A stretch of 64,000 nucleotides of DNA from Synechococcus sp. LTW-R (GCF_014217875.1 NZ_CP059060.1:1922001-1986000); one strand, 5' to 3'. Numbered from the stretch's first letter, positions 1 through 64,000 are shown. Program-made: numbers and translations. Notes: generated from the sequence alone by a model not told the origin.

Positions 1-387
1 GCCCTGAAGTCTGTATTCTCTAAGTACGAGCTTGTTGAGATAGCGACTGACTGGAATACAATTTCCTCCATTGTCGAAGACAGTATCGCTAAAGAGCTCC
101 AGAAGTTTGATTACGTATCTGTCAAAGGCCTCGATCTAACTGGCTTAAAGATTGCCGAAGAGTATCGTTCAGCAATTGAGCAAAAACAAATCGCTGAGCA
201 GCAACTTCTTCGCGCTGAGACTGAAGTGAAGATTGCGGAGCAAGAAGCCATCAAATTCGAGACCCTCAACAAGGGGCTTAACGAAAAGGTGCTTTACAAG
301 CTGTTCCTCGATAAATGGGACGGGCAAACCCAGGTTGTCCCTGGGATTGGCTCAGGTACTCCGCCTGTGATTGTTGGTCGTAGCTGA
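1..387 (+). CDS. SPFH/prohibitin-like protein, C-terminal part
   Basis: This open frame enters from the left edge and stops at TGA 385-387, giving 128 visible residues. It has the end of a beta-rich SPFH core followed by a long charged helix rich in Ala, Glu, Gln and Lys (about residues 55-90, with AEQQLLRAETEVKIAEQEA), typical of prohibitin, stomatin and HflK/C proteins. Such proteins oligomerise at membranes and often modulate proteases. The tail ends in a short Gly/Pro-rich stretch. The N-terminus and its membrane anchor lie outside the window. Base composition is AT-richer than the housekeeping genes further right, as in the next 2 kb. The family call rests on the helix pattern only. Confidence 0.7.
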   Translation, partial: ALKSVFSKYELVEIATDWNTISSIVEDSIAKELQKFDYVSVKGLDLTGLKIAEEYRSAIEQKQIAEQQLLRAETEVKIAEQEAIKFETLNKGLNEKVLYKLFLDKWDGQTQVVPGIGSGTPPVIVGRS

Positions 388-602
388 TCCTGGCTCCGTC
401 CAAATCTCGATGGCGCCTTCCGAATCCTGTCCAAGCTTTTCCGAACCTCATCCATCTGCCGCTGAACCTCCTGAGCCTGTGCGTTCTCCTGCTTAAATCT
501 TGTGATCAGCTGGTCCTTTTCCTCAAGGGTTGGTGCTCTTCGTAGTTGTTGAAGTTGGTGGTTGTTGAATTGGGAGAGTAGTGATGGTGATTGGTTGTTC
601 AT
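294..602 (-). CDS. hypothetical coiled-coil protein, uncertain
   Basis: A 102-residue reading frame from ATG 602; a TTG four codons upstream would give 106. Residues about 25-75 are strongly charged and heptad-like (EEKDQLITRF, QRQMDEVRKSLDRIRK), as expected for a coiled coil. The last 30 codons lie antisense to the end of the SPFH-like gene, so the true C-terminus is doubtful. A second same-strand frame at 523-717, rich in Pro, Thr and Gln, overlaps it, and at most one of the two is likely real. No Shine-Dalgarno sequence is visible. The lack of alternatives in this AT-richer stretch and the sensible protein composition favour a gene, but only weakly. Confidence 0.35.
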   Translation of the reverse strand: MNNQSPSLLSQFNNHQLQQLRRAPTLEEKDQLITRFKQENAQAQEVQRQMDEVRKSLDRIRKAPSRFGRSQDQLRPTITGGVPEPIPGTTWVCPSHLSRNSL

Positions 603-777
603 TTGGCTGATCAATGGTTTGCGGTTGTTGATTGGTTGAATTCAAGTTCAAGTTGAATGGGATCGGTTCGAGTCGGTGAGGTTTGTGGTTCTTCGACCCA
701 TCCAACGTGTATGCCACCGTTCTTGCTGATGAGTGTGAGTCGTTGGTTTGGAGCTGTTGTGTGGTTGTCCATTGTGT

Positions 778-945
778 TCACTTCTTAATGTCGATAATCC
801 ACTCGGCTGCCATTGACCTGGCGTCTTTTGCCTGTCCGAAAATCAGCAGAGTGTCGATGCGTTCTTTGGCTGATCCTGAAATCTGCCCAAGCTTCCAGTA
901 GCGGATGTGTGGAAGCTGGTTTGAAGCTTGGTTCTTTTTGTTCAT
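778..945 (-). CDS. 55-residue protein translationally coupled to upstream gene
   Basis: The ATG at 945-943 overlaps the TGA of the upstream gene (944-942) in an ATGA junction, the classical arrangement for translational coupling. The product is small and basic at its N-terminus (MNKKNQASNQ), followed by a mixed region and an amphipathic end (AKDARSMAAEWIIDIKK). No known family is recognised. The shared strand and coupling suggest it is made in fixed ratio with the putative DNA-binding protein, perhaps as a partner or antagonist; that is inference. Longer starts at 984 or 972 exist but would overlap the neighbour much more. Confidence 0.5.
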   Translation of the reverse strand: MNKKNQASNQLPHIRYWKLGQISGSAKERIDTLLIFGQAKDARSMAAEWIIDIKK

Positions 946-1772
946 GCGTATGTGTGAGATGCGTATTTCCATTGATCTAGGCATTCGCTGATGTAGCTCA
1001 GGGTGTACTCAATCGTGTTGAGAGACTCCATCGCCTCATGGTCATGTTGGATAGATGACCAGTTGATTGTTTGCGCCAGCAGAACAAATTGCTCTATTAG
1101 GTCCGTTGTGCTTGGTTCATCGGTGTCCTCTGCTGCTTGGAGTGCAGATAGCTGTTTGGAGGTTGTCTCCAGACTGCTGTTGTCTTCTTCTACCACTTCT
1201 ATACACTTTGGAAAGACCTGCCTGATCTCTGCCATCCGTTTCACCGACATAGGCAGTTGACCTGCACTGAAGTGAAAGTCTCTGTAGCTGACTTCTTTTT
1301 TGACGGCAGCGAAACCCTCGTCAGACATTCGACTCAACTCATAAATATGAGATGGAGTAAGGGTGTCGAACCACTTCTGCTCTTCTTTATCTGTATGTCT
1401 GCTGGTCAGCCAATCAGCGGTTGCAACGAGCTTGTGCGCGTTGTTGCGCTTGAACCCGACCGCTTCGACCATTTGCTGAACCTGTTTTCGTAACCGCTTA
1501 GACCGCCATCCGTATTGGTTGTCATTGTCGAAGCGGTGATGCTTGTCCAGGTATTTAGCTTCATTGAAGACAGCGATAGCTAGTCGAAGACCGGCGGACG
1601 CTGCATTTCTCTGGAGGATTGCTGTTTCAGCTGCAAACTTAAGGAGTTCTTGTGCTGTCTGTTCTCCAATCTCTGCCAGTATTCGGTTCAGGCTGGGACT
1701 CATTCGTTGGTCTGGCGTCCCATCGCTATCTACTGGCGCTATTAAGTGGCTTAGGTTGATTTGTGTTGGCAT
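942..1772 (-). CDS. putative DNA-binding regulatory or replication protein of a mobile element
   Basis: A 276-residue protein. ATG 1772 is preceded by GGAG at a spacing of 7, so I prefer it to the in-frame GTG at 1787. An early Ala-rich helix (about residues 25-65) is followed by a basic segment (GWRSKRLRKQVQQMV) and a helix-turn-helix-like stretch (VEAVGFKRNNAHKLVATADW), then LTPSHIYELSRMSDEGFAAV, which resembles elements seen in ParB/KorB-like and other plasmid or phage DNA-binding proteins. The C-terminal third is acidic. It lies directly downstream of a repeat ladder and near a tyrosine recombinase, so a Rep-like or control role for a mobile element is plausible. No specific family is certain. 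A 14-bp palindrome covers its leader. Confidence 0.55.
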   Translation of the reverse strand: MPTQINLSHLIAPVDSDGTPDQRMSPSLNRILAEIGEQTAQELLKFAAETAILQRNAASAGLRLAIAVFNEAKYLDKHHRFDNDNQYGWRSKRLRKQVQQMVEAVGFKRNNAHKLVATADWLTSRHTDKEEQKWFDTLTPSHIYELSRMSDEGFAAVKKEVSYRDFHFSAGQLPMSVKRMAEIRQVFPKCIEVVEEDNSSLETTSKQLSALQAAEDTDEPSTTDLIEQFVLLAQTINWSSIQHDHEAMESLNTIEYTLSYISECLDQWKYASHTYA

Positions 1773-1780
1773 ACGAAAAC

Positions 1781-1794
1781 TCCACACGTGTGGA
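1781..1794. promoter_or_regulatory. 14-bp perfect palindrome over the leader of the 942-1772 gene
   Basis: TCCACACGTGTGGA is fully self-complementary and ends 9 bases upstream of ATG 1772. It contains the GGAG that serves as ribosome binding site. A dimeric repressor bound here, possibly the downstream protein itself, would block transcription or translation. The palindrome is seen in the sequence; the operator role is inference. Confidence 0.45.
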
Positions 1795-1929
1795 TTATTT
1801 GTTGATTGTGATCACCACCTGCTGGTTTCTTGTCCTGGTAAATGGTGTGTTTGGTATTCATTTGCAAGTACCCTTCCAGATATTGCGGGTGGTTTTAACG
1901 TCTTGAGCCTGATGCAGCAGTTTGTCCTG

Positions 1930-2265
1930 TATAAGTCAGTGGTTGCCCTCTGTAAGGGTGTGATGTCCTGCTTATAAGGGACGGATCGCCTTCGTCCCTG
2001 TTTTAATTGGCGACCGGCTTCGTTTCTGTTTAAGGCAGGGACTTTTCCTCCTGTCTTAGGGTGGGACTGTGGTCTCTCCTGTATTCCTCAGGGACCGGTT
2101 TGCTCTTGTCTATAAGGGACGCACCTGTTTTTCTTCTCTTTAAGTGACGGACCGCCTCCCGGTATACATAGCTGATGTATCTGCTGTATTAGGCAGGGAC
2201 CGCTTGACTCCGGTGTTAGGCCGACACCTCTCGCCGTATAAGGAGCCGCTTGACCCTTATAAGTG
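1930..2265. repeat. ladder of about 14 diverged 21-29 bp direct repeats (iteron-like)
   Basis: The gap 1795-2409 has no convincing gene and is filled by a degenerate direct repeat with approximate core TATAAG followed by GGGAC or GGAC and CGC. Cores start near 1930, 1951, 1973, 2002, 2029, 2055, 2082, 2111, 2139, 2163, 2187, 2215, 2237 and 2258, i.e. steps of 21-29 bp. The best copies are TATAAGGGACGG (1973), TATAAGGGACGC (2111), TTTAAGTGACGGACCGC (2139) and TATTAGGCAGGGACCGC (2187). A looser relative (TTTTAAGTGGTTGC) lies at 2327. A CCTCT/AGAGG hairpin sits at about 2371-2389. Position upstream of the putative DNA-binding gene and downstream of a recombinase suggests an iteron origin or multi-site operator. 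Confidence 0.5.
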
Positions 2266-2409
2266 TGCTATTGCTCCTTGTACACCCGACACCGCTAGAA
2301 GCTGCCTAGAAGGCTCTCCAAGGTATTTTAAGTGGTTGCTCGCTCTTGCTTCATCATCAAGTGGAAGCGCCCTCTGGGGGCATAGAGGAGGCTCTGGCTG
2401 GCTTTGATC

Positions 2410-3819
2410 TCACCAGGCATACTTGTTGAATAGATCTTTCTTCTCCCCAGGCCTTTCCCGCTTCCCGAGAGTGGGCATGGTGAGCTCTCGCCCTTTCTTC
2501 CGCAGGTTCAGTCGTGCGTACGTCTTTTGGGTTTCCATGACGGAATGACCGGCCATCTCATCTACTTCATATACAGGCGTCCCCTTCAGTAGGTGATCTT
2601 CGATGAAGGTTGAGCGCATCGAGTAAATGGTGTACGGGTGTGGTGAGTAGCGGTGGCCAGTTAGTTTGGATTCGAGAGCGTCTAATACCTCCTTCCATGA
2701 GCGTTGGAAGTTGGAGTATCCGTAGCCTTTTAGTTCATTGTTTGGGTTTGAGAAAATGACGGTCTCCCTGTTTGGTGCCACCTTCAGTTCTTTTGAGGCG
2801 ATGTAATCCTCTTGGAACTGGTTCCACCTAATTAGCTCACGTGCCTGGTTCGCCGGAATCTCTCGAGCTTGTTTGGTCTTGCTCCGAATGGTGTAGATGT
2901 ACGACACCAGCCACTCTTCGCGTTTTCCGCTGCTGGTGGTTCTGCCTTCATCAACAATCTCAACCTGCTTCCATCGCATCTTCAAAATCTCTTCAGGCGA
3001 CATGCCTGTGTTCTTCATGAACAAGATGAAGTGCCAGAACAGAGTCCGCCAGTAGTAAATGCGGTGGTTCTGTAGGCGTTTCGCGCTGTCCCTGTATGGA
3101 CCCCGCACATAGTCAACGATTGTTTTCCAGTCATCGGCGTTGATGGCCGGGTTTTTCATTCGATCCGTTTGTTTGACCCGACTTCGTGAAAGGAAATCTT
3201 TGTCCAACAGCAGATCCGCATCAAGCAATCTGTTTTTGACTAAGTAGTTCTTGCAGAAATCCTTGATGTGACCGACCTCGACATTCCTGCTTAGCGGCGT
3301 TGCTGTGCTCCTGAAGAGCTCGTAGTCCCTAAACGTTCCAGCATGGATCTGGTTGGTGTACAGGACGCCCTGGGACGCCAGGTACGGCAGCAGGTGTTGC
3401 GTGAGTGTGATCCCCTTTTGCTGCATTGTTTTGGCCGTGATCAGTCCTGCAGTGCTTCTGCGCTTTTCCTGCTCTAGGAAGCTCCGTACGGCGTTCTCGA
3501 TGAGTTGCCGCCGTGGTTGGCGCGTCACCGTCTGCTGCTCGTGGCTGAGCTGTCTCTTGGTGCTTCTGGAGCCTCCGACAAGCTCACTGGCGAGGTCAGG
3601 GGTTTCCTGCTCCTCAGCCTGGATTGCGAACGCCACCTCTATCGCCGCCTGGACGGCATCTTCCATTGAGGTGACGTTTGGGATCTTCCGCTGGCGGTAA
3701 GACCTGCTGCCCTTGACCAGCTCCCGATAAAAGAACGACCCAGTAGAGGTTCCTGACCCGTAGAGCACTACAAACTCTCTGCCGTTAAGCACCTCACGCT
3801 TATCAACGATCCTGGGCAT
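2410..3819 (-). CDS. int: tyrosine recombinase / phage-type integrase, atypical catalytic set
   Basis: A 469-residue site-specific recombinase. The N-terminal 130 residues look like an arm-binding region, followed by a SAM-like core-binding domain (about 130-240) and the catalytic domain (about 250-450). Visible catalytic positions are R402 in YSMRSTF, H425 in AGHS and nucleophile Y434 in TYARL, with a Lys in RSKTKQ. The usual first arginine (TGLR or TGMR) is Ser274 in NTGMSPEE, and the usual His of HxxR is Tyr399. ATG 3819 opens the frame; genomic flanks lie to the right. It probably mobilises the AT-richer DNA to its left. Whether the altered active site is active cannot be told from sequence. 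Confidence 0.9.
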   Translation of the reverse strand: MPRIVDKREVLNGREFVVLYGSGTSTGSFFYRELVKGSRSYRQRKIPNVTSMEDAVQAAIEVAFAIQAEEQETPDLASELVGGSRSTKRQLSHEQQTVTRQPRRQLIENAVRSFLEQEKRRSTAGLITAKTMQQKGITLTQHLLPYLASQGVLYTNQIHAGTFRDYELFRSTATPLSRNVEVGHIKDFCKNYLVKNRLLDADLLLDKDFLSRSRVKQTDRMKNPAINADDWKTIVDYVRGPYRDSAKRLQNHRIYYWRTLFWHFILFMKNTGMSPEEILKMRWKQVEIVDEGRTTSSGKREEWLVSYIYTIRSKTKQAREIPANQARELIRWNQFQEDYIASKELKVAPNRETVIFSNPNNELKGYGYSNFQRSWKEVLDALESKLTGHRYSPHPYTIYSMRSTFIEDHLLKGTPVYEVDEMAGHSVMETQKTYARLNLRKKGRELTMPTLGKRERPGEKKDLFNKYAW

Positions 3820-3972
3820 GCTTTTGTTGGTATGACGTGGGTATCGAGGGGTGTGACCCGCTCAGATCCCTGGCATAAGCCCAACGCCTGCATTTCCAGG
3901 TGAAGTAGGCCATGCCCCGGCAATGCGCTGATCTGACCGTAAGACCGGCGGAACAAATCCCGTTTGGCCAAG

Positions 3973-3997
3973 AAAAAAGGGGGTTGCCACACCCCCT
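3973..3997 (-). terminator. strong Rho-independent terminator (minus strand)
   Basis: Read on the minus strand, AGGGGGT-GTGGCA-ACCCCCT is followed at once by a T run (complement of A 3973-3978). No minus-strand protein gene lies just upstream before mraY, so it ends either the long mraY transcript or an unrecognised RNA between 4000 and 4138. Confidence 0.75.
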
Positions 3998-4041
3998 CGA
4001 GAATCTCCCTTGCCCGACCCGAAGGTCGTGGACAAATGATG

Positions 4042-4062
4042 CGCTGCGGCAGGGGTTTGAAC
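4042..4062 (-). other. tRNA 3'-end-like fragment, possible attachment site
   Basis: Within the gene-free stretch 3820-4138, the minus strand reads G, then TTCAAAC (T-loop consensus, 4061-4055), CCCTG (4054-4050), CCGCAGC (4049-4043) and G (4042). This is the spacing of a T loop, T-stem 3' arm, acceptor 3' arm and discriminator base. The matching 5' arms are absent, so it is not an intact tRNA. Its place 220 bp from the recombinase start fits an att remnant. The rest of the gap shows only a terminator. Confidence 0.3.
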
Positions 4063-4138
4063 TGTTGTTCTTGTAACGCTCTGCGGCCTGTGTGGGCTGC
4101 CGCTGACAGTGTTGGGTGATCAATGTGACCGTTGCGCC

Positions 4139-4288
4139 ATGACGTCTGCGGGCCGGGCTGTGCGACTGATCGTGCTGTTCCTGTTGCTCGCCTTTGGCGT
4201 GGTGATGTGCACCTGGTTGGGGGAAGGCCCCCCTCCGGTGAACAACACCGAGGCCGACGAAGCAATGCCCGTTTTGCAAGCGCAATAG
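4139..4288 (+). CDS. 49-residue single-span membrane protein
   Basis: A short frame from ATG 4139 to TAG 4286-4288. It begins with a basic end (MTSAGRAVR), followed by one clear hydrophobic helix (LIVLFLLLAFGVVMCTWL, residues about 10-27) and an acidic, Pro/Asn-containing tail. That layout is typical of a real small inner-membrane protein with the positive end inside. It is the first of three small same-strand membrane-type genes before mraY. Function is unknown. Confidence 0.5.
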   Translation: MTSAGRAVRLIVLFLLLAFGVVMCTWLGEGPPPVNNTEADEAMPVLQAQ

Positions 4289-4395
4289 GCCTGGACAACC
4301 TCCCGGCCTTGCGTAACGATTAAGGCCGAACTTCTTGGTTTGGCGGCAAAGCAAAGCAATGCCCACTCCAAAGCGTCCGCAAGCGATCTGAGTAG

Positions 4396-4608
4396 ATGGA
4401 AATTCTGATCCATCTCCCCGCTGTGATGGTGGCCGGATCCGCGGCGTTCATCGGCTATTCCTATTACTCCGCGGCCGTTCAGCGGGCGGCCAAACGGGAG
4501 CGACTGCGCCAGTCTGCCTATCCCAATGTGGTGGGACTCTCCACGCGCACGGTCGAGCCTGATCGCGCCGATTTGGAGCCGGCTCGCGATTGGGACGTGG
4601 CTGCATGA
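4396..4608 (+). CDS. small conserved-looking membrane protein
   Basis: A 70-residue protein with an N-terminal hydrophobic helix (about residues 4-28, IHLPAVMVAGSAAFIGYSYY) followed by a basic, soluble tail (RAAKRERLRQS) and an acidic end. The last codon overlaps the start of the next gene in an ATGA junction, so the two are probably co-translated. No family is recognised; this is the kind of small thylakoid- or plasma-membrane protein common in picocyanobacteria. Confidence 0.7.
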   Translation: MEILIHLPAVMVAGSAAFIGYSYYSAAVQRAAKRERLRQSAYPNVVGLSTRTVEPDRADLEPARDWDVAA

Positions 4609-4832
4609 GGCCCCGCTGGCCTTGGTTCGTGCTGCTGTTGATGGGGGGCATTGCCGCTGGGGTGGCCTGGTTCTGGGTGGACCACCGCCAGGTCTGTGCC
4701 CGTTGGGCCTCCATGCAACTCAGTGATGCCGAGGCGATGCAGCAGTTGCGGCTGAAGCCGGGGCGCTACAACGCCTATTCCACGGTCCTCGGCTACTGCC
4801 GCTACTACCGGGTCAGCTCAAGCCAGCAGTAG
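4605..4832 (+). CDS. small membrane-anchored protein
   Basis: A 75-residue product starting MRPRWPW at ATG 4605, which overlaps the TGA of the preceding gene; an in-frame start at 4590 is less economical. A single hydrophobic segment ([18 protein letters not shown], about residues 8-25) precedes a soluble tail with two Cys, four Tyr and several Arg. It converges on mraY and overlaps its 3' end by 15 bp. Function unknown. The coupling with the upstream gene suggests a pair acting together at the membrane. Confidence 0.7.
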
Positions 4833-5879
4833 TAATCCCAGGGCGGCCAGCCCCGCGCTGATCAGCCAGAAGCCGACGACCACTTGTTGTTCTGAGGCGC
4901 CACCCAGTTCGAAGTGGTGATGCAGCGGAGCCATGCGGAAGACCCGCCGGCCGACACCATCGGGGCCCTTGGTGGCCTTGAACACCCAGACCTGGACGAT
5001 CACCGAGAGGGATTCCGCCAGGAAGATCCCGCCCATCAAGAGCAGGGCCCAGAGGCTGTTGCTCAGCAGGGCCACCGCGGCCAGGGCCGCCCCCATGGCC
5101 AGGGAACCGGTGTCGCCCATGAACACCCGGGCTGGGTGCCGGTTGAAGAGCAAGAAACCCAGCCAGCAGCCAGCCATGGCCGCGCAGAAGCCGGCGAGGG
5201 CGGGGTCCCCCTCGTTGCCACGGAGCATCAGCTGCACCCCCATGCCGCTGAAGACGATCGCTCCGCAGCCGGCCGCCAGACCATCGAGGCCGTCGGTGAG
5301 GTTGGTGGCGTTGCTTTCCGCCAGGAAGACAAAGAGCCCCAGGGGCCAGATCAGCAGGCCCAGGGGAAGGATCCAGCCCAGGGGCAGGGCGATCTGGGCG
5401 GTGATCAGCTCATGCCAGGCGGCCCAAGCCAGGAATCCAGCGGCGCTGAGACCCTGCAGCAGCAGCTTGCCGCTGGGCGAGAGCCCCGTGTTGTGGCGTT
5501 TGGTCAGGCTGCGCCAGTCATCGAATCCGCCGATGGCCATGTAGGCCAGGGTGATCGCCGCGACCCCGGGCAAGCGCAGGTCGCTCGGGGCAATCAGCCC
5601 CCCCACCAGCACGCCGACGGGAACGACCAGCAGTCCTCCCATCGTGGGTGTCCCCGCTTTGCTCAGGTGGCTTTGGGGCCCCTCTTGGCGGATGACCTGT
5701 CCGAGTTTGAGGTTGCGCAGTCGGGGCACCCCCCAGGTGCAGACCACGGCGCTGATGGTTGCCGCCACGAGCAGCGGAACGCTGAGCTGCGGTGTTCGCG
5801 TGAACCAGTCACAGCCTTCGCAGACCCCCAACAGCAATAAACCCAGCAACAGCGCCAGGCGGCGGCTGTTGCTGGGCAT
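4818..5879 (-). CDS. mraY: phospho-N-acetylmuramoyl-pentapeptide transferase MraY
   Basis: This enzyme transfers phospho-MurNAc-pentapeptide from UDP to undecaprenyl phosphate, giving lipid I, the first membrane step of peptidoglycan synthesis. The 353 residues are polytopic, with about ten hydrophobic segments. Family signatures are all present: [11 protein letters not shown], the [15 protein letters not shown] aspartate motif, [11 protein letters not shown] and the C-terminal APLHHHFEL histidine loop. ATG 5879 is used here; a GTG at 5909 would add ten residues. It lies downstream of the DUF3134 gene on the same strand, 44 bp apart, and probably shares its transcript. Confidence 0.95.
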
Positions 5880-5923
5880 CGAGGCGATGAACCTGCTGGT
5901 GGAGACCACAGGGGTGGGAGGAA

Positions 5924-6199
5924 TCAGTCCTCCCAGTTTTCCTCGTTTTGCTCGTCGTCGGCCTTGTAGTCCTCTTTCTCGCCCATCAGCGCGGACAGTT
6001 CTTCTTCTTCCACGGTGCTGACGTCGCTAGTGGCGGCTTCCTCATCCACCACGAGTCGGCCGCTGGTCTCGAGCCAGCTCAACAGATCGGGCTCCTCGCG
6101 CAGGGGCAGCACCGGGGCGGGTTCGCTGCGGCCGTAGCGGGTCAGCGAAGGATTAATGCCATCCAGCTGGGAAAGGCTGGTGCTGAGGTTGCTGCTCAT
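5924..6199 (-). CDS. DUF3134 family cyanobacterial protein
   Basis: A 91-residue acidic protein. The core [18 protein letters not shown] followed by [11 protein letters not shown] matches the DUF3134 family, which I know only from cyanobacteria and which has no assigned function. The C-terminal third is extremely acidic ([20 protein letters not shown]) and probably disordered. It precedes mraY on the same strand. No membrane segment or signal peptide is visible, so it should be cytoplasmic. Confidence 0.8.
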
Positions 6200-6301
6200 C
6201 GCGTGAGGCCCGTCGGACGTCGGTGTACAGGAGTGCTGGGTTCGTAGCTACCCAGCTGGCGCCAATCCGCCATCCTATCCGAGACTCTCCCTGGGGCCGA
6301 G

Positions 6302-6564
6302 ATGGCAGCGGCGAAATGGTGGCAGCTGGCGCCCGCATGGGGCGTCGCCCTTGTCGTCAGTGGGCTTTTGGTCTGGGCGGGACGCCACTGGCCAACGCCG
6401 TTGTTGGCGCAAGCCTGGGCCCTTGAGCGGCCCGATGTGGCGGTGGTTCTGGCCTTGGCGTTGGTCCTGCTCCCCCCTCTCGGGATGGCCCTTTGGCTGG
6501 TGCTCCAGATGGCTCGCTACCGCGACAGTGGAGAATCGATCGATTGCGCGCATGGAGAGCGTTA

Positions 6565-6565
<1 letters not shown>
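6302..6565 (+). CDS. two-span membrane protein upstream of argG
   Basis: An 87-residue protein with two hydrophobic helices (about residues 11-28 and 45-68) joined by a short loop, then a soluble tail ([17 protein letters not shown]). Its TAA shares a base with the argG start (TAATG), so the two are very likely in one operon. It belongs to no family I recognise. Nothing in it suggests a role in arginine synthesis; the link may simply be co-transcription. Confidence 0.7.
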
Positions 6566-7764
<1,199 letters not shown>

Positions 7765-7767
7765 GGC

Positions 7768-8085
7768 CTAGGCCGCTTCGGGCCAGAGCGGCCTGACCCG
7801 AGCACCCCTTTCGGATTGGAGGGGAAGGATCAATGGCTCGTCTCGCTCCAAGGACTGCGGCTTCAGTTGGGGGTGACCCTGCTGGAGCCGTTCGTTTTCT
7901 GCGCTCAACAGCCGTTGGCGCTCGAGGATCGGTTCCAGCCGTTGGCTGAACTTCCGTTCGAAGATGCCGGGCAGCTCCGCGAGCAGAGACTCCAGCTCAG
8001 CGATCTGCTGCCGCGCGCGCTCAAGCTCCTCTTGGCTTTGGGTCAAGGCCGCCTGCAGGTCCTGGTGCTCCAACAGCCGGCCCAT
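7768..8085 (-). CDS. coiled-coil protein of unknown function downstream of rpsF
   Basis: A 105-residue protein with a long predicted coiled coil (about residues 8-72: SQEELERARQQIAELESLLA and ERQRLLSAENERLQQ) and a short Pro/Arg-rich end. It is cytoplasmic, with no signal. ATG 8085 sits immediately after the T run of the rpsF terminator, and its AGGAGG ribosome binding site is the 3' arm of that terminator stem. Expression should therefore depend on read-through or on disruption of the hairpin, or on a promoter inside it. It converges with argG. Function unknown. Confidence 0.75.
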   Translation of the reverse strand: MGRLLEHQDLQAALTQSQEELERARQQIAELESLLAELPGIFERKFSQRLEPILERQRLLSAENERLQQGHPQLKPQSLERDEPLILPLQSERGARVRPLWPEAA

Positions 8086-8122
8086 AAAAAACCTCCTGGA
8101 ACCTAACCAAGGCTCCAGGAGG
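8086..8122 (-). terminator. rpsF terminator whose stem contains the next gene's ribosome binding site
   Basis: On the minus strand CCTCCTGGA (8122-8114), a 13-nt loop, TCCAGGAGG (8100-8092) and six T (8091-8086) form a textbook intrinsic terminator. AGGAGG in the 3' arm lies 6 nt before ATG 8085. When the hairpin forms, the Shine-Dalgarno is sequestered. Confidence 0.85.
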
Positions 8123-8149
8123 GAACAAGAGGCGAGAAGCCTTTGGTGA

Positions 8150-8518
8150 TCAGGAAGCGGAGGTCTGCAGGGCAGCTTCGTCGCTGGCGGCCTGGGGTGC
8201 AGGGCCGGTGCGGGGAGCAGGCAGGGGGCCGTCCTGCTTGACGGTCAGGTAGCGAATCACGTCTTCGCTGAGGCGCATCGCCTTCTCGAGGGCTGCAACC
8301 TGTTGGCCGTCGCCGTTGTGGGCGAGCTGCACGTAGATCCCTTCCTTGTGCTTGGCGATGGTGTAGGCCAGGCGGCGCTTGCCGCGCATCTGGCAATCCA
8401 GCACCTCAGCACCGGCTTCGGTGACGAGATCGCGGTACTTGGTGATGTGGGTCTCCACCTCTTCCTCCGGGATGTCCGGACGAAGGATGTACATCGTTTC
8501 GTAGTAGGGCTGCGACAT
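8150..8518 (-). CDS. rpsF: 30S ribosomal protein S6
   Basis: S6 binds 16S rRNA together with S18 in the platform of the small subunit. The ferredoxin-like fold is recognisable from [17 protein letters not shown] at the start, the [20 protein letters not shown] centre and the [12 protein letters not shown] end (to about residue 97). A 25-residue Ala/Pro-rich tail extends beyond the usual core, as in many cyanobacterial S6 proteins. It stands without rpsR beside it and is followed by a strong terminator. Confidence 0.97.
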
Positions 8519-8606
8519 GGCTTACGCGATCCGACGTGGACGCCGAAAGGGACGGTGGCTGATGGGGTGGACCGAAGCCCGGTTCATCAGCGGCGGATCG
8601 TCCACC

Positions 8607-9068
8607 CTACAGCTGCATGCGAACCGCCTCAGACAGGCTGGGAATGTCGGCTTCCTTGCCGCGCAGGCACTGGATGATCCCGAAGAGCACCAGCACCAGC
8701 ATCCCCAAGAAGATGGTGTTGGCCAGGGTCCGAACGGCGAAGTTGCCGCCCAGGGGCGCCAACAGCAGGTTGAACGCCAGGGAGAGCACGATCAGGATGA
8801 TGTCCAGCAGGATCGCCTGCAGGGCGTTGAAGCGGATGAAATAAGGCACCCGTGGGTTGCGCACGACCCCCAGGAACAGCACCAAGAAGAGGATGAAGCC
8901 GCCGAAGGGGATTGCCTGTTCCACCAGCACCAGCGGCAGCGCAGGCAGGCTCAGCCACTGGAGCATCGGGAAGAGGCTCGTCAGGGAGCGTCCGAAGGGA
9001 AGGCCGTCGCTCCAGGGCAGGAGATAGGTCAGAAGGGCTAGCAGCCTCTGCCAGCTGGGGATCGTCAT
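8607..9068 (-). CDS. Tic20 family membrane protein
   Basis: A 153-residue protein with four hydrophobic helices. It resembles the bacterial relatives of the chloroplast protein-import component Tic20: LLTYLLPWSDGLPFG near the start, the conserved VPYFIRFNALQAILLDI stretch (about residues 73-89) and a C-terminal hydrophobic pair. In cyanobacteria the function is not settled; a channel or membrane-insertion role has been suggested by analogy. It lies between aroE and rpsF on the same strand with short gaps, so it may be co-transcribed with aroE. Confidence 0.85.
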   Translation of the reverse strand: MTIPSWQRLLALLTYLLPWSDGLPFGRSLTSLFPMLQWLSLPALPLVLVEQAIPFGGFILFLVLFLGVVRNPRVPYFIRFNALQAILLDIILIVLSLAFNLLLAPLGGNFAVRTLANTIFLGMLVLVLFGIIQCLRGKEADIPSLSEAVRMQL

Positions 9069-9104
9069 CGCGCGCGGTCGCCGTGGACGTGACGTTAGTG
9101 GGAC

Positions 9105-10019
9105 CTACTGCAGCTGGTGCAGGGCGGCCTCGTGCATGGCCTCCACGGGCACGTCGCTGTGACCGCTCCAGAGGCGCAGGGAGGCGGCCCCCTGCTCCAC
9201 GAGCATGCGCAGGCCATCCAGGCTGCGGCATCCATTCGCGGCGGCGTGCTTCAGCAGGGCGGTGGGCCGCGGGGTGTAGATCAAGTCGTACACCCACGCC
9301 TGGGACGGAAGCGTTTCCAATTCGGCGTGGCTCAACGGGCAGGCCTGGGCGGCGCTGGCCGCCGGCGCGGAAGCCATTCCCACCGGCGTGGTGTTCACCA
9401 CCAGGTCCGCGTGCGGCAGGGCTTCGCTGACGGCGTTCTCCCAGGACAGGGTTTTCAGTTGGGGCGCCCAGCCTTGGCAGTCGGCCTGGAAGGCCTGAAG
9501 GGCTTCGGCCCGTCGCCCGGCCAGAACGATCTCCGCAAAGCCCAGCTCCACGAGGCCGGCGACGACGGCGCGGGCACTCCCGCCGCAGCCGAGCACCAGG
9601 GCCCGCTTGCCCGACCAGCTGGCTTCCCGCAGGGGCGCGCAGAACCCCTCCACATCGGTATTGGTGCCCAGCCAGCCGCCCCCCTGGCGCGGCACCAGGG
9701 TGTTCACGGCCCCCAGGCGCTCCGCCAGTGGACTGAGTTCGCTGCAGAGCGCCGCGACCGCTTGCTTGTGGGGGATGGTCACGTTCAGGCCGCGGCAGCC
9801 CATCGCTTCCAGGGCGCGCACAACGGTGGCGAGTTCGGCCGCTGGCGCGGGCAGGGCCAGATAGGCCCAGTCCAGACCCATCGCTTCGAGGGCCGCGTTG
9901 TGCATCACCGGCGAGAGGGAGTGGCGCACGGGATCGCCCAGCACCCCCACAAGCGCTGTGCTGCCTTGGATGCGGGCCTCGGCGTTCACGGTGGTTCGGG
10001 CACTGTTCGGCAACCACAC
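9105..10019 (-). CDS. aroE: shikimate dehydrogenase
   Basis: AroE reduces 3-dehydroshikimate to shikimate with NADPH in aromatic amino acid synthesis. The substrate domain shows [20 protein letters not shown] and NVTIPHK with the catalytic Lys. The nucleotide domain has [10 protein letters not shown], and NTTPVGM follows. The length (304 residues) is slightly above average because of about 15 extra N-terminal residues; the true start may be internal. It is divergent from dnaK, 53 bp apart. A DAHP synthase for the same pathway is at 25.3 kb. Confidence 0.95.
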
Positions 10020-10072
10020 CTAGCCCCACACGGGTGCTGCTGCGGAGGATGCCTGCAGTTCAGAGGTCACCC

Positions 10073-11977
<1,905 letters not shown>

Positions 11978-12003
11978 CGCTCCGCTCACACTGTTGAGCC
12001 CAA

Positions 12004-12032
12004 AGCCCCCGGTTCCAACCGGGGGCTTTTTT
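12004..12032 (+). terminator. dnaK terminator
   Basis: AGCCCCCGG-TTCCAA-CCGGGGGCT (12004-12026) with TTTTTT after it, 27 bp past the dnaK stop. A clear Rho-independent terminator. Confidence 0.9.
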
Positions 12033-12049
12033 GTGCCTCGACCCGCGCA

Positions 12050-12082
12050 GCCCCAAGCCCCCCTCGAGGGGGGGCTTGGGGC
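12050..12082. terminator. perfect 14-bp stem between convergent dnaK and pstS
   Basis: GCCCCAAGCCCCCC, a five-base loop (12064-12068), then the exact complement. It lies 13 bp past the pstS stop (minus strand) and 18 bp past the dnaK terminator. No T run follows on either strand, so it may block RNA polymerase or protect the pstS 3' end rather than act as a standard terminator. Confidence 0.5.
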
Positions 12083-12094
12083 TTGGCCCTTCGC

Positions 12095-13084
12095 TTATTC
12101 GCCGATGCTGGCGACGGCGGCCCGCGCTTTCTGCAGCACGTTGGGGGGCAGGCTCACGTAGCCGAGGGCCGGGGCATTGGCCTGGGCGGCGTCGCTGAGG
12201 GTGTAGTTGAAGGCCTCCTGCAGACCCTTGAGCTTGTCGCCGTTGCCGCTCTTGTAGAGCAGGATCCAGGTGAAGGTCACGATCGGGTAGCCCGCCTTGG
12301 GATTGGGGTTGCTCCCGGTCAGGTTCGGGCCCAGATCGATGCTGCCCAGGGCTTCGGACGCTTCTTTGGTGGTGGGCTTGGCGTAGCTGCCACCGGCATT
12401 TTGCAGGGCAGCGGCCTTCAGATCACCACGGACATAGGAACTCTCGACGTAGCCCAGGGCGCCCTTGATTTGCTGCAGGCTGGCGGCCATGCCCTCGTTG
12501 CCCTTGGCACCCAAGCCCGTGGGCCATTTGATCGATTTGCCGCTGCCCGGACCGCTGGCCCAGGCGGGGCTGAAGGCCGAGAGGGACTTGGTGAAGTTGT
12601 AGGTCGTACCCGAGCCGTCGGAGCGGTAGACCACCTTGATGGCCTGATCGCCGCAGCCGAGGTCGCTGTAGTTGGTGATCTTGCCTTCGAAGATGCTCAC
12701 CAGCTGCTGTTGGCTGAGCTTCAGGTCGCAGCCGGGGTTGTTGTAGGCCACGGCGATCGCACCGGCGGTCATCGGTACCTGGACAGCCCCGCGCTTGACG
12801 GCGGCGGCATCCGCTTCGCTCAGGGGCTTGTCGCTGGCGGCGAAATCAACGGTGGCGGCGTCGAACTGGCGAATGCCAGCGCCGGAGCCCACCGATTGGT
12901 AGTTGACCTTGACGGAGCCCTTGGCGGCCAGGTCCTGGAACCAGCGCAGGTAGATGGGAGCCGGGAAGGTGGCGCCGGCTCCCTGGAGGCGCGCGCCGGA
13001 GCTGTCGCCACCGGAGCCGCCGCAGGCGGTCAGGGCGAGGACTCCAAGGAGGCTCAGCGGTGCCAGGGTGCGGGAGCGCAGCAT
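12095..13084 (-). CDS. pstS: phosphate ABC transporter substrate-binding lipoprotein PstS
   Basis: This is the periplasmic phosphate receptor of the high-affinity Pst system, here membrane-anchored. It has a signal peptide with lipobox LTAC (Cys21), then QGAGATFPAPIYLRWFQ, the VGSGAGIRQF binding loop and RSDGSGTTYNFTKSL, all typical of PstS. The length of 329 is normal. No pstCAB genes are adjacent, so this is a stand-alone pstS, as is common in picocyanobacteria, which often have several copies. It converges with dnaK. I saw no convincing Pho box in the 50-bp upstream gap. Confidence 0.95.
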   Translation of the reverse strand: MLRSRTLAPLSLLGVLALTACGGSGGDSSGARLQGAGATFPAPIYLRWFQDLAAKGSVKVNYQSVGSGAGIRQFDAATVDFAASDKPLSEADAAAVKRGAVQVPMTAGAIAVAYNNPGCDLKLSQQQLVSIFEGKITNYSDLGCGDQAIKVVYRSDGSGTTYNFTKSLSAFSPAWASGPGSGKSIKWPTGLGAKGNEGMAASLQQIKGALGYVESSYVRGDLKAAALQNAGGSYAKPTTKEASEALGSIDLGPNLTGSNPNPKAGYPIVTFTWILLYKSGNGDKLKGLQEAFNYTLSDAAQANAPALGYVSLPPNVLQKARAAVASIGE

Positions 13085-13136
13085 CGTCGGCGGTGGTCGA
13101 CAAGAGCCCTCAGGCTAGAGATGCACCCCTCCGCGG

Positions 13137-14189
13137 TCAGCCCTGGTCGGCGTTCTCGATCTGCTCGGCGACCCAGGTCGCGCTGGCGGGAGCCAGCAAC
13201 ACCCCATTGCGGTAGTGCCCACTGGCGAGGAGAAGCCCCGTTTCCAGCTGCTCCAGCAGCGGTGCCGGCCGGCCGAGGGGGCGGGCCCTGAGCCCCTGCC
13301 ACTGGCGCAGCACCGTGGCCCGCTTGAGCCAGGGCGGCGCCTGTCCGCTGAGCTCCCGCAGGGCCTGCAGCTCCTGGGGCTGCCCCTGGCGTTGATCGAT
13401 TTCCACGGTGGCCCCCAGCCAGAGGCGGCCCTCGGGCCGCGGCACCAGGTTGATGCCACTCCAGCTCAGGCTTCCCGGCCAGTTGCTCGGGCCCTGATCC
13501 TCCTCGGCCAGTTGCAACTCAAGGGCTTGTCCCAGCACGGGATGCTGGGGGCGGTCATGGCCCAAGGACTCCAGCAGCGCTGAACTGCCCAGTCCGGCAC
13601 TGAGCACGGCCCAGTCAAAGGTCCCCGCGTTTGTGGACCCGCAGCGCACGCGCCAGCGGCCGGCATCGCCCCGCTCCAGTCCGTCCACGCTGGAGGCCTC
13701 CAGCGCGAGTCCGAGTCGTTCCCCATCGGCGAGCAAGGCCCGCATGGCGGGGACGGGGTCCAGTTGTCCGTCCTCGGGGGAGAGCAGGCCCCCCAGGCAG
13801 GGTTGGGGAATCAGCGGCTTGAGCTGCTCGAGGTTCGCGGCCGCCAGCAAGCGCAGGTCGTCGCGCTGACACGCCAGCTGGGCTTGGGCGTCCCGTTCGG
13901 CAGCCGTGGTCGCGAGCTGCAGCAGACCCGGACGGAAGGGCAGGTCATGGCCCCGCTGCTGAAGCGTCTCGCGCCATTGGCGCCAGAGGGTGTGGGACTG
14001 CTGCCGCAGCCTCCAGCCCCGGCCACTGCTGCGGCGAAAGACGCGGGCCATCAAGAGGCCGAGGGCTGCGCTGCTGCCGGCTTCCTCGCCCTGGGCCTGC
14101 CGCAGTTGGGGGTCAAAGAGCGTGACCTGGTGGCCAATCTGCTGCAGGTGCCAGGCCACGGAAAAGCCCACCACACCGGCTCCGATCAC
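13137..14189 (-). CDS. FAD-dependent amino acid oxidase / glycine oxidase family
   Basis: A DAO-type flavoprotein (about 350 residues). The FAD-binding GxGxxG is at the very start (IGAGVVGFSVAWHLQQIG), and GHYRNGVLLAPASA near the C-terminus is the second FAD signature. Substrate could be glycine or another D- or secondary amine. The only standard start that fits is GTG 14189, which would cut off the first beta strand; the frame continues upstream as PTRRPSSICVIGAG with only CTG codons before a stop, so a non-canonical start near 14237 is possible. It follows psb27 on the same strand. Confidence 0.85.
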   Translation of the reverse strand: MIGAGVVGFSVAWHLQQIGHQVTLFDPQLRQAQGEEAGSSAALGLLMARVFRRSSGRGWRLRQQSHTLWRQWRETLQQRGHDLPFRPGLLQLATTAAERDAQAQLACQRDDLRLLAAANLEQLKPLIPQPCLGGLLSPEDGQLDPVPAMRALLADGERLGLALEASSVDGLERGDAGRWRVRCGSTNAGTFDWAVLSAGLGSSALLESLGHDRPQHPVLGQALELQLAEEDQGPSNWPGSLSWSGINLVPRPEGRLWLGATVEIDQRQGQPQELQALRELSGQAPPWLKRATVLRQWQGLRARPLGRPAPLLEQLETGLLLASGHYRNGVLLAPASATWVAEQIENADQG

Positions 14190-14233
14190 GCAGATCGAGG
14201 AGGGCCGGCGGGTGGGCAGGGGGTTCAGCGGAT

Positions 14234-14719
14234 TCAGATCTGCTTTAGGTCGGACTGAACTTGCTCAGGAAGGATCTGGGCGTAACGGCCGAAACCGCTG
14301 GCGACCTTGATGTAGGCCTTGCTCAGGTTGTTGGCGTCCTGCAGACGGGCGGCTTCGTCGAGGTCGGCGAGGGCAGCCTTCAGGTCAGTGGCCAGCTTGG
14401 TGGCCTCGGCGCGGTCGCCGGGCAGCAGGCGCTGGTTGATGTAGAGCATCTCGCGGCCCACTTCTTGCATGGGGCCGTGGATCAGGTTGCGGGTGAAGAC
14501 CCAGTTGCGCTCGTTCACAAGGGTGGCCAGCTCGGGCAGGCGGTTGCGGGCGGAGAGGAAGCCTTCGGCCTGGCGCTCGATCACGGTGATGTCATCCGTG
14601 CTCAGGGTGGGGGCCTTGGCTTTGTCGCCACCACAGGCGGTCAGGCCAAAGCTGATGACCAGAGCGAGAGCCGCCAGGGCCAGTCGCCGCAGGCCGGAAT
14701 AGAGCTGTTGAGCCGCCAT
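14234..14719 (-). CDS. psb27: photosystem II assembly lipoprotein Psb27
   Basis: Psb27 binds CP43 on the lumenal side of assembling or repaired photosystem II and keeps the manganese site accessible. The start is ATG 14719 (MAAQQLYSGL); the frame is open further upstream but without protein-like sequence. It has a signal peptide with lipobox LTAC (Cys29), then a four-helix bundle of about 110 residues containing ERQAEGFLSARNRLPELATL and KVASGFGRYAQILPEQVQ. Length and features are standard. It marks the organism as a cyanobacterium. Confidence 0.95.
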   Translation of the reverse strand: MAAQQLYSGLRRLALAALALVISFGLTACGGDKAKAPTLSTDDITVIERQAEGFLSARNRLPELATLVNERNWVFTRNLIHGPMQEVGREMLYINQRLLPGDRAEATKLATDLKAALADLDEAARLQDANNLSKAYIKVASGFGRYAQILPEQVQSDLKQI

Positions 14720-14837
14720 CGTTGCTGAACTTGATTGCGGGACTTTACCCAGGGCAACAGGTCTCAGAGCACTGCATAACGAGCTGCAACGGCTGGAGCG
14801 GCAGAATTCAGGGCTCGACGGGCTTCGACGCCATTCC

Positions 14838-15710
14838 ATGACGGCTGCCACCGCCATCCTTCAGATGATTTGCCCCGATCAGCCGGGGCTTGTGCGGGAG
14901 CTCTCCGGTTGGGTGGCGGGCAACGGCGGCAACATCGTCCACGCCGACCACCACAGCGATCAAGGGGCGGGCTTGTTCCTCAGTCGGATTGAGTGGCAGC
15001 TCGAGGGCTTCGGTCTGCCCCGGGAAGCGATTGCTCCGGCGGCGGCGTCCCTGGCGGAGCGCCTCGGCGGTGAACAGACGGTAACCTTCTCCGACGAGCG
15101 TCCGGCGGTGGCGATCTTCGTCAGCAAGCAGGACCATTGTTTGTTGGATCTGCTCTGGCGTGTGCGCACGGGCGAGTTGCCGATGCGGGTGCCGCTGGTG
15201 GTCTCCAACCATCCGGATTTGGGGCCGATCGCCGAGGAGTTTGGGGCCCAGTTCGCCCTCGTGCCGATTAGCAACGCCAACCGCGGCGAGGCGGAGGCCC
15301 GCCATCTCGAGCTGCTGGCGGAGCACGGCATCGAGTTGGTGATCCTGGCCAAGTACATGCAGGTCCTCACCCCGAGCTTTCTTGCGGCCTTTGACCCCCC
15401 GGATGCATTCCACCGGGTCATCAACATCCACCACTCCTTCCTGCCGGCCTTCATGGGGGCACAGCCCTATCACCGGGCCTGGGAGCGGGGCGTGAAATTG
15501 ATCGGCGCCACCGGGCACTACGTGACCGACGAGCTGGATGCGGGCCCGATCATTGCCCAGTCCACCGTGAATGTGAGCCACCGCGATGAGGTGGAGGATC
15601 TGATCCGCAAAGGCCGCGACACCGAGCGTCTGGCCTTGGCCCGGGCGGTGCGCTTGCATCTGAAACGACAAGTGATGGTCTACCGCGGCCGTACGGCGGT
15701 TTTCGAATGA
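14838..15710 (+). CDS. purU: formyltetrahydrofolate deformylase
   Basis: PurU hydrolyses 10-formyl-THF to THF and formate, balancing one-carbon pools and supplying formate. The N-terminal ACT domain (about residues 6-85) carries CPDQPGLVRELSGWV. The formyltransferase domain has ISNANRGEAEA, AKYMQVLTPSF and the catalytic INIHHSFLPAFMGAQPYHRA, followed by GATGHYVTDELDAGPI. Length (290) is normal. Its TGA overlaps the ATG of the next gene (ATGA). Confidence 0.96.
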   Translation: MTAATAILQMICPDQPGLVRELSGWVAGNGGNIVHADHHSDQGAGLFLSRIEWQLEGFGLPREAIAPAAASLAERLGGEQTVTFSDERPAVAIFVSKQDHCLLDLLWRVRTGELPMRVPLVVSNHPDLGPIAEEFGAQFALVPISNANRGEAEARHLELLAEHGIELVILAKYMQVLTPSFLAAFDPPDAFHRVINIHHSFLPAFMGAQPYHRAWERGVKLIGATGHYVTDELDAGPIIAQSTVNVSHRDEVEDLIRKGRDTERLALARAVRLHLKRQVMVYRGRTAVFE

Positions 15711-16999
15711 CCCAGCTCTGGCGCAGGCCGCTGCACGCCGGTTTGGAGGTGCTGGATGGCGAGCGGCCGGCGGCGGCGACGCTTTGGGGCTGGCGCTGTT
15801 TCCAGGTCGCCCTGCTGCTCCTGCCGGCCAGTGCCCTCTTGGCGGGCCTGTTGCTGTTTGTGGCCTTGATCCTGGGAAGCCGTCAGCCGACGGCCTGGCG
15901 GGACGACCGGGTCAATTGGTGGCTTGGGGGCATCGGCCTCTGGATGGTGCTGGGTTGCTTGGCAGCCTCCAGCGGTTGGCTGGCCTGGGTCGGTTTGGGC
16001 AATTGGCTGCCCTTTTTCTGGGCGTTCTGGGGGTTCCAGCCCTATCTCGCAACGCCCGAGGCCCGGCGCAGGGTGGCCCTGTGGCTCGTGGCGGGGACCG
16101 TGCCAGTGCTGGGCACCGGCTTTGGTCAGATGGTGCTCGGCTGGAGCGGCCCCTACGAGTTACTGGGCGGGGCGATTGTGTGGTGGATCCGCGGCGGCGG
16201 CAACCCGCCCGGTCGGCTCTCGGGCCTGTTTGATTACGCCAACATCACGGCGGCCTGGCTGGCCTTGAGCTGGCCGCTCGTGCTGGCGGCCTTTCTGAAA
16301 CACTGCCGCCGCTGGCGCTCCGGCCCCGTGGCCTTGGGGCTCTGGGGCATCAGCTTTGCCCTGGTGGTGACCCAGGTGGCCGAGATTCTGGCCACCGACT
16401 CCCGCAATGGCTGGGGGGCCCTGGTCTTGGCGGTCCCGATCGTGCTCGGTCCGGGCCGCTGGATTTGGCTAGTGCCCCTGCTCCTACTTGCGTTGCTTCC
16501 CGTCGCCTTGGCCACGCTGCCGGGGGTGCCCGCGGTGATTCAGGCGCCCCTGCGGGAGATCGTGCCCCAGTCGATTTGGGGCCGCTTGAACGATTTCAAC
16601 TCCCATGGGGAGCGGCCCCTGGCTCTGACCCGCCTCAGTCAGTGGGGCACGGCCGTGGGACTGATCGGCGAGCGCCCTTGGCTGGGTTGGGGGGCGGCGG
16701 CCTTCAGCGTGATTTATCCGTTGCGGACGGGGCATTGGCATGGCCACCCCCACAACATCGCCTTGGACCTTGCCTTGAGCCATGGCCTGCCGGTGGCCAT
16801 TGGCCTGGTGGGCTTGGTGCTCTGGCTCTTGATCCGCGGCGTGAGGCTGGGGATGGCCAGTGGTGCCCTGTTTGAGCGGGCCTGGTGGGCCGCAGCTCTT
16901 GTGCTGGTGGTGCTGCACGCCACCGACATCCCGATGTACGACAGCCGCCTGAACATCGCCGGTTGGATTCTCTTGGCGGGTCTGCGCTGCCGCCGCTAG
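15707..16999 (+). CDS. O-antigen ligase / Wzy-like polytopic membrane protein
   Basis: A 430-residue membrane protein with about ten to twelve hydrophobic segments. It carries the O-antigen ligase (Wzy_C) hallmark: a large loop with SRNGWGALVLA, GRLNDFNSHGERPLALT and GWGAAAFSVIYPLRTGHWHGHPHN, the last typical of ligases and of the cyanobacterial IctB-like branch. The role is likely transfer or polymerisation of surface polysaccharide; IctB-like function is less likely. It is coupled to purU by a 4-bp overlap and converges with the next gene at a shared CTAG. Confidence 0.8.
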   Translation: MTQLWRRPLHAGLEVLDGERPAAATLWGWRCFQVALLLLPASALLAGLLLFVALILGSRQPTAWRDDRVNWWLGGIGLWMVLGCLAASSGWLAWVGLGNWLPFFWAFWGFQPYLATPEARRRVALWLVAGTVPVLGTGFGQMVLGWSGPYELLGGAIVWWIRGGGNPPGRLSGLFDYANITAAWLALSWPLVLAAFLKHCRRWRSGPVALGLWGISFALVVTQVAEILATDSRNGWGALVLAVPIVLGPGRWIWLVPLLLLALLPVALATLPGVPAVIQAPLREIVPQSIWGRLNDFNSHGERPLALTRLSQWGTAVGLIGERPWLGWGAAAFSVIYPLRTGHWHGHPHNIALDLALSHGLPVAIGLVGLVLWLLIRGVRLGMASGALFERAWWAAALVLVVLHATDIPMYDSRLNIAGWILLAGLRCRR

Positions 17000-18522
17000 G
17001 CCAAGGCTTCGTCGTGGTGCTTGCGCAGGGTGGCCTTGGGCAGTGGACCCTTGAGGTGCTCCCAGGGCAGAACCCGATCAGCCTCCCAGGCGCTGTGGAT
17101 CACGTCCTCCCAGGGGGGGAGGGGTGTCTCGGCTTCGCGATAGGCCTGCTTCCAGCCGCCGAGTTTTTCGTGGCGGCCGCGCACCGCGGCGATCACGTGG
17201 GCCAGGCGCCGGTCGCTGCGGGAGAGGAGCGCCTGGATCACGCTCCAGCCGTAGCTCTCCGGGCGCAGGTCGATGCCCTTGGGCTTGAGCCGCTTGGCCA
17301 GCAGCTTGAGTCGTTTCTCGGCTTCCGGGCGGACGCCCTGCCACTGGAAGGGGGTGTGGGCCTTGGGCACAAAGGTGCTGACCCCGAGAGACAGCCGCAG
17401 GCCTGGGCTGGCTTTTTTGAGCTGGAGCAAGAGGTCGGCGGTGGCCTCGATGTCGTCTTCGCCCTCCGAGGGCAGGCCGGCCATGCCGTAGAGCTTCAGG
17501 CCGCTGAGGCCACCCTCTTTGGCGTAGCGGGCGGCGGCATAGATCTCCTCGGTGGCCAGCTTTTTGTTGACCACCTCGCGCATGCGCTCGCTGCCGCTTT
17601 CGATGGCGATCGTCAGGGACTTGCTGCCGCGTTTGGCCAGGATGCGCCCGAGCTCGGGGGTGACGGTGGCGGCCCGCACGGAGCTGACGCTGACGCGGGT
17701 GTCCTCAAAGCGGTCCTGATCGAGCCACTGCAGCAGGTCGCCGAATTGCGGGTGCTGGGTCACCGATGCTCCCAGCAAGCCGAGGCGTTGAGTGGCCCCC
17801 AGGCCCTTCTCCACGGCCGGGATCAGCCCGTCATCGAGGCTCGGGGTTCGGAAGGGCAGGGTGAGGTAGCTGGCCAGGCAGAAGCGGCAGAGCTCCGGGC
17901 AGCTGCGCACGACCTCGACCATGTGAATGGAGGGCCAGGCCGCCTCAGGGGTGATCACCGTGGAGTGGCTCAGGGTGTTGCCGCGCCAGGTCTGTTTCTC
18001 GATGGTTTCGGGGATGCCGGCCTCGATCGGTTCGATCGCCAGCAGGTCGCCGCCCTCGCTGTAGCGGGGGGCGTAGAGCGAGGGGACATAGACACCGGGC
18101 ACCGCCGCCAGGCGCCGCAGGCGTTCGTGGCGCGGGGCGGTTTTGCACGCCTGCAGGGCATCGATGAACGCCGGCAGCAGCAGTTCGCCATCGCCGAGCA
18201 GCACTGCATCAAAGAAGGGGGCCAGGGGCTCGGGGTTGGCGGTCAGCACCGGTCCCCCGCCAAAGACGATCGGATCGTTGTCGCCGCGCTCGCTCGCCCA
18301 GATCGGGATGCGCTGTTGCTCCAGCAGATCGAGCAGCACTGGCCCGTCGAGTTCCCAACTCAGGGACAGGCCAAAGAGGTCGCAGTGGCGGTGCTGCGGA
18401 TCACCCTGGTCGGTGAACAGCCGCCGCACATCCACGTCGGCGCGCTGGGCCAAGGTCGCCCAGACCACCTGATAGCCGAGGCTCGTGATCCCCACGGTGT
18501 AGGTGCTGGGGAAGGCCAACAC
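16996..18522 (-). CDS. B12-binding-like radical SAM protein
   Basis: A 508-residue protein. The N-terminal part resembles a cobalamin-binding domain (SLGYQVVWATLAQRADVDVR, FGGGPVLTANPEPL). A radical SAM core has the cluster motif CPELCRFC (CxxxCxxC, about residue 210) and AIESGSERMREVVNK; YGMAGLPSEGEDDI follows. This set is typical of uncharacterised cyanobacterial and other bacterial radical SAM proteins. The reading frame stays open upstream of GTG 18522 and shows family-like sequence (ETLLFEPAAAQQGALRAV) but no ATG, so the true start is probably a rare codon about 15-25 residues upstream. Substrate unknown. Confidence 0.85.
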   Translation of the reverse strand: MLAFPSTYTVGITSLGYQVVWATLAQRADVDVRRLFTDQGDPQHRHCDLFGLSLSWELDGPVLLDLLEQQRIPIWASERGDNDPIVFGGGPVLTANPEPLAPFFDAVLLGDGELLLPAFIDALQACKTAPRHERLRRLAAVPGVYVPSLYAPRYSEGGDLLAIEPIEAGIPETIEKQTWRGNTLSHSTVITPEAAWPSIHMVEVVRSCPELCRFCLASYLTLPFRTPSLDDGLIPAVEKGLGATQRLGLLGASVTQHPQFGDLLQWLDQDRFEDTRVSVSSVRAATVTPELGRILAKRGSKSLTIAIESGSERMREVVNKKLATEEIYAAARYAKEGGLSGLKLYGMAGLPSEGEDDIEATADLLLQLKKASPGLRLSLGVSTFVPKAHTPFQWQGVRPEAEKRLKLLAKRLKPKGIDLRPESYGWSVIQALLSRSDRRLAHVIAAVRGRHEKLGGWKQAYREAETPLPPWEDVIHSAWEADRVLPWEHLKGPLPKATLRKHHDEALA

Positions 18523-18631
18523 CGCCCGAAGGGCACCCTGCTGCGCAGCAGCTGGCTCAAACAGCAGGGTTTCTTGGTTCAGGTCAGAGGAGGATCGCCA
18601 GAAAAACTTTAATAGTTGCCGTTGTTGGGTC

Positions 18632-19420
18632 TTATTTGATGAGACTCAGGACGGGCTGGAATTCTCCGGGAAGCATTATTTGAGGTTCCCCGGTCGCATT
18701 ATTCGGAACGATTGTCATGCCCGTGTTGGAGACCTTGAACGATACGAGGAGTCCTAGGCAGGCATCTTCAATGACAAATGGGCTGCTTGGAGTGAAGACT
18801 CCAACCATTGCTGCTGGACTTGTGCAGTCACTGGCTTTGGAGTAATCGCTGGTTGTCAGATAGGCAATCAGTGATCCGCTGGATACTGACGTGTTGGTCG
18901 ATGTTGTGCATGTGGTTCCTCCAAAGCTATTGAGAGTTACCAGGGATTCTGCTGCTGTCGATCCGGAAGTGGTGTTCTGAGAAGGTGTGTATGTGCTGGT
19001 GGCGGTTGAGTTGGTCGAGAAGTCGGTAGCTGCGCCACCCGAGCTGCCATTGAATGTTGCCGTGATGCCTAGGACGTTTGACATTTTTGCGTAGGCATAT
19101 GGGTAGGATCCATTCGGTGGTCGTGATGAAGACCCGCCGGTTAAGGCTTGATTGTTGCCGCCCGCGACGTCTACAGTTTGACTTCCCGAGAAAGTGGCGA
19201 AGCAGACCTTTTCGTCAAAGCTTTCTCCTGCAAATGGGTCTGAGCTGCAGATTCCCATTTCTGTAATCGTGACGTTGTAACCACTAGGAGTGGCGTAACA
19301 GGATGCCGTAAGCACTGCCCCTGATGCGCACTGTGCTTGTTGTGCCTTGCTTGGTGCGGCGGCGACGAGGACGCCAGTGCTGAAAACTGTGAAAAGAGTG
19401 GCTGAAAAAAGGCGATTCAT
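18632..19420 (-). CDS. secreted Ser/Thr-rich protein paired with inverse-autotransporter barrel
   Basis: A 262-residue exported protein. A cleavable signal peptide is clear (MNRLFSATLFTVFSTGVLVA, cleavage near APSKAQQ). The mature part is rich in Ser, Thr, Gly and Asn, has about seven Cys spread over the first and last thirds, and contains NSTATSTYTPSQNTTSGST in the middle. No known domain is recognised. It begins 37 bp after the stop of the outer-membrane barrel gene on the same strand, which makes it a candidate separately encoded surface partner. Base composition is AT-richer than its neighbours, hinting at acquisition. Confidence 0.75.
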   Translation of the reverse strand: MNRLFSATLFTVFSTGVLVAAAPSKAQQAQCASGAVLTASCYATPSGYNVTITEMGICSSDPFAGESFDEKVCFATFSGSQTVDVAGGNNQALTGGSSSRPPNGSYPYAYAKMSNVLGITATFNGSSGGAATDFSTNSTATSTYTPSQNTTSGSTAAESLVTLNSFGGTTCTTSTNTSVSSGSLIAYLTTSDYSKASDCTSPAAMVGVFTPSSPFVIEDACLGLLVSFKVSNTGMTIVPNNATGEPQIMLPGEFQPVLSLIK

Positions 19421-19456
19421 GATTCCGTTTGGTTTTGGATTGTGGTCATATCTTGG

Positions 19457-20770
19457 TTATGTACCGCCTGCTTCATTGGTGAAGTTCTCAGGTTTCCGTA
19501 CGCGCTCAAGTAGCACCTCATAGCGGCGGCGAACCGGTTGCGTCATCTGCTCCAACAGGTTCTGTTTGGTGTTGTTCTTCGCGTAGGTGACTGGGCGGCC
19601 AGTCAGTCGAACGCGCGCGCCAAAGTACGGGCCTGGTTGGTTGTCGATGTCATCGGTCGAATCCACCGGATAGGCGGGGATTTCGTTGGACACCCACAGC
19701 TCGAAGTTGGCATGGGGAGTGGCTTGCCAGTTCAGAGATCCCTCGAGTCCACTGTTGTCGTTGTGGTAGCCCGTGTAATCCCAGTTGAAGCCCCGCACGT
19801 ACATCGCGAGTTGGGGATAGAAGGGCAGGCGATAGCCCAATTCCACATCCCAGCCAGGAACGACGCCTTCTTGGTATTCGATGTCATTAATGACAACGTC
19901 TTTCCGTCCCGATCCGTTGATGTACCAGTTGTTGCGCAGCTCAAAGCTTTTCCAGAAGCCCTCGGCGCCAACCCCCCAGCGGGTGTAGGCCACAGGCTGC
20001 CCTGCTGTTGTCGAGTAGTTGGTGGTTGCCAGATCCCAGAAGCCGTTCACCCCGACCATCGCCTCATCGCCCAGGCGGTAGCGGCTACCGAGGCCCACGT
20101 TGACCTGAGGCTGGGCCGAGGTCTCCAAGGTGACCCGCGCTTGGCCAAACATCAGGCCCATGGGATCACCTTCGCTGTCGTAGCCCAGCGTCTTGAGCCG
20201 CATGAAGCTATCGAGGTGGCCCGTCAGGTCGCTACTGGTGGCGGCGTTCAGGCCCAGGGTGGTTTGGGCGAAGAAGGGAATCGTCTTGATTTGTTTGTTG
20301 GCGTAGTTCACGCCACTGCTGATCAAGGTGCGGGTGATTTCGGATTGGATCACTCCGCCGAGATCAACACCATTCCCATTGACCAGCGACGAGCCGTACT
20401 GGGCGGTGTAACCAGCACCCTTCTGAACAATCCGCTCAAACAGGTTGCGGGGCTGCCGCACTTCGGCCGGACCAAGGCAAGCCTGCGAGCGGGGGGCGAC
20501 AAACACGTCGCACTTCCAAGGTTGGTGCGTCAGCGGTTTGCCGATCGTGAGTTGGCTTCCCTCCTGGGGCAGTTGGTCGCCACTGATCAGGGGCTTGTCT
20601 TTGGTTGTGTCTGGCTCTGGAGTCAGGCCCAGTTCGCTGGCACTCAGTCCATCCAGCTGGGGTGGCAGTTCTTCCGCGTTCGCTCCAGCGCTCAGCATCA
20701 GGCTCAGCGGAGCGGCCGCAGCAAAGAAAGCTCGCCGTGGTCGTAATCGACGCCAAATCTCGTTGTTCAT
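19457..20770 (-). CDS. inverse autotransporter (intimin/invasin-type) beta-barrel without passenger
   Basis: A 437-residue outer-membrane protein from ATG 20770 (a start three codons upstream also fits). It has a signal peptide (about residues 1-33), a linker with two Cys, then an intimin-like beta domain: VNVGLGSRYRLGDEAMVGVN, GFWDLATTNYSTT and RWGVGAEGFWKSFELRNNWY. In intimin and invasin the barrel is followed by a periplasmic linker and then Ig-like passenger domains. Here the linker-like RRRYEVLLERVRK is reached and the protein ends about 15 residues later, so no passenger is present. The following gene encodes a secreted protein. Confidence 0.8.
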   Translation of the reverse strand: MNNEIWRRLRPRRAFFAAAAPLSLMLSAGANAEELPPQLDGLSASELGLTPEPDTTKDKPLISGDQLPQEGSQLTIGKPLTHQPWKCDVFVAPRSQACLGPAEVRQPRNLFERIVQKGAGYTAQYGSSLVNGNGVDLGGVIQSEITRTLISSGVNYANKQIKTIPFFAQTTLGLNAATSSDLTGHLDSFMRLKTLGYDSEGDPMGLMFGQARVTLETSAQPQVNVGLGSRYRLGDEAMVGVNGFWDLATTNYSTTAGQPVAYTRWGVGAEGFWKSFELRNNWYINGSGRKDVVINDIEYQEGVVPGWDVELGYRLPFYPQLAMYVRGFNWDYTGYHNDNSGLEGSLNWQATPHANFELWVSNEIPAYPVDSTDDIDNQPGPYFGARVRLTGRPVTYAKNNTKQNLLEQMTQPVRRRYEVLLERVRKPENFTNEAGGT

Positions 20771-20777
20771 CCCCCAC

Positions 20778-20813
20778 ACACCAATGGCGTTCGAATGAAA
20801 TCGCCATTGGTGT
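20778..20813. promoter_or_regulatory. 12-bp inverted repeat just upstream of the barrel gene
   Basis: ACACCAATGGCG (20778-20789) and its exact complement (20802-20813) flank a 12-base spacer, ending 8 bases before the barrel ATG. It could be an operator or a leader hairpin controlling translation of the barrel. Confidence 0.5.
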
Positions 20814-20860
20814 ATCGCGGCTTACACCTTTGGGCGGTTCGCTGGTTGCCCGGTGTTTGT

Positions 20861-21139
20861 TCAGCGTGTTACCGATTGGGGACAGAGCTGGCGAATGGTG
20901 AAGTTCACCAGGAGTTGATCTTCTGGATTTGGGCCCTCGGGGAAATGCATCGTCCAGGCCTCGGCGATTAGCGCCTCGCTCTCGCCTTCTAGGCGAAGCG
21001 CGCAGATCAGCGCCCCGGTTTCCAGGTGCTTGGCCTCGCGCTTCAACGTGCGCACCTCAAAGCCGCTGAAGGGGGTCCGCTGTGCCATGACGGGCAAGCC
21101 CAGGCTGAGCCAGAGAAGGACTGAGGCTGTGCGTCTCAA
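20861..21139 (-). CDS. small secreted protein of unknown function
   Basis: A 92-residue product with an N-terminal signal peptide (MRRTASVLLWLSLGLPVMAQ, cleavage after VMA likely) and a mature part of about 73 residues with two Cys (ALICALRL and IRQLCPQ) that could form a disulfide. No family is recognised. Its ATG overlaps the end of the ClC gene by 4 bp, so it is probably translated from the ClC transcript, whereas the barrel gene is another 90 bp downstream. Confidence 0.65.
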   Translation of the reverse strand: MRRTASVLLWLSLGLPVMAQRTPFSGFEVRTLKREAKHLETGALICALRLEGESEALIAEAWTMHFPEGPNPEDQLLVNFTIRQLCPQSVTR

Positions 21140-22545
21140 AGGTCCCTCGGGCTCAGCGGTGTGCCCGGCAGTTTCATCTCCCCTTGGGTGCTCGTCGCAC
21201 TGCTCTGCAGGGCCAGCTGTCGCTGGTAGATCGAGTGCTCGTGGGTGATCCGCGAGATCACGAAGCTGACCACCGCGCAGACAAACAGGGGCTTGAGGAT
21301 CAGCAGGTCCTTGGTCAGGGCAAAGACCAGGAAGACCGCCGTGATCGGTGTGCGGGAGCAGGCCGCGATGAAGGCCGCCATCCCCGCAAAGACGTAGGTG
21401 CTCGGGGCATGGCCCGAGAGGTGTTCGGCGATGCCCGCGGCGGTGAGCCCTAGGGCCCCGCCCAGGGTCAGCATCGGCGCAAACAGACCCCCCGGGGCAC
21501 CGGTGGCGGCGGCCAGGCCCGTGGCAAAAAACAGCAGCGTGAAGATGCCCACGGCCTTGCTGAGTTCCACGTGGCCATCGACGATGGCGTGCTGCAGCGC
21601 CGCGTTGTTGCGGAAGTCAGACGGAAGGGCGGCATAGAGGCAGCCCAAGGCGATGCCCCCCAGCAGCATCCGCACCACGATCTTCCCGGAGAAGAAGCGT
21701 TGGCCCAGGGATTGCATCCGCACCACGTAGCGGGTGTAGAGCTCGGCGAGCAGGCCCACCACGATTCCCAAAACGACCAAATAGATCAGGTCCTTCGGCA
21801 GAAACTGAATATCCATTTGGTATTCGCTGCTGACCTGGAAGCCCCGCTGGCCCAGGCCGGCGCTTTGTTGGCCGAAGCCTGCCAGACCCATCACATCGGC
21901 CCAGAAGCTGCCGGCGAAGGCCGTGCCCAGCACCAGCAACAGCAGGATCGGACCGGATTTCCGCAGCAGCTCCTCAATCGCGTAGAAGAAGCCCCCCAGG
22001 GGGGCGTGGAAGACCGCCGCAATGCCCGCGCCGCCGCCGGCCGCCACGATCACCCGCAGCAGGGAGGGGGGCGCCTTGAACCAGCGGGCCATCTGCCAGC
22101 CCACGGAACTGCCCATCTGGACTGCTGGACCTTCCGGGCCGAGCGGGAAGCCACTGCCGATGGCCAGGATCCCGGCCAGCAGTTTGACGATGGCCACCTG
22201 CAGGTTCATCGGCAGGCTCTGGCGCGAGAGGAAGCGCATCACCTGCGGGATGCCCGAGCCGGCCGCCGTCGGTGCCAGGGTGCTGATCAGCACGGCCGAG
22301 AGCAGGCCGCCGATCCCTCCCATCAAGGGCAGGACCAGCCAAGGGCTGGCGGTTTGCAGGAGCCCCAGGCGCCAACTGCCCAGCCAGCCCACACCCGTTT
22401 TGAACAGCAGGCCGGCGGCTGCAGCCCCTAGGCCGGTGACGATCAGGGTGAGGACAACGGCAGGCCAGCGCTGCTGGACCATCCGCTCGAGGTTGCGGCT
22501 GGTCCTCCAGGACTGCAGTTCCAGTTTCAGGCCGTGGGTCTGCAA
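21136..22545 (-). CDS. ClC-family chloride channel or H+/Cl- exchanger
   Basis: A 469-residue integral membrane protein with the selectivity motifs of ClC proteins: GSGIP (residues 96-100), GPEGP with the gating glutamate (138) in place of the more common GREGP, and GAPGGLFAP (about 350). YAIEELL contains a second glutamate at the position associated with proton coupling in exchangers, so antiport is likely. There is no C-terminal CBS pair. It lies 5 bp downstream of acnB and overlaps the next small gene by 4 bp, forming an operon-like run. Confidence 0.92.
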   Translation of the reverse strand: MQTHGLKLELQSWRTSRNLERMVQQRWPAVVLTLIVTGLGAAAAGLLFKTGVGWLGSWRLGLLQTASPWLVLPLMGGIGGLLSAVLISTLAPTAAGSGIPQVMRFLSRQSLPMNLQVAIVKLLAGILAIGSGFPLGPEGPAVQMGSSVGWQMARWFKAPPSLLRVIVAAGGGAGIAAVFHAPLGGFFYAIEELLRKSGPILLLLVLGTAFAGSFWADVMGLAGFGQQSAGLGQRGFQVSSEYQMDIQFLPKDLIYLVVLGIVVGLLAELYTRYVVRMQSLGQRFFSGKIVVRMLLGGIALGCLYAALPSDFRNNAALQHAIVDGHVELSKAVGIFTLLFFATGLAAATGAPGGLFAPMLTLGGALGLTAAGIAEHLSGHAPSTYVFAGMAAFIAACSRTPITAVFLVFALTKDLLILKPLFVCAVVSFVISRITHEHSIYQRQLALQSSATSTQGEMKLPGTPLSPRDL

Positions 22546-22550
22546 GACGC

Positions 22551-25166
22551 TTAGACCCCTGCCAGTACCTTGGCCTCGTCGTCGGTACTGACCACGCGAC
22601 CGCTGTCCTCAAAGCCCTCGATCTGATCGAAGTTCAGGTAGCGGTAGAGCTCAGCGCTCTTGGGATCGATCTTGGCCGCGGCGATGGCGAGGTACTGCTC
22701 TTTGGTGGGGATCCGGCCCAGCTGGGCGCAGACCGCCGCCAGCTCGGCGCTGCCGAGATACACCTGGGCGCCGTTGCCGAGGCGGTTGTTGAAGTTGCGG
22801 GTGCTCGTCGAGAAGACGGTCGTGTTGTCCTCGACGCGGGCCTGGTTGCCCATGCAGAGGGAGCAGCCGGGCATCTCCATGCGGGAGCCGGCCTTCTCGA
22901 AGATCCCGTAGTAGCCCTCCTGCTTGAGCATCTCCTCGTCCATCCGCGTGGGGGGGCAGACCCAGAGGCGGGCCGTGTTCTCCCCTTGACCCTCCAGGAC
23001 GGTCGCGGCGGCGCGGTAGTGGCCGATGTTGGTCATGCAGGAACCGATGAACACCTCATCGATCTGCCCCCCGGCCACGTCGGAGAGGGTTTTGACGTTG
23101 TCGGGGTCGTTCGGGCAAGCCAGGATCGGCTCGGTGATCTCATCGAGGTTGATCTCGATCACCGCGGCGTACTCCGCGTCGGCGTCGGCCTCCATCAGGA
23201 CGGGATTGGCAAGCCACTCCTCCATGGCCTTGATCCGGCGGGCCAGGGTGCGGGCATCGCTGTAGCCCCGGGCAATCATGTTTTTCAGCAGCGCCACGTT
23301 GCTGCGCAGGTACTCGCTCACGGTCTCCACTGAGAGCTTGATGGTGCTGCCGGCGCAGGAGCGCTCGGCGGTGGCGTCGGTCAGCTCGAAGGCTTGCTCG
23401 AGCTTCAGATCGGGCAGGCCCTCGATCTCCATGATCCGGCCGCTGAAGATGTTCTTCTTGCCGGCCTTCTCCACGGTGAGCAGCCCCTGCTGAATGGCCA
23501 CGTAGGGAATGGCATTGACCACATCCCGCAGGGTGACGCCCGGCTGCAGGGCGCCGGAGAACTTCACGAGCACCGATTCGGGCATGTCCAGCGGCATGGC
23601 GCCGATGGCGGCCGCGAAGGCCACGAGGCCGGAGCCGGCCGGGAAGGAGATGCCAAGGGGGAAGCGAGTGTGGCTGTCACCGCCGGTGCCGACGGTGTCG
23701 GGCAGCAGCATCCGGTTCAGCCAGCTGTGGATGATGCCGTCGCCTGGGCGCAGGGCTACGCCACCGCGGGAGCTGATGAAGTCGGGCAGTTCGGCGTGGG
23801 TCTTTAGGTCCACCGGCTTGGGGTAGGCCGCGGTGTGGCAGAAGCTCTGCATCACCAGGTCCGCGGAGAAGCCCAGGCAGGCCAGCTCTTTCATCTCATC
23901 GCGGGTCATGGGCCCGGTGGTGTCCTGGGAGCCGACGGTGGTCATCAGCGGCTCGCAGCTGGTGCCCGGGCGCACGCCCTGCAGGCCACAGGCCTTGCCG
24001 ACCATCTTTTGGGCCAGGGTGAAGCCCTTGCCGGTGTCCGCAGGGGCGCTGGGGCGGATGAACAGGTCGCTGGCGGGTAGGCCCAGTTGGGCCCGCACCT
24101 TGTCGGTCAGGGCGCGGCCGATCATCAGGGGGATCCGGCCGCCGGCACGGACCTCATCGGTGATCGTGCTCGGCTTGAGTTCAAAGCGAGCCACGATCTC
24201 GCCGGCATTGGCTTCACCGGCCGCCCGCTCGATCGTCCCGGCGTAGGGGCGAATCGTGATGACATCGCCGGAGTTGAGGGCGGTCACGTCGCACTCGATC
24301 GGCAGGGCGCCGGAGTCTTCCGCGGTGTTGAAGAAAATCGGGGCGATCTTGCCGCCGAGCACCACCCCGCCGCTGCGCTTGTTGGGCACGTGGGGAATGT
24401 CGGTGCCGGTGTGCCAGAGCACCGAGTTGATGGCGGATTTGCGGGAGCTGCCGGTGCCGACCACGTCGCCCACGTAGGCCACGGGATGGCCCTTCTGCTT
24501 GAGCTCAGCGATCAGGTCAAGCCCGCCGGGCATCCGGGTCTCGAGCATCGCCGTGGCGTGCAGCGGGATGTCCGGGCGGGTGGTGGCGTGGGTCGCGGGG
24601 GAGAGGTCATCAGTGTTGGTCTCGCCTTCCACCTTGAAGACCGTGACCGTGATCTCGGCGGGCAGCTCGGGCTTGGCGGTGAACCACTCGGCATTGGCCC
24701 AGCTGTCGATCACCCGCTTGGCCTGGGCGTTGCTGGCGGCCAGCTCGAGGACGTCGTTGTAGGCGTCGTAGACGAGCAGGGTGCGGCTGACGCCCGTTGC
24801 GGCCGCCTCAGCGATGGCGGCGTCCCCGTGGGAGAGCAGCTCGATGAGGGCGCCGACGTTGTAGCCGCCGATCATCGTGGCCAGCAGCTGGACCGCCTCG
24901 ACGGGCTGGACCAGGGGGCTGCTGGTTTTGCCCTGGGCCACGGCACTGAGCCAGTCGGCCTTGACGTAGGCCGCTTCATCCACGCCCGGGGGGATGCGCT
25001 CGGAGAGGAGATGCACCAGAAACTGTTCTTCACCGGCGGGAGGTGCCTGGAGGAGTTCAGTCAGGGACTGGGTTTCAGCGGCTGTCAGCGGCAGGGCGGG
25101 GACCCCTTGGGCTTCTCGCTCCGCAGCGGCGGCGCGGTAGTCGGCAAGGAAGCTGCTGGCAGACAT
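22551..25166 (-). CDS. acnB: bifunctional aconitate hydratase B
   Basis: AcnB interconverts citrate and isocitrate via cis-aconitate with a [4Fe-4S] cluster. The 871 residues match the B-type architecture: a HEAT-like N-terminal domain (about 1-160), the swivel domain directly after it (from about 170), then the catalytic domains. Motifs include [26 protein letters not shown]-like [23 protein letters not shown] and the cluster-ligand regions [14 protein letters not shown] and [13 protein letters not shown]. Length is normal. Cyanobacteria use this enzyme to make 2-oxoglutarate, the carbon skeleton for ammonium assimilation. Confidence 0.97.
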
Positions 25167-25303
25167 CGGCGCTGGAACCCGGGGGGCTCTCGATCGGTGG
25201 ACGTCTGACCATTGTTCTTTGCCGCCGGTCCCCCCCGTTGTGACGGACGATGCGACTGGGCTTTTAGGGTGGGTTGCTCCGAGCCCCTTGGATGGTTGCC
25301 GGC

Positions 25304-26377
25304 ATGATTCCCACCTCTGATCTCCACGTGGTGGAAACCCGGCCCCTGGTGGCGCCCACCCTCTTGCATGGGGAGCTGCCCCTGAGTGAGGCCGCAGGTC
25401 GCACGGTGCGCGAGGCCCGCGAGCGGATCAAGGCCATCCTGCGGGGTGACGATCAGCGCTTGCTGGTGATCGTTGGACCCTGCTCGGTCCATGACGTGGA
25501 TGCCGCGAAGGAATACGCCAGCGCAATTGCCGAAGAGCACAAGCGCCACCGCGATCAACTCGAGGTGGTGATGCGGGTCTATTTCGAGAAACCCCGCACC
25601 ACCGTCGGTTGGAAGGGGTTGATCAATGACCCCCACCTCGACGGCAGCTACGACATCAATACCGGTCTGCGTCTTGCCCGCGGTTTGCTGCTGCACCTGG
25701 CGGACATGGGCCTGCCGGCGGCCACCGAGCTGCTTGATCCAGTCGTTCCCCAGTACATCGCCGATCTGATCAGCTGGACCGCGATCGGCGCCCGCACGAC
25801 CGAGAGTCAGACCCACCGGGAGATGGCCTCCGGGTTGTCGATGCCGATCGGTTTCAAGAATGGCACCGATGGCAGTGCGATCACGGCCATCAACGCCATG
25901 GAGGCGGCCGCACGGCCCCACCATTTCTTGGGCATTAACAAGGATGGCCAGGCCGCCATCGTCACCACCACCGGGAACCCCGATGGGCACCTGGTGCTGC
26001 GGGGCGGTAAGCAGGGCACCAACTACCACCGTGAGGCGATCGAAGAAGCCTCCGCCGCTCTGGTCAAAGACGGGCTGCCGGCGCGGGTGATGGTCGACTG
26101 CAGCCACGGCAACTCCAACAAGGACTACCGCCGTCAAGGTGAAGTGGCGGCCCAGGTCGCCGATCAACTGCGGGCGGGCTCCCGCGATGTCATGGGCGTG
26201 ATGCTCGAGAGCCACCTGGTGGCTGGGAATCAAAAGATCAGCCCCGATCGCGCGGCCTTGACCTACGGCCAGAGCATTACCGATGCCTGCATCGACCTGG
26301 ACACGACCCGTGAGGTCTTGGCCGGCTTGGCTGATGCGGTGGCCGCGGCGCAGAGCGCTTCTGCCGTTGCGGTTTAG
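25304..26377 (+). CDS. aroG: 3-deoxy-7-phosphoheptulonate (DAHP) synthase, class I
   Basis: This enzyme condenses phosphoenolpyruvate and erythrose 4-phosphate, the first step of the shikimate pathway. Class Ia signatures are [45 protein letters not shown] and the metal-ligand [12 protein letters not shown]. The start chosen ([15 protein letters not shown]) gives 357 residues; ATG 25292 and TTG 25274 are in frame upstream. E. coli has three feedback-regulated versions; which inhibitor acts here cannot be read from sequence. A CIRCE element lies 18 bp past its stop. Confidence 0.95.
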
Positions 26378-26395
26378 GGCTGGGAATGCATTGAA

Positions 26396-26422
26396 TCAGC
26401 ACTCGAAGATCGTGAGTGCTAA
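26396..26422 (+). promoter_or_regulatory. CIRCE element (HrcA operator)
   Basis: TCAGCACTC, nine bases, GAGTGCTAA. The CIRCE consensus is TTAGCACTC-N9-GAGTGCTAA, so 17 of 18 conserved positions match with the exact spacer. CIRCE is bound by the heat-shock repressor HrcA, normally ahead of groESL or groEL. Here it lies about 100 bp upstream of a 111-codon unknown gene and just after the DAHP synthase stop. Confidence 0.85.
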
Positions 26423-26523
26423 TTGCTATTGAGCTCTGCGAGTGGGGTTGCAAAGTGTTGGTCATGAGCAGAATCTTCTGCTGATCCAATTACTTTGCCG
26501 GTAACTGGAAAGCAGGTCTGCCC

Positions 26524-26859
26524 ATGGCCTATCTGTTGCAGTTTTTCGGTCTGTCGGATCCGTTGCAGCTCTTCTATCTGCAGCAGAGCTCCGTTGATGG
26601 TGCGGGTCCGGTCTTCACGGGCTTTCGTCCCGTGCAGCTGGATGCCCTGATGGCCTGGGCCCTGGAGACCGCCAGTTGCCGCCAGTGGGATCCTGAGCTC
26701 ACCCAGCAGAGCGTGATGCAGGCCTGGATGGAGCGTGCTGAGGCGATCCGTCAGTGGCAATTACGCCTGCGCCATGAACCCGGCGAGACCCAGTTGGTGA
26801 CGGGTCTAGGTAGCCAACGGGATTGGGAGCAGCGCTGTGAGGCGATGCTCAGGGCATAG
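26524..26859 (+). CDS. unknown 111-residue protein downstream of a CIRCE element
   Basis: A soluble-looking protein with aromatic- and Gln-rich beginnings (MAYLLQFFGLSDPLQLFYLQ) and a Trp-containing helical second half (LDALMAWALETASCRQW, MQAWMERAEAIRQWQLRLR). No domain is recognised. The 146-bp gap before it contains a CIRCE element and no gene, so this is the likely HrcA-controlled transcript. The gene ends 11 bp inside the 3' end of the convergent phytol kinase gene. A stress-related function is inferred from the operator only. Confidence 0.75.
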   Translation: MAYLLQFFGLSDPLQLFYLQQSSVDGAGPVFTGFRPVQLDALMAWALETASCRQWDPELTQQSVMQAWMERAEAIRQWQLRLRHEPGETQLVTGLGSQRDWEQRCEAMLRA

Positions 26860-27517
26860 CGAGTTGCCAGAGGCAAGCCGTGGCTAATGGCACGCTCAAG
26901 TTGTCGAGGCCAAAGCCACTCAGTTGTTCCAGCCCGGTGGCGGCGAAGGCGATGACAGCCGCCGCCACCAGGTTGGGTGCAGAGGTCCCCGTTGCCTGGG
27001 CGACTCCGATGAGGAGGGCCAGGACCAGCCAGCTGGTGAGGGCCATGGCGGAGGTGCCCACCAGCGATTTGGTTTGCCCGAAGAGACGCCAGCGCGGTGA
27101 GTTGATCTGGGGTCCCACCAACCCGGCGAGTCCATCGCCGCAGGCCATGACCAGCACGCCGGCGGCGACGGGCAGCGGTTGCTGGGGCCAGAAGAGGGCC
27201 AAGAGAATCGTGATCGAGGCGCCGTAGGCGATCGTCCCGTAGCTCTGGCGTCCGACGTCTTCGACCGCAGGCAGCAGGCGGAAGCGGTGATTGAGGGCTG
27301 CGCCAACCGTGACCAGGGCCGCGGCGCCGAGGGCGAAGTCCCGCGGAATCCCAAAGACCCAGGCGAGCAGGACGACGGCGCCGGTGCCGATGTGCACGAT
27401 CTTGCGGCTCCACTCCTTCTGATGCGGCCAACGCCGGCGAACGGCCAGGGCCGTCAGCAGGACAGCCGCAAGCCATCCCGCGACCGCGGCCACGCCGAGG
27501 AGCTGTTGCGTGACCAC
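26849..27517 (-). CDS. phytol kinase / SEC59-like polyprenol kinase
   Basis: A 222-residue membrane protein with six or seven hydrophobic helices. It carries the family motif RKIVHIGTGAVVLLAW near residue 38 and YGTIAYGASI, CGDGLAGLVGP, GQTKSLVGTSAMA in order. This is the pattern of the phytol/farnesol/dolichol kinase family; in cyanobacteria and plants the VTE5-type member phosphorylates phytol released from chlorophyll so it can be reused for tocopherol or lipids. It follows the sigma factor? No: it lies downstream of it on the same strand, 19 bp apart, and may share its transcript. Confidence 0.88.
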   Translation of the reverse strand: MVTQQLLGVAAVAGWLAAVLLTALAVRRRWPHQKEWSRKIVHIGTGAVVLLAWVFGIPRDFALGAAALVTVGAALNHRFRLLPAVEDVGRQSYGTIAYGASITILLALFWPQQPLPVAAGVLVMACGDGLAGLVGPQINSPRWRLFGQTKSLVGTSAMALTSWLVLALLIGVAQATGTSAPNLVAAAVIAFAATGLEQLSGFGLDNLSVPLATACLWQLAMP

Positions 27518-27536
27518 TGAACTCAGGCGATCCGGC

Positions 27537-28502
27537 TCAAGCAGCCTGCTGGTAGTTGGTCATCAGGCGCAGCTTGAGGATCGCTTTCGATTCCAACTGA
27601 CGCACCCGTTCGCGGGAGACATTGATCTGGCGGCCGATTTCCGCCAGGGTCAAGGGTTCCTGGCCGGCTAGGCCGAAGCGCAGTTCGATGATGCGGCGCT
27701 CCCGCTCATTCAGCTGCGAGAGCCAAGTGCCGAGGTGTTCCTTCTGCAGGTTGCGATCCATGGAATCCATGGACTCGTTGCTGTTGGGATCGGCGATCAG
27801 CTCGCCGAGGGTGCTCCGGTCGTCATCGCCTCGGGCATGGGCGTCGAGGGAGGCGCAGGGAGCACTCTGGGAGATCAGTTCTTCCAGCTCCTGAGGTTGC
27901 ATGCCCATGGCATGGGCCAACTCCAGGCGATTCGGCTGACGGCCAAAGCGATGGGAGAGCTCGCGGGTGATGCGGCGCATCTTCGAGAGCTTCTCGCTGA
28001 CGTGGATGGGGAGCCGAATCGTGCGGGCGCTGTTGTCGATGGCCCGGGTCATGCCCTGGCGGATCCACCAGTAGGCGTAGGTCGAGAACTTGTAACCCAT
28101 GGCTGGGTCGAACTTGTCCACCGCCCGCTCCAGGCCGATGGCGCCTTCTTGAACCAGGTCGAGCAGTTCGAGGCCTTGGTTTTGATACTTCTTGGCGACG
28201 CTGACGACGAGCCGCAGGTTGGCGGCCATCATGCGATCGCGGGCGCGGGTGCCCATCCGGATCTGGTGCTTCTGCCGGGCCGTCAGTTCTGCGGCGGGGA
28301 GTTCCTGCAGGCGCTTCATGGCCTGCACATGGTGCGCTAATTCAATCTCTTCGGCGGGGGTCAGGAGCGGTACCCGACCGATATTGCTCAGATACCAGCC
28401 AATCGAATCAGCACTAAGGCGACCTCCTTGTCGGGATGCGGCGGATCGAGCGGTTGATTTGTTGCTCGAAGGGCCTGAAGCAGCGGGCTTGTTTGCAGGC
28501 AT
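27537..28502 (-). CDS. group 2 RNA polymerase sigma factor (RpoD-like)
   Basis: A 321-residue sigma-70 family factor. Region 1.2 is DSIGWYLSNIGRVPLLTPAEE. Region 2 carries LRLVVSVAKKYQNQGLELLD and the -10-recognition helix YAYWWIRQGMTRAI. Region 3 follows, then region 4 with LGELIADPNSN, ERERRIIELRFGL and the helix-turn-helix LAEIGRQINVSRERVRQLE. The long region 1.1 of the primary factor is missing, so this is a non-essential group 2 member. These respond to nutrient, light or circadian signals in cyanobacteria. The 190-bp gap upstream shows no gene. Confidence 0.93.
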   Translation of the reverse strand: MPANKPAASGPSSNKSTARSAASRQGGRLSADSIGWYLSNIGRVPLLTPAEEIELAHHVQAMKRLQELPAAELTARQKHQIRMGTRARDRMMAANLRLVVSVAKKYQNQGLELLDLVQEGAIGLERAVDKFDPAMGYKFSTYAYWWIRQGMTRAIDNSARTIRLPIHVSEKLSKMRRITRELSHRFGRQPNRLELAHAMGMQPQELEELISQSAPCASLDAHARGDDDRSTLGELIADPNSNESMDSMDRNLQKEHLGTWLSQLNERERRIIELRFGLAGQEPLTLAEIGRQINVSRERVRQLESKAILKLRLMTNYQQAA

Positions 28503-28695
28503 GGCAGCTGAGACGCAGGCTTCGGAGGTTGCTTTGGGCTGGCGGTTGTCTCTGCTGGGTAGCAGAGGTGTAGGAAAAGCCGCAAAGCAAATTGATTTGG
28601 CCGGAATGTAGCACTTCTGGCCAACGCGAGATGTATGGAATTGGAAGACTTACTGAGGCCTTTTCATTCGTTTTTCTTTCTGTTTGTAGCCCTCG

Positions 28696-30840
28696 CTACG
28701 CCCCCGTCTCCACAGGGATCAGGCCCTTTCTCCAGCCATCGATCAGGTTGGCTTGCACCGCGATGCTCTCGTCCTCGGGGATGCGCCGGCTGAAGCTGCC
28801 ATCGCTCTGCATGTCCCAGGCGGTGCAGTTGTCATTGAGATAACTGTCGATCAGCCGTGTCAGCCGTTCGTGTAGATCGGGATCTTCCACGGGAACCACG
28901 GCTTCGACACGCCTGTCGAGATTGCGACCCATCCAGTCGGCACTGCCGATATACATCTCATGCTCGCCGCCGTTCTCGAACCAGAACAGGCGGGAGTGCT
29001 CGAGGAAGCGTCCGATGACGCTGCTCACCCGGATGTTTTCGCTGATGCCGTCGAGGCTCGGTCGCAGGCTGCACATGCCCCGCACCACGAGGTCAATCTG
29101 CACGCCGGCCTGGGAGGCCTCGTACAGGAGCGCAATGATTCGGGGATCCACCAGGGCGTTCATCTTGGCCTTGATGGCGGCGGGCTTTCCGGCCTTGGCG
29201 TGGTCGATCTCGCGCTGGATCAGCGCTTGCATCTGACGCCTCAGGGTGACGGGGGCGACGAGCAGGCGCCGGAAATCCTGTTGCTTGGAGAAGCCGGTGA
29301 GGTAGTTGAACAGCTCGGCGAGGTCCTGTCCCAGTTCCGGCCTCGCCGAGAGCAGACCCAAGTCGGTGTAGAGCGCCGATGTCTTTGAGTTGTAGTTGCC
29401 CGTGCCGATGTGGCAGTAGCTGCGCAGCAGATCCTTTTCCTTGCGGACCACCAGCGTGATCTTGGTGTGGGTCTTCAGGCCGATCACGCCATAGACCACG
29501 TGGACGCCGGAGCGCTCCAGTTGGCGGGCCCACTGAATGTTGTTGTCTTCGTCGAAGCGGGCCTTGAGCTCGACGAGCACCATCACCTGCTTGCCGTTCT
29601 CTGAAGCGCGAATCAGCGCGGCAATGATCGGGGAGTCCTTGGAGACCCGGTAGAGCGTCATCTTGATGGCCAGCACCGATGGGTCATCGGCGGCCTGATT
29701 GATGAACTCTTCGACGGACGTGGAGAAGAGGTCAAAGGGGTGGTGCAGGAGCACATCACCGCGGCGCAGCACCGAGAAGATGCTCGTGAATTCCTCGGCC
29801 TTGATCGAGCCGTCCTCTAGCAGGCTCTTTTGGGCTCGGGACAGGCTGAGCGCCGTGCGGCCCCGGTGGGGCGCGTCCTTGAGGGCCGGCAGGGGAATCG
29901 ACAGCAGGCTCATCAGGTCGTCGAGTCCGAGCGGCCCGCCGATGCGATACAGATCCTCTGGATCCACGCCGGTGCCCTCCAGCAGGAGTTCGACGACGGC
30001 ATCGGGCATCTCGTCGGCGACTTCCAGGCGCACCACTTCCCCGCCCATCCGGCGTTTGCGCAGCCCCTGCTGCAGGGCCTCCATCAAGTCGTCGGCTTCC
30101 AGGTCCCTCAACTCCAGGTCCGCATCCCGGGTCACACGGAAGAAGTAGTGCCCCTCCACCTCCATGCCAGGGAAGAGCAGTTGCAGGTTGAAGGCCACCA
30201 CCTGCTCGAGCGGAACGGCGGTGAAGACCGGTTGGGGCTCGGTGGTGCTCAGCTCAGCGGGCAGTTCCACAAACCGCGGCAGGTTTTTTTGCGGGACCTT
30301 GACCCGGGCGAACTGTTGAACGCCGCTGTCGGGATCGCGGATCAAGGCCGCGATGTTCAAGCTGAGGTTGCTGATGAAGGGGAAGGGGTGTGCAGGGTCC
30401 ACCGCCAGCGGGGTGAGCACCGGGAAGATGGCGCGCTGGAAGTAGTCGTTGACCCAGGCCTTCTGCTTTTTGTTCAGCAGCCGGTAGTCCAGTAGGTGCA
30501 CGCCGGCTTCGGCCAGCTGGTGCTTCAGGTAATGGCGGTAGTGGGCCTGTTGCTGGTGCAGCAGCGGTGCGAGTTCCTTGCGCACCAGGGCCAACTGTTG
30601 GCTGGGGGTGAGGCCGTCGTCGCTGAGTTTTTGAACGTCCGCTTCCACCTGTGACTTCAGGGAAGCCACCCGGACCATGAAAAATTCGTCGAGGTTATTG
30701 CTGAAAATCGCGCTGAACTTGGCCTGCTCCAGCAGCGGCGTGTGCTCGCTCAGGGCCTGGGCCAGCACTCTCTGGTTGAAGGCGAGCCAGCTCAGCTCCC
30801 GGTTGATGTAGAGCTCGGGAGCCACCACTGGATCAGCCAT
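28696..30840 (-). CDS. ppk: polyphosphate kinase 1
   Basis: PPK1 reversibly polymerises the gamma phosphate of ATP into polyphosphate, a phosphate and energy store. The 714 residues start ELYINRELSWLAFNQRVL and NNLDEFFMVRVASL, typical of the N domain. The catalytic part has VGLKTHTK-like GLKTHTKITLV with the phosphorylated histidine (about residue 460), SYCHIGTGNYN and VIGRFLEHSRLFWF with the second conserved His. MYIGSADWMGRNLDRRVE ends the family region. Length is normal. There is no exopolyphosphatase next to it. Confidence 0.96.
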   Translation of the reverse strand: MADPVVAPELYINRELSWLAFNQRVLAQALSEHTPLLEQAKFSAIFSNNLDEFFMVRVASLKSQVEADVQKLSDDGLTPSQQLALVRKELAPLLHQQQAHYRHYLKHQLAEAGVHLLDYRLLNKKQKAWVNDYFQRAIFPVLTPLAVDPAHPFPFISNLSLNIAALIRDPDSGVQQFARVKVPQKNLPRFVELPAELSTTEPQPVFTAVPLEQVVAFNLQLLFPGMEVEGHYFFRVTRDADLELRDLEADDLMEALQQGLRKRRMGGEVVRLEVADEMPDAVVELLLEGTGVDPEDLYRIGGPLGLDDLMSLLSIPLPALKDAPHRGRTALSLSRAQKSLLEDGSIKAEEFTSIFSVLRRGDVLLHHPFDLFSTSVEEFINQAADDPSVLAIKMTLYRVSKDSPIIAALIRASENGKQVMVLVELKARFDEDNNIQWARQLERSGVHVVYGVIGLKTHTKITLVVRKEKDLLRSYCHIGTGNYNSKTSALYTDLGLLSARPELGQDLAELFNYLTGFSKQQDFRRLLVAPVTLRRQMQALIQREIDHAKAGKPAAIKAKMNALVDPRIIALLYEASQAGVQIDLVVRGMCSLRPSLDGISENIRVSSVIGRFLEHSRLFWFENGGEHEMYIGSADWMGRNLDRRVEAVVPVEDPDLHERLTRLIDSYLNDNCTAWDMQSDGSFSRRIPEDESIAVQANLIDGWRKGLIPVETGA

Positions 30841-30876
30841 GGAGGACCCGTCAACTTCTGGGCTTCAACGTAGCAA

Positions 30877-32130
30877 TCAGAAGGGATCTGGAGCGTGTTC
30901 GCCGCGACGGGGGAGGCCGCCGGCCACGAGGGCCGCGACCCCGGCCAGGACCGTGATGCCGAGCCAAAAGGGACTGCGCTGACCAACGACGTCGTAGGCC
31001 AGACCCGCCAAGGGGGGACCGATGAAACTGCCCAGGCTCTGCAGACCTTGCAGGCTGCCCAGGGCGGCGCCTTGGCCGGAGTCATCGAGGCGTCTCGAGA
31101 CCAGGGCCCGCAGGCAGGGCGTGACCAGGCCTGTGCCCAGGGCCAGGATCGCCACGGCGGGGAAGACGACGCGGGTGGCGTTCTCGGCGGTGGCCATCGG
31201 CACGAGCAGGCAGCCGGCGATCACAAAGCCCAGGCCCGCCAGGGTCAGGCGCCATTCGCCAAAGCGTTTCACCAGGGGCCCGATCAAGCCGCCCTGGACG
31301 ACGGTGGCGACAACGCCCACCACCAGGAAGGCATTGGCGGCCAGACCCGGACCCCAATCGAAGGCCTGCTTGAAATAGAGGACCAGAACGGCGGTGAAGC
31401 CGTTGAAGGCCAGAAAGAACAGGAAGAAGGCTCCGCACAGCCGGCGCACCTGCGGATTGGTGAACACCTTCTGCAGGGCGATCAAGGGATTGAGATCCCG
31501 TTTGCGGGGCATGGCCAGCCGTGCCTCCGGCGGATGGGTTTCCGGTAGGAGCAGCAGCACCAGCAGCAGGTTGATCAGGGCAAAGGCCGCAGCGGCCCAG
31601 ACCGGAAGGGTGACGTTGGTCTGGGAGAGCAAGCCGCCGAAGGCGGGGCCGAGGATGAAGCCCAAGCCAAAGGCCACGCCAATGAGACCGAAGGCCTTCG
31701 CCCGGTTTTCGGGGGTGGAGATATCGGCCAACACCGCCCCAGCGGTGGCGGCGGTGCCGCCGCTCACGCCATCAATGAGGCGGGCGGCGAACAGCAGCAC
31801 GAGCGGAAGGCTGGTGCCGGCGGCCCAGGGGATGGCTTGCCAATCGATGCTGACCGTGACGGCAAACAGGCTCAAGCCCACCACCGAACCCGCCACGCAA
31901 ATCCCGATCACGGGACGGCGGCCGAAGCGATCACTCAGCGAGCCGATCAGCGGCGTGACCGCAAATTGGGCGATCGCATAACTCCCCGCCAGCAGGCCCA
32001 GGGTGCGCCCGTTGTCCGTGAAGCTCGCCAGCAGGAAGGGCAGCAGCGGAAAAACGATGCTCTCTCCGAGCCGATCGTTCAGCAGCGTCAGGAACGCGCA
32101 GAGGGAGGTGGAGGGGCGTTTCCAGCTCAC
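30877..32130 (-). CDS. MFS transporter, drug/metabolite efflux type
   Basis: A 12-span major facilitator. GTG 32130 gives [21 protein letters not shown], which begins right before TM1; the frame is open further upstream but overlaps the promoter region of moaC. Family A motifs are visible: [14 protein letters not shown] between TM2 and TM3, and [19 protein letters not shown], typical of the DHA1 (TetA/multidrug) group. [20 protein letters not shown] is motif C of antiporters. The substrate is unknown. It is divergent from moaC and downstream of nothing on its strand, so it has its own promoter. Confidence 0.88.
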
Positions 32131-32200
32131 AGGGAGGCACCCAGTGTTTGCCACACCATCCCACGGGAGGATGCTGCAACAGGCCGATGAGCGTTTCCCC

Positions 32201-32686
32201 GTGACTGCCACTCCCCCTGAGCTGAGTCACCTCAATGCCAGCGGCGAGGCCCACATGGTGGATGTCGGTGGGCGGGCCGTGAGTGATCGCGTGGCTGTGG
32301 CCGAAGGGTTCATTGAGCTCTCGCCCGAGGCCTTGGCCCTGGTGGTGGAGGGCCGTGCCGCTAAAGGGGATGTGCTCGCCGTCGCGCGGGTCGCGGCGAT
32401 TCAAGGGGCGAAGCGGACCTGGGAATTGATTCCCCTCTGTCATCCCCTGCCCCTCACCGGTGTTTCGGTGGTGATCGAGCCGGTGGCCGATGGCCTGCGC
32501 ATCGAGGCTTCGGCCCGCACCACCGGGGTGACCGGCGTGGAGATGGAAGCCCTGACCGCCGTGCAGGTGGGTCTGCTCACCACGTACGACATGGTCAAAG
32601 CGGTCGATCCGGCCATGACGATCGGACCCGTGCGGCTCTTGAGCAAGACCGGTGGGCGTCGCGGCGATTGGCAGCGCGATGACTGA
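32201..32686 (+). CDS. moaC: cyclic pyranopterin monophosphate synthase MoaC
   Basis: MoaC acts with MoaA in the first step of molybdenum cofactor synthesis, making cyclic pyranopterin from GTP. Starting at GTG 32201 gives 161 residues, the usual length; ATG 32171 would add ten. Core motifs are [27 protein letters not shown]-like [20 protein letters not shown] with the catalytic region, and [20 protein letters not shown]. Its TGA lies inside the first codons of moeA (8-bp overlap), so the two are translated together. Confidence 0.95.
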
Positions 32687-33914
32687 GCCCTACCCCAAAG
32701 AAGGTTTGCCCCTGGATCAGGCCCGAGCGCTGATCCTCCAAGCCCTCGCGCCTCTCGCGCTCTCGGAGTCCTTGCCTCTGCCTGAGTGCTTGGGACGCAC
32801 CGTGGCGGAAGCGGTTCACGCGCCAGAGGCGGTGCCTGGATTCCGGGCGTCGATCATGGATGGCTACGCCCTTGCCGGCTCGGAGCAGCCGGCGTTGGGT
32901 GACGCCTGGCAGTTGGTCGGTCGCTCCGCGGCAGGGGCCCCGTTCCTTGGAACCCTGCAGCCTGGTCAGGCGGTGCGCGTGCTCACGGGTGCGCTGGTCC
33001 CCGAGGGCAGCGGCCGGGTTGTGCCCCAGGAATTGGTGGAAGCCAGCGCTCAGGAGCTGCGCTTGATCAAGGCCTGCGGGGCCAATCCCTGGATTCGCTC
33101 CGTCGATGAAGAGACCGCCGCTGGTGGCGTGCTTGCTGAGTCCGGCCTGCGTTTGGGGGTGGCGGAGGTGGCCCGCTTGGCCAGCTGCGGCATTCAGCAC
33201 TGCCGGGTCTTCTCCAAACCCCGGGTTGGTCTTCTGATCAGTGGGGATGAATTGCTTCCCCCGGGCCAGCCCCGGCAGTTGGGGGAGATTTGGGAGAGCA
33301 ACTCCACCTTGCTGCGCGGTCTGCTGGAGCGCCTGGGTTACGAGGTTGCCGTGCAACGGGTGGTTGGCGATCAACCGGAGCCATTGCGTCAGGCCTTGCT
33401 CGCATTGGCCGAGGACTGCGACGTGGTGGTGAGTACCGGCGGGGTCTCCGCCGGCGATACCGACTGGATCCGTCCCTTGGTGGCGGAACTGGGGGAGGTG
33501 CGGTTTTGGAAGTTGTTCCTTAAACCTGGACGCCCCTTGGCCTGGGGGACGGTGGCCGGTACGCCCTTTTTTGGTTTGCCGGGCAATCCCGTCGCCGCCG
33601 CTGTGACGGCCTTGCAGCTGCTCTGGCCGGCCCTGCAACGGCTGGAGGGTGCCCAGGTTCAGCTGCTGCCGCGTCTACGGGTGGCCTTGGAGCAGCCCCT
33701 GCGGCGGGGCGCCGGCCGCCCGGAGTTGGCGCGTGCCTCCTTGGTGGTGGCCGAGGACGGTCGCCTCTTGGCGCGGGTCGCGGGCTCCCAGGCGTCGTCC
33801 CGCATTGGCTCCCTGGCGGGGGCGGACCTGCTCTTGGAGATCCCCGCTGAGCTGGGGAGCCTGGAGGCGGGGGCGGAGTTGTGGGCTCAGCTGCTGCGGC
33901 TGCCCATCTTTTAA
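32679..33914 (+). CDS. moeA: molybdopterin molybdenumtransferase MoeA
   Basis: MoeA inserts molybdate into adenylylated molybdopterin. ATG 32679 overlaps the end of moaC. The 411 residues include [11 protein letters not shown] (substrate-binding), [19 protein letters not shown], the catalytic [17 protein letters not shown] and [13 protein letters not shown]. The C-terminal domain IV (about 330-411) is present. The gene ends on a TTAA shared with the stop of moaE on the other strand. Together with the neighbouring moa genes it supplies cofactor for NarB. Confidence 0.95.
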
Positions 33915-34363
33915 AGGGGGGTGTTGCCCTCGATCCACTGGCTGGATCCATCGGCGTTCCATTCCCGCTTCCAAAAGGGGGCGTTGTGTTTGAGCTCTTC
34001 GAGCAGCTCCTGGCAGCAGCGCTGGGCTGGACCGCGCCGGTCGGCCCAGACCGCGACGCAAACGATGGCCTCGTCCACGGCGATGCGGCCCACCCGATGC
34101 TCGATCAGGCAGGCCAGGGCGCCATGGCGTTGGCTGACGGAGGTGGCGATGCGCTGCAGTTCCGCTTCCGTCATCCCCGGGTAATGCTCGAGCTCGAGTG
34201 CCACTACGCCATCGCCTGCGCGCACGCGCCCGATGAAGGAGCTCGTGGCCGCCGCCCGCGGGAGGCCGGCCTCCAGGAGTCCCTCCTCCCAGTGCTGCAG
34301 CACCTCCAGGGGATCGAACCGCTCTGGATGCAAACGAATCAAGGTCGGGATCGGCCTGTCCAT
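33911..34363 (-). CDS. moaE: molybdopterin synthase large subunit MoaE
   Basis: MoaE and MoaD together convert cyclic pyranopterin to molybdopterin by adding the dithiolene sulfurs. The 150 residues contain SSFIGRVRAGDGVVALELEHYPGM, the conserved HRVGRIAVDEAIVCVAV and the catalytic Lys region NAPFWKREW. Its start codon overlaps the moaD stop by one base. It converges with moeA with a 4-bp palindromic stop overlap. Confidence 0.95.
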   Translation of the reverse strand: MDRPIPTLIRLHPERFDPLEVLQHWEEGLLEAGLPRAAATSSFIGRVRAGDGVVALELEHYPGMTEAELQRIATSVSQRHGALACLIEHRVGRIAVDEAIVCVAVWADRRGPAQRCCQELLEELKHNAPFWKREWNADGSSQWIEGNTPL

Positions 34364-34611
34364 CAGCCCCCACTGATCGGCGGCAGGAAGGCCAGCTCGT
34401 CTCCGCTCTCGAGCGGCGTGTCGGCGCTGGCAAAGCGTTGGTTGATGGCCACTCGCACCCCATCGAGGGATCGGGCGAGGCCCAGTTCAGCCCACAGCTG
34501 TTTCGCGGTTGTCGGTTCGGCGAGGGGCCAGTCCCGCTCCCCCCAGCCGGCTTGCTCCCTGAGGCTGGCGAAGAGGCGGACGCGGATTGAGCCTGGTGCG
34601 CTGGAGCCCAT
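34363..34611 (-). CDS. moaD: molybdopterin synthase sulfur carrier MoaD
   Basis: A ubiquitin-like carrier of 82 residues whose C-terminal Gly-Gly (LPPISGG) is thiocarboxylated by MoeB and donates sulfur to MoaE. The beta-grasp pattern is visible (IRVRLFASLREQAGW, VRVAINQRFA, LESGDELAFLPP). It is coupled to moaE downstream. No moeB is seen in the window; another E1-like protein must activate it. Confidence 0.93.
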   Translation of the reverse strand: MGSSAPGSIRVRLFASLREQAGWGERDWPLAEPTTAKQLWAELGLARSLDGVRVAINQRFASADTPLESGDELAFLPPISGG

Positions 34612-34677
34612 GCTTCAGACGCTACCCAGCGGGGCGGCAAGGTTTGGCAGCATCAAGGCATTGCTTGCATCCCGCGC

Positions 34678-35181
34678 TTGGGCCTTTCGATTGCGCTGTT
34701 GACCGTCTCTGACACGCGGACCCTCGCTGAGGATCGCTCGGGGGCTGCGCTGCAGCAGCGGCTTGAGGGGTCAGGCCATCAACTGTATGAGCGCCGTTTG
34801 GTGCCGGACAACCGCTACCAAATCCGCTCCGAACTGAGCCGTTGGATTGCCGATGAGGCGGTGCAGGTGGTCATCAGCAGTGGCGGCACCGGTTTGACCG
34901 GACGCGACGGGACGCCGGAGGCCGTCGAGCCGCTCCTGGACAAGACCATCGAGGGCTTCGGCGAGCTGTTTCGGGTGCTCTCCTTCGAGACCATCGGCAC
35001 CAGCAGCCTCCAGAGCCGTTGCCTGGCCGGCGTGGCCAATGGGACGGTCGTCTTTGTGTTGCCGGGGTCCCTCGACGCGGTGGAAACCGCCTGGGATCGT
35101 CTGATCGCAGCCCAGCTCGACGCCACGACCCGTCCCTGCAACTTGGTGCAGCTGTTCCCCCGGTTGCGCGAAGCGCCGTGA
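34678..35181 (+). CDS. moaB: molybdenum cofactor biosynthesis protein MoaB/MogA type
   Basis: A 167-residue member of the MoaB/MogA family that adenylylates molybdopterin before metal insertion by MoeA. It shows LTVSDTRTLAEDRSG, VVISSGGTGLTGRDGTPEAV and FVLPGSLDAVETAWD. No ATG exists in frame; TTG 34678 is the only reasonable start before the conserved sequence, unless an ATT at 34660 is used. Its last codon overlaps the GTG start of the TauE-like gene. It is divergent from moaD, 66 bp apart. Confidence 0.92.
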   Translation: MGLSIALLTVSDTRTLAEDRSGAALQQRLEGSGHQLYERRLVPDNRYQIRSELSRWIADEAVQVVISSGGTGLTGRDGTPEAVEPLLDKTIEGFGELFRVLSFETIGTSSLQSRCLAGVANGTVVFVLPGSLDAVETAWDRLIAAQLDATTRPCNLVQLFPRLREAP

Positions 35182-35951
35182 CGGGCTTGGAGCCCGGGCT
35201 GCTGCTCGCCCTGGGGCTAATTGCCTTCCACTATGCCTGCGTCGGCCATGCCGGTGCCTCCGGCTACATCGCCAGCCTGGCCCTCTTCGCGGTGCAGCTG
35301 GAGTGGATCCGGCCCATGGCCCTGGTCATGAACCTGGTGGTGGCGAGCCTGGCGAGTTGGCGTTTTTACCGCGATGGCCACCTGCCGGTCGTCGTTCAGC
35401 GGCGCCTGCTGTTGCCGCTGCTCTCCTGCTCCATTCCGGCGGCCCTGCTCGGCGGCAGCTTGCGCTTGCCCGGTGAGGGCTTGAGCCTCTTCTTGGCGAT
35501 CGTCTTGCTCTTTTCTGCCCTGCGGCTTTGCTGGTCTCCCTCAGAGCGCACGGGCGGGGCCGTGGCCTTGCCGCCATGGCCTGTGGTCTTGCTGACGGGC
35601 GCGGTGCTGGGCCTGCTGGCCGGGTTGAGCGGGACCGGTGGCGGCATCTTTTTGACGCCGCTGGTGCTGCTCGCGGGTTGGCTTCCGATCCGCCTGGCGG
35701 CCGGGGTCTCCTCGGCTTTTATCTGGTGCAATTCCTTGGCGGGGCTCAGTGGTTGGCTGCTGAGCTACGGCGCGTCAGCCCTGCCTCCAGCCCCGCTTTT
35801 GCTGGCCCCCTTGCCGCTGGTGGCCCTGGCGGGAGCCCTGGGGAGTTGGTGCGGCAGTCGCCGTTTTCAAGAGGTCTGGATTCGCCGCCTGTTGGCGCTG
35901 GTCTTGCTGCTGGCCAGCCTGAAGTTGTCCGGCCTCTTGCCCTTGCCCTAG
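35178..35951 (+). CDS. TauE/SafE family sulfite/anion exporter-like protein
   Basis: A 257-residue membrane protein with about eight hydrophobic helices in two halves, each beginning with a related motif (here GLLAGLSGTGGGIFLTPLVLL in the second half), typical of the TauE/SafE/DUF81 family. Members export sulfite, sulfoacetate or other organosulfur anions. GTG 35178 overlaps the moaB stop (GTGA). It converges with moaA with both stops on CTAG. The tight coupling with moaB suggests a role connected to cofactor or anion supply, possibly molybdate or sulfur compounds; that is inference. Confidence 0.8.
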   Translation: MTGLEPGLLLALGLIAFHYACVGHAGASGYIASLALFAVQLEWIRPMALVMNLVVASLASWRFYRDGHLPVVVQRRLLLPLLSCSIPAALLGGSLRLPGEGLSLFLAIVLLFSALRLCWSPSERTGGAVALPPWPVVLLTGAVLGLLAGLSGTGGGIFLTPLVLLAGWLPIRLAAGVSSAFIWCNSLAGLSGWLLSYGASALPPAPLLLAPLPLVALAGALGSWCGSRRFQEVWIRRLLALVLLLASLKLSGLLPLP

Positions 35952-36976
35952 CCCCCCAGGTAGGCCATCTCCGCTTTGGGCTGCCCCGCGCTGGACGTGC
36001 GCTCTTCGCTGTAGCGGTCCTGGCGCTGGTGCCAGAGCTGGCCCATCGCGCGGCGGAGCTGACTTGGGCTCTGCAGCCAAGGCTTGAGGTCTTGGCCTTC
36101 GGAGGCGAACAGGCAGGTGTAGGCCATGCCATTGGCGGTGACCCGCAGCCGGTTGCAATCGCCGCAGAAGGGTTGGCTGATCGAGGCCACCACGGCGACC
36201 GCGCCGTGGCCATCGCGGTAACGCCAGCGGCTGGCGGTGCCATGGGCGGCACGCCCAAGGGGCTCCAGGGGCCAGTGGTGGCTGAGGCGCTGGAGCATTT
36301 CGGCGGCGGGGACGACGTCCTCGGGGGACCAGCCATTGCGGTTGCCCACATCCATCGTTTCGATCAGCCGCAACTCCAGGCCCTGCTCCCGGGCGAGGGC
36401 CGCGAGGGGGAGCAGTTGATCGTCGTTGCGGCCGCGTTGGATCACGCTGTTGAGCTTCAGCTCCCCAGCGGCCGGATCAAATCCAGCGGCTTTGGCCGCG
36501 GCGATGGCCGCCAGGACCTGCTCCAAGAGCTGCTTCCCCTGCTGCGGCCGGCCACTCATCTCCCCCACCAGCGCGGGGTCGACGGCATCGAGGCTGATGG
36601 TCAGGCGTTGCAACCCGGCTTGCCGCAGCCGCAGCGCGCGGGCTGGGCTGAGCAGGACGCCATTGGTCGTCAGCGCGATGTCTCTCAGGGCGCTGAGGGG
36701 GCTGCCCGCTGCCCGGCGTCCCTGGTCGATCGCCTCGAGCAGGTCGTCGAGATCGGGGGCCAAGAGGGGTTCTCCGCCGGTGAGGCGCAGGCTGCCGACC
36801 CCCAGGCTGCAGGCCGCTTCGATCACCCGCAGCCGCTGCTGCGTGCTCAGCCGGTCGGCGGGCTCCTGCCCGTCGGGTTGGCAGTAGGGGCACGCCAGGT
36901 TGCAGCGCGCCGTCAGGGAAAGCCGCAGGACTCCGAGGGGACGCTGGAGTTGATCGGTTGCGGTGCCTGCGCTCAT
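35948..36976 (-). CDS. moaA: GTP 3',8-cyclase MoaA
   Basis: A radical SAM enzyme starting molybdenum cofactor synthesis from GTP together with MoaC. The N-terminal cluster motif CNLACPYC (C25, C29, C32) and the C-terminal cluster CGDCNRLRVTANGMAYTC are present. The protein ends YLGG, the Gly-Gly tail needed for activity. RLTGGEPLLAPDL and TTNGVLL are further radical SAM elements. Length 342 is usual. It follows mobA with a 4-bp overlap. Confidence 0.96.
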   Translation of the reverse strand: MSAGTATDQLQRPLGVLRLSLTARCNLACPYCQPDGQEPADRLSTQQRLRVIEAACSLGVGSLRLTGGEPLLAPDLDDLLEAIDQGRRAAGSPLSALRDIALTTNGVLLSPARALRLRQAGLQRLTISLDAVDPALVGEMSGRPQQGKQLLEQVLAAIAAAKAAGFDPAAGELKLNSVIQRGRNDDQLLPLAALAREQGLELRLIETMDVGNRNGWSPEDVVPAAEMLQRLSHHWPLEPLGRAAHGTASRWRYRDGHGAVAVVASISQPFCGDCNRLRVTANGMAYTCLFASEGQDLKPWLQSPSQLRRAMGQLWHQRQDRYSEERTSSAGQPKAEMAYLGG

Positions 36977-37560
36977 GCCATCAGCCTGGCGCGCTCGGCC
37001 GGGGTGTTCGCATTGATCAGCGGCTGGGCGGGGAGCACTACAGCTTGATGGGGGATGGTGGCGAGCCAGGCCTGCCAGCGCCGCTCTCCGCTGGCCAGGA
37101 CCTCGGCCAGACCGATGCGTTGCTCGGCTCCACCGGGATAGATCCCCAGCAGGGGCTGCAACCGCTCGCCGTCATGGGCCACGGCGGCCTGGCTGGGGGA
37201 GTGCTTCCACTGCGCGATCAATGCATCCAGTGCGCTTCGGGTGAGCTGGGGCATGTCCACTGGTGCCACTAGAAGGGCGCTGTCGCTACCCCTGGGAAGG
37301 ACCAGCTGCAGGGCGTGGAGGGGGCCTTGGGCTGGTGTGGGCTCGAGGGCCAATGCAACCCGCTCAAGTTCGGCGATGAGGTCGGCATGGCTGCTGTGTT
37401 GGCTGCAGACCGCCACGGAGGGGCAGACCTGGCTCAAGAGTTCAGCCGCATGGGACAGCCAGCTCCCGCCGTTGGGGTGGGGGAGGGCTGCCTTGTCCTG
37501 GCCCATCCGCCGGCTGGCGCCGCCGCAGAGCACTGCTCCCTCGAGCCGCATCGGAGTCAT
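36973..37560 (-). CDS. mobA: molybdenum cofactor guanylyltransferase MobA
   Basis: MobA attaches GMP to the cofactor to form the bis-MGD type used by nitrate reductases such as NarB. The nucleotide motif LCGGASRRMGQDKAAL at the start and the metal-binding VAPVDMPQL in the centre are clear. Length 195 is typical. The 268-bp gap to nrtP contains two NtcA-like boxes, one close upstream of this gene, so the mobA-moaA pair may be under nitrogen control. Confidence 0.94.
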   Translation of the reverse strand: MTPMRLEGAVLCGGASRRMGQDKAALPHPNGGSWLSHAAELLSQVCPSVAVCSQHSSHADLIAELERVALALEPTPAQGPLHALQLVLPRGSDSALLVAPVDMPQLTRSALDALIAQWKHSPSQAAVAHDGERLQPLLGIYPGGAEQRIGLAEVLASGERRWQAWLATIPHQAVVLPAQPLINANTPAERARLMA

Positions 37561-37595
37561 CGCGGCACGATGGTTCCCCGGGAACCCCTTGAAGC

Positions 37596-37609
37596 GTCGC
37601 TGTTGCTAC
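37596..37609 (-). promoter_or_regulatory. NtcA-like box upstream of mobA-moaA
   Basis: Plus strand GTC-N8-TAC; minus strand GTA-N8-GAC, one mismatch from the NtcA consensus GTA-N8-TAC. It ends 36 bp upstream of the mobA ATG, so a promoter activated from it would give a near-leaderless transcript. A 15-bp palindrome (GGTTCCC-C-GGGAACC, 37572-37586) lies between. Confidence 0.3.
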
Positions 37610-37705
37610 AAAACGGACCTGAACTGTGGCCGTAGCGACAACTGATAAGCGCCATTAATTCCTGTCATTAGAGCCTGCTCTGCTTTGCGCTCGAGTTGTT
37701 CTTTG

Positions 37706-37719
37706 GTAGCTGTCGTTAC
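37706..37719 (+). promoter_or_regulatory. NtcA box upstream of nrtP
   Basis: GTA-GCTGTCGT-TAC matches the NtcA consensus exactly, 110 bp upstream of the nrtP ATG. NtcA activates nitrogen-assimilation genes when 2-oxoglutarate is high. The expected -10 region (about 37740-37750) shows only a weak CAATCT. Confidence 0.7.
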
Positions 37720-37828
37720 CCGAGTCTGTGGGTGGCGAGTGGTCCAATCTCTTCAGCGCTTGATGCGCTGTCCCCCTGGTCGCTGCTTTTTTTGAAGGCC
37801 TGGGCTCATCCCACTGTCCCTGTCCTCC

Positions 37829-39382
37829 ATGCTTAGCGATCTTTGGTCGCTCCAGGGGAGATATCGCACTCTTCATCTCACCTGGTTCGCGTTCTTCCTG
37901 ACGTTCGTCGTCTGGTTCAACCTTGCTCCTCTAGCGACAACCGTTAAGGCCGATCTTGGTCTTGATCTTGGTCAAATTCGTACCGTTGCGATCTGCAACG
38001 TCGCTCTCACGATTCCCGCCCGCGTGCTGATTGGCATGCTGCTGGACAAGTTCGGTCCCCGTAAGACCTACTCGGGCATTCTTGTCTTCTCGGTCATCCC
38101 CTGTCTGCTGTTTGCATCGGCGCAGGACTTCAACCAGCTGGTGGTCGCTCGCCTGCTGCTCTCCATCGTTGGTGCCGGCTTCGTGATCGGCATCCGTATG
38201 GTGGCGGAGTGGTTCCCGCCCAAACAAATCGGCCTTGCTGAAGGCATCTACGGCGGTTGGGGCAACTTTGGCTCCGCCTTCTCCGCGCTGACTCTGGTTG
38301 CCCTGGCTGGCTTCCTCTCCTTCTCCGGCGGCTTCGAGCTGCCCACTGGCGCCATCTTGAATTGGCGTGGAGCGATTGCTCTGACCGGCATCATTTCGGC
38401 CGTCTACGGGGTGATCTACTTCTTTAACGTCACCGACACTCCTCCCGGGAAGACCTACCAAAAGCCAGCCAAGTCTGCCGGTCTTGAAGTCACCTCCATG
38501 CGGGACTTCTGGGGTCTGCTGGGCATGAATGTTCCCTTCGCGGCCATTCTCTGCGTGCTCTGCTGGCGCCTGCAAAAGGTTGGTTTCCTGAACGCCGGCA
38601 CCTATCCCCTGGCGCTCCTCGCTGTTCTGGTTTGGTTTGGCTTCCAGACCTGGGGCATTATTCGCACCAACCGCGACCTGATCAACGGCGTTAAGCAGTA
38701 CCCCAAGGAGGACCGCTACGAGTTCAAGCAGGTCGCCATTCTGGAGCTCACCTACATCGTGAACTTCGGATCTGAGCTGGCCGTTGTCTCCATGCTGCCC
38801 ACGTTCTTCGAGACCACGTTTGATCTGCCGAAGGCCACCGCCGGCATCTTGGCGTCCTGTTTTGCCTTCGTGAATTTGGTGGCTCGCCCTGGTGGCGGCC
38901 TGATTTCCGACAAGCTCGGCAGCCGCAAAAACACCATGGCCTTCCTCACCGGTGGCCTGGGCATTGGTTACTTGATCATGAGCATGATCAAGCCGGGCAC
39001 TTTCTCCGGTGGCCTGGGCATCACCGTCGCGGTGTTGATCACGATGCTCGCCTCGTTCTTCGTTCAGGCGGGTGAAGGCGCCACCTTCGCGATGGTGCCC
39101 CTGGTCAAGAAGCGCGTCACCGGTCAGATCGCAGGTCTGGTCGGCGCCTACGGCAACGTTGGTGCAGTGGCTTACCTGACGATCTTCAGCCTCCTGCCGA
39201 TGTGGATGGGTGGCGGCAAGGATCCTTCTGCCGAGATCGTTGCCTCCTCCAACAGCGCCTTCTTCCAGATCCTCGGGATTGCCGGACTGATCGTCGCTTT
39301 CCTCTGCTTCTTCTTTCTCAAGGAGCCCGAGGGTTCCTTCTCTGAAGAGCACGCTGACGAGAAGCTGCTCGTCAACGCTTGA
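37829..39382 (+). CDS. nrtP: nitrate/nitrite permease NrtP (MFS, NNP family)
   Basis: High-affinity nitrate/nitrite uptake across the plasma membrane in marine-type cyanobacteria. The 517 residues form 12 membrane helices. The NNP signature region is seen as WGNFGSAFSAL in the first half and VNLVARPGGGLISDKLGSR in the second. The inner loop between TM6 and TM7 and the hydrophilic C-terminus (KEPEGSFSEEHADEK) are usual. It is followed by a strong terminator and then narB, so narB has either read-through or its own promoter. Confidence 0.96.
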   Translation: MLSDLWSLQGRYRTLHLTWFAFFLTFVVWFNLAPLATTVKADLGLDLGQIRTVAICNVALTIPARVLIGMLLDKFGPRKTYSGILVFSVIPCLLFASAQDFNQLVVARLLLSIVGAGFVIGIRMVAEWFPPKQIGLAEGIYGGWGNFGSAFSALTLVALAGFLSFSGGFELPTGAILNWRGAIALTGIISAVYGVIYFFNVTDTPPGKTYQKPAKSAGLEVTSMRDFWGLLGMNVPFAAILCVLCWRLQKVGFLNAGTYPLALLAVLVWFGFQTWGIIRTNRDLINGVKQYPKEDRYEFKQVAILELTYIVNFGSELAVVSMLPTFFETTFDLPKATAGILASCFAFVNLVARPGGGLISDKLGSRKNTMAFLTGGLGIGYLIMSMIKPGTFSGGLGITVAVLITMLASFFVQAGEGATFAMVPLVKKRVTGQIAGLVGAYGNVGAVAYLTIFSLLPMWMGGGKDPSAEIVASSNSAFFQILGIAGLIVAFLCFFFLKEPEGSFSEEHADEKLLVNA

Positions 39383-39407
39383 TCCACCCCATTACAGGGG
39401 TCTGTTC

Positions 39408-39437
39408 GGGGCGGCCATGCTGAGCCGCCCCTTTTTT
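39408..39437 (+). terminator. Rho-independent terminator between nrtP and narB
   Basis: GGGGCGGC (39408-39415), eight bases, GCCGCCCC (39424-39431) and TTTTTT. It ends 26 bp before the narB ATG, so narB translation would need read-through or a promoter overlapping the terminator. Confidence 0.88.
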
Positions 39438-39463
39438 CTTTTGACGCTGTTTCGGTTGTGGTG

Positions 39464-41686
39464 ATGGCCTCCGGCAACGTGCGCAGCCAATGCCCCTACT
39501 GCGGTGTGGGCTGTGGTCTTGAACTGATTCCACCGGCCTTGCCCGGCCAGGCGGTCAAGCGTGATGCCGAGGGCAATCCCATGTGGACGGCTCGGGGTGA
39601 CCGCCAGCACCCTTCGAGCCTGGGCCAGGTCTGCATCAAGGGCGCGACCGTTGGCGAGACCTTGGGTCGTGGTCGGCTTCGCGAGCCCCTCTACCGCGCC
39701 AGCCTGGACGAACCGTTCCAACCCATCACTTGGGAGCAGGCGATGGACCTGCTGGTGGGCCGCATCCGCAGCACCTTGGCCACCAAGGGGCCCGATGCGA
39801 TTGCGATGTATGGATCGGGCCAGTTCCACACCGAGGACTACTACCTGGCCCAGAAGCTGCTGAAAGGTGCCCTGGGCACGAACAACTTCGATGCCAACTC
39901 CCGCCTGTGCATGAGCTCCGCGGTGGCGGGCTACACCCGCAGCCTGGGCTCCGATGGTCCGCCCGCCTGTTACGAGGATTTGGACCACTGCACGGTGGCC
40001 TTCCTGATCGGGACCAACACCGCGGAATGCCACCCGGTGCTGTTTCAGCGCCTCTTGAAACGCAAAAAGCGCCATCCCGGCAGCGTGAAGATCGTCGTCG
40101 TCGATCCCCGCTTCACGGAGACCGCGAAGGCTGCGGATGTGCATCTGCCGATTGCGCCTGGTACGGACTTGGCGTTGCTCCACGGCCTGGCCCATTTGGT
40201 TCTCCGCGAGAACGGTCAGGACCCGGCCTTCATTGACGATCACACCGAGAACTACAAGGCCTTCTTTGATTTGGCGGCCCGCTGGACGCCGCGCAAGGTT
40301 GCTCGGTTCTGCAACATTCCAGAAAAGCGGCTGCGGGAGGTGGCGGAGCTCTTCCACCGCCGTGAGCGGGTGCTCAGCCTGTGGTCGATGGGGGTCAACC
40401 AGCGGCGCGAAGGCACCGCGGTGGTGGGTGGTCTGATCAACCTGCATCTGTTGACCGCTCAGATCGGTAAGGAGGGTGCGGGTCCCTTCTCCCTGACCGG
40501 CCAGCCCAATGCCATGGGTGGACGCGAGGCCGGGGGCTTGGCCCATCTCCTGCCGGGCTATCGCGTTGTGACCAACCTTGAGCACCGCCAGGAGGTGGAA
40601 CAGGCGTGGCAGTTCCCGGCCGGACGCATCGCGGCGACCCCCGGCTTGGCGGCCTGGCAACAGGTGGAGGCGATGGAGCGCGGTGAGCTGGATCTGTGGT
40701 GGGTGGCCGCCACCAACCCGTTGGTGAGCATGCCGGACCTCGATCGGGTCAAGGCCGCGATGCGGCGCTGCCCGTTGGTGGTGGTCAGCGACGCCTACGC
40801 CGATACCGAGACCTCCCACTACGCGCACCTGTTGTTGCCCGCGGCCCAGTGGAGTGAAAAGGCCGGGGCGATGACCAATTCGGAGCGTCGGGTGACCTAC
40901 TGCCCGGCCTACCGCCCCCGCCATGGGGAGAGCCGTCCGGATTGGGAGGTGTTCGCCGAGGTGGGCCGGCGTTTGGGTTTTGAGGAGCAATTCAGCTACG
41001 CCTCGGCTGCGGAGGTGTATGCGGAATTCAGTCAGCTCACTGCGGGCCGACTCTGTGATGTCTCCGGCCTCAGTCACGCCTTGTTGGAGGCGGCGGGCCC
41101 GCAGCAGTGGCCCTTCCCCGCGGGGGCATCAGCCAGCGGCGAGGCGAAGCGGCTTTACAGCGACCATCATTTCACAACGCCTTCGGGCCGTGCCCGCTTC
41201 TGCACGGATCAACCCATGGGTCTGGCGGAGCCCCCCTGTGAGACCTACCCGTTGGTGCTCACCGTTGGCCGGTATCTGGGGCAGTGGCACACGATGACCC
41301 GCACGGGGAAGGTCGAGCGGTTGCAGACCATGCACCCCAAACCCCTGTTGGAGGTGCATCCGCAAGATGCCTTGGAGCTGCAGTTAAAGGATGGGGAGCT
41401 GGCCGCCGTGAGCTCCCGCCGCGGACACATCACGGCGACGGTGAAGCTCACCGAATGTATCCGCCGGGGCTCGGTGTTTCTTCCGATGCATTGGGGGTTC
41501 ACCCAGGAGAACGCCTGTGAGGCCAACACCTTGATGCACGATCAGGCCTGCCCGGTGTCTAAGCAGCCGGAACTCAAGGCCTGCGCCGTGATCGTTGCTC
41601 CAGCGGTGTCGGTGGTGAAGCCGCTCGAGCAGGAGGCTGGACGGCTCGAGGCGCTGCGCCGTTGGTTTACGCCAGCACTTCGCTGA
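39464..41686 (+). CDS. narB: ferredoxin-dependent assimilatory nitrate reductase
   Basis: NarB reduces nitrate to nitrite with electrons from ferredoxin, using a [4Fe-4S] cluster and bis-MGD molybdenum. The N-terminal cluster motif CPYCGVGCGLE (C10, C13, C17) and the later GQVCIKG are present. Molybdopterin-binding stretches include YGSGQFHTEDYYL, SRLCMSSAVAGY and HWGFTQENACEANTL. ATG 39464 is used; two upstream GTG codons are in frame. Length 740 is normal. Its 3' end overlaps the convergent narM-like gene by 20 bp. Confidence 0.97.
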   Translation: MASGNVRSQCPYCGVGCGLELIPPALPGQAVKRDAEGNPMWTARGDRQHPSSLGQVCIKGATVGETLGRGRLREPLYRASLDEPFQPITWEQAMDLLVGRIRSTLATKGPDAIAMYGSGQFHTEDYYLAQKLLKGALGTNNFDANSRLCMSSAVAGYTRSLGSDGPPACYEDLDHCTVAFLIGTNTAECHPVLFQRLLKRKKRHPGSVKIVVVDPRFTETAKAADVHLPIAPGTDLALLHGLAHLVLRENGQDPAFIDDHTENYKAFFDLAARWTPRKVARFCNIPEKRLREVAELFHRRERVLSLWSMGVNQRREGTAVVGGLINLHLLTAQIGKEGAGPFSLTGQPNAMGGREAGGLAHLLPGYRVVTNLEHRQEVEQAWQFPAGRIAATPGLAAWQQVEAMERGELDLWWVAATNPLVSMPDLDRVKAAMRRCPLVVVSDAYADTETSHYAHLLLPAAQWSEKAGAMTNSERRVTYCPAYRPRHGESRPDWEVFAEVGRRLGFEEQFSYASAAEVYAEFSQLTAGRLCDVSGLSHALLEAAGPQQWPFPAGASASGEAKRLYSDHHFTTPSGRARFCTDQPMGLAEPPCETYPLVLTVGRYLGQWHTMTRTGKVERLQTMHPKPLLEVHPQDALELQLKDGELAAVSSRRGHITATVKLTECIRRGSVFLPMHWGFTQENACEANTLMHDQACPVSKQPELKACAVIVAPAVSVVKPLEQEAGRLEALRRWFTPALR

Positions 41687-42134
41687 AGGCCGCCTCCAGG
41701 TTGTGGTGGTCATGCCCCGGCCGCGCGAGCTTGCAGAGGGCGAAGCGCTCGAGCTCGTTGAGGGCGGACCACTGCTCAAGCCGGAGGCTGATGCCGCGGG
41801 TCTCGGCGGCGGCTGTGAGGAGCTCGGGAATCTCGATGGGGTTCTGCCAGGCCTCCCCCGTTGCGATCGGCAGTGTTTTGGCCTGACCGTCGGCCATGGA
41901 CTCGGTGCACGCCAGCAGGTGTTGGCGGAGGTGATCGAGGCCCTCCGGCGTGTCCTCCCAGTCGACGAGGCTCTGCCGTTGCGTTTGGTTCAGGGCCAGC
42001 CAGTGGTTGAGTTTGAGCTTCACGCCACAGAGATCCAGCTTGCGGCGCACGCAGAGGGGAATGCAGCGCCAATTGCCGATGAAATCGCTCTCGAAGTCAA
42101 AGCAATGGCTTGCCGAGGGGGCCTCAGAGGTCAC
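41667..42134 (-). CDS. narM: nitrate reductase-associated protein (NarM-like)
   Basis: A 155-residue protein from GTG 42134. It carries CFDFESDFIGNWRCIPLCVR and RRKLDLCGVKLKLNHW, which match the cyanobacterial nitrate-reductase-associated family. In Synechococcus a member (NarM) is needed for active nitrate reductase. Several Cys and Trp residues lie in the N-terminal half. It converges on narB rather than following it. The frame stays open to 42209 but without family-like sequence. Confidence 0.85.
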   Translation of the reverse strand: MTSEAPSASHCFDFESDFIGNWRCIPLCVRRKLDLCGVKLKLNHWLALNQTQRQSLVDWEDTPEGLDHLRQHLLACTESMADGQAKTLPIATGEAWQNPIEIPELLTAAAETRGISLRLEQWSALNELERFALCKLARPGHDHHNLEAAFSEVLA

Positions 42135-42266
42135 GGCCAGACGGGGTTCTGGTAGTGATTTTGACGCTTCTGGGGATTGCCGGCAGTGGGGTGAACGGTT
42201 TGGTGTCAACGGCTCCCAAATGCGTCCGTTGATCTCTGCAAACTCCTTTCAATTCACCGCTCCGCC

Positions 42267-42428
42267 ATGCGTCTCGCCGTTGCTCTTGGGGTTCTGCTCG
42301 GTGGTTCCCATGGCTGGCTGAGCAGCGATCGTCTGTTGGCCGGCGCAGCCGCTTGGTCCATCGCGCCAGTGGCTTCCACAACGTTTTGGACCGGTTCAGC
42401 TGGCGATGGCTGGCTGGCGTCTCCATAG
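42267..42428 (+). CDS. 53-residue exported or membrane protein
   Basis: A short frame, ATG 42267 to TAG 42426-42428. It begins MRLAVALGVLLGGSHG, a signal-like hydrophobic start, continues with a second mildly hydrophobic region and contains five Trp, ending GDGWLASP. It lies between the narM-like gene and another small gene on the same strand. No family recognised. The hydrophobic N-terminus and fitting codon use support a gene, but it could be chance. Confidence 0.4.
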   Translation: MRLAVALGVLLGGSHGWLSSDRLLAGAAAWSIAPVASTTFWTGSAGDGWLASP

Positions 42429-42455
42429 TGGTTGGGTCGAATCCTTTCTGCCGTC

Positions 42456-42653
42456 ATGGCAACCAAAACTGGTATTGCGGCTCAGGGCCGCCATCCCCTG
42501 ACCATCGCCACGGGCTTTCTCGGCGCCTTTGTCGTGGCGTCCTTGGGCGTTCAGCTCATCCGTAGCGCTTCTGTCTCGACCGCTGCACCGGCGTCCGTGC
42601 AGCCCGTGATTGCTGGTCAAGCCGCGATGTGGCAAGTCCTCGGCGAGCGCTGA
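42456..42653 (+). CDS. 65-residue membrane protein
   Basis: Starting at ATG 42456 (MATKTGIAAQGRHPLTI), the product has one clear membrane helix (ATGFLGAFVVASLGVQLI, about residues 18-35) and a mostly Ala/Val/Ser outer part. It follows the 53-residue protein by 27 bp on the same strand and converges with the TrpD-like gene. Such small single-span proteins are frequent beside narB in picocyanobacteria, but I know no assigned function. Confidence 0.65.
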   Translation: MATKTGIAAQGRHPLTIATGFLGAFVVASLGVQLIRSASVSTAAPASVQPVIAGQAAMWQVLGER

Positions 42654-42662
42654 GTTCGCTGC

Positions 42663-43727
42663 TCAACCCATCTCCTGGCGGAGCCGTTGGAGATGGGTCA
42701 TGACGGCCCCTGAGCGGAGCAGTTCCCGGCTCCGCTCAAGTCCGTTGGCGTGGGTGCTTTCGAGCCCCGTCTGCCAGAGGTAGGTGCCGGCATTCCAGAC
42801 CAGGGCGGTCGCGAGCTCCCCTTGTCCGCCGAGGGCGGCCGCGGCTTGGCTGCTCCAGGTCTCCAGTCCTTCCCACAGGGGATCAGCCCCGTAGCAGCCG
42901 TTGTCCCTGGGGTGGAGGATTTGGCGTCCCTCGTCCCCCGGGCGAGGCCTGCCGGTGACGCATGCCCGGCTGATGGGCAGATCGGTGCTTCCTTCGAGGC
43001 CTTTGACGGTGAGCACGTTGGTTTCGCCGGCCAGCTCGAGTGCTTTCCAGGCCCGCGCTTCGGTGGGTGGGTGCACAAAGCCACTGACCAGGAGATGCTC
43101 GCCTTGGTGCGCAGTCCAGAGCAGTTCCAGGCTCGCGAGGGGTGGTCGCTTGCCGAGGTCCTCCCGATAGGGAATCAGGGATTCGGCGTCGGGCAGGTGA
43201 TCGGGTTGATGCACCAGGGCGAGATCGCAGCGCTGGAGTTTCTCTTGCACCCACGCAACGCTGCGGCCGGCAAGTTGGAGGCCCAGGGCCGCGAAGAGCT
43301 CCATGGCGGTGATGCCGTACTTCACCGGAATCCGGCCCGCCCCTTGCAGGACCACGGGCAGTCCGGCGCTGGAGAGCACCAGGGCGGTCAGGGGATAAAT
43401 GGGGGCCGTTCGGGTTCGCCCGTCGAAGGGCATGCCGAAGCTGATGGCCGGCTTCTCGGTCCTGAGTTGAGGGCCGCGCTGGCGGTAAACATCAAGCATC
43501 CCGGTGAGTTCCTGGGGCTCGGGCCTGCGTATGCGGTGCGCGATTAGGAAGGCGCCGATTTGGGCCGGACTGGCCGCTCCGTCGAGCATCAGCTCAAGGG
43601 CATGGGCAGCCTCTTCCCGGCTCAGACCACTGCTGGTGTGCTCGCCACTGCCCACTTTCTGCAGATAGGCCTTGAAGGTTGCTCGGCCTTGGGAGCTGCT
43701 GTCGGCGACGGGTGCGGCGATGGTCAT
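42663..43727 (-). CDS. TrpD-like (anthranilate phosphoribosyltransferase family) protein
   Basis: A 354-residue protein of the glycosyltransferase family 3 fold. The N-terminal helical domain has LSREEAAHALELMLDGAASP and QIGAFLIAHRIRRPEP. The second domain has GAGRIPVKYGITAMELFAALG, corresponding to TrpD's active-site loop. The catalytic PRPP motif GTGGD is not present (FGMPFDGRTRTAP lies at that place), so it is not a true TrpD; it resembles the TrpD2/YbiB group. It starts 52 bp from an NtcA box shared with divergent cynS, suggesting a nitrogen-linked job. Confidence 0.8.
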   Translation of the reverse strand: MTIAAPVADSSSQGRATFKAYLQKVGSGEHTSSGLSREEAAHALELMLDGAASPAQIGAFLIAHRIRRPEPQELTGMLDVYRQRGPQLRTEKPAISFGMPFDGRTRTAPIYPLTALVLSSAGLPVVLQGAGRIPVKYGITAMELFAALGLQLAGRSVAWVQEKLQRCDLALVHQPDHLPDAESLIPYREDLGKRPPLASLELLWTAHQGEHLLVSGFVHPPTEARAWKALELAGETNVLTVKGLEGSTDLPISRACVTGRPRPGDEGRQILHPRDNGCYGADPLWEGLETWSSQAAAALGGQGELATALVWNAGTYLWQTGLESTHANGLERSRELLRSGAVMTHLQRLRQEMG

Positions 43728-43778
43728 GCCGACGAGGGAACAGTGATTTGATTTTCTGCCTCGACAGGGCCCGTTCCG

Positions 43779-43792
43779 GTAACAGCGGCTAC
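43779..43792. promoter_or_regulatory. NtcA box between the TrpD-like gene and cynS
   Basis: GTA-ACAGCGGC-TAC is an exact match to the NtcA consensus. A TAGCAA sequence (43812-43817), centred about 29 bp downstream, fits a class II promoter toward cynS. The palindrome could also act on the divergent TrpD-like gene 52 bp away. Confidence 0.7.
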
Positions 43793-43920
43793 CAAGTGGT
43801 TCCTGGCTCCGTAGCAACGGCTGCGCAGCGTGTGCGCAACTGCGGCGATTCTTGTTGCTGAACGGATGGTTAATCGCACTCCATTCTGTTCACTCCTCTC
43901 ATCGCTATTGGCCTGTCTCC

Positions 43921-44403
43921 ATGACGGTTACACCCGTATCCATGCCCTCGTTGGCTGCCCCTTCTGCGGCCACCATCACCGCCACATTGATGGCAGCCAA
44001 GAAGGCCAAAGGCCTGAGCTTTTCCGATCTGGAATCCGCGCTGGGTCGTGACGAAGTCTGGATCGCTTCATTGTTCTACGGTCAGTCGACTGCATCGCCT
44101 GAAGAAGCTCAAAAGCTTGCCGAACTGTTGAGCCTGGATCACGCCATTACTGAGGCCCTGCAGGCGTTCCCGACCAAGGGTGGCCTCGATCCCGTGATCC
44201 CCACCGATCCTCTGATCTATCGCTTCTACGAGATCATGCAGGTCTACGGGATGCCCCTGAAGGACGTCATTCAGGAGAAGTTTGGCGATGGAATCATGAG
44301 TGCCATCGACTTCACCCTGGACGTCGACAAAGTGGAAGATCCTGCCGGTGACCGAGTCAAAGTGACGATGTGCGGCAAATTCCTTCCCTATAAAAAGTGG
44401 TGA
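43921..44403 (+). CDS. cynS: cyanate hydratase (cyanase)
   Basis: Cyanase decomposes cyanate with bicarbonate to ammonia and CO2, giving access to cyanate as nitrogen source. The helical DNA-binding-like N domain and the catalytic C domain are present: [37 protein letters not shown] with the catalytic Arg, and the Glu of YEIMQ. ATG 43921 gives 160 residues; an internal ATG seven codons on gives the more usual 150. No cynABD transporter is adjacent in this window. Confidence 0.96.
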
Positions 44404-44420
44404 GTTGACCTCCCCACGCA

Positions 44421-44445
44421 AAAGCCCCCGAAAGGGGGCTTTTTT
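44421..44445. terminator. bidirectional terminator between cynS and the HEAT-repeat gene
   Basis: AGCCCCC-GAAA-GGGGGCT with T run on the plus side and A run (AAA) on the other. It ends cynS and may also end the minus-strand nirA-focA transcript. Confidence 0.85.
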
Positions 44446-44472
44446 AATGGTTTCACTTGCGAGCCTGAAGCG

Positions 44473-45258
44473 CTATTCGCCCAGCGTTTGCTCAATCCAG
44501 GCTCGATGTCTGATTTGGGCCTTCAGCTGCCGCTCCAGCGCTTCCTCGAGCCGGGTGCCGGCGAATTGGCTTCTGAGGGCAATCAAGTGCTGGCAGCTCT
44601 CGAGGCTGCCAATGCAGCCCAGGGCTTGCAGGGCTGTTTCGGCGACGCCTGGCAGGGCATCGAGGCTGATGCAGCGGCGAATCGCTTCGAGAACTGTGGG
44701 CTCATTGCGGCGCTGCAGCAGCTTGAGCGTCGCAATGACGATCTCGGCGCGGAAATCTTGGAGTAAGGGGGCCGTCAGCCGAAGCATCGCGCTGGCGTCG
44801 AGGCTGCGGTTGCGGAAGGTCAGCAGCGTGAGTCCGGCGAGGCGATGGCTTTGGCCGGGGGCATGCAAGGCGGATTCGATGATCTCGAAATCGATCAGGT
44901 TTCCCCAGCAGCCCAGAGCCTCGAGCACCTCGGGTTCCAGGTCGCCAGCATTCGGCAGCCAAGACAGGAGTTGCTCGCAGGCTTGGGGGTGGTGACAGAT
45001 GCCAAGGGCGCGGATCAGCGGTCTCGTGATGCCCTGCGATTGGCAGAGGGGAAGAATCCACGCAATGGCCTCGGGTCCGGCCATCCCCAAGCGCTCAGCG
45101 AGGCTGAGGGCCAGGGATGGATCACAGACCCGAGGCAGGAGTTCACTGAGTTCCTCCAGGGACAGGGGCTGTCGCCGCCAGCGTCCTAGCCGCTCGCTTA
45201 AATCCGCTTCTTCCTGGGGTGACAGAAGGGTGGAGACAGGGGCGACAGCAGTGGCCAT
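44473..45258 (-). CDS. HEAT-repeat protein downstream of focA
   Basis: A 261-residue all-helical protein with repeated pairs of amphipathic helices, each around 30-35 residues (ALGICHHPQACEQLLSWL, LEALGCWGNLIDFEIIESAL, ALGCIGSLESCQHLIAL), the pattern of HEAT or PBS-lyase repeats. It has no signal or membrane segment. It starts 3 bp after focA and is surely co-transcribed. Genes at this position in nitrite clusters of other picocyanobacteria are known but, to my knowledge, uncharacterised. A role in nitrite reductase maturation or pigment/phycobilisome adjustment is possible. Confidence 0.7.
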   Translation of the reverse strand: MATAVAPVSTLLSPQEEADLSERLGRWRRQPLSLEELSELLPRVCDPSLALSLAERLGMAGPEAIAWILPLCQSQGITRPLIRALGICHHPQACEQLLSWLPNAGDLEPEVLEALGCWGNLIDFEIIESALHAPGQSHRLAGLTLLTFRNRSLDASAMLRLTAPLLQDFRAEIVIATLKLLQRRNEPTVLEAIRRCISLDALPGVAETALQALGCIGSLESCQHLIALRSQFAGTRLEEALERQLKAQIRHRAWIEQTLGE

Positions 45259-45261
45259 GGA

Positions 45262-46149
45262 TCAGCGAGCACCCAGTTCGGCAGCCAATTCGCGTTCCAG
45301 CTTCTCGTCGTGCTCAGTCGGCAGGACGTTGCTCACCTTGGTGCGATGGGTGCTGTAGAAGAGCATTCCGATGAACACCATTCCGCCCACGATGTTGCCG
45401 AGGGTGACGGGCAGGAAGTTCCAGAAGATCACCTTGGTGTAAGGAACGCCTGAGCCAAGGATGGGGCCTGCGGTGTGCAGGAATTGATTCACAACGATGT
45501 GCTCCATGCCCATCGATTGGAAAGCCGTGATGGGGAGCCAGCAAGCCAGGATTTTGCCTGGGACGCTCTTGCTCACCAGGGCCATGGTCACGCCGAGGCA
45601 GACCAGCCAGTTCGCGACCAGGCCGCGCAGGAAGGCGAGGAAGAAGCCCATGCTTCCAAGAGCCTCGTACTTCTTTTCAACGTTGATCACGTTGAGGGCC
45701 ATGATTTTTTGTGCAACCGCATCCCAGATCGGAGGTCCGACGTTGTCAGCTGCGCCATTCATGGTGCCGCTGGTGAGGCTGATCGCCATGATCACGGCCA
45801 CAACGGCGGTTCCGAGCCAGTTGCCAACCCACACCCAGGCCCAGTTCCGGAAGGTGGAGCCCCAGGTGCTTTTGCCAGCCCAGGTCGCCATCGGTAGCAG
45901 GGCGAAGTTGCCCGTCACCAGTTCCATGCCGAACAGCACGATGCTGGCGAAACCGAAGGGGAAGAGCAGTGAGCCAACGAAGGGTGCCTTCACGGTGATG
46001 CCCACCGTGAGAGCCAAGATCACTGCCAAGCCAAGGATGGCGCCGGAATAAAAGCCACGGATCAGCAGGTTTTTAACGCTGACGGTTGATTTCTTGCCGC
46101 CGGCGGCAATCATGCCGTCGACGAGCTCATTGGGAAGGACGTAATCCAT
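45262..46149 (-). CDS. focA: formate/nitrite transporter family channel (nitrite)
   Basis: A 295-residue pentameric FNT channel protein with six membrane helices. Family signatures are AGGKKSTVSVKNLLIRGFYSG near the start, GMELVTGNFALLPMA, and NWLVCLGVTMAL. The position downstream of nirA points to nitrite import rather than formate. A short hairpin (46161-46175) lies 12 bp upstream of its ATG in the 307-bp gap after nirA. Confidence 0.93.
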   Translation of the reverse strand: MDYVLPNELVDGMIAAGGKKSTVSVKNLLIRGFYSGAILGLAVILALTVGITVKAPFVGSLLFPFGFASIVLFGMELVTGNFALLPMATWAGKSTWGSTFRNWAWVWVGNWLGTAVVAVIMAISLTSGTMNGAADNVGPPIWDAVAQKIMALNVINVEKKYEALGSMGFFLAFLRGLVANWLVCLGVTMALVSKSVPGKILACWLPITAFQSMGMEHIVVNQFLHTAGPILGSGVPYTKVIFWNFLPVTLGNIVGGMVFIGMLFYSTHRTKVSNVLPTEHDEKLERELAAELGAR

Positions 46150-46202
46150 TGAGTTGGTTACGCACTCGAAGTGCGCTCAGGGGATGCAGGTGGATGGTGT
46201 GA

Positions 46203-46364
46203 TTAACCGCTGATGCGGTTCATCAAACGGGAGACGATGTCTGGACTGCCGTTGGGCCGATTGACCGGAGCTTTGTCGTCGCCGCTGTTGCTGATCCAAT
46301 TGACAAAGCGAGAGAAGAGGTCGCTTTTGCGTTGGGGTGTTGCTGAAGTCACTTTGGGAATCAA
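46203..46364 (-). CDS. possible 53-residue protein between nirA and focA
   Basis: In the 307-bp gap 46150-46456, the minus strand carries a frame ending TAA 46205-46203 whose codons look protein-like (IPKVTSATPQRKSDLF, SRFVNWISNSGDDKAP, DIVSRLMNRISG). No ATG or GTG exists; TTG 46364 is the only common start, and an ATT a few codons upstream is another. It could be a real small protein with a weak start, or the decayed remnant of one. A plus-strand frame at 46213-46437 in the same place has poor codon use and is rejected. Confidence 0.35.
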   Translation of the reverse strand: MIPKVTSATPQRKSDLFSRFVNWISNSGDDKAPVNRPNGSPDIVSRLMNRISG

Positions 46365-46456
46365 GATGTCATCAATGGAGGTCAGGCTTCAAAAGAAAAG
46401 AGCACCTGAGATCGTCAAGATGATGGCTTTCTTGTGATTGCAACTCCCGTTATTTA

Positions 46457-48025
46457 CTACCGGGGCTTCGCACCGAACTGTTCAATCAGAACCTCCTTGA
46501 GAACCGCTTGGATCTCACTGGCTGGAATGCCTTTGCGATGCAGTTCGCCGACCTGTGGGTTGGCACCTTGTGAACCGCCAATGGTGAGGTTGTAGCCCTC
46601 GCCCATGCCGCCGTCTGGCTGTTTGGTTTTGGTCCCGGTGAGGCCAATCGCACCCATGTAGGCCTGGCCGCAGGTGTTCGGGCAGCCCGTCCAGTGGATC
46701 TTGAGCTCCTCAGGTAGAACCAATTCGCGATCGAGGGCCTCAGCGGCTGCGAGGGCTTGATCTTTGGTGTTGGTGAGGGCAAAGCTGCAGTAGGTGTTGC
46801 CAGTGCAGCTCACGGTTCCAGCTGCGATGTGGCTGGGCTGGAGACTGAAGCGTTGCAGGAGCGGCTCGGCCTCAAAGGCCTGGACTTGGGCGCTTGCGAT
46901 GCCGGTGAAGATCACGTTCTGATCTTCCGTGAGCCGGACTGAACCATCGCCATGGCGCTCGGCAATGGCTGCGATGTCTTGGAAGTCCTCAGCACGTAGG
47001 CGGCCGACGGGCACGTGGACGCCGGCGTAGTGCAGGTCCTCTTGTTTCTGATTGTGGATGCCGTAATGGGAGCGGGGTTCGGCGTTGAAGACGGAGCCCG
47101 GATCGGGGGTGAGGGGTCCGAAGCGCTCTTCAACCATGGCCCGGAACGTCTCCAGCCCCACCTCATCGAGATAAAGGCGGAAGCGGCCCTTGGGACGCTT
47201 GTCCCGTTCGCCGTTGTCGCGCCAGATCTTGATGACGGCCTCGGTGATCGCGCAGATTTGATCCGGCTTGACCCAGGCGTTCAGGGGGATGGCATAGGCG
47301 TTCATCTGGGAGGAGAGGATGCCGCCAATCCAGACGCCAAAGCCCATTTCGCCGTTGTTCTCAACGGGGTGGAAGGCGATGTCGTTGTGGAGCAGGAAGT
47401 TGTCGCGGGCGCCGGCAACGGCCGTATTCCATTTCCGCGGCAGGTTGGAGAACTCGGGGTTGCCCTGGTGGTTGCTGGTGAGGAAGTTCTCGAGCTCCTG
47501 GGTGTAGGGCCGAGTGTCCACAATTTCCAGGGGATCGATACCGGCGATCGGGTTGCCGGTGACGTTCCGCGGATTGTCGAAGGCCGACTGAATCGTGGTC
47601 AGGCCGACTGCTTTGAGTTGGCCCAGGATCTCGGGCAGGTCCTCGAGGAGGATGCCGCGCATCTGAATGTTCTGGCGCGTCGTGATGTCAGCGCTGCCGT
47701 TGCTGCCGTAGCGGGCAACGACATTGCCGACGACCCGAAGCTGCTCGGCGGAGATCACCCCGTTGGGGACCCGCAGGCGCATCATGAACAGCCCCGGGGT
47801 TTTGGGCCTCCAGAACATGCCGTACCACTTCAGGCGCAACTGAAGGTCGGTCTCGTCAACGTTTTCCCAACCGAGTTGGGCGAATTTCTCAATCTCACTG
47901 CCAACAAGGAGGCCATCTTTGGCTGCTTTGTTTTGCTCGATCTTGTTGAGCTTCTTGCCTTCGAGCCAGCTGGGTAGTGCGCTGGTTGTTTCAGTGGTGT
48001 TGGACACAGTTGGCGTGGCCACCAT
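46457..48025 (-). CDS. nirA: ferredoxin-nitrite reductase
   Basis: NirA reduces nitrite to ammonium in six-electron steps with ferredoxin, siroheme and a [4Fe-4S] cluster. The cluster ligands are CTGNTYC (about residues 405-411) and CPNTCGQ (about 446-451). Further family stretches are ADITTRQNIQMRG and HYAGVHVPVGRL. Length 522 is usual and there is no ferredoxin fusion. It starts the run nirA-(small frame)-focA-HEAT. Siroheme genes cobA and cbiX-like lie next door on the other strand. Confidence 0.97.
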   Translation of the reverse strand: MVATPTVSNTTETTSALPSWLEGKKLNKIEQNKAAKDGLLVGSEIEKFAQLGWENVDETDLQLRLKWYGMFWRPKTPGLFMMRLRVPNGVISAEQLRVVGNVVARYGSNGSADITTRQNIQMRGILLEDLPEILGQLKAVGLTTIQSAFDNPRNVTGNPIAGIDPLEIVDTRPYTQELENFLTSNHQGNPEFSNLPRKWNTAVAGARDNFLLHNDIAFHPVENNGEMGFGVWIGGILSSQMNAYAIPLNAWVKPDQICAITEAVIKIWRDNGERDKRPKGRFRLYLDEVGLETFRAMVEERFGPLTPDPGSVFNAEPRSHYGIHNQKQEDLHYAGVHVPVGRLRAEDFQDIAAIAERHGDGSVRLTEDQNVIFTGIASAQVQAFEAEPLLQRFSLQPSHIAAGTVSCTGNTYCSFALTNTKDQALAAAEALDRELVLPEELKIHWTGCPNTCGQAYMGAIGLTGTKTKQPDGGMGEGYNLTIGGSQGANPQVGELHRKGIPASEIQAVLKEVLIEQFGAKPR

Positions 48026-48121
48026 GGGAAATCGGTTCAGATGAAGTCAGCAACTGAGCCGTTTCCAAAGAAATGAACGACTAGTGGGGTGAATGAAACC
48101 ACTCGCCCTGTTCCCTCTTGT

Positions 48122-48135
48122 GTCGCCGTTGCTAC
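48122..48135 (-). promoter_or_regulatory. NtcA-like box upstream of nirA
   Basis: Plus strand GTC-GCCGTTGC-TAC; minus strand GTA-N8-GAC, one mismatch from consensus. It lies 97 bp upstream of the nirA ATG in a 211-bp gene-free gap, a typical distance for an NtcA-activated promoter. Confidence 0.45.
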
Positions 48136-48236
48136 GGATCGAGGTTGTTCCTTGCCAGAGAGAAAAAGGGTGTCAACGGATACCTAAAGGGGGCCCGTCT
48201 TCCGGGTTGATGGTGTCGCTTTCCGCTTCTGGCCAC

Positions 48237-48458
48237 TCAGTATTGGCGTCCGATTTCGCCCAGCATCCGGGTCGCACCGTTGCGAATCATTTGCCAGACC
48301 TTGCCCATGGCGGCGAGGTCGGCGTCCAGCTCGCGTCGCCAGTGCGGGGTGGACTGCATCGGCCGGGTGCGGGGCCTGTCGTAGTCGGCTCGTCCATAGA
48401 CGGGCCGCTCGTAAGTCGGACGCCGGCGGGAGCTCGGCAGGGGGCGAGTGGATGGCAT
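48237..48458 (-). CDS. 73-residue Arg-rich protein of unknown function
   Basis: A very basic protein: the first half is a string of Arg, Pro and Tyr (PSSRRRPTYERPVYGRADYD), probably disordered, and the second half an amphipathic helix region (LDADLAAMGKVWQMIRNGAT). It is divergent from the cbiX-like gene by only 9 bp. Such an arrangement suggests a shared promoter region inside each other's coding start. No family recognised. Confidence 0.6.
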   Translation of the reverse strand: MPSTRPLPSSRRRPTYERPVYGRADYDRPRTRPMQSTPHWRRELDADLAAMGKVWQMIRNGATRMLGEIGRQY

Positions 48459-48467
48459 GGTGAAGCG

Positions 48468-49115
48468 ATGAATCCGATGGGCGTGACTCCATCAGCAGGA
48501 CCGGGGTGCTGGCGGTGGCCGTTGCTACCGAAGCCCGTTGCTGGCGAGCGCTCCCCCCTGCTCTTGGTCGTCCATGGCCATGCCGGTGGTCAGATTCCAG
48601 AGGTTCTGGTGGATCTGGTTTCCGAGTTGGTCCGGGGCCGTCAGGCTCCCGTCTGGATGCAGGCCCTGACCGCGGATCCCCTGGACCTGCCTCAAGGCCT
48701 GCCGCTGGTCTTGGTTCCGCTGCTGTTGACTCCAGGCAGTCACGTTCGCTCGGACGTCCCGGCCATTCGTCAGCGCCTGCGTGACCAGGGACATCGCGTC
48801 CAGGTCCTTCCTTTCCTGGGCGCTTGGGGGCCCTGGCTGGAGCATCTGCGCGGCTTGGCCGCCCCCGCGGTTCTGCACCATCCGCTTCGGCCAGGGGTGG
48901 CGGATCGCTATCTCGCGGCCTTAAGCGCGTACGTCGGTGTGCCCTGCTTAAGTGCAGATCGCAGTGGTGAAGGCGATGCGGCGGCATTGCCCTTGGCCCT
49001 GGCCCCCAACCGGATGACGGCCCACCTGCAGACCGAAGCGTCCCCCTGTTTGGCGCTGCTGGAGCGCCCCGCTACCCGTCAGTTTTTGCTCAACCTCCTC
49101 CTTGATCTGCCATGA
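48468..49115 (+). CDS. sirohydrochlorin chelatase (CbiX/SirB-like)
   Basis: A 215-residue chelatase-family protein. It begins the fold with PLLLVVHGHAGGQIPEVL (first metal-binding His) and has the second conserved His in LLLTPGSHVRSDVPAIRQRL. This size and the two His match class II chelatases that insert iron (SirB) or cobalt (CbiX) into sirohydrochlorin. Its TGA overlaps the ATG of cobA, which makes the chelatase's precursor, so iron insertion for siroheme in NirA is the natural reading. ATG 48468 or 48477 or GTG 48483 may start it. Confidence 0.8.
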   Translation: MNPMGVTPSAGPGCWRWPLLPKPVAGERSPLLLVVHGHAGGQIPEVLVDLVSELVRGRQAPVWMQALTADPLDLPQGLPLVLVPLLLTPGSHVRSDVPAIRQRLRDQGHRVQVLPFLGAWGPWLEHLRGLAAPAVLHHPLRPGVADRYLAALSAYVGVPCLSADRSGEGDAAALPLALAPNRMTAHLQTEASPCLALLERPATRQFLLNLLLDLP

Positions 49116-49906
49116 CCGCTGACGTTGCCAGCAAGGTCTATTTGGTGGGGGCGGGGCCTGGGGATCCCGACTTGCTGACCGTGAAGGCCCATCGCCTGCT
49201 GAGCCAGTGCGATGCCCTCGTGTACGACTCCCTGGTGCCTCGGGAGGTGCTGGCCTTGGTGCCGGAGGGCGCCGAGCAGCACTTTGTAGGCAAGCGCCGG
49301 GGGCACCACTCCGTGCCCCAGCCCAGCACCAATGCGGTGCTCGTGGAGATGGCCAAGCGTCATCGCTGTGTCGTGCGCTTAAAGGGTGGTGACCCCTTTT
49401 TGTTTGGCCGGGGCGGTGAGGAGGCGGCCCATCTGGAGCGCCATGGCGTCGCGGTGGAGGTCGTGCCTGGTGTGACCGCTGGCATTGCCGCACCGGCCTA
49501 CGTCGGGATTCCCGTGACCCATCGCCGGGCGGGCAGTTCCGTCACCTTTGTCACGGGCCACGAGGAGATCGATAAGCGCCGGCCGGGCGTCGATTGGCGC
49601 GGCTTGGCCCGCAGCAGTGACGGCCTGGTGATCTATATGGGCCTCCACAACCTTCCGCACATTTGCGAGGAGTTGATGGCCGGTGGCTTGGAGACCTCCA
49701 CCCCAGCGGCCGCTGTTCAGCAGGGAACGGTTCGCGGCCAGAAGGCCGTTGTCTCCACCTTGGGGGGATTAGCTGATGCGGTTCAGGCGGCCGAGCTCGC
49801 TTCCCCCTCGATCGTTGTGATTGGCGACGTCGTGAATCAACGGGTCGAGAGCTGTGCCCCTGAGCCGGCGATGGTGGAGATGCCGATTCCCCTCAAACAG
49901 GGCTGA
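49112..49906 (+). CDS. cobA: uroporphyrinogen-III C-methyltransferase
   Basis: CobA (SUMT) uses two SAM to methylate uroporphyrinogen III to precorrin-2, entry to siroheme and cobalamin. Family motifs are VYLVGAGPGDPDLLTVKA, the VRLKGGDPFLFGRGGEEA, PGVTAGIAAPAYVGIPVTHR and MGLHNL. Length 264 is that of a stand-alone enzyme, without the oxidase/chelatase domain of CysG. It is coupled to the chelatase-like gene upstream and converges with the next gene, overlapping it by 14 bp. Confidence 0.96.
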   Translation: MTADVASKVYLVGAGPGDPDLLTVKAHRLLSQCDALVYDSLVPREVLALVPEGAEQHFVGKRRGHHSVPQPSTNAVLVEMAKRHRCVVRLKGGDPFLFGRGGEEAAHLERHGVAVEVVPGVTAGIAAPAYVGIPVTHRRAGSSVTFVTGHEEIDKRRPGVDWRGLARSSDGLVIYMGLHNLPHICEELMAGGLETSTPAAAVQQGTVRGQKAVVSTLGGLADAVQAAELASPSIVVIGDVVNQRVESCAPEPAMVEMPIPLKQG

Positions 49907-50267
49907 GGGCGATCTGCGGGCGCCGGGGGCGTCCCAGATGCAGTCGCTGTAGGGACCACCCCCGCTGCTGAGGGCTCCCCTGCTGGGCACTCAGCCAGCT
50001 GTCGTCACGCTCCTTCAGTGCTGTTCGATCGCTGACCTCTTCTCCGCCATACAGCAGATGGATGATCCGATCGGGATCAATGTTCAGTTCAGCTACCTCG
50101 TCCCAGAGGGCTTGGCTGGCTTGGGCATCCGCCCGTCCGATCTGCGCGTCCACCAACTGCTGGGCCAGAAGGATCACCAGGGCTTGTTCTTTGCGAGTGG
50201 CAAAGCTGTCACTGCTCACCCCGGCTCTGCCGGGGCGGTTGGTGCAGCTGCTGGAGGGGGCTGTCAT
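49893..50267 (-). CDS. unknown soluble protein
   Basis: A 124-residue protein. The centre (about residues 27-80) looks folded and helical, with RKEQALVILLAQQLVDAQIG and WDEVAELNIDPDRIIHLLYGG; both ends are low-complexity, Ser/Pro or Arg/Gln-rich. No signal, no membrane segment and no recognised family. It overlaps the cobA 3' end by 14 bp in the convergent direction. Confidence 0.6.
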   Translation of the reverse strand: MTAPSSSCTNRPGRAGVSSDSFATRKEQALVILLAQQLVDAQIGRADAQASQALWDEVAELNIDPDRIIHLLYGGEEVSDRTALKERDDSWLSAQQGSPQQRGWSLQRLHLGRPRRPQIALSPV

Positions 50268-50318
50268 AACAACCTTCCAATGATGGGACTAACGCTACTC
50301 AGGTCTGCGCGAATTGGC

Positions 50319-50522
50319 TCAAGCTTCAGCGCGCCAGTTGGGCAGTCCGAGCGCATCCCGTTGGCTGAAACGCTCACAGACGGCATAGGCCGCAGGCAGG
50401 TTGGCGACGCGTTCCCAGTTGCCGTCGCTGTCGTTGTGGTTCACGACGTAGCCGCCGCCGCCATCGCGGGCGATCCGGCAGCCGTCACCGGTGAGTCCGA
50501 CGAGATGCAGATGGTCGCCCAT
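50319..50522 (-). CDS. small unknown protein, Gly/Asp-rich
   Basis: From ATG 50522 a 67-residue product reads MGDHLHLVGLTGDGCRIARD and then GGGGYVVNHNDSDGNWERVA, with short beta-like stretches. The frame extends upstream to 50621 but without protein-like composition. No family recognised. It lies 51 bp upstream of the 49893-50267 gene on the same strand. Confidence 0.55.
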   Translation of the reverse strand: MGDHLHLVGLTGDGCRIARDGGGGYVVNHNDSDGNWERVANLPAAYAVCERFSQRDALGLPNWRAEA

Positions 50523-50846
50523 GAATCCGACTGCTGACTGAGAGATTTTTAAGACCGGCGAATGGGATCGAACTCTGTGTTTGTTTCCCCACGCAATCAA
50601 ACGTGAGGCTTGAGAACACAATCGAAACGCTGCTTCAGCTTTTCTTTGGGATCATCCCTGATTGCAGCTGATTTCTTTGTTTTTGTAGGTCAATGTGCCT
50701 AGGGAGGCGGTGTTTACTTGGGCTGCGTCTGTGATCCCCGCTCGCGCCCAGTGTCAGGAGCTCGTCATATGCGTGGGTGGGTTGAGGCTGCGCTTTCCAC
50801 CCGGGTCAGCCCTGGCTAGAGCGAAACCAGTGAGCGTTGTCTTTCG
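50523..50846. other. gene-free interval, 324 bp
   Basis: No convincing protein or RNA gene. The left half is AT-rich with T runs (about 50535-50690) and probably contains the promoters of the flanking divergent genes. A plus-strand frame at 50695-50883 has no start signal or protein-like composition. Confidence 0.4.
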
Positions 50847-51312
50847 ATGTCAGCTGTCCTGCGTGCCGGACTTACCGCCTTGATCAGCGGCAGTGCCCTG
50901 ATGGCCTCCGGGCCAGCGCTGGCCTCCTGCCAGTTCCTCACCCCCGTCGGCGGCAACGGCCAGAGCAACATCGTCACTAAGACCATCAGCTTGGGCAGCC
51001 CCTTGCCCTTCAGCCGCCCGAATGGAATACGGACTTCTTCGTCAACCAGCCCTACAGCCACTGCAAGCTGTTTTTCACCGCCAATTCCTCGGTCAGCGCG
51101 ACCTACCCGATCCAGGCCTACCTGAAATTCACCGATGGTTCGAATCTCCAGGTGGTGAATGACTCCTATGCCCCCAATGTCGGCACCGGGCGCCAGTGGG
51201 ATGTGCGGGCCGTTCCGGGCAAAACCGTGAACCAGGTGAATTTCAAGATCGGCGCTAGCGCTGACCAGGCCGCCACCGGCTTCACCTATCGGATCTCCGT
51301 GCAGGGCTGCAA

Positions 51313-51316
<4 letters not shown>
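50847..51316 (+). pseudogene. secreted protein gene with a one-base frameshift
   Basis: Frame 1 from ATG 50847 encodes a signal peptide (MSAVLRAGLTALISGSALMA, cleavage after ALA) and about 30 mature residues (CQFLTPVGGNGQSNIVTKTI). Near 51015-51023 (CCGCCCGAATGG) the coding continues in the -1 frame as EWNTDFFVNQPYSHCKLFF to QGCN and TAG 51314-51316. Restoring one missing base would give a 156-residue exported beta-rich protein with about four Cys. Either the gene is newly inactivated, the assembly has lost a base, or slippage occurs. Its stop shares CTAG with ureC. No family recognised. Confidence 0.7.
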
Positions 51317-53025
<1,709 letters not shown>

Positions 53026-53035
53026 GGGGTGTCAG

Positions 53036-53353
53036 TCAGTCGAGGGGGCCGTTGATCAGGCCGTTGAAGCCAAAGACGCGCCGCGCGCCGGCGTAGGGAA
53101 CCAGTTGCACCTCGCGACTGTCCCCTGGCTCGAAACGAATCGCGGTGCCGGCAGGAATGTCGAGCCGCTGTCCCCGGGTGGCTTCGCGATCGAAGTGCAG
53201 GGCGGCGTTGGCTTCAAAGAAGTGGAAGTGGGAGCCCACCTGAACGGGGCGATCTCCGGTGTTCGCCACCAGAACCGTGGTGACGGGGCGACCGCTGTTG
53301 AGTTCCAGCTCGCCCGGTTCAGGAATCAGTTCCCCGGGAATCAATCCAGCCAT
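53036..53353 (-). CDS. ureB: urease beta subunit
   Basis: A 105-residue structural subunit. [21 protein letters not shown] and [24 protein letters not shown] are diagnostic. It lies 10 bp before ureC and 6 bp after ureA. Confidence 0.97.
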
Positions 53354-53359
53354 GGCTGA

Positions 53360-53662
53360 TCAGCGAATGGGGTCGTGCAGGGTCACGAGTTTGGTGCCGT
53401 CCGGAAACACCGCCTCGATTTGGACTTCGTGGACCAGTTCAGGAATCCCTTCCATGACCTGATCGCGGCTCAGCCAGGTGGTGCCCTCAGCCATCAGCTC
53501 TGCGACGGTTTTTCCGTCCCGGGCCCCTTCAAGCACCAGAAAACTCAGCCAGGCCACCGCTTCGGGATGGTTGAGCTTGAGGCCGCGGTTTAAGCGGCGT
53601 TCGGCCAGCAGGGCCGCGGTGACGATCAGGAGCTTGTCCTTCTCCTGAGGGGTCAGATGCAT
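53360..53662 (-). CDS. ureA: urease gamma subunit
   Basis: A 100-residue subunit of urease, starting [20 protein letters not shown] and containing [17 protein letters not shown] and [12 protein letters not shown]-like [20 protein letters not shown]. Separate gamma and beta subunits are the bacterial arrangement. It lies 69 bp downstream of ureD. Confidence 0.97.
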
Positions 53663-53731
53663 GGTGAGGCGGGAGCCTGATCCACTGGATGGGTCCCCAT
53701 CACTCTCGTTCTGGGCCGGGTCCTCCTCTGT

Positions 53732-54655
53732 TCAGACTGAACAGTCAGGCCTGGGGGCAAGCGGGTTCTCCTGGAAGGGCCAGACCCGGGGCGGCTCCGG
53801 TGGGGCAAGTCCTTGGACCGCCCGAATCAGGGCCCAAATCCGGCAGAACCAGAAGCGGGCGGCCTGGCTGGAGGGGCCGCGGTAGCGGGCCACGAGTCCC
53901 TGTTCGAGCGCGCCGCAGGCCATGGTTCCCTCCAGGCCTGCCCGTTGTTCGCGGCAGCTGTGGAGTAAGGCCTCGAGCGCGGTTGAGCTCAGCGGTTCCC
54001 CGGCAATCCAGGCCAAGGAGCCAAAGACCGGTTGGTCCGCCATGCCGTGCTCACCCGTCAGTGCCGCTCCATGGAGCTCAAGGCGGTCCACCAATTCCCA
54101 GTGCTCGTCCTTGGCTCCGGTGCGGGTGACTTCCAGGGCAGAGCGCCAGCGGCCTTGCTGGAGGTCTTCGCCGGCTGCCGTGCGTCCGAGCCGCACAACC
54201 TCGGCCCCGAGAAAACTGGCGCCCGGTGCCAGTTGGACGCGGCAGGTCTGTTCAAACAGGCCATTGGCGTAGAGCACGAGCTCCTGCGGGAGCCACTCCA
54301 GCTGGCTGCCTTGCTGCAGGTTGAAGGTCAGGGTTTGCCGTGACCAGGCCCCCTGGGGGTGTTGGCGGGAGCGTCCGACGCTGCCGTAGACCTTCTGGGC
54401 CGCGACGCTGGTGAGCAGGGCCTGGCTCTGGGGCTGGAGCTGGGCCGTGATCTGCAGTTCGTCGCCGCCCACCAGACCCCCGGCGGTGTGCAGGATTGGC
54501 AGCTCGCAATGGCCACTGCTCTGCAGCTGTGCCCGCTGCAGCTTCAGCGGCGAGCTGGCCTGACCTTGATGGATGGTGCGTTGGCGATCCGTTGAGCCCC
54601 GCCGTTCGAACTGGAGGTCGAGGCGCCCTCGCCACGCGGATTGCGGTTCAGCCAT
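53732..54655 (-). CDS. ureD: urease accessory protein UreD
   Basis: UreD binds apo-urease and recruits UreF-UreG for nickel insertion. The start MAEPQSAWRGRLDLQFERRG at ATG 54655 gives 307 residues. Family stretches are LHTAGGLVGGDELQI, SVAAQKVYGSVGRS and QLEWLPQELVLYANG. The frame is open another 16 codons upstream into the divergent region. It begins the structural operon and is divergent from ureEFG. Confidence 0.95.
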   Translation of the reverse strand: MAEPQSAWRGRLDLQFERRGSTDRQRTIHQGQASSPLKLQRAQLQSSGHCELPILHTAGGLVGGDELQITAQLQPQSQALLTSVAAQKVYGSVGRSRQHPQGAWSRQTLTFNLQQGSQLEWLPQELVLYANGLFEQTCRVQLAPGASFLGAEVVRLGRTAAGEDLQQGRWRSALEVTRTGAKDEHWELVDRLELHGAALTGEHGMADQPVFGSLAWIAGEPLSSTALEALLHSCREQRAGLEGTMACGALEQGLVARYRGPSSQAARFWFCRIWALIRAVQGLAPPEPPRVWPFQENPLAPRPDCSV

Positions 54656-54689
54656 GGCCGCATACTCCGGTCCCGTCGCGCCTGCTTTG

Positions 54690-54703
54690 GTAACAATCAG
54701 CAC
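54690..54703. promoter_or_regulatory. NtcA-like site between ureD and ureE
   Basis: GTA-ACAATCAG-CAC, one mismatch from GTA-N8-TAC, in the 78-bp space between the divergent urease operons. It is close to both starts (35 bp and 31 bp), so it is less well placed than the nrtP and cynS boxes. Confidence 0.25.
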
Positions 54704-54733
54704 AAAGGCCAGGGGTGGTCACTTGTCAGGGTG

Positions 54734-55234
54734 ATGCCTTTCGGATCCCATCAGGTGGAGCAGGGTTCAGCGATCGTCTTGGTGGAGCGTCACTCCGAGG
54801 GAGCGCTGCCCCAGTCCGGGGCCGCCCCCTTGCAGTTGGCCCTGACGGCTGATGAGCGCACGAGCCTGCGGGGCCATCGCCGCAGTTGCTGTGGCCGTGA
54901 TCTCGTGCTGCAGCTTCCCCGTGGCGCGGCTCTGCAGCCCGGGGATTGCCTGGTCAGCGACGACGGTCAATGGCGGGTGCAGGTCGAGGCGGAGCCGGAG
55001 CCGGTGATGCACGTCCGCAGCACTGACCCCTTGGCCCTGCTGCAGGCGGCTTATCACCTGGGGAATCGCCACGTGGCGATGGAGTTGCATCCCGACCGCC
55101 TGGTGCTCTTGCAGGACAGCGTCCTGGCGGACCTCCTGCGGCAACGGCAGCTGCAGGTGGAGTGTCTCGATGCGCCCTTCCGGCCTGAGGCCGGTGCCTA
55201 TGAGGGCGTTCCCCATGCCCACTCCCATGGCTGA
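54734..55234 (+). CDS. ureE: urease accessory protein UreE
   Basis: UreE is the nickel-binding metallochaperone. From ATG 54734 (AGGGTG upstream) the 166 residues show VLVERHSEGALPQS, AYHLGNRHVAMELHPDRL with the metal-binding His, and a short His tail (PHAHSHG) rather than the long His-rich tail of some species. It overlaps ureF by 20 bp. Confidence 0.93.
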   Translation: MPFGSHQVEQGSAIVLVERHSEGALPQSGAAPLQLALTADERTSLRGHRRSCCGRDLVLQLPRGAALQPGDCLVSDDGQWRVQVEAEPEPVMHVRSTDPLALLQAAYHLGNRHVAMELHPDRLVLLQDSVLADLLRQRQLQVECLDAPFRPEAGAYEGVPHAHSHG

Positions 55235-55901
55235 TCGGCTCCGGCTCTATCAGTTGGTCAGTCCGGCGCTGCCGGTGGGGGCCTTCAGCTATTCCGAGGG
55301 CTTGGAGGTCTTGGTTCAGTCCGGTCGGCTCAGCTCCGAGCAGGCGATGGAGGATTGGCTGAGGGCGGAGCTGCTGCGTGGTGGCGTGGCCATGGAGGCC
55401 GCCGCGCTTGCGCCCTTGATGGCGATGCTGCGCGCCTGGAGCGCTGGTGAGCCGGAGGCGGAGCGGCAGCTGCGAAGCCTGGATCGTTGGTTGCTGGTGC
55501 AGCGCGAAGCGGCGGAGCTGCGGGCCCAGCAACGCCAGATGGGACGGTCCTTGGTCACGTTGTTCGCCGACCTCGGTTGGCCCCTGCCCCAAGTCGGGGT
55601 CCCGTTGGCCTGGCCAGCGGCCTACGCCTGGGCTTGCGTGTCCCTCGCGTTGGATTCGCCGGAGGTGGAGGAGGCCTACCTCTACTCCTGGGTTGCCAAT
55701 CAGCTCAGTGCGGCGGTCCGTTTGGTTCCGTTGGGCCCGACCCAGGCCCAACGCCTGCAACTCAAGCTCGCCCCCCTCTTGGCCCAGCGGGGGCAGGAGC
55801 TGGCGGCGCTGGATCCGCGGCAGCATTGGAACGGAGCGGTGGGGGCGGGGACGGCCCAGTTGCGCCACGCGGAGCTTTACTCCCGTTTGTTCCGCAGCTG
55901 A
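55215..55901 (+). CDS. ureF: urease accessory protein UreF
   Basis: UreF is an all-helical protein regulating UreG GTPase during urease activation. The family motif LVSPALPVGAFSYSEGLEVL is at the start, and YLYSWVANQLSAAVRLVPLG near residue 155. ATG 55215 has GAGGG eight bases upstream; ATG 55227 is also in frame. Length 228 is normal. Confidence 0.93.
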   Translation: MPTPMADRLRLYQLVSPALPVGAFSYSEGLEVLVQSGRLSSEQAMEDWLRAELLRGGVAMEAAALAPLMAMLRAWSAGEPEAERQLRSLDRWLLVQREAAELRAQQRQMGRSLVTLFADLGWPLPQVGVPLAWPAAYAWACVSLALDSPEVEEAYLYSWVANQLSAAVRLVPLGPTQAQRLQLKLAPLLAQRGQELAALDPRQHWNGAVGAGTAQLRHAELYSRLFRS

Positions 55902-55946
55902 GCCGATCACCATGCTCAACTTCAACGGTGCTCAGGGGCTGAGGCG

Positions 55947-56552
55947 ATGACGACCAGTCGTTTGCGGGTGGGTGTGGCCGGTCCGGTCGGCTCGGGGAAG
56001 ACGGCTCTCGTGGAGGCGCTCTGTCGTCGTCTGCGTGACCGACTGGAGCTGGCGGTGGTCACCAACGACATCTATACCCAGGAGGACGCCCAATTCCTGA
56101 CCCGCGCTGGAGCGCTGGAGCCCGGGCGCATTCGTGGCGTCGAGACTGGAGGCTGTCCCCATACGGCCATTCGGGAGGACTGTTCGATTAACCGAGCGGC
56201 CGTCGCGGATCTCGAGGAGGCCTATCCGAATCTCGATCTGGTGCTGGTCGAGAGCGGTGGTGACAACTTGGCGGCCAGCTTCAGCCCGGAGCTGGTGGAC
56301 CTCTGCATCTATGTCATTGATGTGGCGGCTGGAGACAAGATTCCGCGCAAAGGCGGTCCTGGCATTACGCGATCCGACCTGCTGGTGATCAACAAGATCG
56401 ATTTGGCGCCCATGGTGGGGGCCAGCCTTGAGGTGATGGAGCGCGACACCGAGCGGATGCGCCCGGGCCGCGGCTGGTGTTTCACGAACCTCCACAGCGG
56501 AGAAGGCCTGGAGCAGGTCGAGACCTTTCTGTTGCAACAGCTACCGAGGTAG
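55947..56552 (+). CDS. ureG: urease accessory GTPase UreG
   Basis: UreG delivers nickel using GTP. Motifs: P-loop [32 protein letters not shown], the metal-binding [30 protein letters not shown] and the guanine specificity motif VINKIDLA. Length 201 is standard. Its stop lies inside a 24-bp palindrome. Confidence 0.97.
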
Positions 56553-56558
56553 CTGTTG
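56535..56558. repeat. 24-bp palindrome at the ureG stop
   Basis: CAACAGCTACC-GA-GGTAGCTGTTG has 11-bp perfect arms and a two-base centre. There is no T run, so it is not a normal terminator. It could be a protein-binding site for the urtA promoter, which follows. Confidence 0.55.
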
Positions 56559-56562
56559 ATCT

Positions 56563-56576
56563 GTTGCCGTTGATAC
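56563..56576 (+). promoter_or_regulatory. NtcA-like box upstream of urtA
   Basis: GTT-GCCGTTGA-TAC, one mismatch from consensus, about 158 bp before the urtA ATG. Urea transporter genes are NtcA-regulated in other cyanobacteria. Confidence 0.4.
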
Positions 56577-56733
56577 GGCGCAAAAGTCGCCGAATTCTTT
56601 TTGAATTTGACTCAAGTCTGGCTGGACTCGTAATTGTCGATTTGGTGCTGATTGCTACCTGGGAAGCCCTGCCTCGATCAATACATTCCTCTTACCGCTG
56701 AACGACGGCGGCGGCCTTCATTGATTCAAAGTT

Positions 56734-58038
56734 ATGGCATCTCCTTTGATGCGCAAGTCTTCGTTGCGTCTGCTGACCGGTGCAACGGCCCTCGCTACTT
56801 CGCTGAGCTTGGTGGCCTGTGGTGGCGGTGACTCCGCCTCCAATGTTCAGTACGACGACACCGTCAAAGTCGGGATCCTTCACTCCTTGACCGGCACGAT
56901 GGCGATTTCGGAGTCCACTCTGGTGGACACCGAAAAGATGGCCATTGATGAGATCAATGCCGCCGGTGGTGTCACCGTTGACGGCAAGAAATACAAAATT
57001 GACTACATCGTTGAAGACGGCGCATCCGATTGGCCGACCTTTGCTGAGAAGTCCAAGAAGCTGATCGATCAGGACAAGGTTCCTGTGGTCTTCGGTGGTT
57101 GGACCTCCGCCAGCCGCAAGGCGATGCTGCCCGTCTACGAGTCTAAGGACGCCTTCCTCTACTACCCGATTCAGTACGAGGGTCAGGAGTGTTCCAAGAA
57201 CATCTTCTACACCGGTGCAACTCCGAACCAGCAGTCGGAGCCCGCCACCGAGTTCATGTTTAAGAAGTCGCCTGCCGCTGGCAAGCCCTTCTTCCTCGTG
57301 GGATCCGACTACGTCTTCCCCCGCACCTCCAACACCATCACCAAGCAGCAGCTCAAGTCGCTGGGCGGCAAGGTTGTGGGTGAGGACTACCTGCCTCTCG
57401 GTAACACCGAAGTGGCTCCGATCATCGCCAAGATCAAGAAGGCGATGCCCAATGGTGGTGTGATCATCAACACCCTGAATGGTGACCAGAACGTTGCTTT
57501 CTTCAAGCAGATCCAGGACGCCGGTCTGACCCCGGCCAATGGCTACTACGTGATGAGCTACTCCATCGCGGAAGAAGAGATCAGCACCATTGGACCTGAG
57601 TTCCTCGAGGGCCACTACGGCGCTTGGAACTACATGATGTCGATCGACACCCCGGCATCGAAGAAGTTCGCCGCTGACTTCAAGAAGAAGTACGGCAGCG
57701 ATCGCATGGTCGCTGACCCGCAGGAGTCGGCCTACAACATGGTCTACCTCTGGAAGGCCGCCGTCGAGAAGGCCAACAGCTTCGATGACAACAAGGTCCG
57801 CGAAGCCCTGATCGGCATCGAATTCGATGCACCCCAGGGCAAGGTCAAGGTGATGCCCAACCATCACCTCTCCCAGACCGTGCGCATCGGTGAGATCACC
57901 AAGGACGGTCAGTTCAAGATCCTCCAGTCCACCAACGGTCCTGTGGCTCCTCAGGCCTGGAACCAGTACGAGCCCAGCTCCAAGGGTTACGCCTGCGACT
58001 GGACGGACGCCAAGAAGGGTGAGCGCTACAAGCTCTGA
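56734..58038 (+). CDS. urtA: urea ABC transporter substrate-binding lipoprotein
   Basis: UrtA captures urea in the periplasm for UrtBCDE. It is a 434-residue type 1 binding protein with lipobox LVAC (Cys29), then TVKVGILHSLTGTMAISEST, VFGGWTSASRKAMLPVYE and YYPIQYEGQECSKNIFYTGA, all typical of UrtA rather than of the related branched amino acid receptors. A hairpin with T run follows it before urtB. Codon use suggests high expression. Confidence 0.95.
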   Translation: MASPLMRKSSLRLLTGATALATSLSLVACGGGDSASNVQYDDTVKVGILHSLTGTMAISESTLVDTEKMAIDEINAAGGVTVDGKKYKIDYIVEDGASDWPTFAEKSKKLIDQDKVPVVFGGWTSASRKAMLPVYESKDAFLYYPIQYEGQECSKNIFYTGATPNQQSEPATEFMFKKSPAAGKPFFLVGSDYVFPRTSNTITKQQLKSLGGKVVGEDYLPLGNTEVAPIIAKIKKAMPNGGVIINTLNGDQNVAFFKQIQDAGLTPANGYYVMSYSIAEEEISTIGPEFLEGHYGAWNYMMSIDTPASKKFAADFKKKYGSDRMVADPQESAYNMVYLWKAAVEKANSFDDNKVREALIGIEFDAPQGKVKVMPNHHLSQTVRIGEITKDGQFKILQSTNGPVAPQAWNQYEPSSKGYACDWTDAKKGERYKL

Positions 58039-58068
58039 TCGCCCTCTCCGGCCGCTCTGACTGATGGG

Positions 58069-58095
58069 GGAGTCCTTCCGGGGACTCCTCTTTTT
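58069..58095 (+). terminator. terminator or attenuator between urtA and urtB
   Basis: GGAGTCC, six bases, GGACTCC, then C and TTTTT. A moderate intrinsic terminator, likely letting urtA be made in excess over the membrane and ATPase genes. Confidence 0.75.
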
Positions 58096-58130
58096 CTGCT
58101 TTCTCCCCTGCTTGCCTGCTTCGGATTTCC

Positions 58131-59285
58131 GTGCAACTGCTGTTTGAAAGCCTCTTCAACGGCGTGGCCATCGGCTCGGTGTTGCTGATGGCCGCCCTTG
58201 GACTGGCGATTGTGTTCGGCTTGATGGGGGTGATCAACCTCGCCCATGGCGAGCTGATCATGCTCGGCGCCTACACGACCTACGTCGTGCAGCTGATCTT
58301 CAAGCTGCCGGCCTTTGAACCCGTTTACAACCTCTATGTCTTGGTGGCGATTCCGCTGGCCTTCGTGGTGAGCGGCGTCGTCGGAATCCTCTTGGAGCGG
58401 ACGGTGATTCGCCGTCTCTACGGCAATCCCCTCGAGACCTTGCTGGCGACCTGGGGGGTGAGCCTGATCCTGCAGCAGTTCGTGCGCAGTGTTCCCCTGG
58501 CCACCGCCGCTGGCGTGGTGCTCGCCCTGGTGGTGGGCTTCAGCTTGCCGTTGGTGTTGCCCGCCCCCCTGCTGGAGGGACCGCGGGCGCGACTCGTGCG
58601 TGCCGGTTGTTGGGCGACCTCGGCCTTGGTCGGGGTGCTCTTGGCGGGTGGTCTGGCTTCTCAGATCTCGCGGATTGCCCGCGCCACCTCCAGAAACGTC
58701 GACGTGACTGCGCCGCAATGGATGCGTGGTGGCTTGGAGTGGGCCGATCTCACCCTGCCGGTGCCTCGGCTGGTGATCATTGTGATGACCGTCGTCTCGG
58801 TGCTTGGCGTCACCCTGTTCCTCAACCGCAGTGTTTGGGGAACACGCATCCGCGCCGTGACCCAGAACCGGTCCATGAGTGACTGCCTGGGCATTCCGAC
58901 GGACACCGTCGATGTCCTCACCTTCGGCATTGGTTCTGGACTGGCGGGGATCGCCGGCGTTGCGGTCTCGCTCCTCGGCTCGGTGGGGCCGAATGTCGGC
59001 GGCTCTTACATCGTTGGCTGCTTCATGGTTGTGGTCCTCGGTGGCGTGGGCAATCTCTTTGGCGCCGTCCTGGCGTCATTCACCATTGGATGGCTCACGG
59101 ATCTGATCGGTGCTGGTCGTCTGCTGACGCTCTGGCCTGCGATGCCTTCTCCGCTGGCCGCGACGGTGAAGTTCTTCGCCACGACGAGCATGGCGCAGGT
59201 GATGGTCTTCGCCCTGATCGTTCTGTTCTTGCAGTTCCGTCCCGCGGGCCTCTTCCCGCAGAAGGGACGCATGGTGGAGGCCTGA
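58131..59285 (+). CDS. urtB: urea ABC transporter permease UrtB
   Basis: One of two membrane subunits. GTG 58131 starts QLLFESLFNGVAIGSVLLMA; the 384 residues have about nine membrane helices with GLAIVFGLMGVINLAHGELIM and the EAA-like region GIAGVAVSLLGSVGPNVGGS. The middle contains an extended Arg-rich loop (about residues 155-200). It lies 4 bp before urtC. Confidence 0.95.
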   Translation: MQLLFESLFNGVAIGSVLLMAALGLAIVFGLMGVINLAHGELIMLGAYTTYVVQLIFKLPAFEPVYNLYVLVAIPLAFVVSGVVGILLERTVIRRLYGNPLETLLATWGVSLILQQFVRSVPLATAAGVVLALVVGFSLPLVLPAPLLEGPRARLVRAGCWATSALVGVLLAGGLASQISRIARATSRNVDVTAPQWMRGGLEWADLTLPVPRLVIIVMTVVSVLGVTLFLNRSVWGTRIRAVTQNRSMSDCLGIPTDTVDVLTFGIGSGLAGIAGVAVSLLGSVGPNVGGSYIVGCFMVVVLGGVGNLFGAVLASFTIGWLTDLIGAGRLLTLWPAMPSPLAATVKFFATTSMAQVMVFALIVLFLQFRPAGLFPQKGRMVEA

Positions 59286-59289
59286 ACTG

Positions 59290-60417
59290 ATGTTTCAACG
59301 TTTTCAGCAGTCCCGCTGGCCGCAGCTCCTGCTGTGGGTGCTGATCATTGCCGCGATCGTTGCGGCACCCGCGGTCCTGCCCGTGTTTCGTCTCAACCTG
59401 CTGGGCCGTTTCCTCTCGCTGGCGATTGTTGCTCTGGGCATTGATCTGATCTGGGGCTTCACAGGGCTGCTCAGCCTGGGGCAGGGCATCTTCTTTGCCT
59501 TGGGCGGCTATGCCGCGGCGATGTATCTGCAGCTCAATAGCTCTTCCGGTTTCCCCAATGGCATTCCGGAGTTCTTCGGCCTCTATGGCGTGAAGCAGCT
59601 TCCGGCGTTTTGGCAGCCCTTCCATTCGCCCCTGTTCACCCTGGTGGCGATCTGGTTGATCCCGGCCGTCCTGGCGGCCGTGCTCGGCAACCTGGTGTTT
59701 CGCAACCGCATCAAAGGGGTCTACTTCTCGATCCTGACCCAGGCGGCCCTGCTGGTCTTTTTCAACTTCTTCAACGGCCAGCAAAAACTGATCAACGGCA
59801 CCAACGGTCTCAAGACCGACGTGACCCAGTTGTTTGGCCAGATGGTGGGTTCGCCGGAGATGCAGCGCGGCTTCTTCTGGTTCACAGCGCTGATGGTGAT
59901 CGCGGCCTGGGCCTTTGTGCGCTGGGTGGTGCGCGGTCGCTTTGGCGATGTCTTGATTGCCATTCGCGATGACGAGCCGCGGCTCCGCTTTGCGGGGTTC
60001 AACCCGACCCTCTTCAAGACGATCGTCTTCGCGATTGCCGGTGGTTTGGCCGGCATTGGGGGGGCGCTCTACACGGTGCAATCCGGGATCGTCTCGCCCC
60101 AGTACATGACCGTCCCCTTCTCGATCGAGATGGTGATTTGGGTCGCCGTGGGCGGTCGCGGCACGTTGGTGGGCGCCATCTTGGGTGCCGTCGCGATCAA
60201 CTACGCCAAGAGCCTGGTCAGTGAGGCCATGCCCCAGAGCTGGCTCTTCATCCAAGGCGGCCTGTTCATCTTGGTGGTCACCGCCCTGCCGGAGGGCGTC
60301 ATCGGTTGGTGGCGTAGCGATGGCCCCCGCAACCTGCTCACGCGCCTGGGCATCGCCCGGCGCATTGGCACCTATCCGCAACTGGAACTGGACGGACAAG
60401 AGGAGGTTCAGCCATGA
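59290..60417 (+). CDS. urtC: urea ABC transporter permease UrtC
   Basis: The second membrane subunit, 375 residues, LivM-type. LIWGFTGLLSLGQGIFFALG and the C-terminal GRGTLVGAILGAVAINYAKS are diagnostic; AIRDDEPRLRFAGFNPTLFK is the cytoplasmic loop touching the ATPases. It overlaps urtD by 4 bp (ATGA). Confidence 0.95.
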   Translation: MFQRFQQSRWPQLLLWVLIIAAIVAAPAVLPVFRLNLLGRFLSLAIVALGIDLIWGFTGLLSLGQGIFFALGGYAAAMYLQLNSSSGFPNGIPEFFGLYGVKQLPAFWQPFHSPLFTLVAIWLIPAVLAAVLGNLVFRNRIKGVYFSILTQAALLVFFNFFNGQQKLINGTNGLKTDVTQLFGQMVGSPEMQRGFFWFTALMVIAAWAFVRWVVRGRFGDVLIAIRDDEPRLRFAGFNPTLFKTIVFAIAGGLAGIGGALYTVQSGIVSPQYMTVPFSIEMVIWVAVGGRGTLVGAILGAVAINYAKSLVSEAMPQSWLFIQGGLFILVVTALPEGVIGWWRSDGPRNLLTRLGIARRIGTYPQLELDGQEEVQP

Positions 60418-61169
60418 GTGCCCCCCTGCTTGAACTGCGCGAGATCACCGTCAGCTTTGACGGATTCCTGGCCCTGCGTGATCTCAACCTCAGCCTCCAG
60501 CCCGGAGAGCTGCGGGCGGTTATTGGCCCCAACGGGGCGGGCAAGACCACCTTCTTGGATGTGATCACGGGCAAGACCGCACCCACCGAAGGGGATGTCC
60601 TTTTTCAGGGACGCTCCCTGGTGGGCCGCGCGGAGCACCGCATCGCCAGGTTGGGCATTGGGCGCAAATTCCAGAGCCCCCGCGTTTTTGAGAAGCTCAG
60701 CGTTCAGGAGAATTTGGCCTTGGCGGTGAGTCGCCCCAAGCAGCCCTGGCCTCTCCTGTTTGGTCGCCTCGGCGGCCAGGAGCGAGAGCGGGTGCATCAC
60801 CTGATGGGCATCGTCAATCTGCAGAGCCGTGCGGACTGGGAAGCCGGAGCTCTCTCCCACGGCCAGAAGCAATGGCTCGAGATCGCGATGCTGGTGGGCC
60901 AGGACCCCGACCTGCTGCTGGTGGATGAACCGGTGGCGGGTCTGACCGATGAGGAGACCGACCTCACCGCCGACTTACTCAAGTCCCTTGCCGGTGACCA
61001 CACGGTGCTCGTGATTGAGCACGACATGGAGTTCATCCGTCGCCTGGAGAGTCCTGTGACGGTGCTGCACCAGGGGCATGTGCTCTGTGAAGGAACCATG
61101 GATCAGGTCCAGGCCGATCCCCGGGTGATTGAGGTCTATCTCGGAACATCAGAGGAGGAACAGTCATGA
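60414..61169 (+). CDS. urtD: urea ABC transporter ATP-binding protein UrtD
   Basis: LivG-type ATPase of 251 residues: Walker A GPNGAGKTTFLDVI, signature LSHGQKQWLEIAML (a variant of LSGGQ with His, usual for UrtD), Walker B DLLLVDEPVAGLTDEE and the switch His in VIEHDMEF. It overlaps urtE by 4 bp. Confidence 0.95.
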   Translation: MSAPLLELREITVSFDGFLALRDLNLSLQPGELRAVIGPNGAGKTTFLDVITGKTAPTEGDVLFQGRSLVGRAEHRIARLGIGRKFQSPRVFEKLSVQENLALAVSRPKQPWPLLFGRLGGQERERVHHLMGIVNLQSRADWEAGALSHGQKQWLEIAMLVGQDPDLLLVDEPVAGLTDEETDLTADLLKSLAGDHTVLVIEHDMEFIRRLESPVTVLHQGHVLCEGTMDQVQADPRVIEVYLGTSEEEQS

Positions 61170-61876
61170 CCGCCCTGTTGGAGATCTGTGGGCTGAACAC
61201 CTATTACGGCGAGAGCCACATCCTGCGGGACGTCGACCTCACCGTGAATGCCGGGGAGATGGTCTGCCTGATTGGCCGCAATGGGGTGGGAAAGACCACC
61301 CTGCTGAAGTCGCTCATCGGCCTGCTGCGCGCCCGTCAGGGCTCCATCGGCTTCAACGGTGCTGTCCTGGACCGCCAGGCGCCCCATCAACGGGCGCGCG
61401 CTGGCTTGGGGTATGTGCCGCAGGGACGAGAAATCATCCCGCAACTGACCGTGGAGGAGAACTTGATGCTCGGCATGGAGGCGCTTCCCGGGGGGTTAGC
61501 GCGCCACCGCCGCATTGATCCTTTTGTCTACGAGCTCTTCCCGATCCTGCGGGAGTTCTTGCCCCGTAAGGGTGGGGACCTCAGCGGCGGTCAGCAGCAG
61601 CAGCTGGCGATTGCCCGGGCACTCCTTGGGCAGCCCAAATTGCTGCTGTTGGATGAGCCCACCGAGGGGATTCAGCCCAACATCGTTCAGGACATTGAGT
61701 CCGCGGTGCGCCGGATCATTGCGGAGACCGGCATTGGTGTTCTGCTCGTCGAGCAACACCTCCACTTTGTTCGCCAGGCGGACCGCTACTACGCGATGCA
61801 ACGGGGGGGCATCGTGGCCAGCGGCCCCACCGCCGAGTTGAGCCAAGACGTGGTCAATCGTTTCCTCAGCGTTTGA
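61166..61876 (+). CDS. urtE: urea ABC transporter ATP-binding protein UrtE
   Basis: LivF-type ATPase of 236 residues: Walker A GRNGVGKTTLLKSL, signature LSGGQQQQLAIARAL, Walker B LLLLDEPTEGIQPNIV, and VEQHLHFVRQ. It ends 2 bp before the convergent pabC stop and has no visible terminator of its own. Confidence 0.96.
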   Translation: MTALLEICGLNTYYGESHILRDVDLTVNAGEMVCLIGRNGVGKTTLLKSLIGLLRARQGSIGFNGAVLDRQAPHQRARAGLGYVPQGREIIPQLTVEENLMLGMEALPGGLARHRRIDPFVYELFPILREFLPRKGGDLSGGQQQQLAIARALLGQPKLLLLDEPTEGIQPNIVQDIESAVRRIIAETGIGVLLVEQHLHFVRQADRYYAMQRGGIVASGPTAELSQDVVNRFLSV

Positions 61877-61878
61877 TC

Positions 61879-62700
61879 TCAGTCCGCCACGAGTGGATCA
61901 AAGAGGGCCCTGATCTCCTGCCGGTTGTGGGGGGTTAGGGCTTGGCCATCCAGGCGTTCGATCGGCCTGCAGCTCAGGCTGTTGATCAACAGCCAGCGGT
62001 CGCCGCTTTGGGGTTGGGCCTCGAGCCGCGCTTCCTGGACGAGGCCACGGCTCAGCAGCTGGCCGCGCATCACCCCCGGGAGGCAGCCGCTGCTCAGGGG
62101 TGGCGTGAGCCATTGGCCCTGGCGTTGCACCAGCAGGTTGGCGGCGGTTCCGCAGCAGAGTTCACCGCTCGTGCTGAGGAGCAGGGCGTCATCGGCTCCT
62201 GCCATTTGGGCTTCGCGGCGGGCCTGGATACCTTGCCCGTAGGCAAAGGTCTTGCATTGGCTCAGGCGGCTGGAGCCGTTGCGCCGCTCATGGCGACTCA
62301 CGATTGCCCGCACGGCTGAAAACTGGGGGGTGGTCGCACTGAGCTGCAGCCAGAAGCGCGGCGCGAGGGACTCCGGGCGGTCCAGACCGCGGCCGCCACT
62401 GCCTCCACTCCAGTTCAGCCGCAGGGCGCCATGGCCATCGGGTAGATCGCAACGGGCAATCGCCTCCTCCACCAGCGGTTCGACCACGGCCGCCTGGGGC
62501 GGCTCGGGTAGGCCCAGCAGCGCCGCACTCTGGCGCCAGCGCTCGAGGTGGGGCTCCAGCAACCGGGCGCGTCCATCCAGCACCAGCACCGTTTCAAACA
62601 GACCGTCGGCCAGCAGGAGACCGCGGTCATTGAGGGGGAGTTCGGGCGCGTTCGCCTCCACCCAGCGGCCATCGATCCAGCTCAGGCTGCGGCCCTTCAT
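61879..62700 (-). CDS. pabC: class IV aminotransferase, probable aminodeoxychorismate lyase
   Basis: A PLP enzyme of fold type IV, 273 residues: WIDGRWVEANAPELPLNDRG at the start, LFETVLVLDGRARLLEPHLE, and the catalytic Lys in LSQCKTFAYGQGIQARREA. LLLSTSGELCCGTAANLLVQ binds the cofactor phosphate. Linkage to the following pabB (4-bp overlap) supports a role in splitting aminodeoxychorismate to p-aminobenzoate for folate; a branched-chain or D-amino acid transaminase is the alternative. Confidence 0.85.
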   Translation of the reverse strand: MKGRSLSWIDGRWVEANAPELPLNDRGLLLADGLFETVLVLDGRARLLEPHLERWRQSAALLGLPEPPQAAVVEPLVEEAIARCDLPDGHGALRLNWSGGSGGRGLDRPESLAPRFWLQLSATTPQFSAVRAIVSRHERRNGSSRLSQCKTFAYGQGIQARREAQMAGADDALLLSTSGELCCGTAANLLVQRQGQWLTPPLSSGCLPGVMRGQLLSRGLVQEARLEAQPQSGDRWLLINSLSCRPIERLDGQALTPHNRQEIRALFDPLVAD

Positions 62701-64000
62701 CCCAGGGCCTCCAGCAGCGGGTTCAGCTTCCAGCCCAATTCGTCGGCTTCGGCCTGGGGATCGGAGTCAGCGACGATGCCGCAGCCCGCATGGCAGCGCA
62801 GGGTGGTGCCGTGTTGGAGCACGGTGCGGATCAGGATGCTGCTGTCGAAGCTGCCATCCCAATCCCGCCGAAGCAAGGAGCCGCAGTAGGGCCCCCGCGC
62901 CACCGGCTCCAGTTCGGCGATGCGCTGGCAGGCCCGCAGCTTCGGTGCCCCGGTGATGGAGCCCCCCGGCCAGCAGGCCTGCAGGAGGTCGACCCAACTG
63001 GTGCCCGCCCGCAGTTGGCCGGTGACCACCGAGGTGAGGTGGTGGACCTGGGCGTAGCTCTCGAGGCCCACCAATTGCGGTACCTGGATCGAGCCGCTCT
63101 CGCAGACGCGGCCGAGGTCGTTGCGCAAGAGATCGACGATCATCACGTTCTCGGCGCGGTCCTTGCTGCTGCAGACCAACTCCGCCGCCTGATCGGCGTC
63201 TTGCTGGGTATCGACCATGCGCGGCCGGGTGCCTTTAATCGGGCGCGTTTCGACCTTGCCGCTTGGGCTGACCTGCAGGAAGCGTTCCGGCGAGGCCGAG
63301 ATCACCGCTTCCCCGGGGGCGACCACGAGGCCGGCAAAGGGGGCTGGGCAGCGCCGCCGCAAACGCTCAAACAGGCCCAAGGGTTCAGCGGGGGCCTCCA
63401 GTGGACTGGAGCAGCAGGCCGTGAGGTTCGCCTGAAAGATGTCGCCGCTGGCGATGCGTTCACGGATCCGCTGGACCCCTGCGCTGAATTCTTCCGGGCT
63501 GCTGTGCCAGTGCCAGTGGGAAATAGGCGTTGGCTCCGTGGGGTTGGCCTGGGTTCCAGCCAGTGCCTCCGCCCAGGTGGCCATGGCCTCCAGACGTGTG
63601 GGGTCGAGCCCCTCCAGCCAGAGCCTCTGCTCCTGCAGGTCGAAGCGAAAGATCGGATCGTGGCGGGCGATCCAGAGGGTCGCCATCGCATCGGCCTTCC
63701 AGTGGGCCGAAGGTTCCACCCAGGCGGCGGCTTCGTAGCTGAGCCAGCCGCACCAATGCCCCTCCCCCAGCTGGCGCAACGCCGTGAAGGGATTGCGACT
63801 GCCGCTCTCCTCCGGGAGGCCGCGGCAGACGATCTGCTCGAGCGGATCGGCGGCCAAGCTGGCCCAGCGCCCCAGGCTGCTGCCGTCCCCATCGAGCCAG
63901 ATCAGCCCCTCCGAGCCGAAGCGCGCGGCGAGGTGGCGGGCGAGGTCAGCGGGTTCGATCCAGGGGAGCGGCCGTTGGCTGGGCTGTGGAGCGCTGCCCA
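62697..64000 (-). CDS. pabB: aminodeoxychorismate synthase component I, N-terminus cut by window edge
   Basis: Chorismate-binding enzyme making aminodeoxychorismate with glutaminase PabA. The visible 434 residues stay open to the right edge; a TTG at 63857 is not a true start, because family-like sequence (DGDGSSLGRWASLAADP) continues upstream of it. Core motifs are IFQANLTACCSSPL, ASPERFLQVSPSGKVETRPIKG, VMIVDLLRNDLGRVCESGS and GGSITGAPKLRACQRI. The related TrpE is less likely given the pabC partner. Confidence 0.88.
   Translation of the reverse strand, partial: GSAPQPSQRPLPWIEPADLARHLAARFGSEGLIWLDGDGSSLGRWASLAADPLEQIVCRGLPEESGSRNPFTALRQLGEGHWCGWLSYEAAAWVEPSAHWKADAMATLWIARHDPIFRFDLQEQRLWLEGLDPTRLEAMATWAEALAGTQANPTEPTPISHWHWHSSPEEFSAGVQRIRERIASGDIFQANLTACCSSPLEAPAEPLGLFERLRRRCPAPFAGLVVAPGEAVISASPERFLQVSPSGKVETRPIKGTRPRMVDTQQDADQAAELVCSSKDRAENVMIVDLLRNDLGRVCESGSIQVPQLVGLESYAQVHHLTSVVTGQLRAGTSWVDLLQACWPGGSITGAPKLRACQRIAELEPVARGPYCGSLLRRDWDGSFDSSILIRTVLQHGTTLRCHAGCGIVADSDPQAEADELGWKLNPLLEALG

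Follow-up and report, generated by a model that had tools for sequence, protein, structure and literature searches.

The window analysed here is a stretch of 64 kb (1922001-1986000, G000:C1) in a complete 2.4-Mb Cyanobiaceae genome. Its first kilobases have a GC content of 0.47-0.52, compared with ~0.65 alongside, and hold on the minus strand, in this order, a tyrosine recombinase, a ladder of repeats, ORF1 (276 aa) and ORF2 (55 aa) (table 1). All of these had been pointed out in a preliminary description of this DNA and are present. ORF1 and ORF2 form an operon with two further small frames, ORF3 and ORF4, and a Band7/SPFH gene, convergent to the operon, is carried as cargo.

Table 1. Features of the island. 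Positions are counted from the first nucleotide of the window; negative positions lie to its left.
Feature	Position	Strand	Basis or remark
Integrative element, 6.4 kb	-2524..3913 (in-window part 1..3913)		att repeats, empty site, GC drop
attL, TTCCAGGTGAAGTAGGCCAT	-2524..-2505		perfect copy of attR
Band7/SPFH protein, 3' part	1..387	plus	263-aa frame starting at -404
ORF4, 106 aa	294..614	minus	common to L012 (85% identity)
ORF3, 56 aa	611..781	minus	common to L012 (79% identity) and L014 (56% identity)
ORF2, 55 aa	778..945	minus	ATG overlaps ORF1 stop (ATGA)
ORF1, 276 aa, ATG start, HTH/ParB-like candidate DNA-binding protein	942..1772	minus	family search, AF2
Perfect palindrome TCCACACGTGTGGA, before ORF1 start	1781..1794		candidate operator, parS/NBS-like form
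Conserved leader hairpin CACCATTTACCAGGACAAGAAACCAGCAGGTGGTG	1813..1847	minus	paired changes across relatives
Structured-RNA remnant, short	1848..1915	minus	leader comparison with L010, L013 and L014
Array of ~12-14 diverged T7-like cyanophage RNAP promoter units	~1921..2301	minus	motif matrices
Tyrosine recombinase/integrase, 469 aa	2410..3819	minus	PF00589 E 9.2e-9; phrog_1 integrase E 7e-16
attR, TTCCAGGTGAAGTAGGCCAT	3894..3913		20-bp direct repeat, perfect match to attL

The left att repeat places the end of the element at genome position 1919476, 2.5 kb outside the window; the AT-richer block is real but wider than first described, reaching from there to 3913. A host protein gene (ATGGCCTACTTCACCTGGAA, MAYFTWK...) begins with the 20 bp of the att core, and the integrase gene lies 75 bp from attR. 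A relative, G018, has the exact empty site (locus L291, G018:C36), where flanks with 95% identity on both sides join at the att 20-mer (1772-1791). The 20-bp att repeats together with this empty site demonstrate site-specific integration of the 6.4-kb element. In two other genomes, G020 and G023, different insertions occupy the same attachment place, while the ORF1 family occurs in the window's genome and in 2 of 24 same-genus genomes, in those two at other genomic places. The idea of an integrated element is thus borne out by the repeats, the empty site and the patchy presence in the genus. A tRNA association had also been suggested; no tRNA gene was found within the 64-kb window or its flanks, and this part has to be given up. 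Tycheposons of marine picocyanobacteria, for which a tRNA gene at the border is the criterion (PMC10872708), have a tyrosine recombinase, a cargo island and the bacterial family in common with the island, but here att lies inside a protein gene, at its start, and the island has a promoter array and an ORF1/ORF2 module. By the criterion of the tRNA, then, the island does not count as a tycheposon. With att direct repeats and an empty site in a relative it classifies as an integrative element, and an integrase with a specific att site is also what is expected of a phage satellite.

ORF1 had been taken for a DNA-binding protein and possible replication initiator. The first part is weakly supported by its AF2 model (pLDDT 83), for which ParB/Noc DNA-binding domains are the best but insignificant fold matches: residues ~54-189 weakly match the ParB/Noc HTH domain, and the best PDB matches are ParB (E 0.37-0.5; Z 5.2 across 97 residues). 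The second part found no support, as ORF1 gave no replication-initiator match, nor any match to Pfam, PHROG or plasmid proteins. ParB and Noc likewise have a palindromic site (parS, NBS) beside their gene, although no ParB CTPase domain was found in ORF1. In most relatives a palindrome lies at the same place in the leader; its position is kept and its sequence differs, as expected for a DNA-binding protein coevolving with a predicted operator. ORF1 is probably a DNA-binding protein whose target is the palindrome of its leader. Its family was found in 26 of 400 Cyanobiaceae genomes and, within the search made, is confined to Cyanobiaceae elements. ORF2 is kept even where an unrelated protein replaces ORF1.

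We then come to the repeats. Scanning with a motif matrix shows 12 units from 1930 to 2290, in steps of 21-29 nt except for two 50-nt gaps that we take as missed units, compared with 1.2 units in shuffles (maximum 5) and 2 on the opposite strand. This confirms the diverged direct repeats noticed earlier. Tandem Repeats Finder did not report the ladder, because its units are too diverged. We also scanned both strands of the 64 kb with a second matrix, for which nine phage promoters and no sequence of the window were used. Although the array makes up 0.3% of this search space, the top 3 and 8 of the 14 best matches fall inside it (starting at 1947, 1968, 2071, 2180, 2156, 2275, 2204 and 2254), and the summed score of the five best is 71.1, while shuffles reach 17.9 at most. 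All units read leftwards, towards ORF1. This ranking is strong evidence, at the level of sequence, that the ladder belongs to the family of cyanophage RNA polymerase (RNAP) promoters, and of the two layouts considered in the preliminary description, iterons or a multi-site control region, the latter was the right one. Compared with other islands, the units here have diverged further, and the exact core TATACAGGG is missing from all of them, so that this copy of the array may be weak or decaying.

Similar arrays are found elsewhere. A tandem two-unit pattern occurs at 36 places in 20 of 400 genomes, with no match to the reversed pattern used as a control. The islands carry arrays of 2-15 units, each with a variable box followed by TATACAGGGRGA (for example CGATCCGACACTTATACAGGGGGA), and 136 distinct units yield the motif AGCGATCACTCACGTATACAGGGAGA. 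In many cases the array follows downstream of an integrase gene in the same orientation, and the cargo behind it differs between islands; the arrays always point in the same direction, from the integrase into a gene.

A 32-nt matrix built from the 136 units identified the same motif in T7-like cyanophages. In Synechococcus phage S-CBP1 it scored 30.2 inside the RNAP gene and 17.0 directly behind the terminase gene, with a shuffled top score of 8.9. Among the 13 cyanophage RNAP genes examined, eight contain the motif at nt 796-811 with a score >20 (S-RIP1, which scored 33.2, DSL-LC07, S-CBP1, MedDCM-C24, WH11-B, S-CBP4, S-SRP01 and S-CBP3), four have a core of variant sequence (GTAAGCAGGG or the like) close to this position (Syn5, P60, S-CBP42 and SS120-1), and that of S-CBP2 has no clear site. 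Whole-genome scans of five phages returned the copy in the RNAP gene as the best match in all five. The post-terminase copy ranked second in S-RIP1, S-CBP4 and S-CBP1 and fourth in DSL-LC07; in S-SRP01 it was absent from the top matches and was seen by eye. The in-gene and post-terminase copies of each phage have an identical box. Phage Syn5 has two biochemically proven RNAP promoters, ATTGGGCACCCGTAA (PMC3950665). These lie at 4929 and 44797, in the RNAP gene and behind the terminase gene, which are the places taken by the motif copies in S-RIP1, DSL-LC07, S-CBP4 and S-CBP1, and in S-SRP01 if the second copy seen by eye is counted. The array units share with Syn5-type promoters of the Autographiviridae the TATACAGGGRGA core, the upstream box and, for the phage copies, the in-gene and post-terminase placement. 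When the S-CBP1 promoter was compared by blastn with 50,697 phage records, it matched Synechococcus phages only, and always in the RNAP gene. In a tree of the RNAPs, the phages split into two clades, one with the TATACAGGG core and one with GTAAGCAGGG or GTAAGCAAGG. Arrays of the second promoter type (GTAAGCAGGG) were found in 0 of 400 genomes. We considered whether the arrays are a catalogue of the exact promoters of particular sequenced phages, and this did not rise above a column-wise null: boxes of single phages are common to array units no more than the motif predicts (P 0.06-0.7), and no particular phage can therefore be named.

From these sequences we put at about 60% the probability that the island is a phage-responsive integrative element, a satellite or a defence island, with an operon driven by the RNAP of an invading phage. 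The tyrosine recombinase has inserted the island into the start of the host protein gene, and the predicted promoters between the integrase and ORF1-ORF4 all point into the operon. Since the host multi-subunit polymerase would not read these promoters, the operon would in this model be switched on by the phage RNAP upon infection with a T7-like cyanophage of the S-RIP1/S-CBP1 type, and ORF1 would act on the leader palindrome. At the same time, the array would draw phage RNAP away from the two promoters of the phage itself. This last effect could in principle be the main one, the array being a sponge that titrates the polymerase and slows infection while transcription of the operon is secondary. 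Each cyanophage genome examined has just two strong sites (Syn5: PMC3950665), compared with the 2-15 tandem copies on bacterial chromosomes, which would suit titration; the uniform direction of the arrays, from integrase into gene, would however be needless for a pure sponge, and we consider that explanation improbable.

The polymerase could also come from within the cell. Homologues of ORF1 occur in two designs. In design A an integrase is followed by a gene of 812-845 aa and then by ORF1 and ORF2, and the long gene encodes a T7-like single-subunit RNAP (ssRNAP; PF00940 E 1e-35 to 1e-41). In design B, to which the window belongs (with L010, L013, L014, L052, L055-L057 and L063), an array precedes the ORF1 leader and no polymerase is linked. 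The sister elements with an RNAP have the same DNA-binding-type protein, no array and a single promoter before a large structured RNA, and would bring their polymerase along. The window's genome itself contains a second design-B copy (L010, 61% identical, with one stop codon in ORF1), a remnant (L011) and, in a separate integrase-bearing island (L067), one T7-like RNAP. This enzyme keeps the T7 catalytic motifs, is only ~28% identical to cyanophage enzymes and has a motif match, CTTAATCCCTTCCCTATACACAGAGA, 112 bp upstream of its reading frame. As an element-type ssRNAP is present in another island of the same genome, trans-activation by that enzyme is possible, and more generally the arrays might be read by the intact-looking RNAPs of other integrative elements, on which array-only islands would then depend. 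We find this unlikely. Most array-bearing genomes tested lack a T7-like RNAP gene (PF00940), including the complete, single-contig genomes G203, G156, G131 and G023, and arrays can therefore be kept without a resident polymerase. In addition, the promoter-like leaders of RNAP-bearing elements (CTAATAGTAGAGAGAAG) lack TATACAGGG, and the element RNAPs form a clade of their own, separate from the phage enzymes (support 97/95; ten sequences, the row of L058, which is out of frame, being disregarded). An incoming phage RNAP remains the simplest source of an enzyme reading the arrays.

The same comparison bears on the iteron-Rep layout proposed in the preliminary description, in which the 276-aa protein would bind the repeats as a plasmid-type initiator. 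Direct repeats before a candidate DNA-binding gene and the weak ParB-like fold agree with it, but ORF1 and arrays occur separately: homologues of ORF1 without arrays are found at L046, L047, L050, L051, L053, L058, L059 and L064, some sister elements with the same protein carrying an RNAP in place of the array, and arrays without ORF1 at L223-L237. As the units moreover match phage promoters, we give this layout very little credence.

Activation by phage RNAP would have either of two outcomes, both of which fit the sequence: protection of the host, or a satellite-like life with excision and copying during infection. Known defence genes (PADLOC) and packaging genes were not recognised. Phage satellites such as PICI, P4-like elements and PICMI are likewise small integrase islands with a specific att site and an expected response to a helper phage. 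The island differs in that none of the markers known from satellites (AlpA, primase, capsid remodelling) was recognised in it, and in its proposed trigger, which is a phage RNAP on borrowed phage promoters. For a satellite, phage-driven expression might go together with replication primed in the manner of T7 origins. In T7 the primary origin consists of two T7 RNAP promoters with an AT-rich stretch behind them. The array might accordingly be read as an origin of this type, at which transcripts made by the phage RNAP would serve as primers for the phage replisome to copy the island. In line with this idea, the array of L224 and L225 is followed by a replication-initiator-like protein (phrog_391, E 0.0018); on the other hand, we identified no AT-rich origin or packaging signal, and the IMG/VR viral contigs yielded no copies of the element, of ORF1 or of the element RNAP. 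An origin function has in our view a rather low probability. Matches of a pattern scan of IMG/VR were mostly coding repeats with a period of 9, and the sole match of a stricter scan, L135, lies in a phage tail gene and is due to chance.

To our knowledge, little is understood of the means by which marine and estuarine picocyanobacteria sense their abundant T7-like viruses or make use of them. An array of promoters for viral RNAP on the chromosome would be a concrete and testable wiring from virus to island. The chances seem to us about even that these islands sense lytic T7-like viruses through tandem promoters of the virus RNAP and represent a new, infection-triggered kind of mobile element, with diverse cargo swapped behind the array. 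In the open literature and few subscription journals, we found no paper on arrays of phage-RNAP promoters in islands. The arrays also predict promoter sequences for many cyanophage RNAPs, which would be useful in orthogonal transcription.

Besides the clade of element-encoded T7-like RNAPs, the search revealed the large structured RNA, which has no match in Rfam. In most relatives this conserved RNA of ~300 nt lies between the promoter or array and ORF1. Across 14 sequences, 24 of its 28 pairs are changed on both sides and 96% of cells pair; none of 500 shuffles reached this covariation, and shifting the partner by one column made the pairing collapse. The model of the RNA (R1) has no match in the window, where the RNA is deleted down to the short remnant. 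With this deletion and its diverged promoter units, the window copy of the element looks partly decayed. The leader hairpin is kept, and is found upstream of ORF1 also in L010, L013, L014, L046, L047, L050-L057, L060, L063 and L064. The structured RNA was detected in 29 of 400 genomes, and it also occurs beside an unrelated ORF1 (L253, L254 and L256) and, at L257, in the neighbourhood of a serine recombinase.

The genome of Synechococcus sp. LTW-R encodes its own T7-like RNA polymerase, in an AT-rich island separate from the window element. A phage-type promoter (a match to the promoter motif of T7-like cyanophage RNA polymerases; score 18.6) lies at 12265 of this locus (L067), 112 bp upstream of the polymerase reading frame. 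The same genome carries a second island (L012), whose integrase is a related one (30-32%) and whose ORF3 and ORF4 are 79-85% identical to their counterparts in the window element, with one phage-type promoter only, at 8524.

The region between the MAYFTWK gene, whose 5' end is the att core of the window element, and mraY is an insertion hotspot: the chromosomal position of the window element is occupied by other insertions in two relatives (L289 in G020, L290 in G023).

A structured RNA of ~300 nt, without an Rfam counterpart, shows strong covariation, contains an E-loop-like motif (GAAUGCC...GGAGUA) and is present in 29/400 Cyanobiaceae genomes. At L257 (104-868) it adjoins a serine (resolvase-type) recombinase in place of the tyrosine recombinase. 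At L253, L254 and L256, an unrelated 268-282-aa protein takes the place of ORF1 downstream of the RNA polymerase and the structured RNA; the small ORF2 partner is retained.

Three islands with phage-promoter arrays (L231, L232 and L236) encode very large RTX/cadherin/RCC1 DUF4214 surface-type proteins, in L236 immediately downstream of the array. In L224 and L225 that position is held by the gene for a conserved 135-aa protein, which weakly matches replication initiation O-like proteins (phrog_391, E 0.0018).

Features of the window's genome and of loci in Cyanobiaceae relatives
Feature	Location	Strand
T7-like RNA polymerase, 814-847 aa	L067:9610-12153; C1 (NZ_CP059060.1) about 2046610-2049153	-
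Tyrosine recombinase of polymerase island	L067:17304-18782	
Second island with related integrase	L012 7298-10825	
Structured RNA	leaders of L046, L047, L050-L054, L058-L062, L064, L065, L010, L013, L014	
Unrelated protein replacing ORF1	L254 511-1317; L256 479-1327	-
Large surface-type proteins	L231 1712-4537; L232 4973-8050; L236 2737-7308	
135-aa protein	L224 8620-9027; L225 8607-9014
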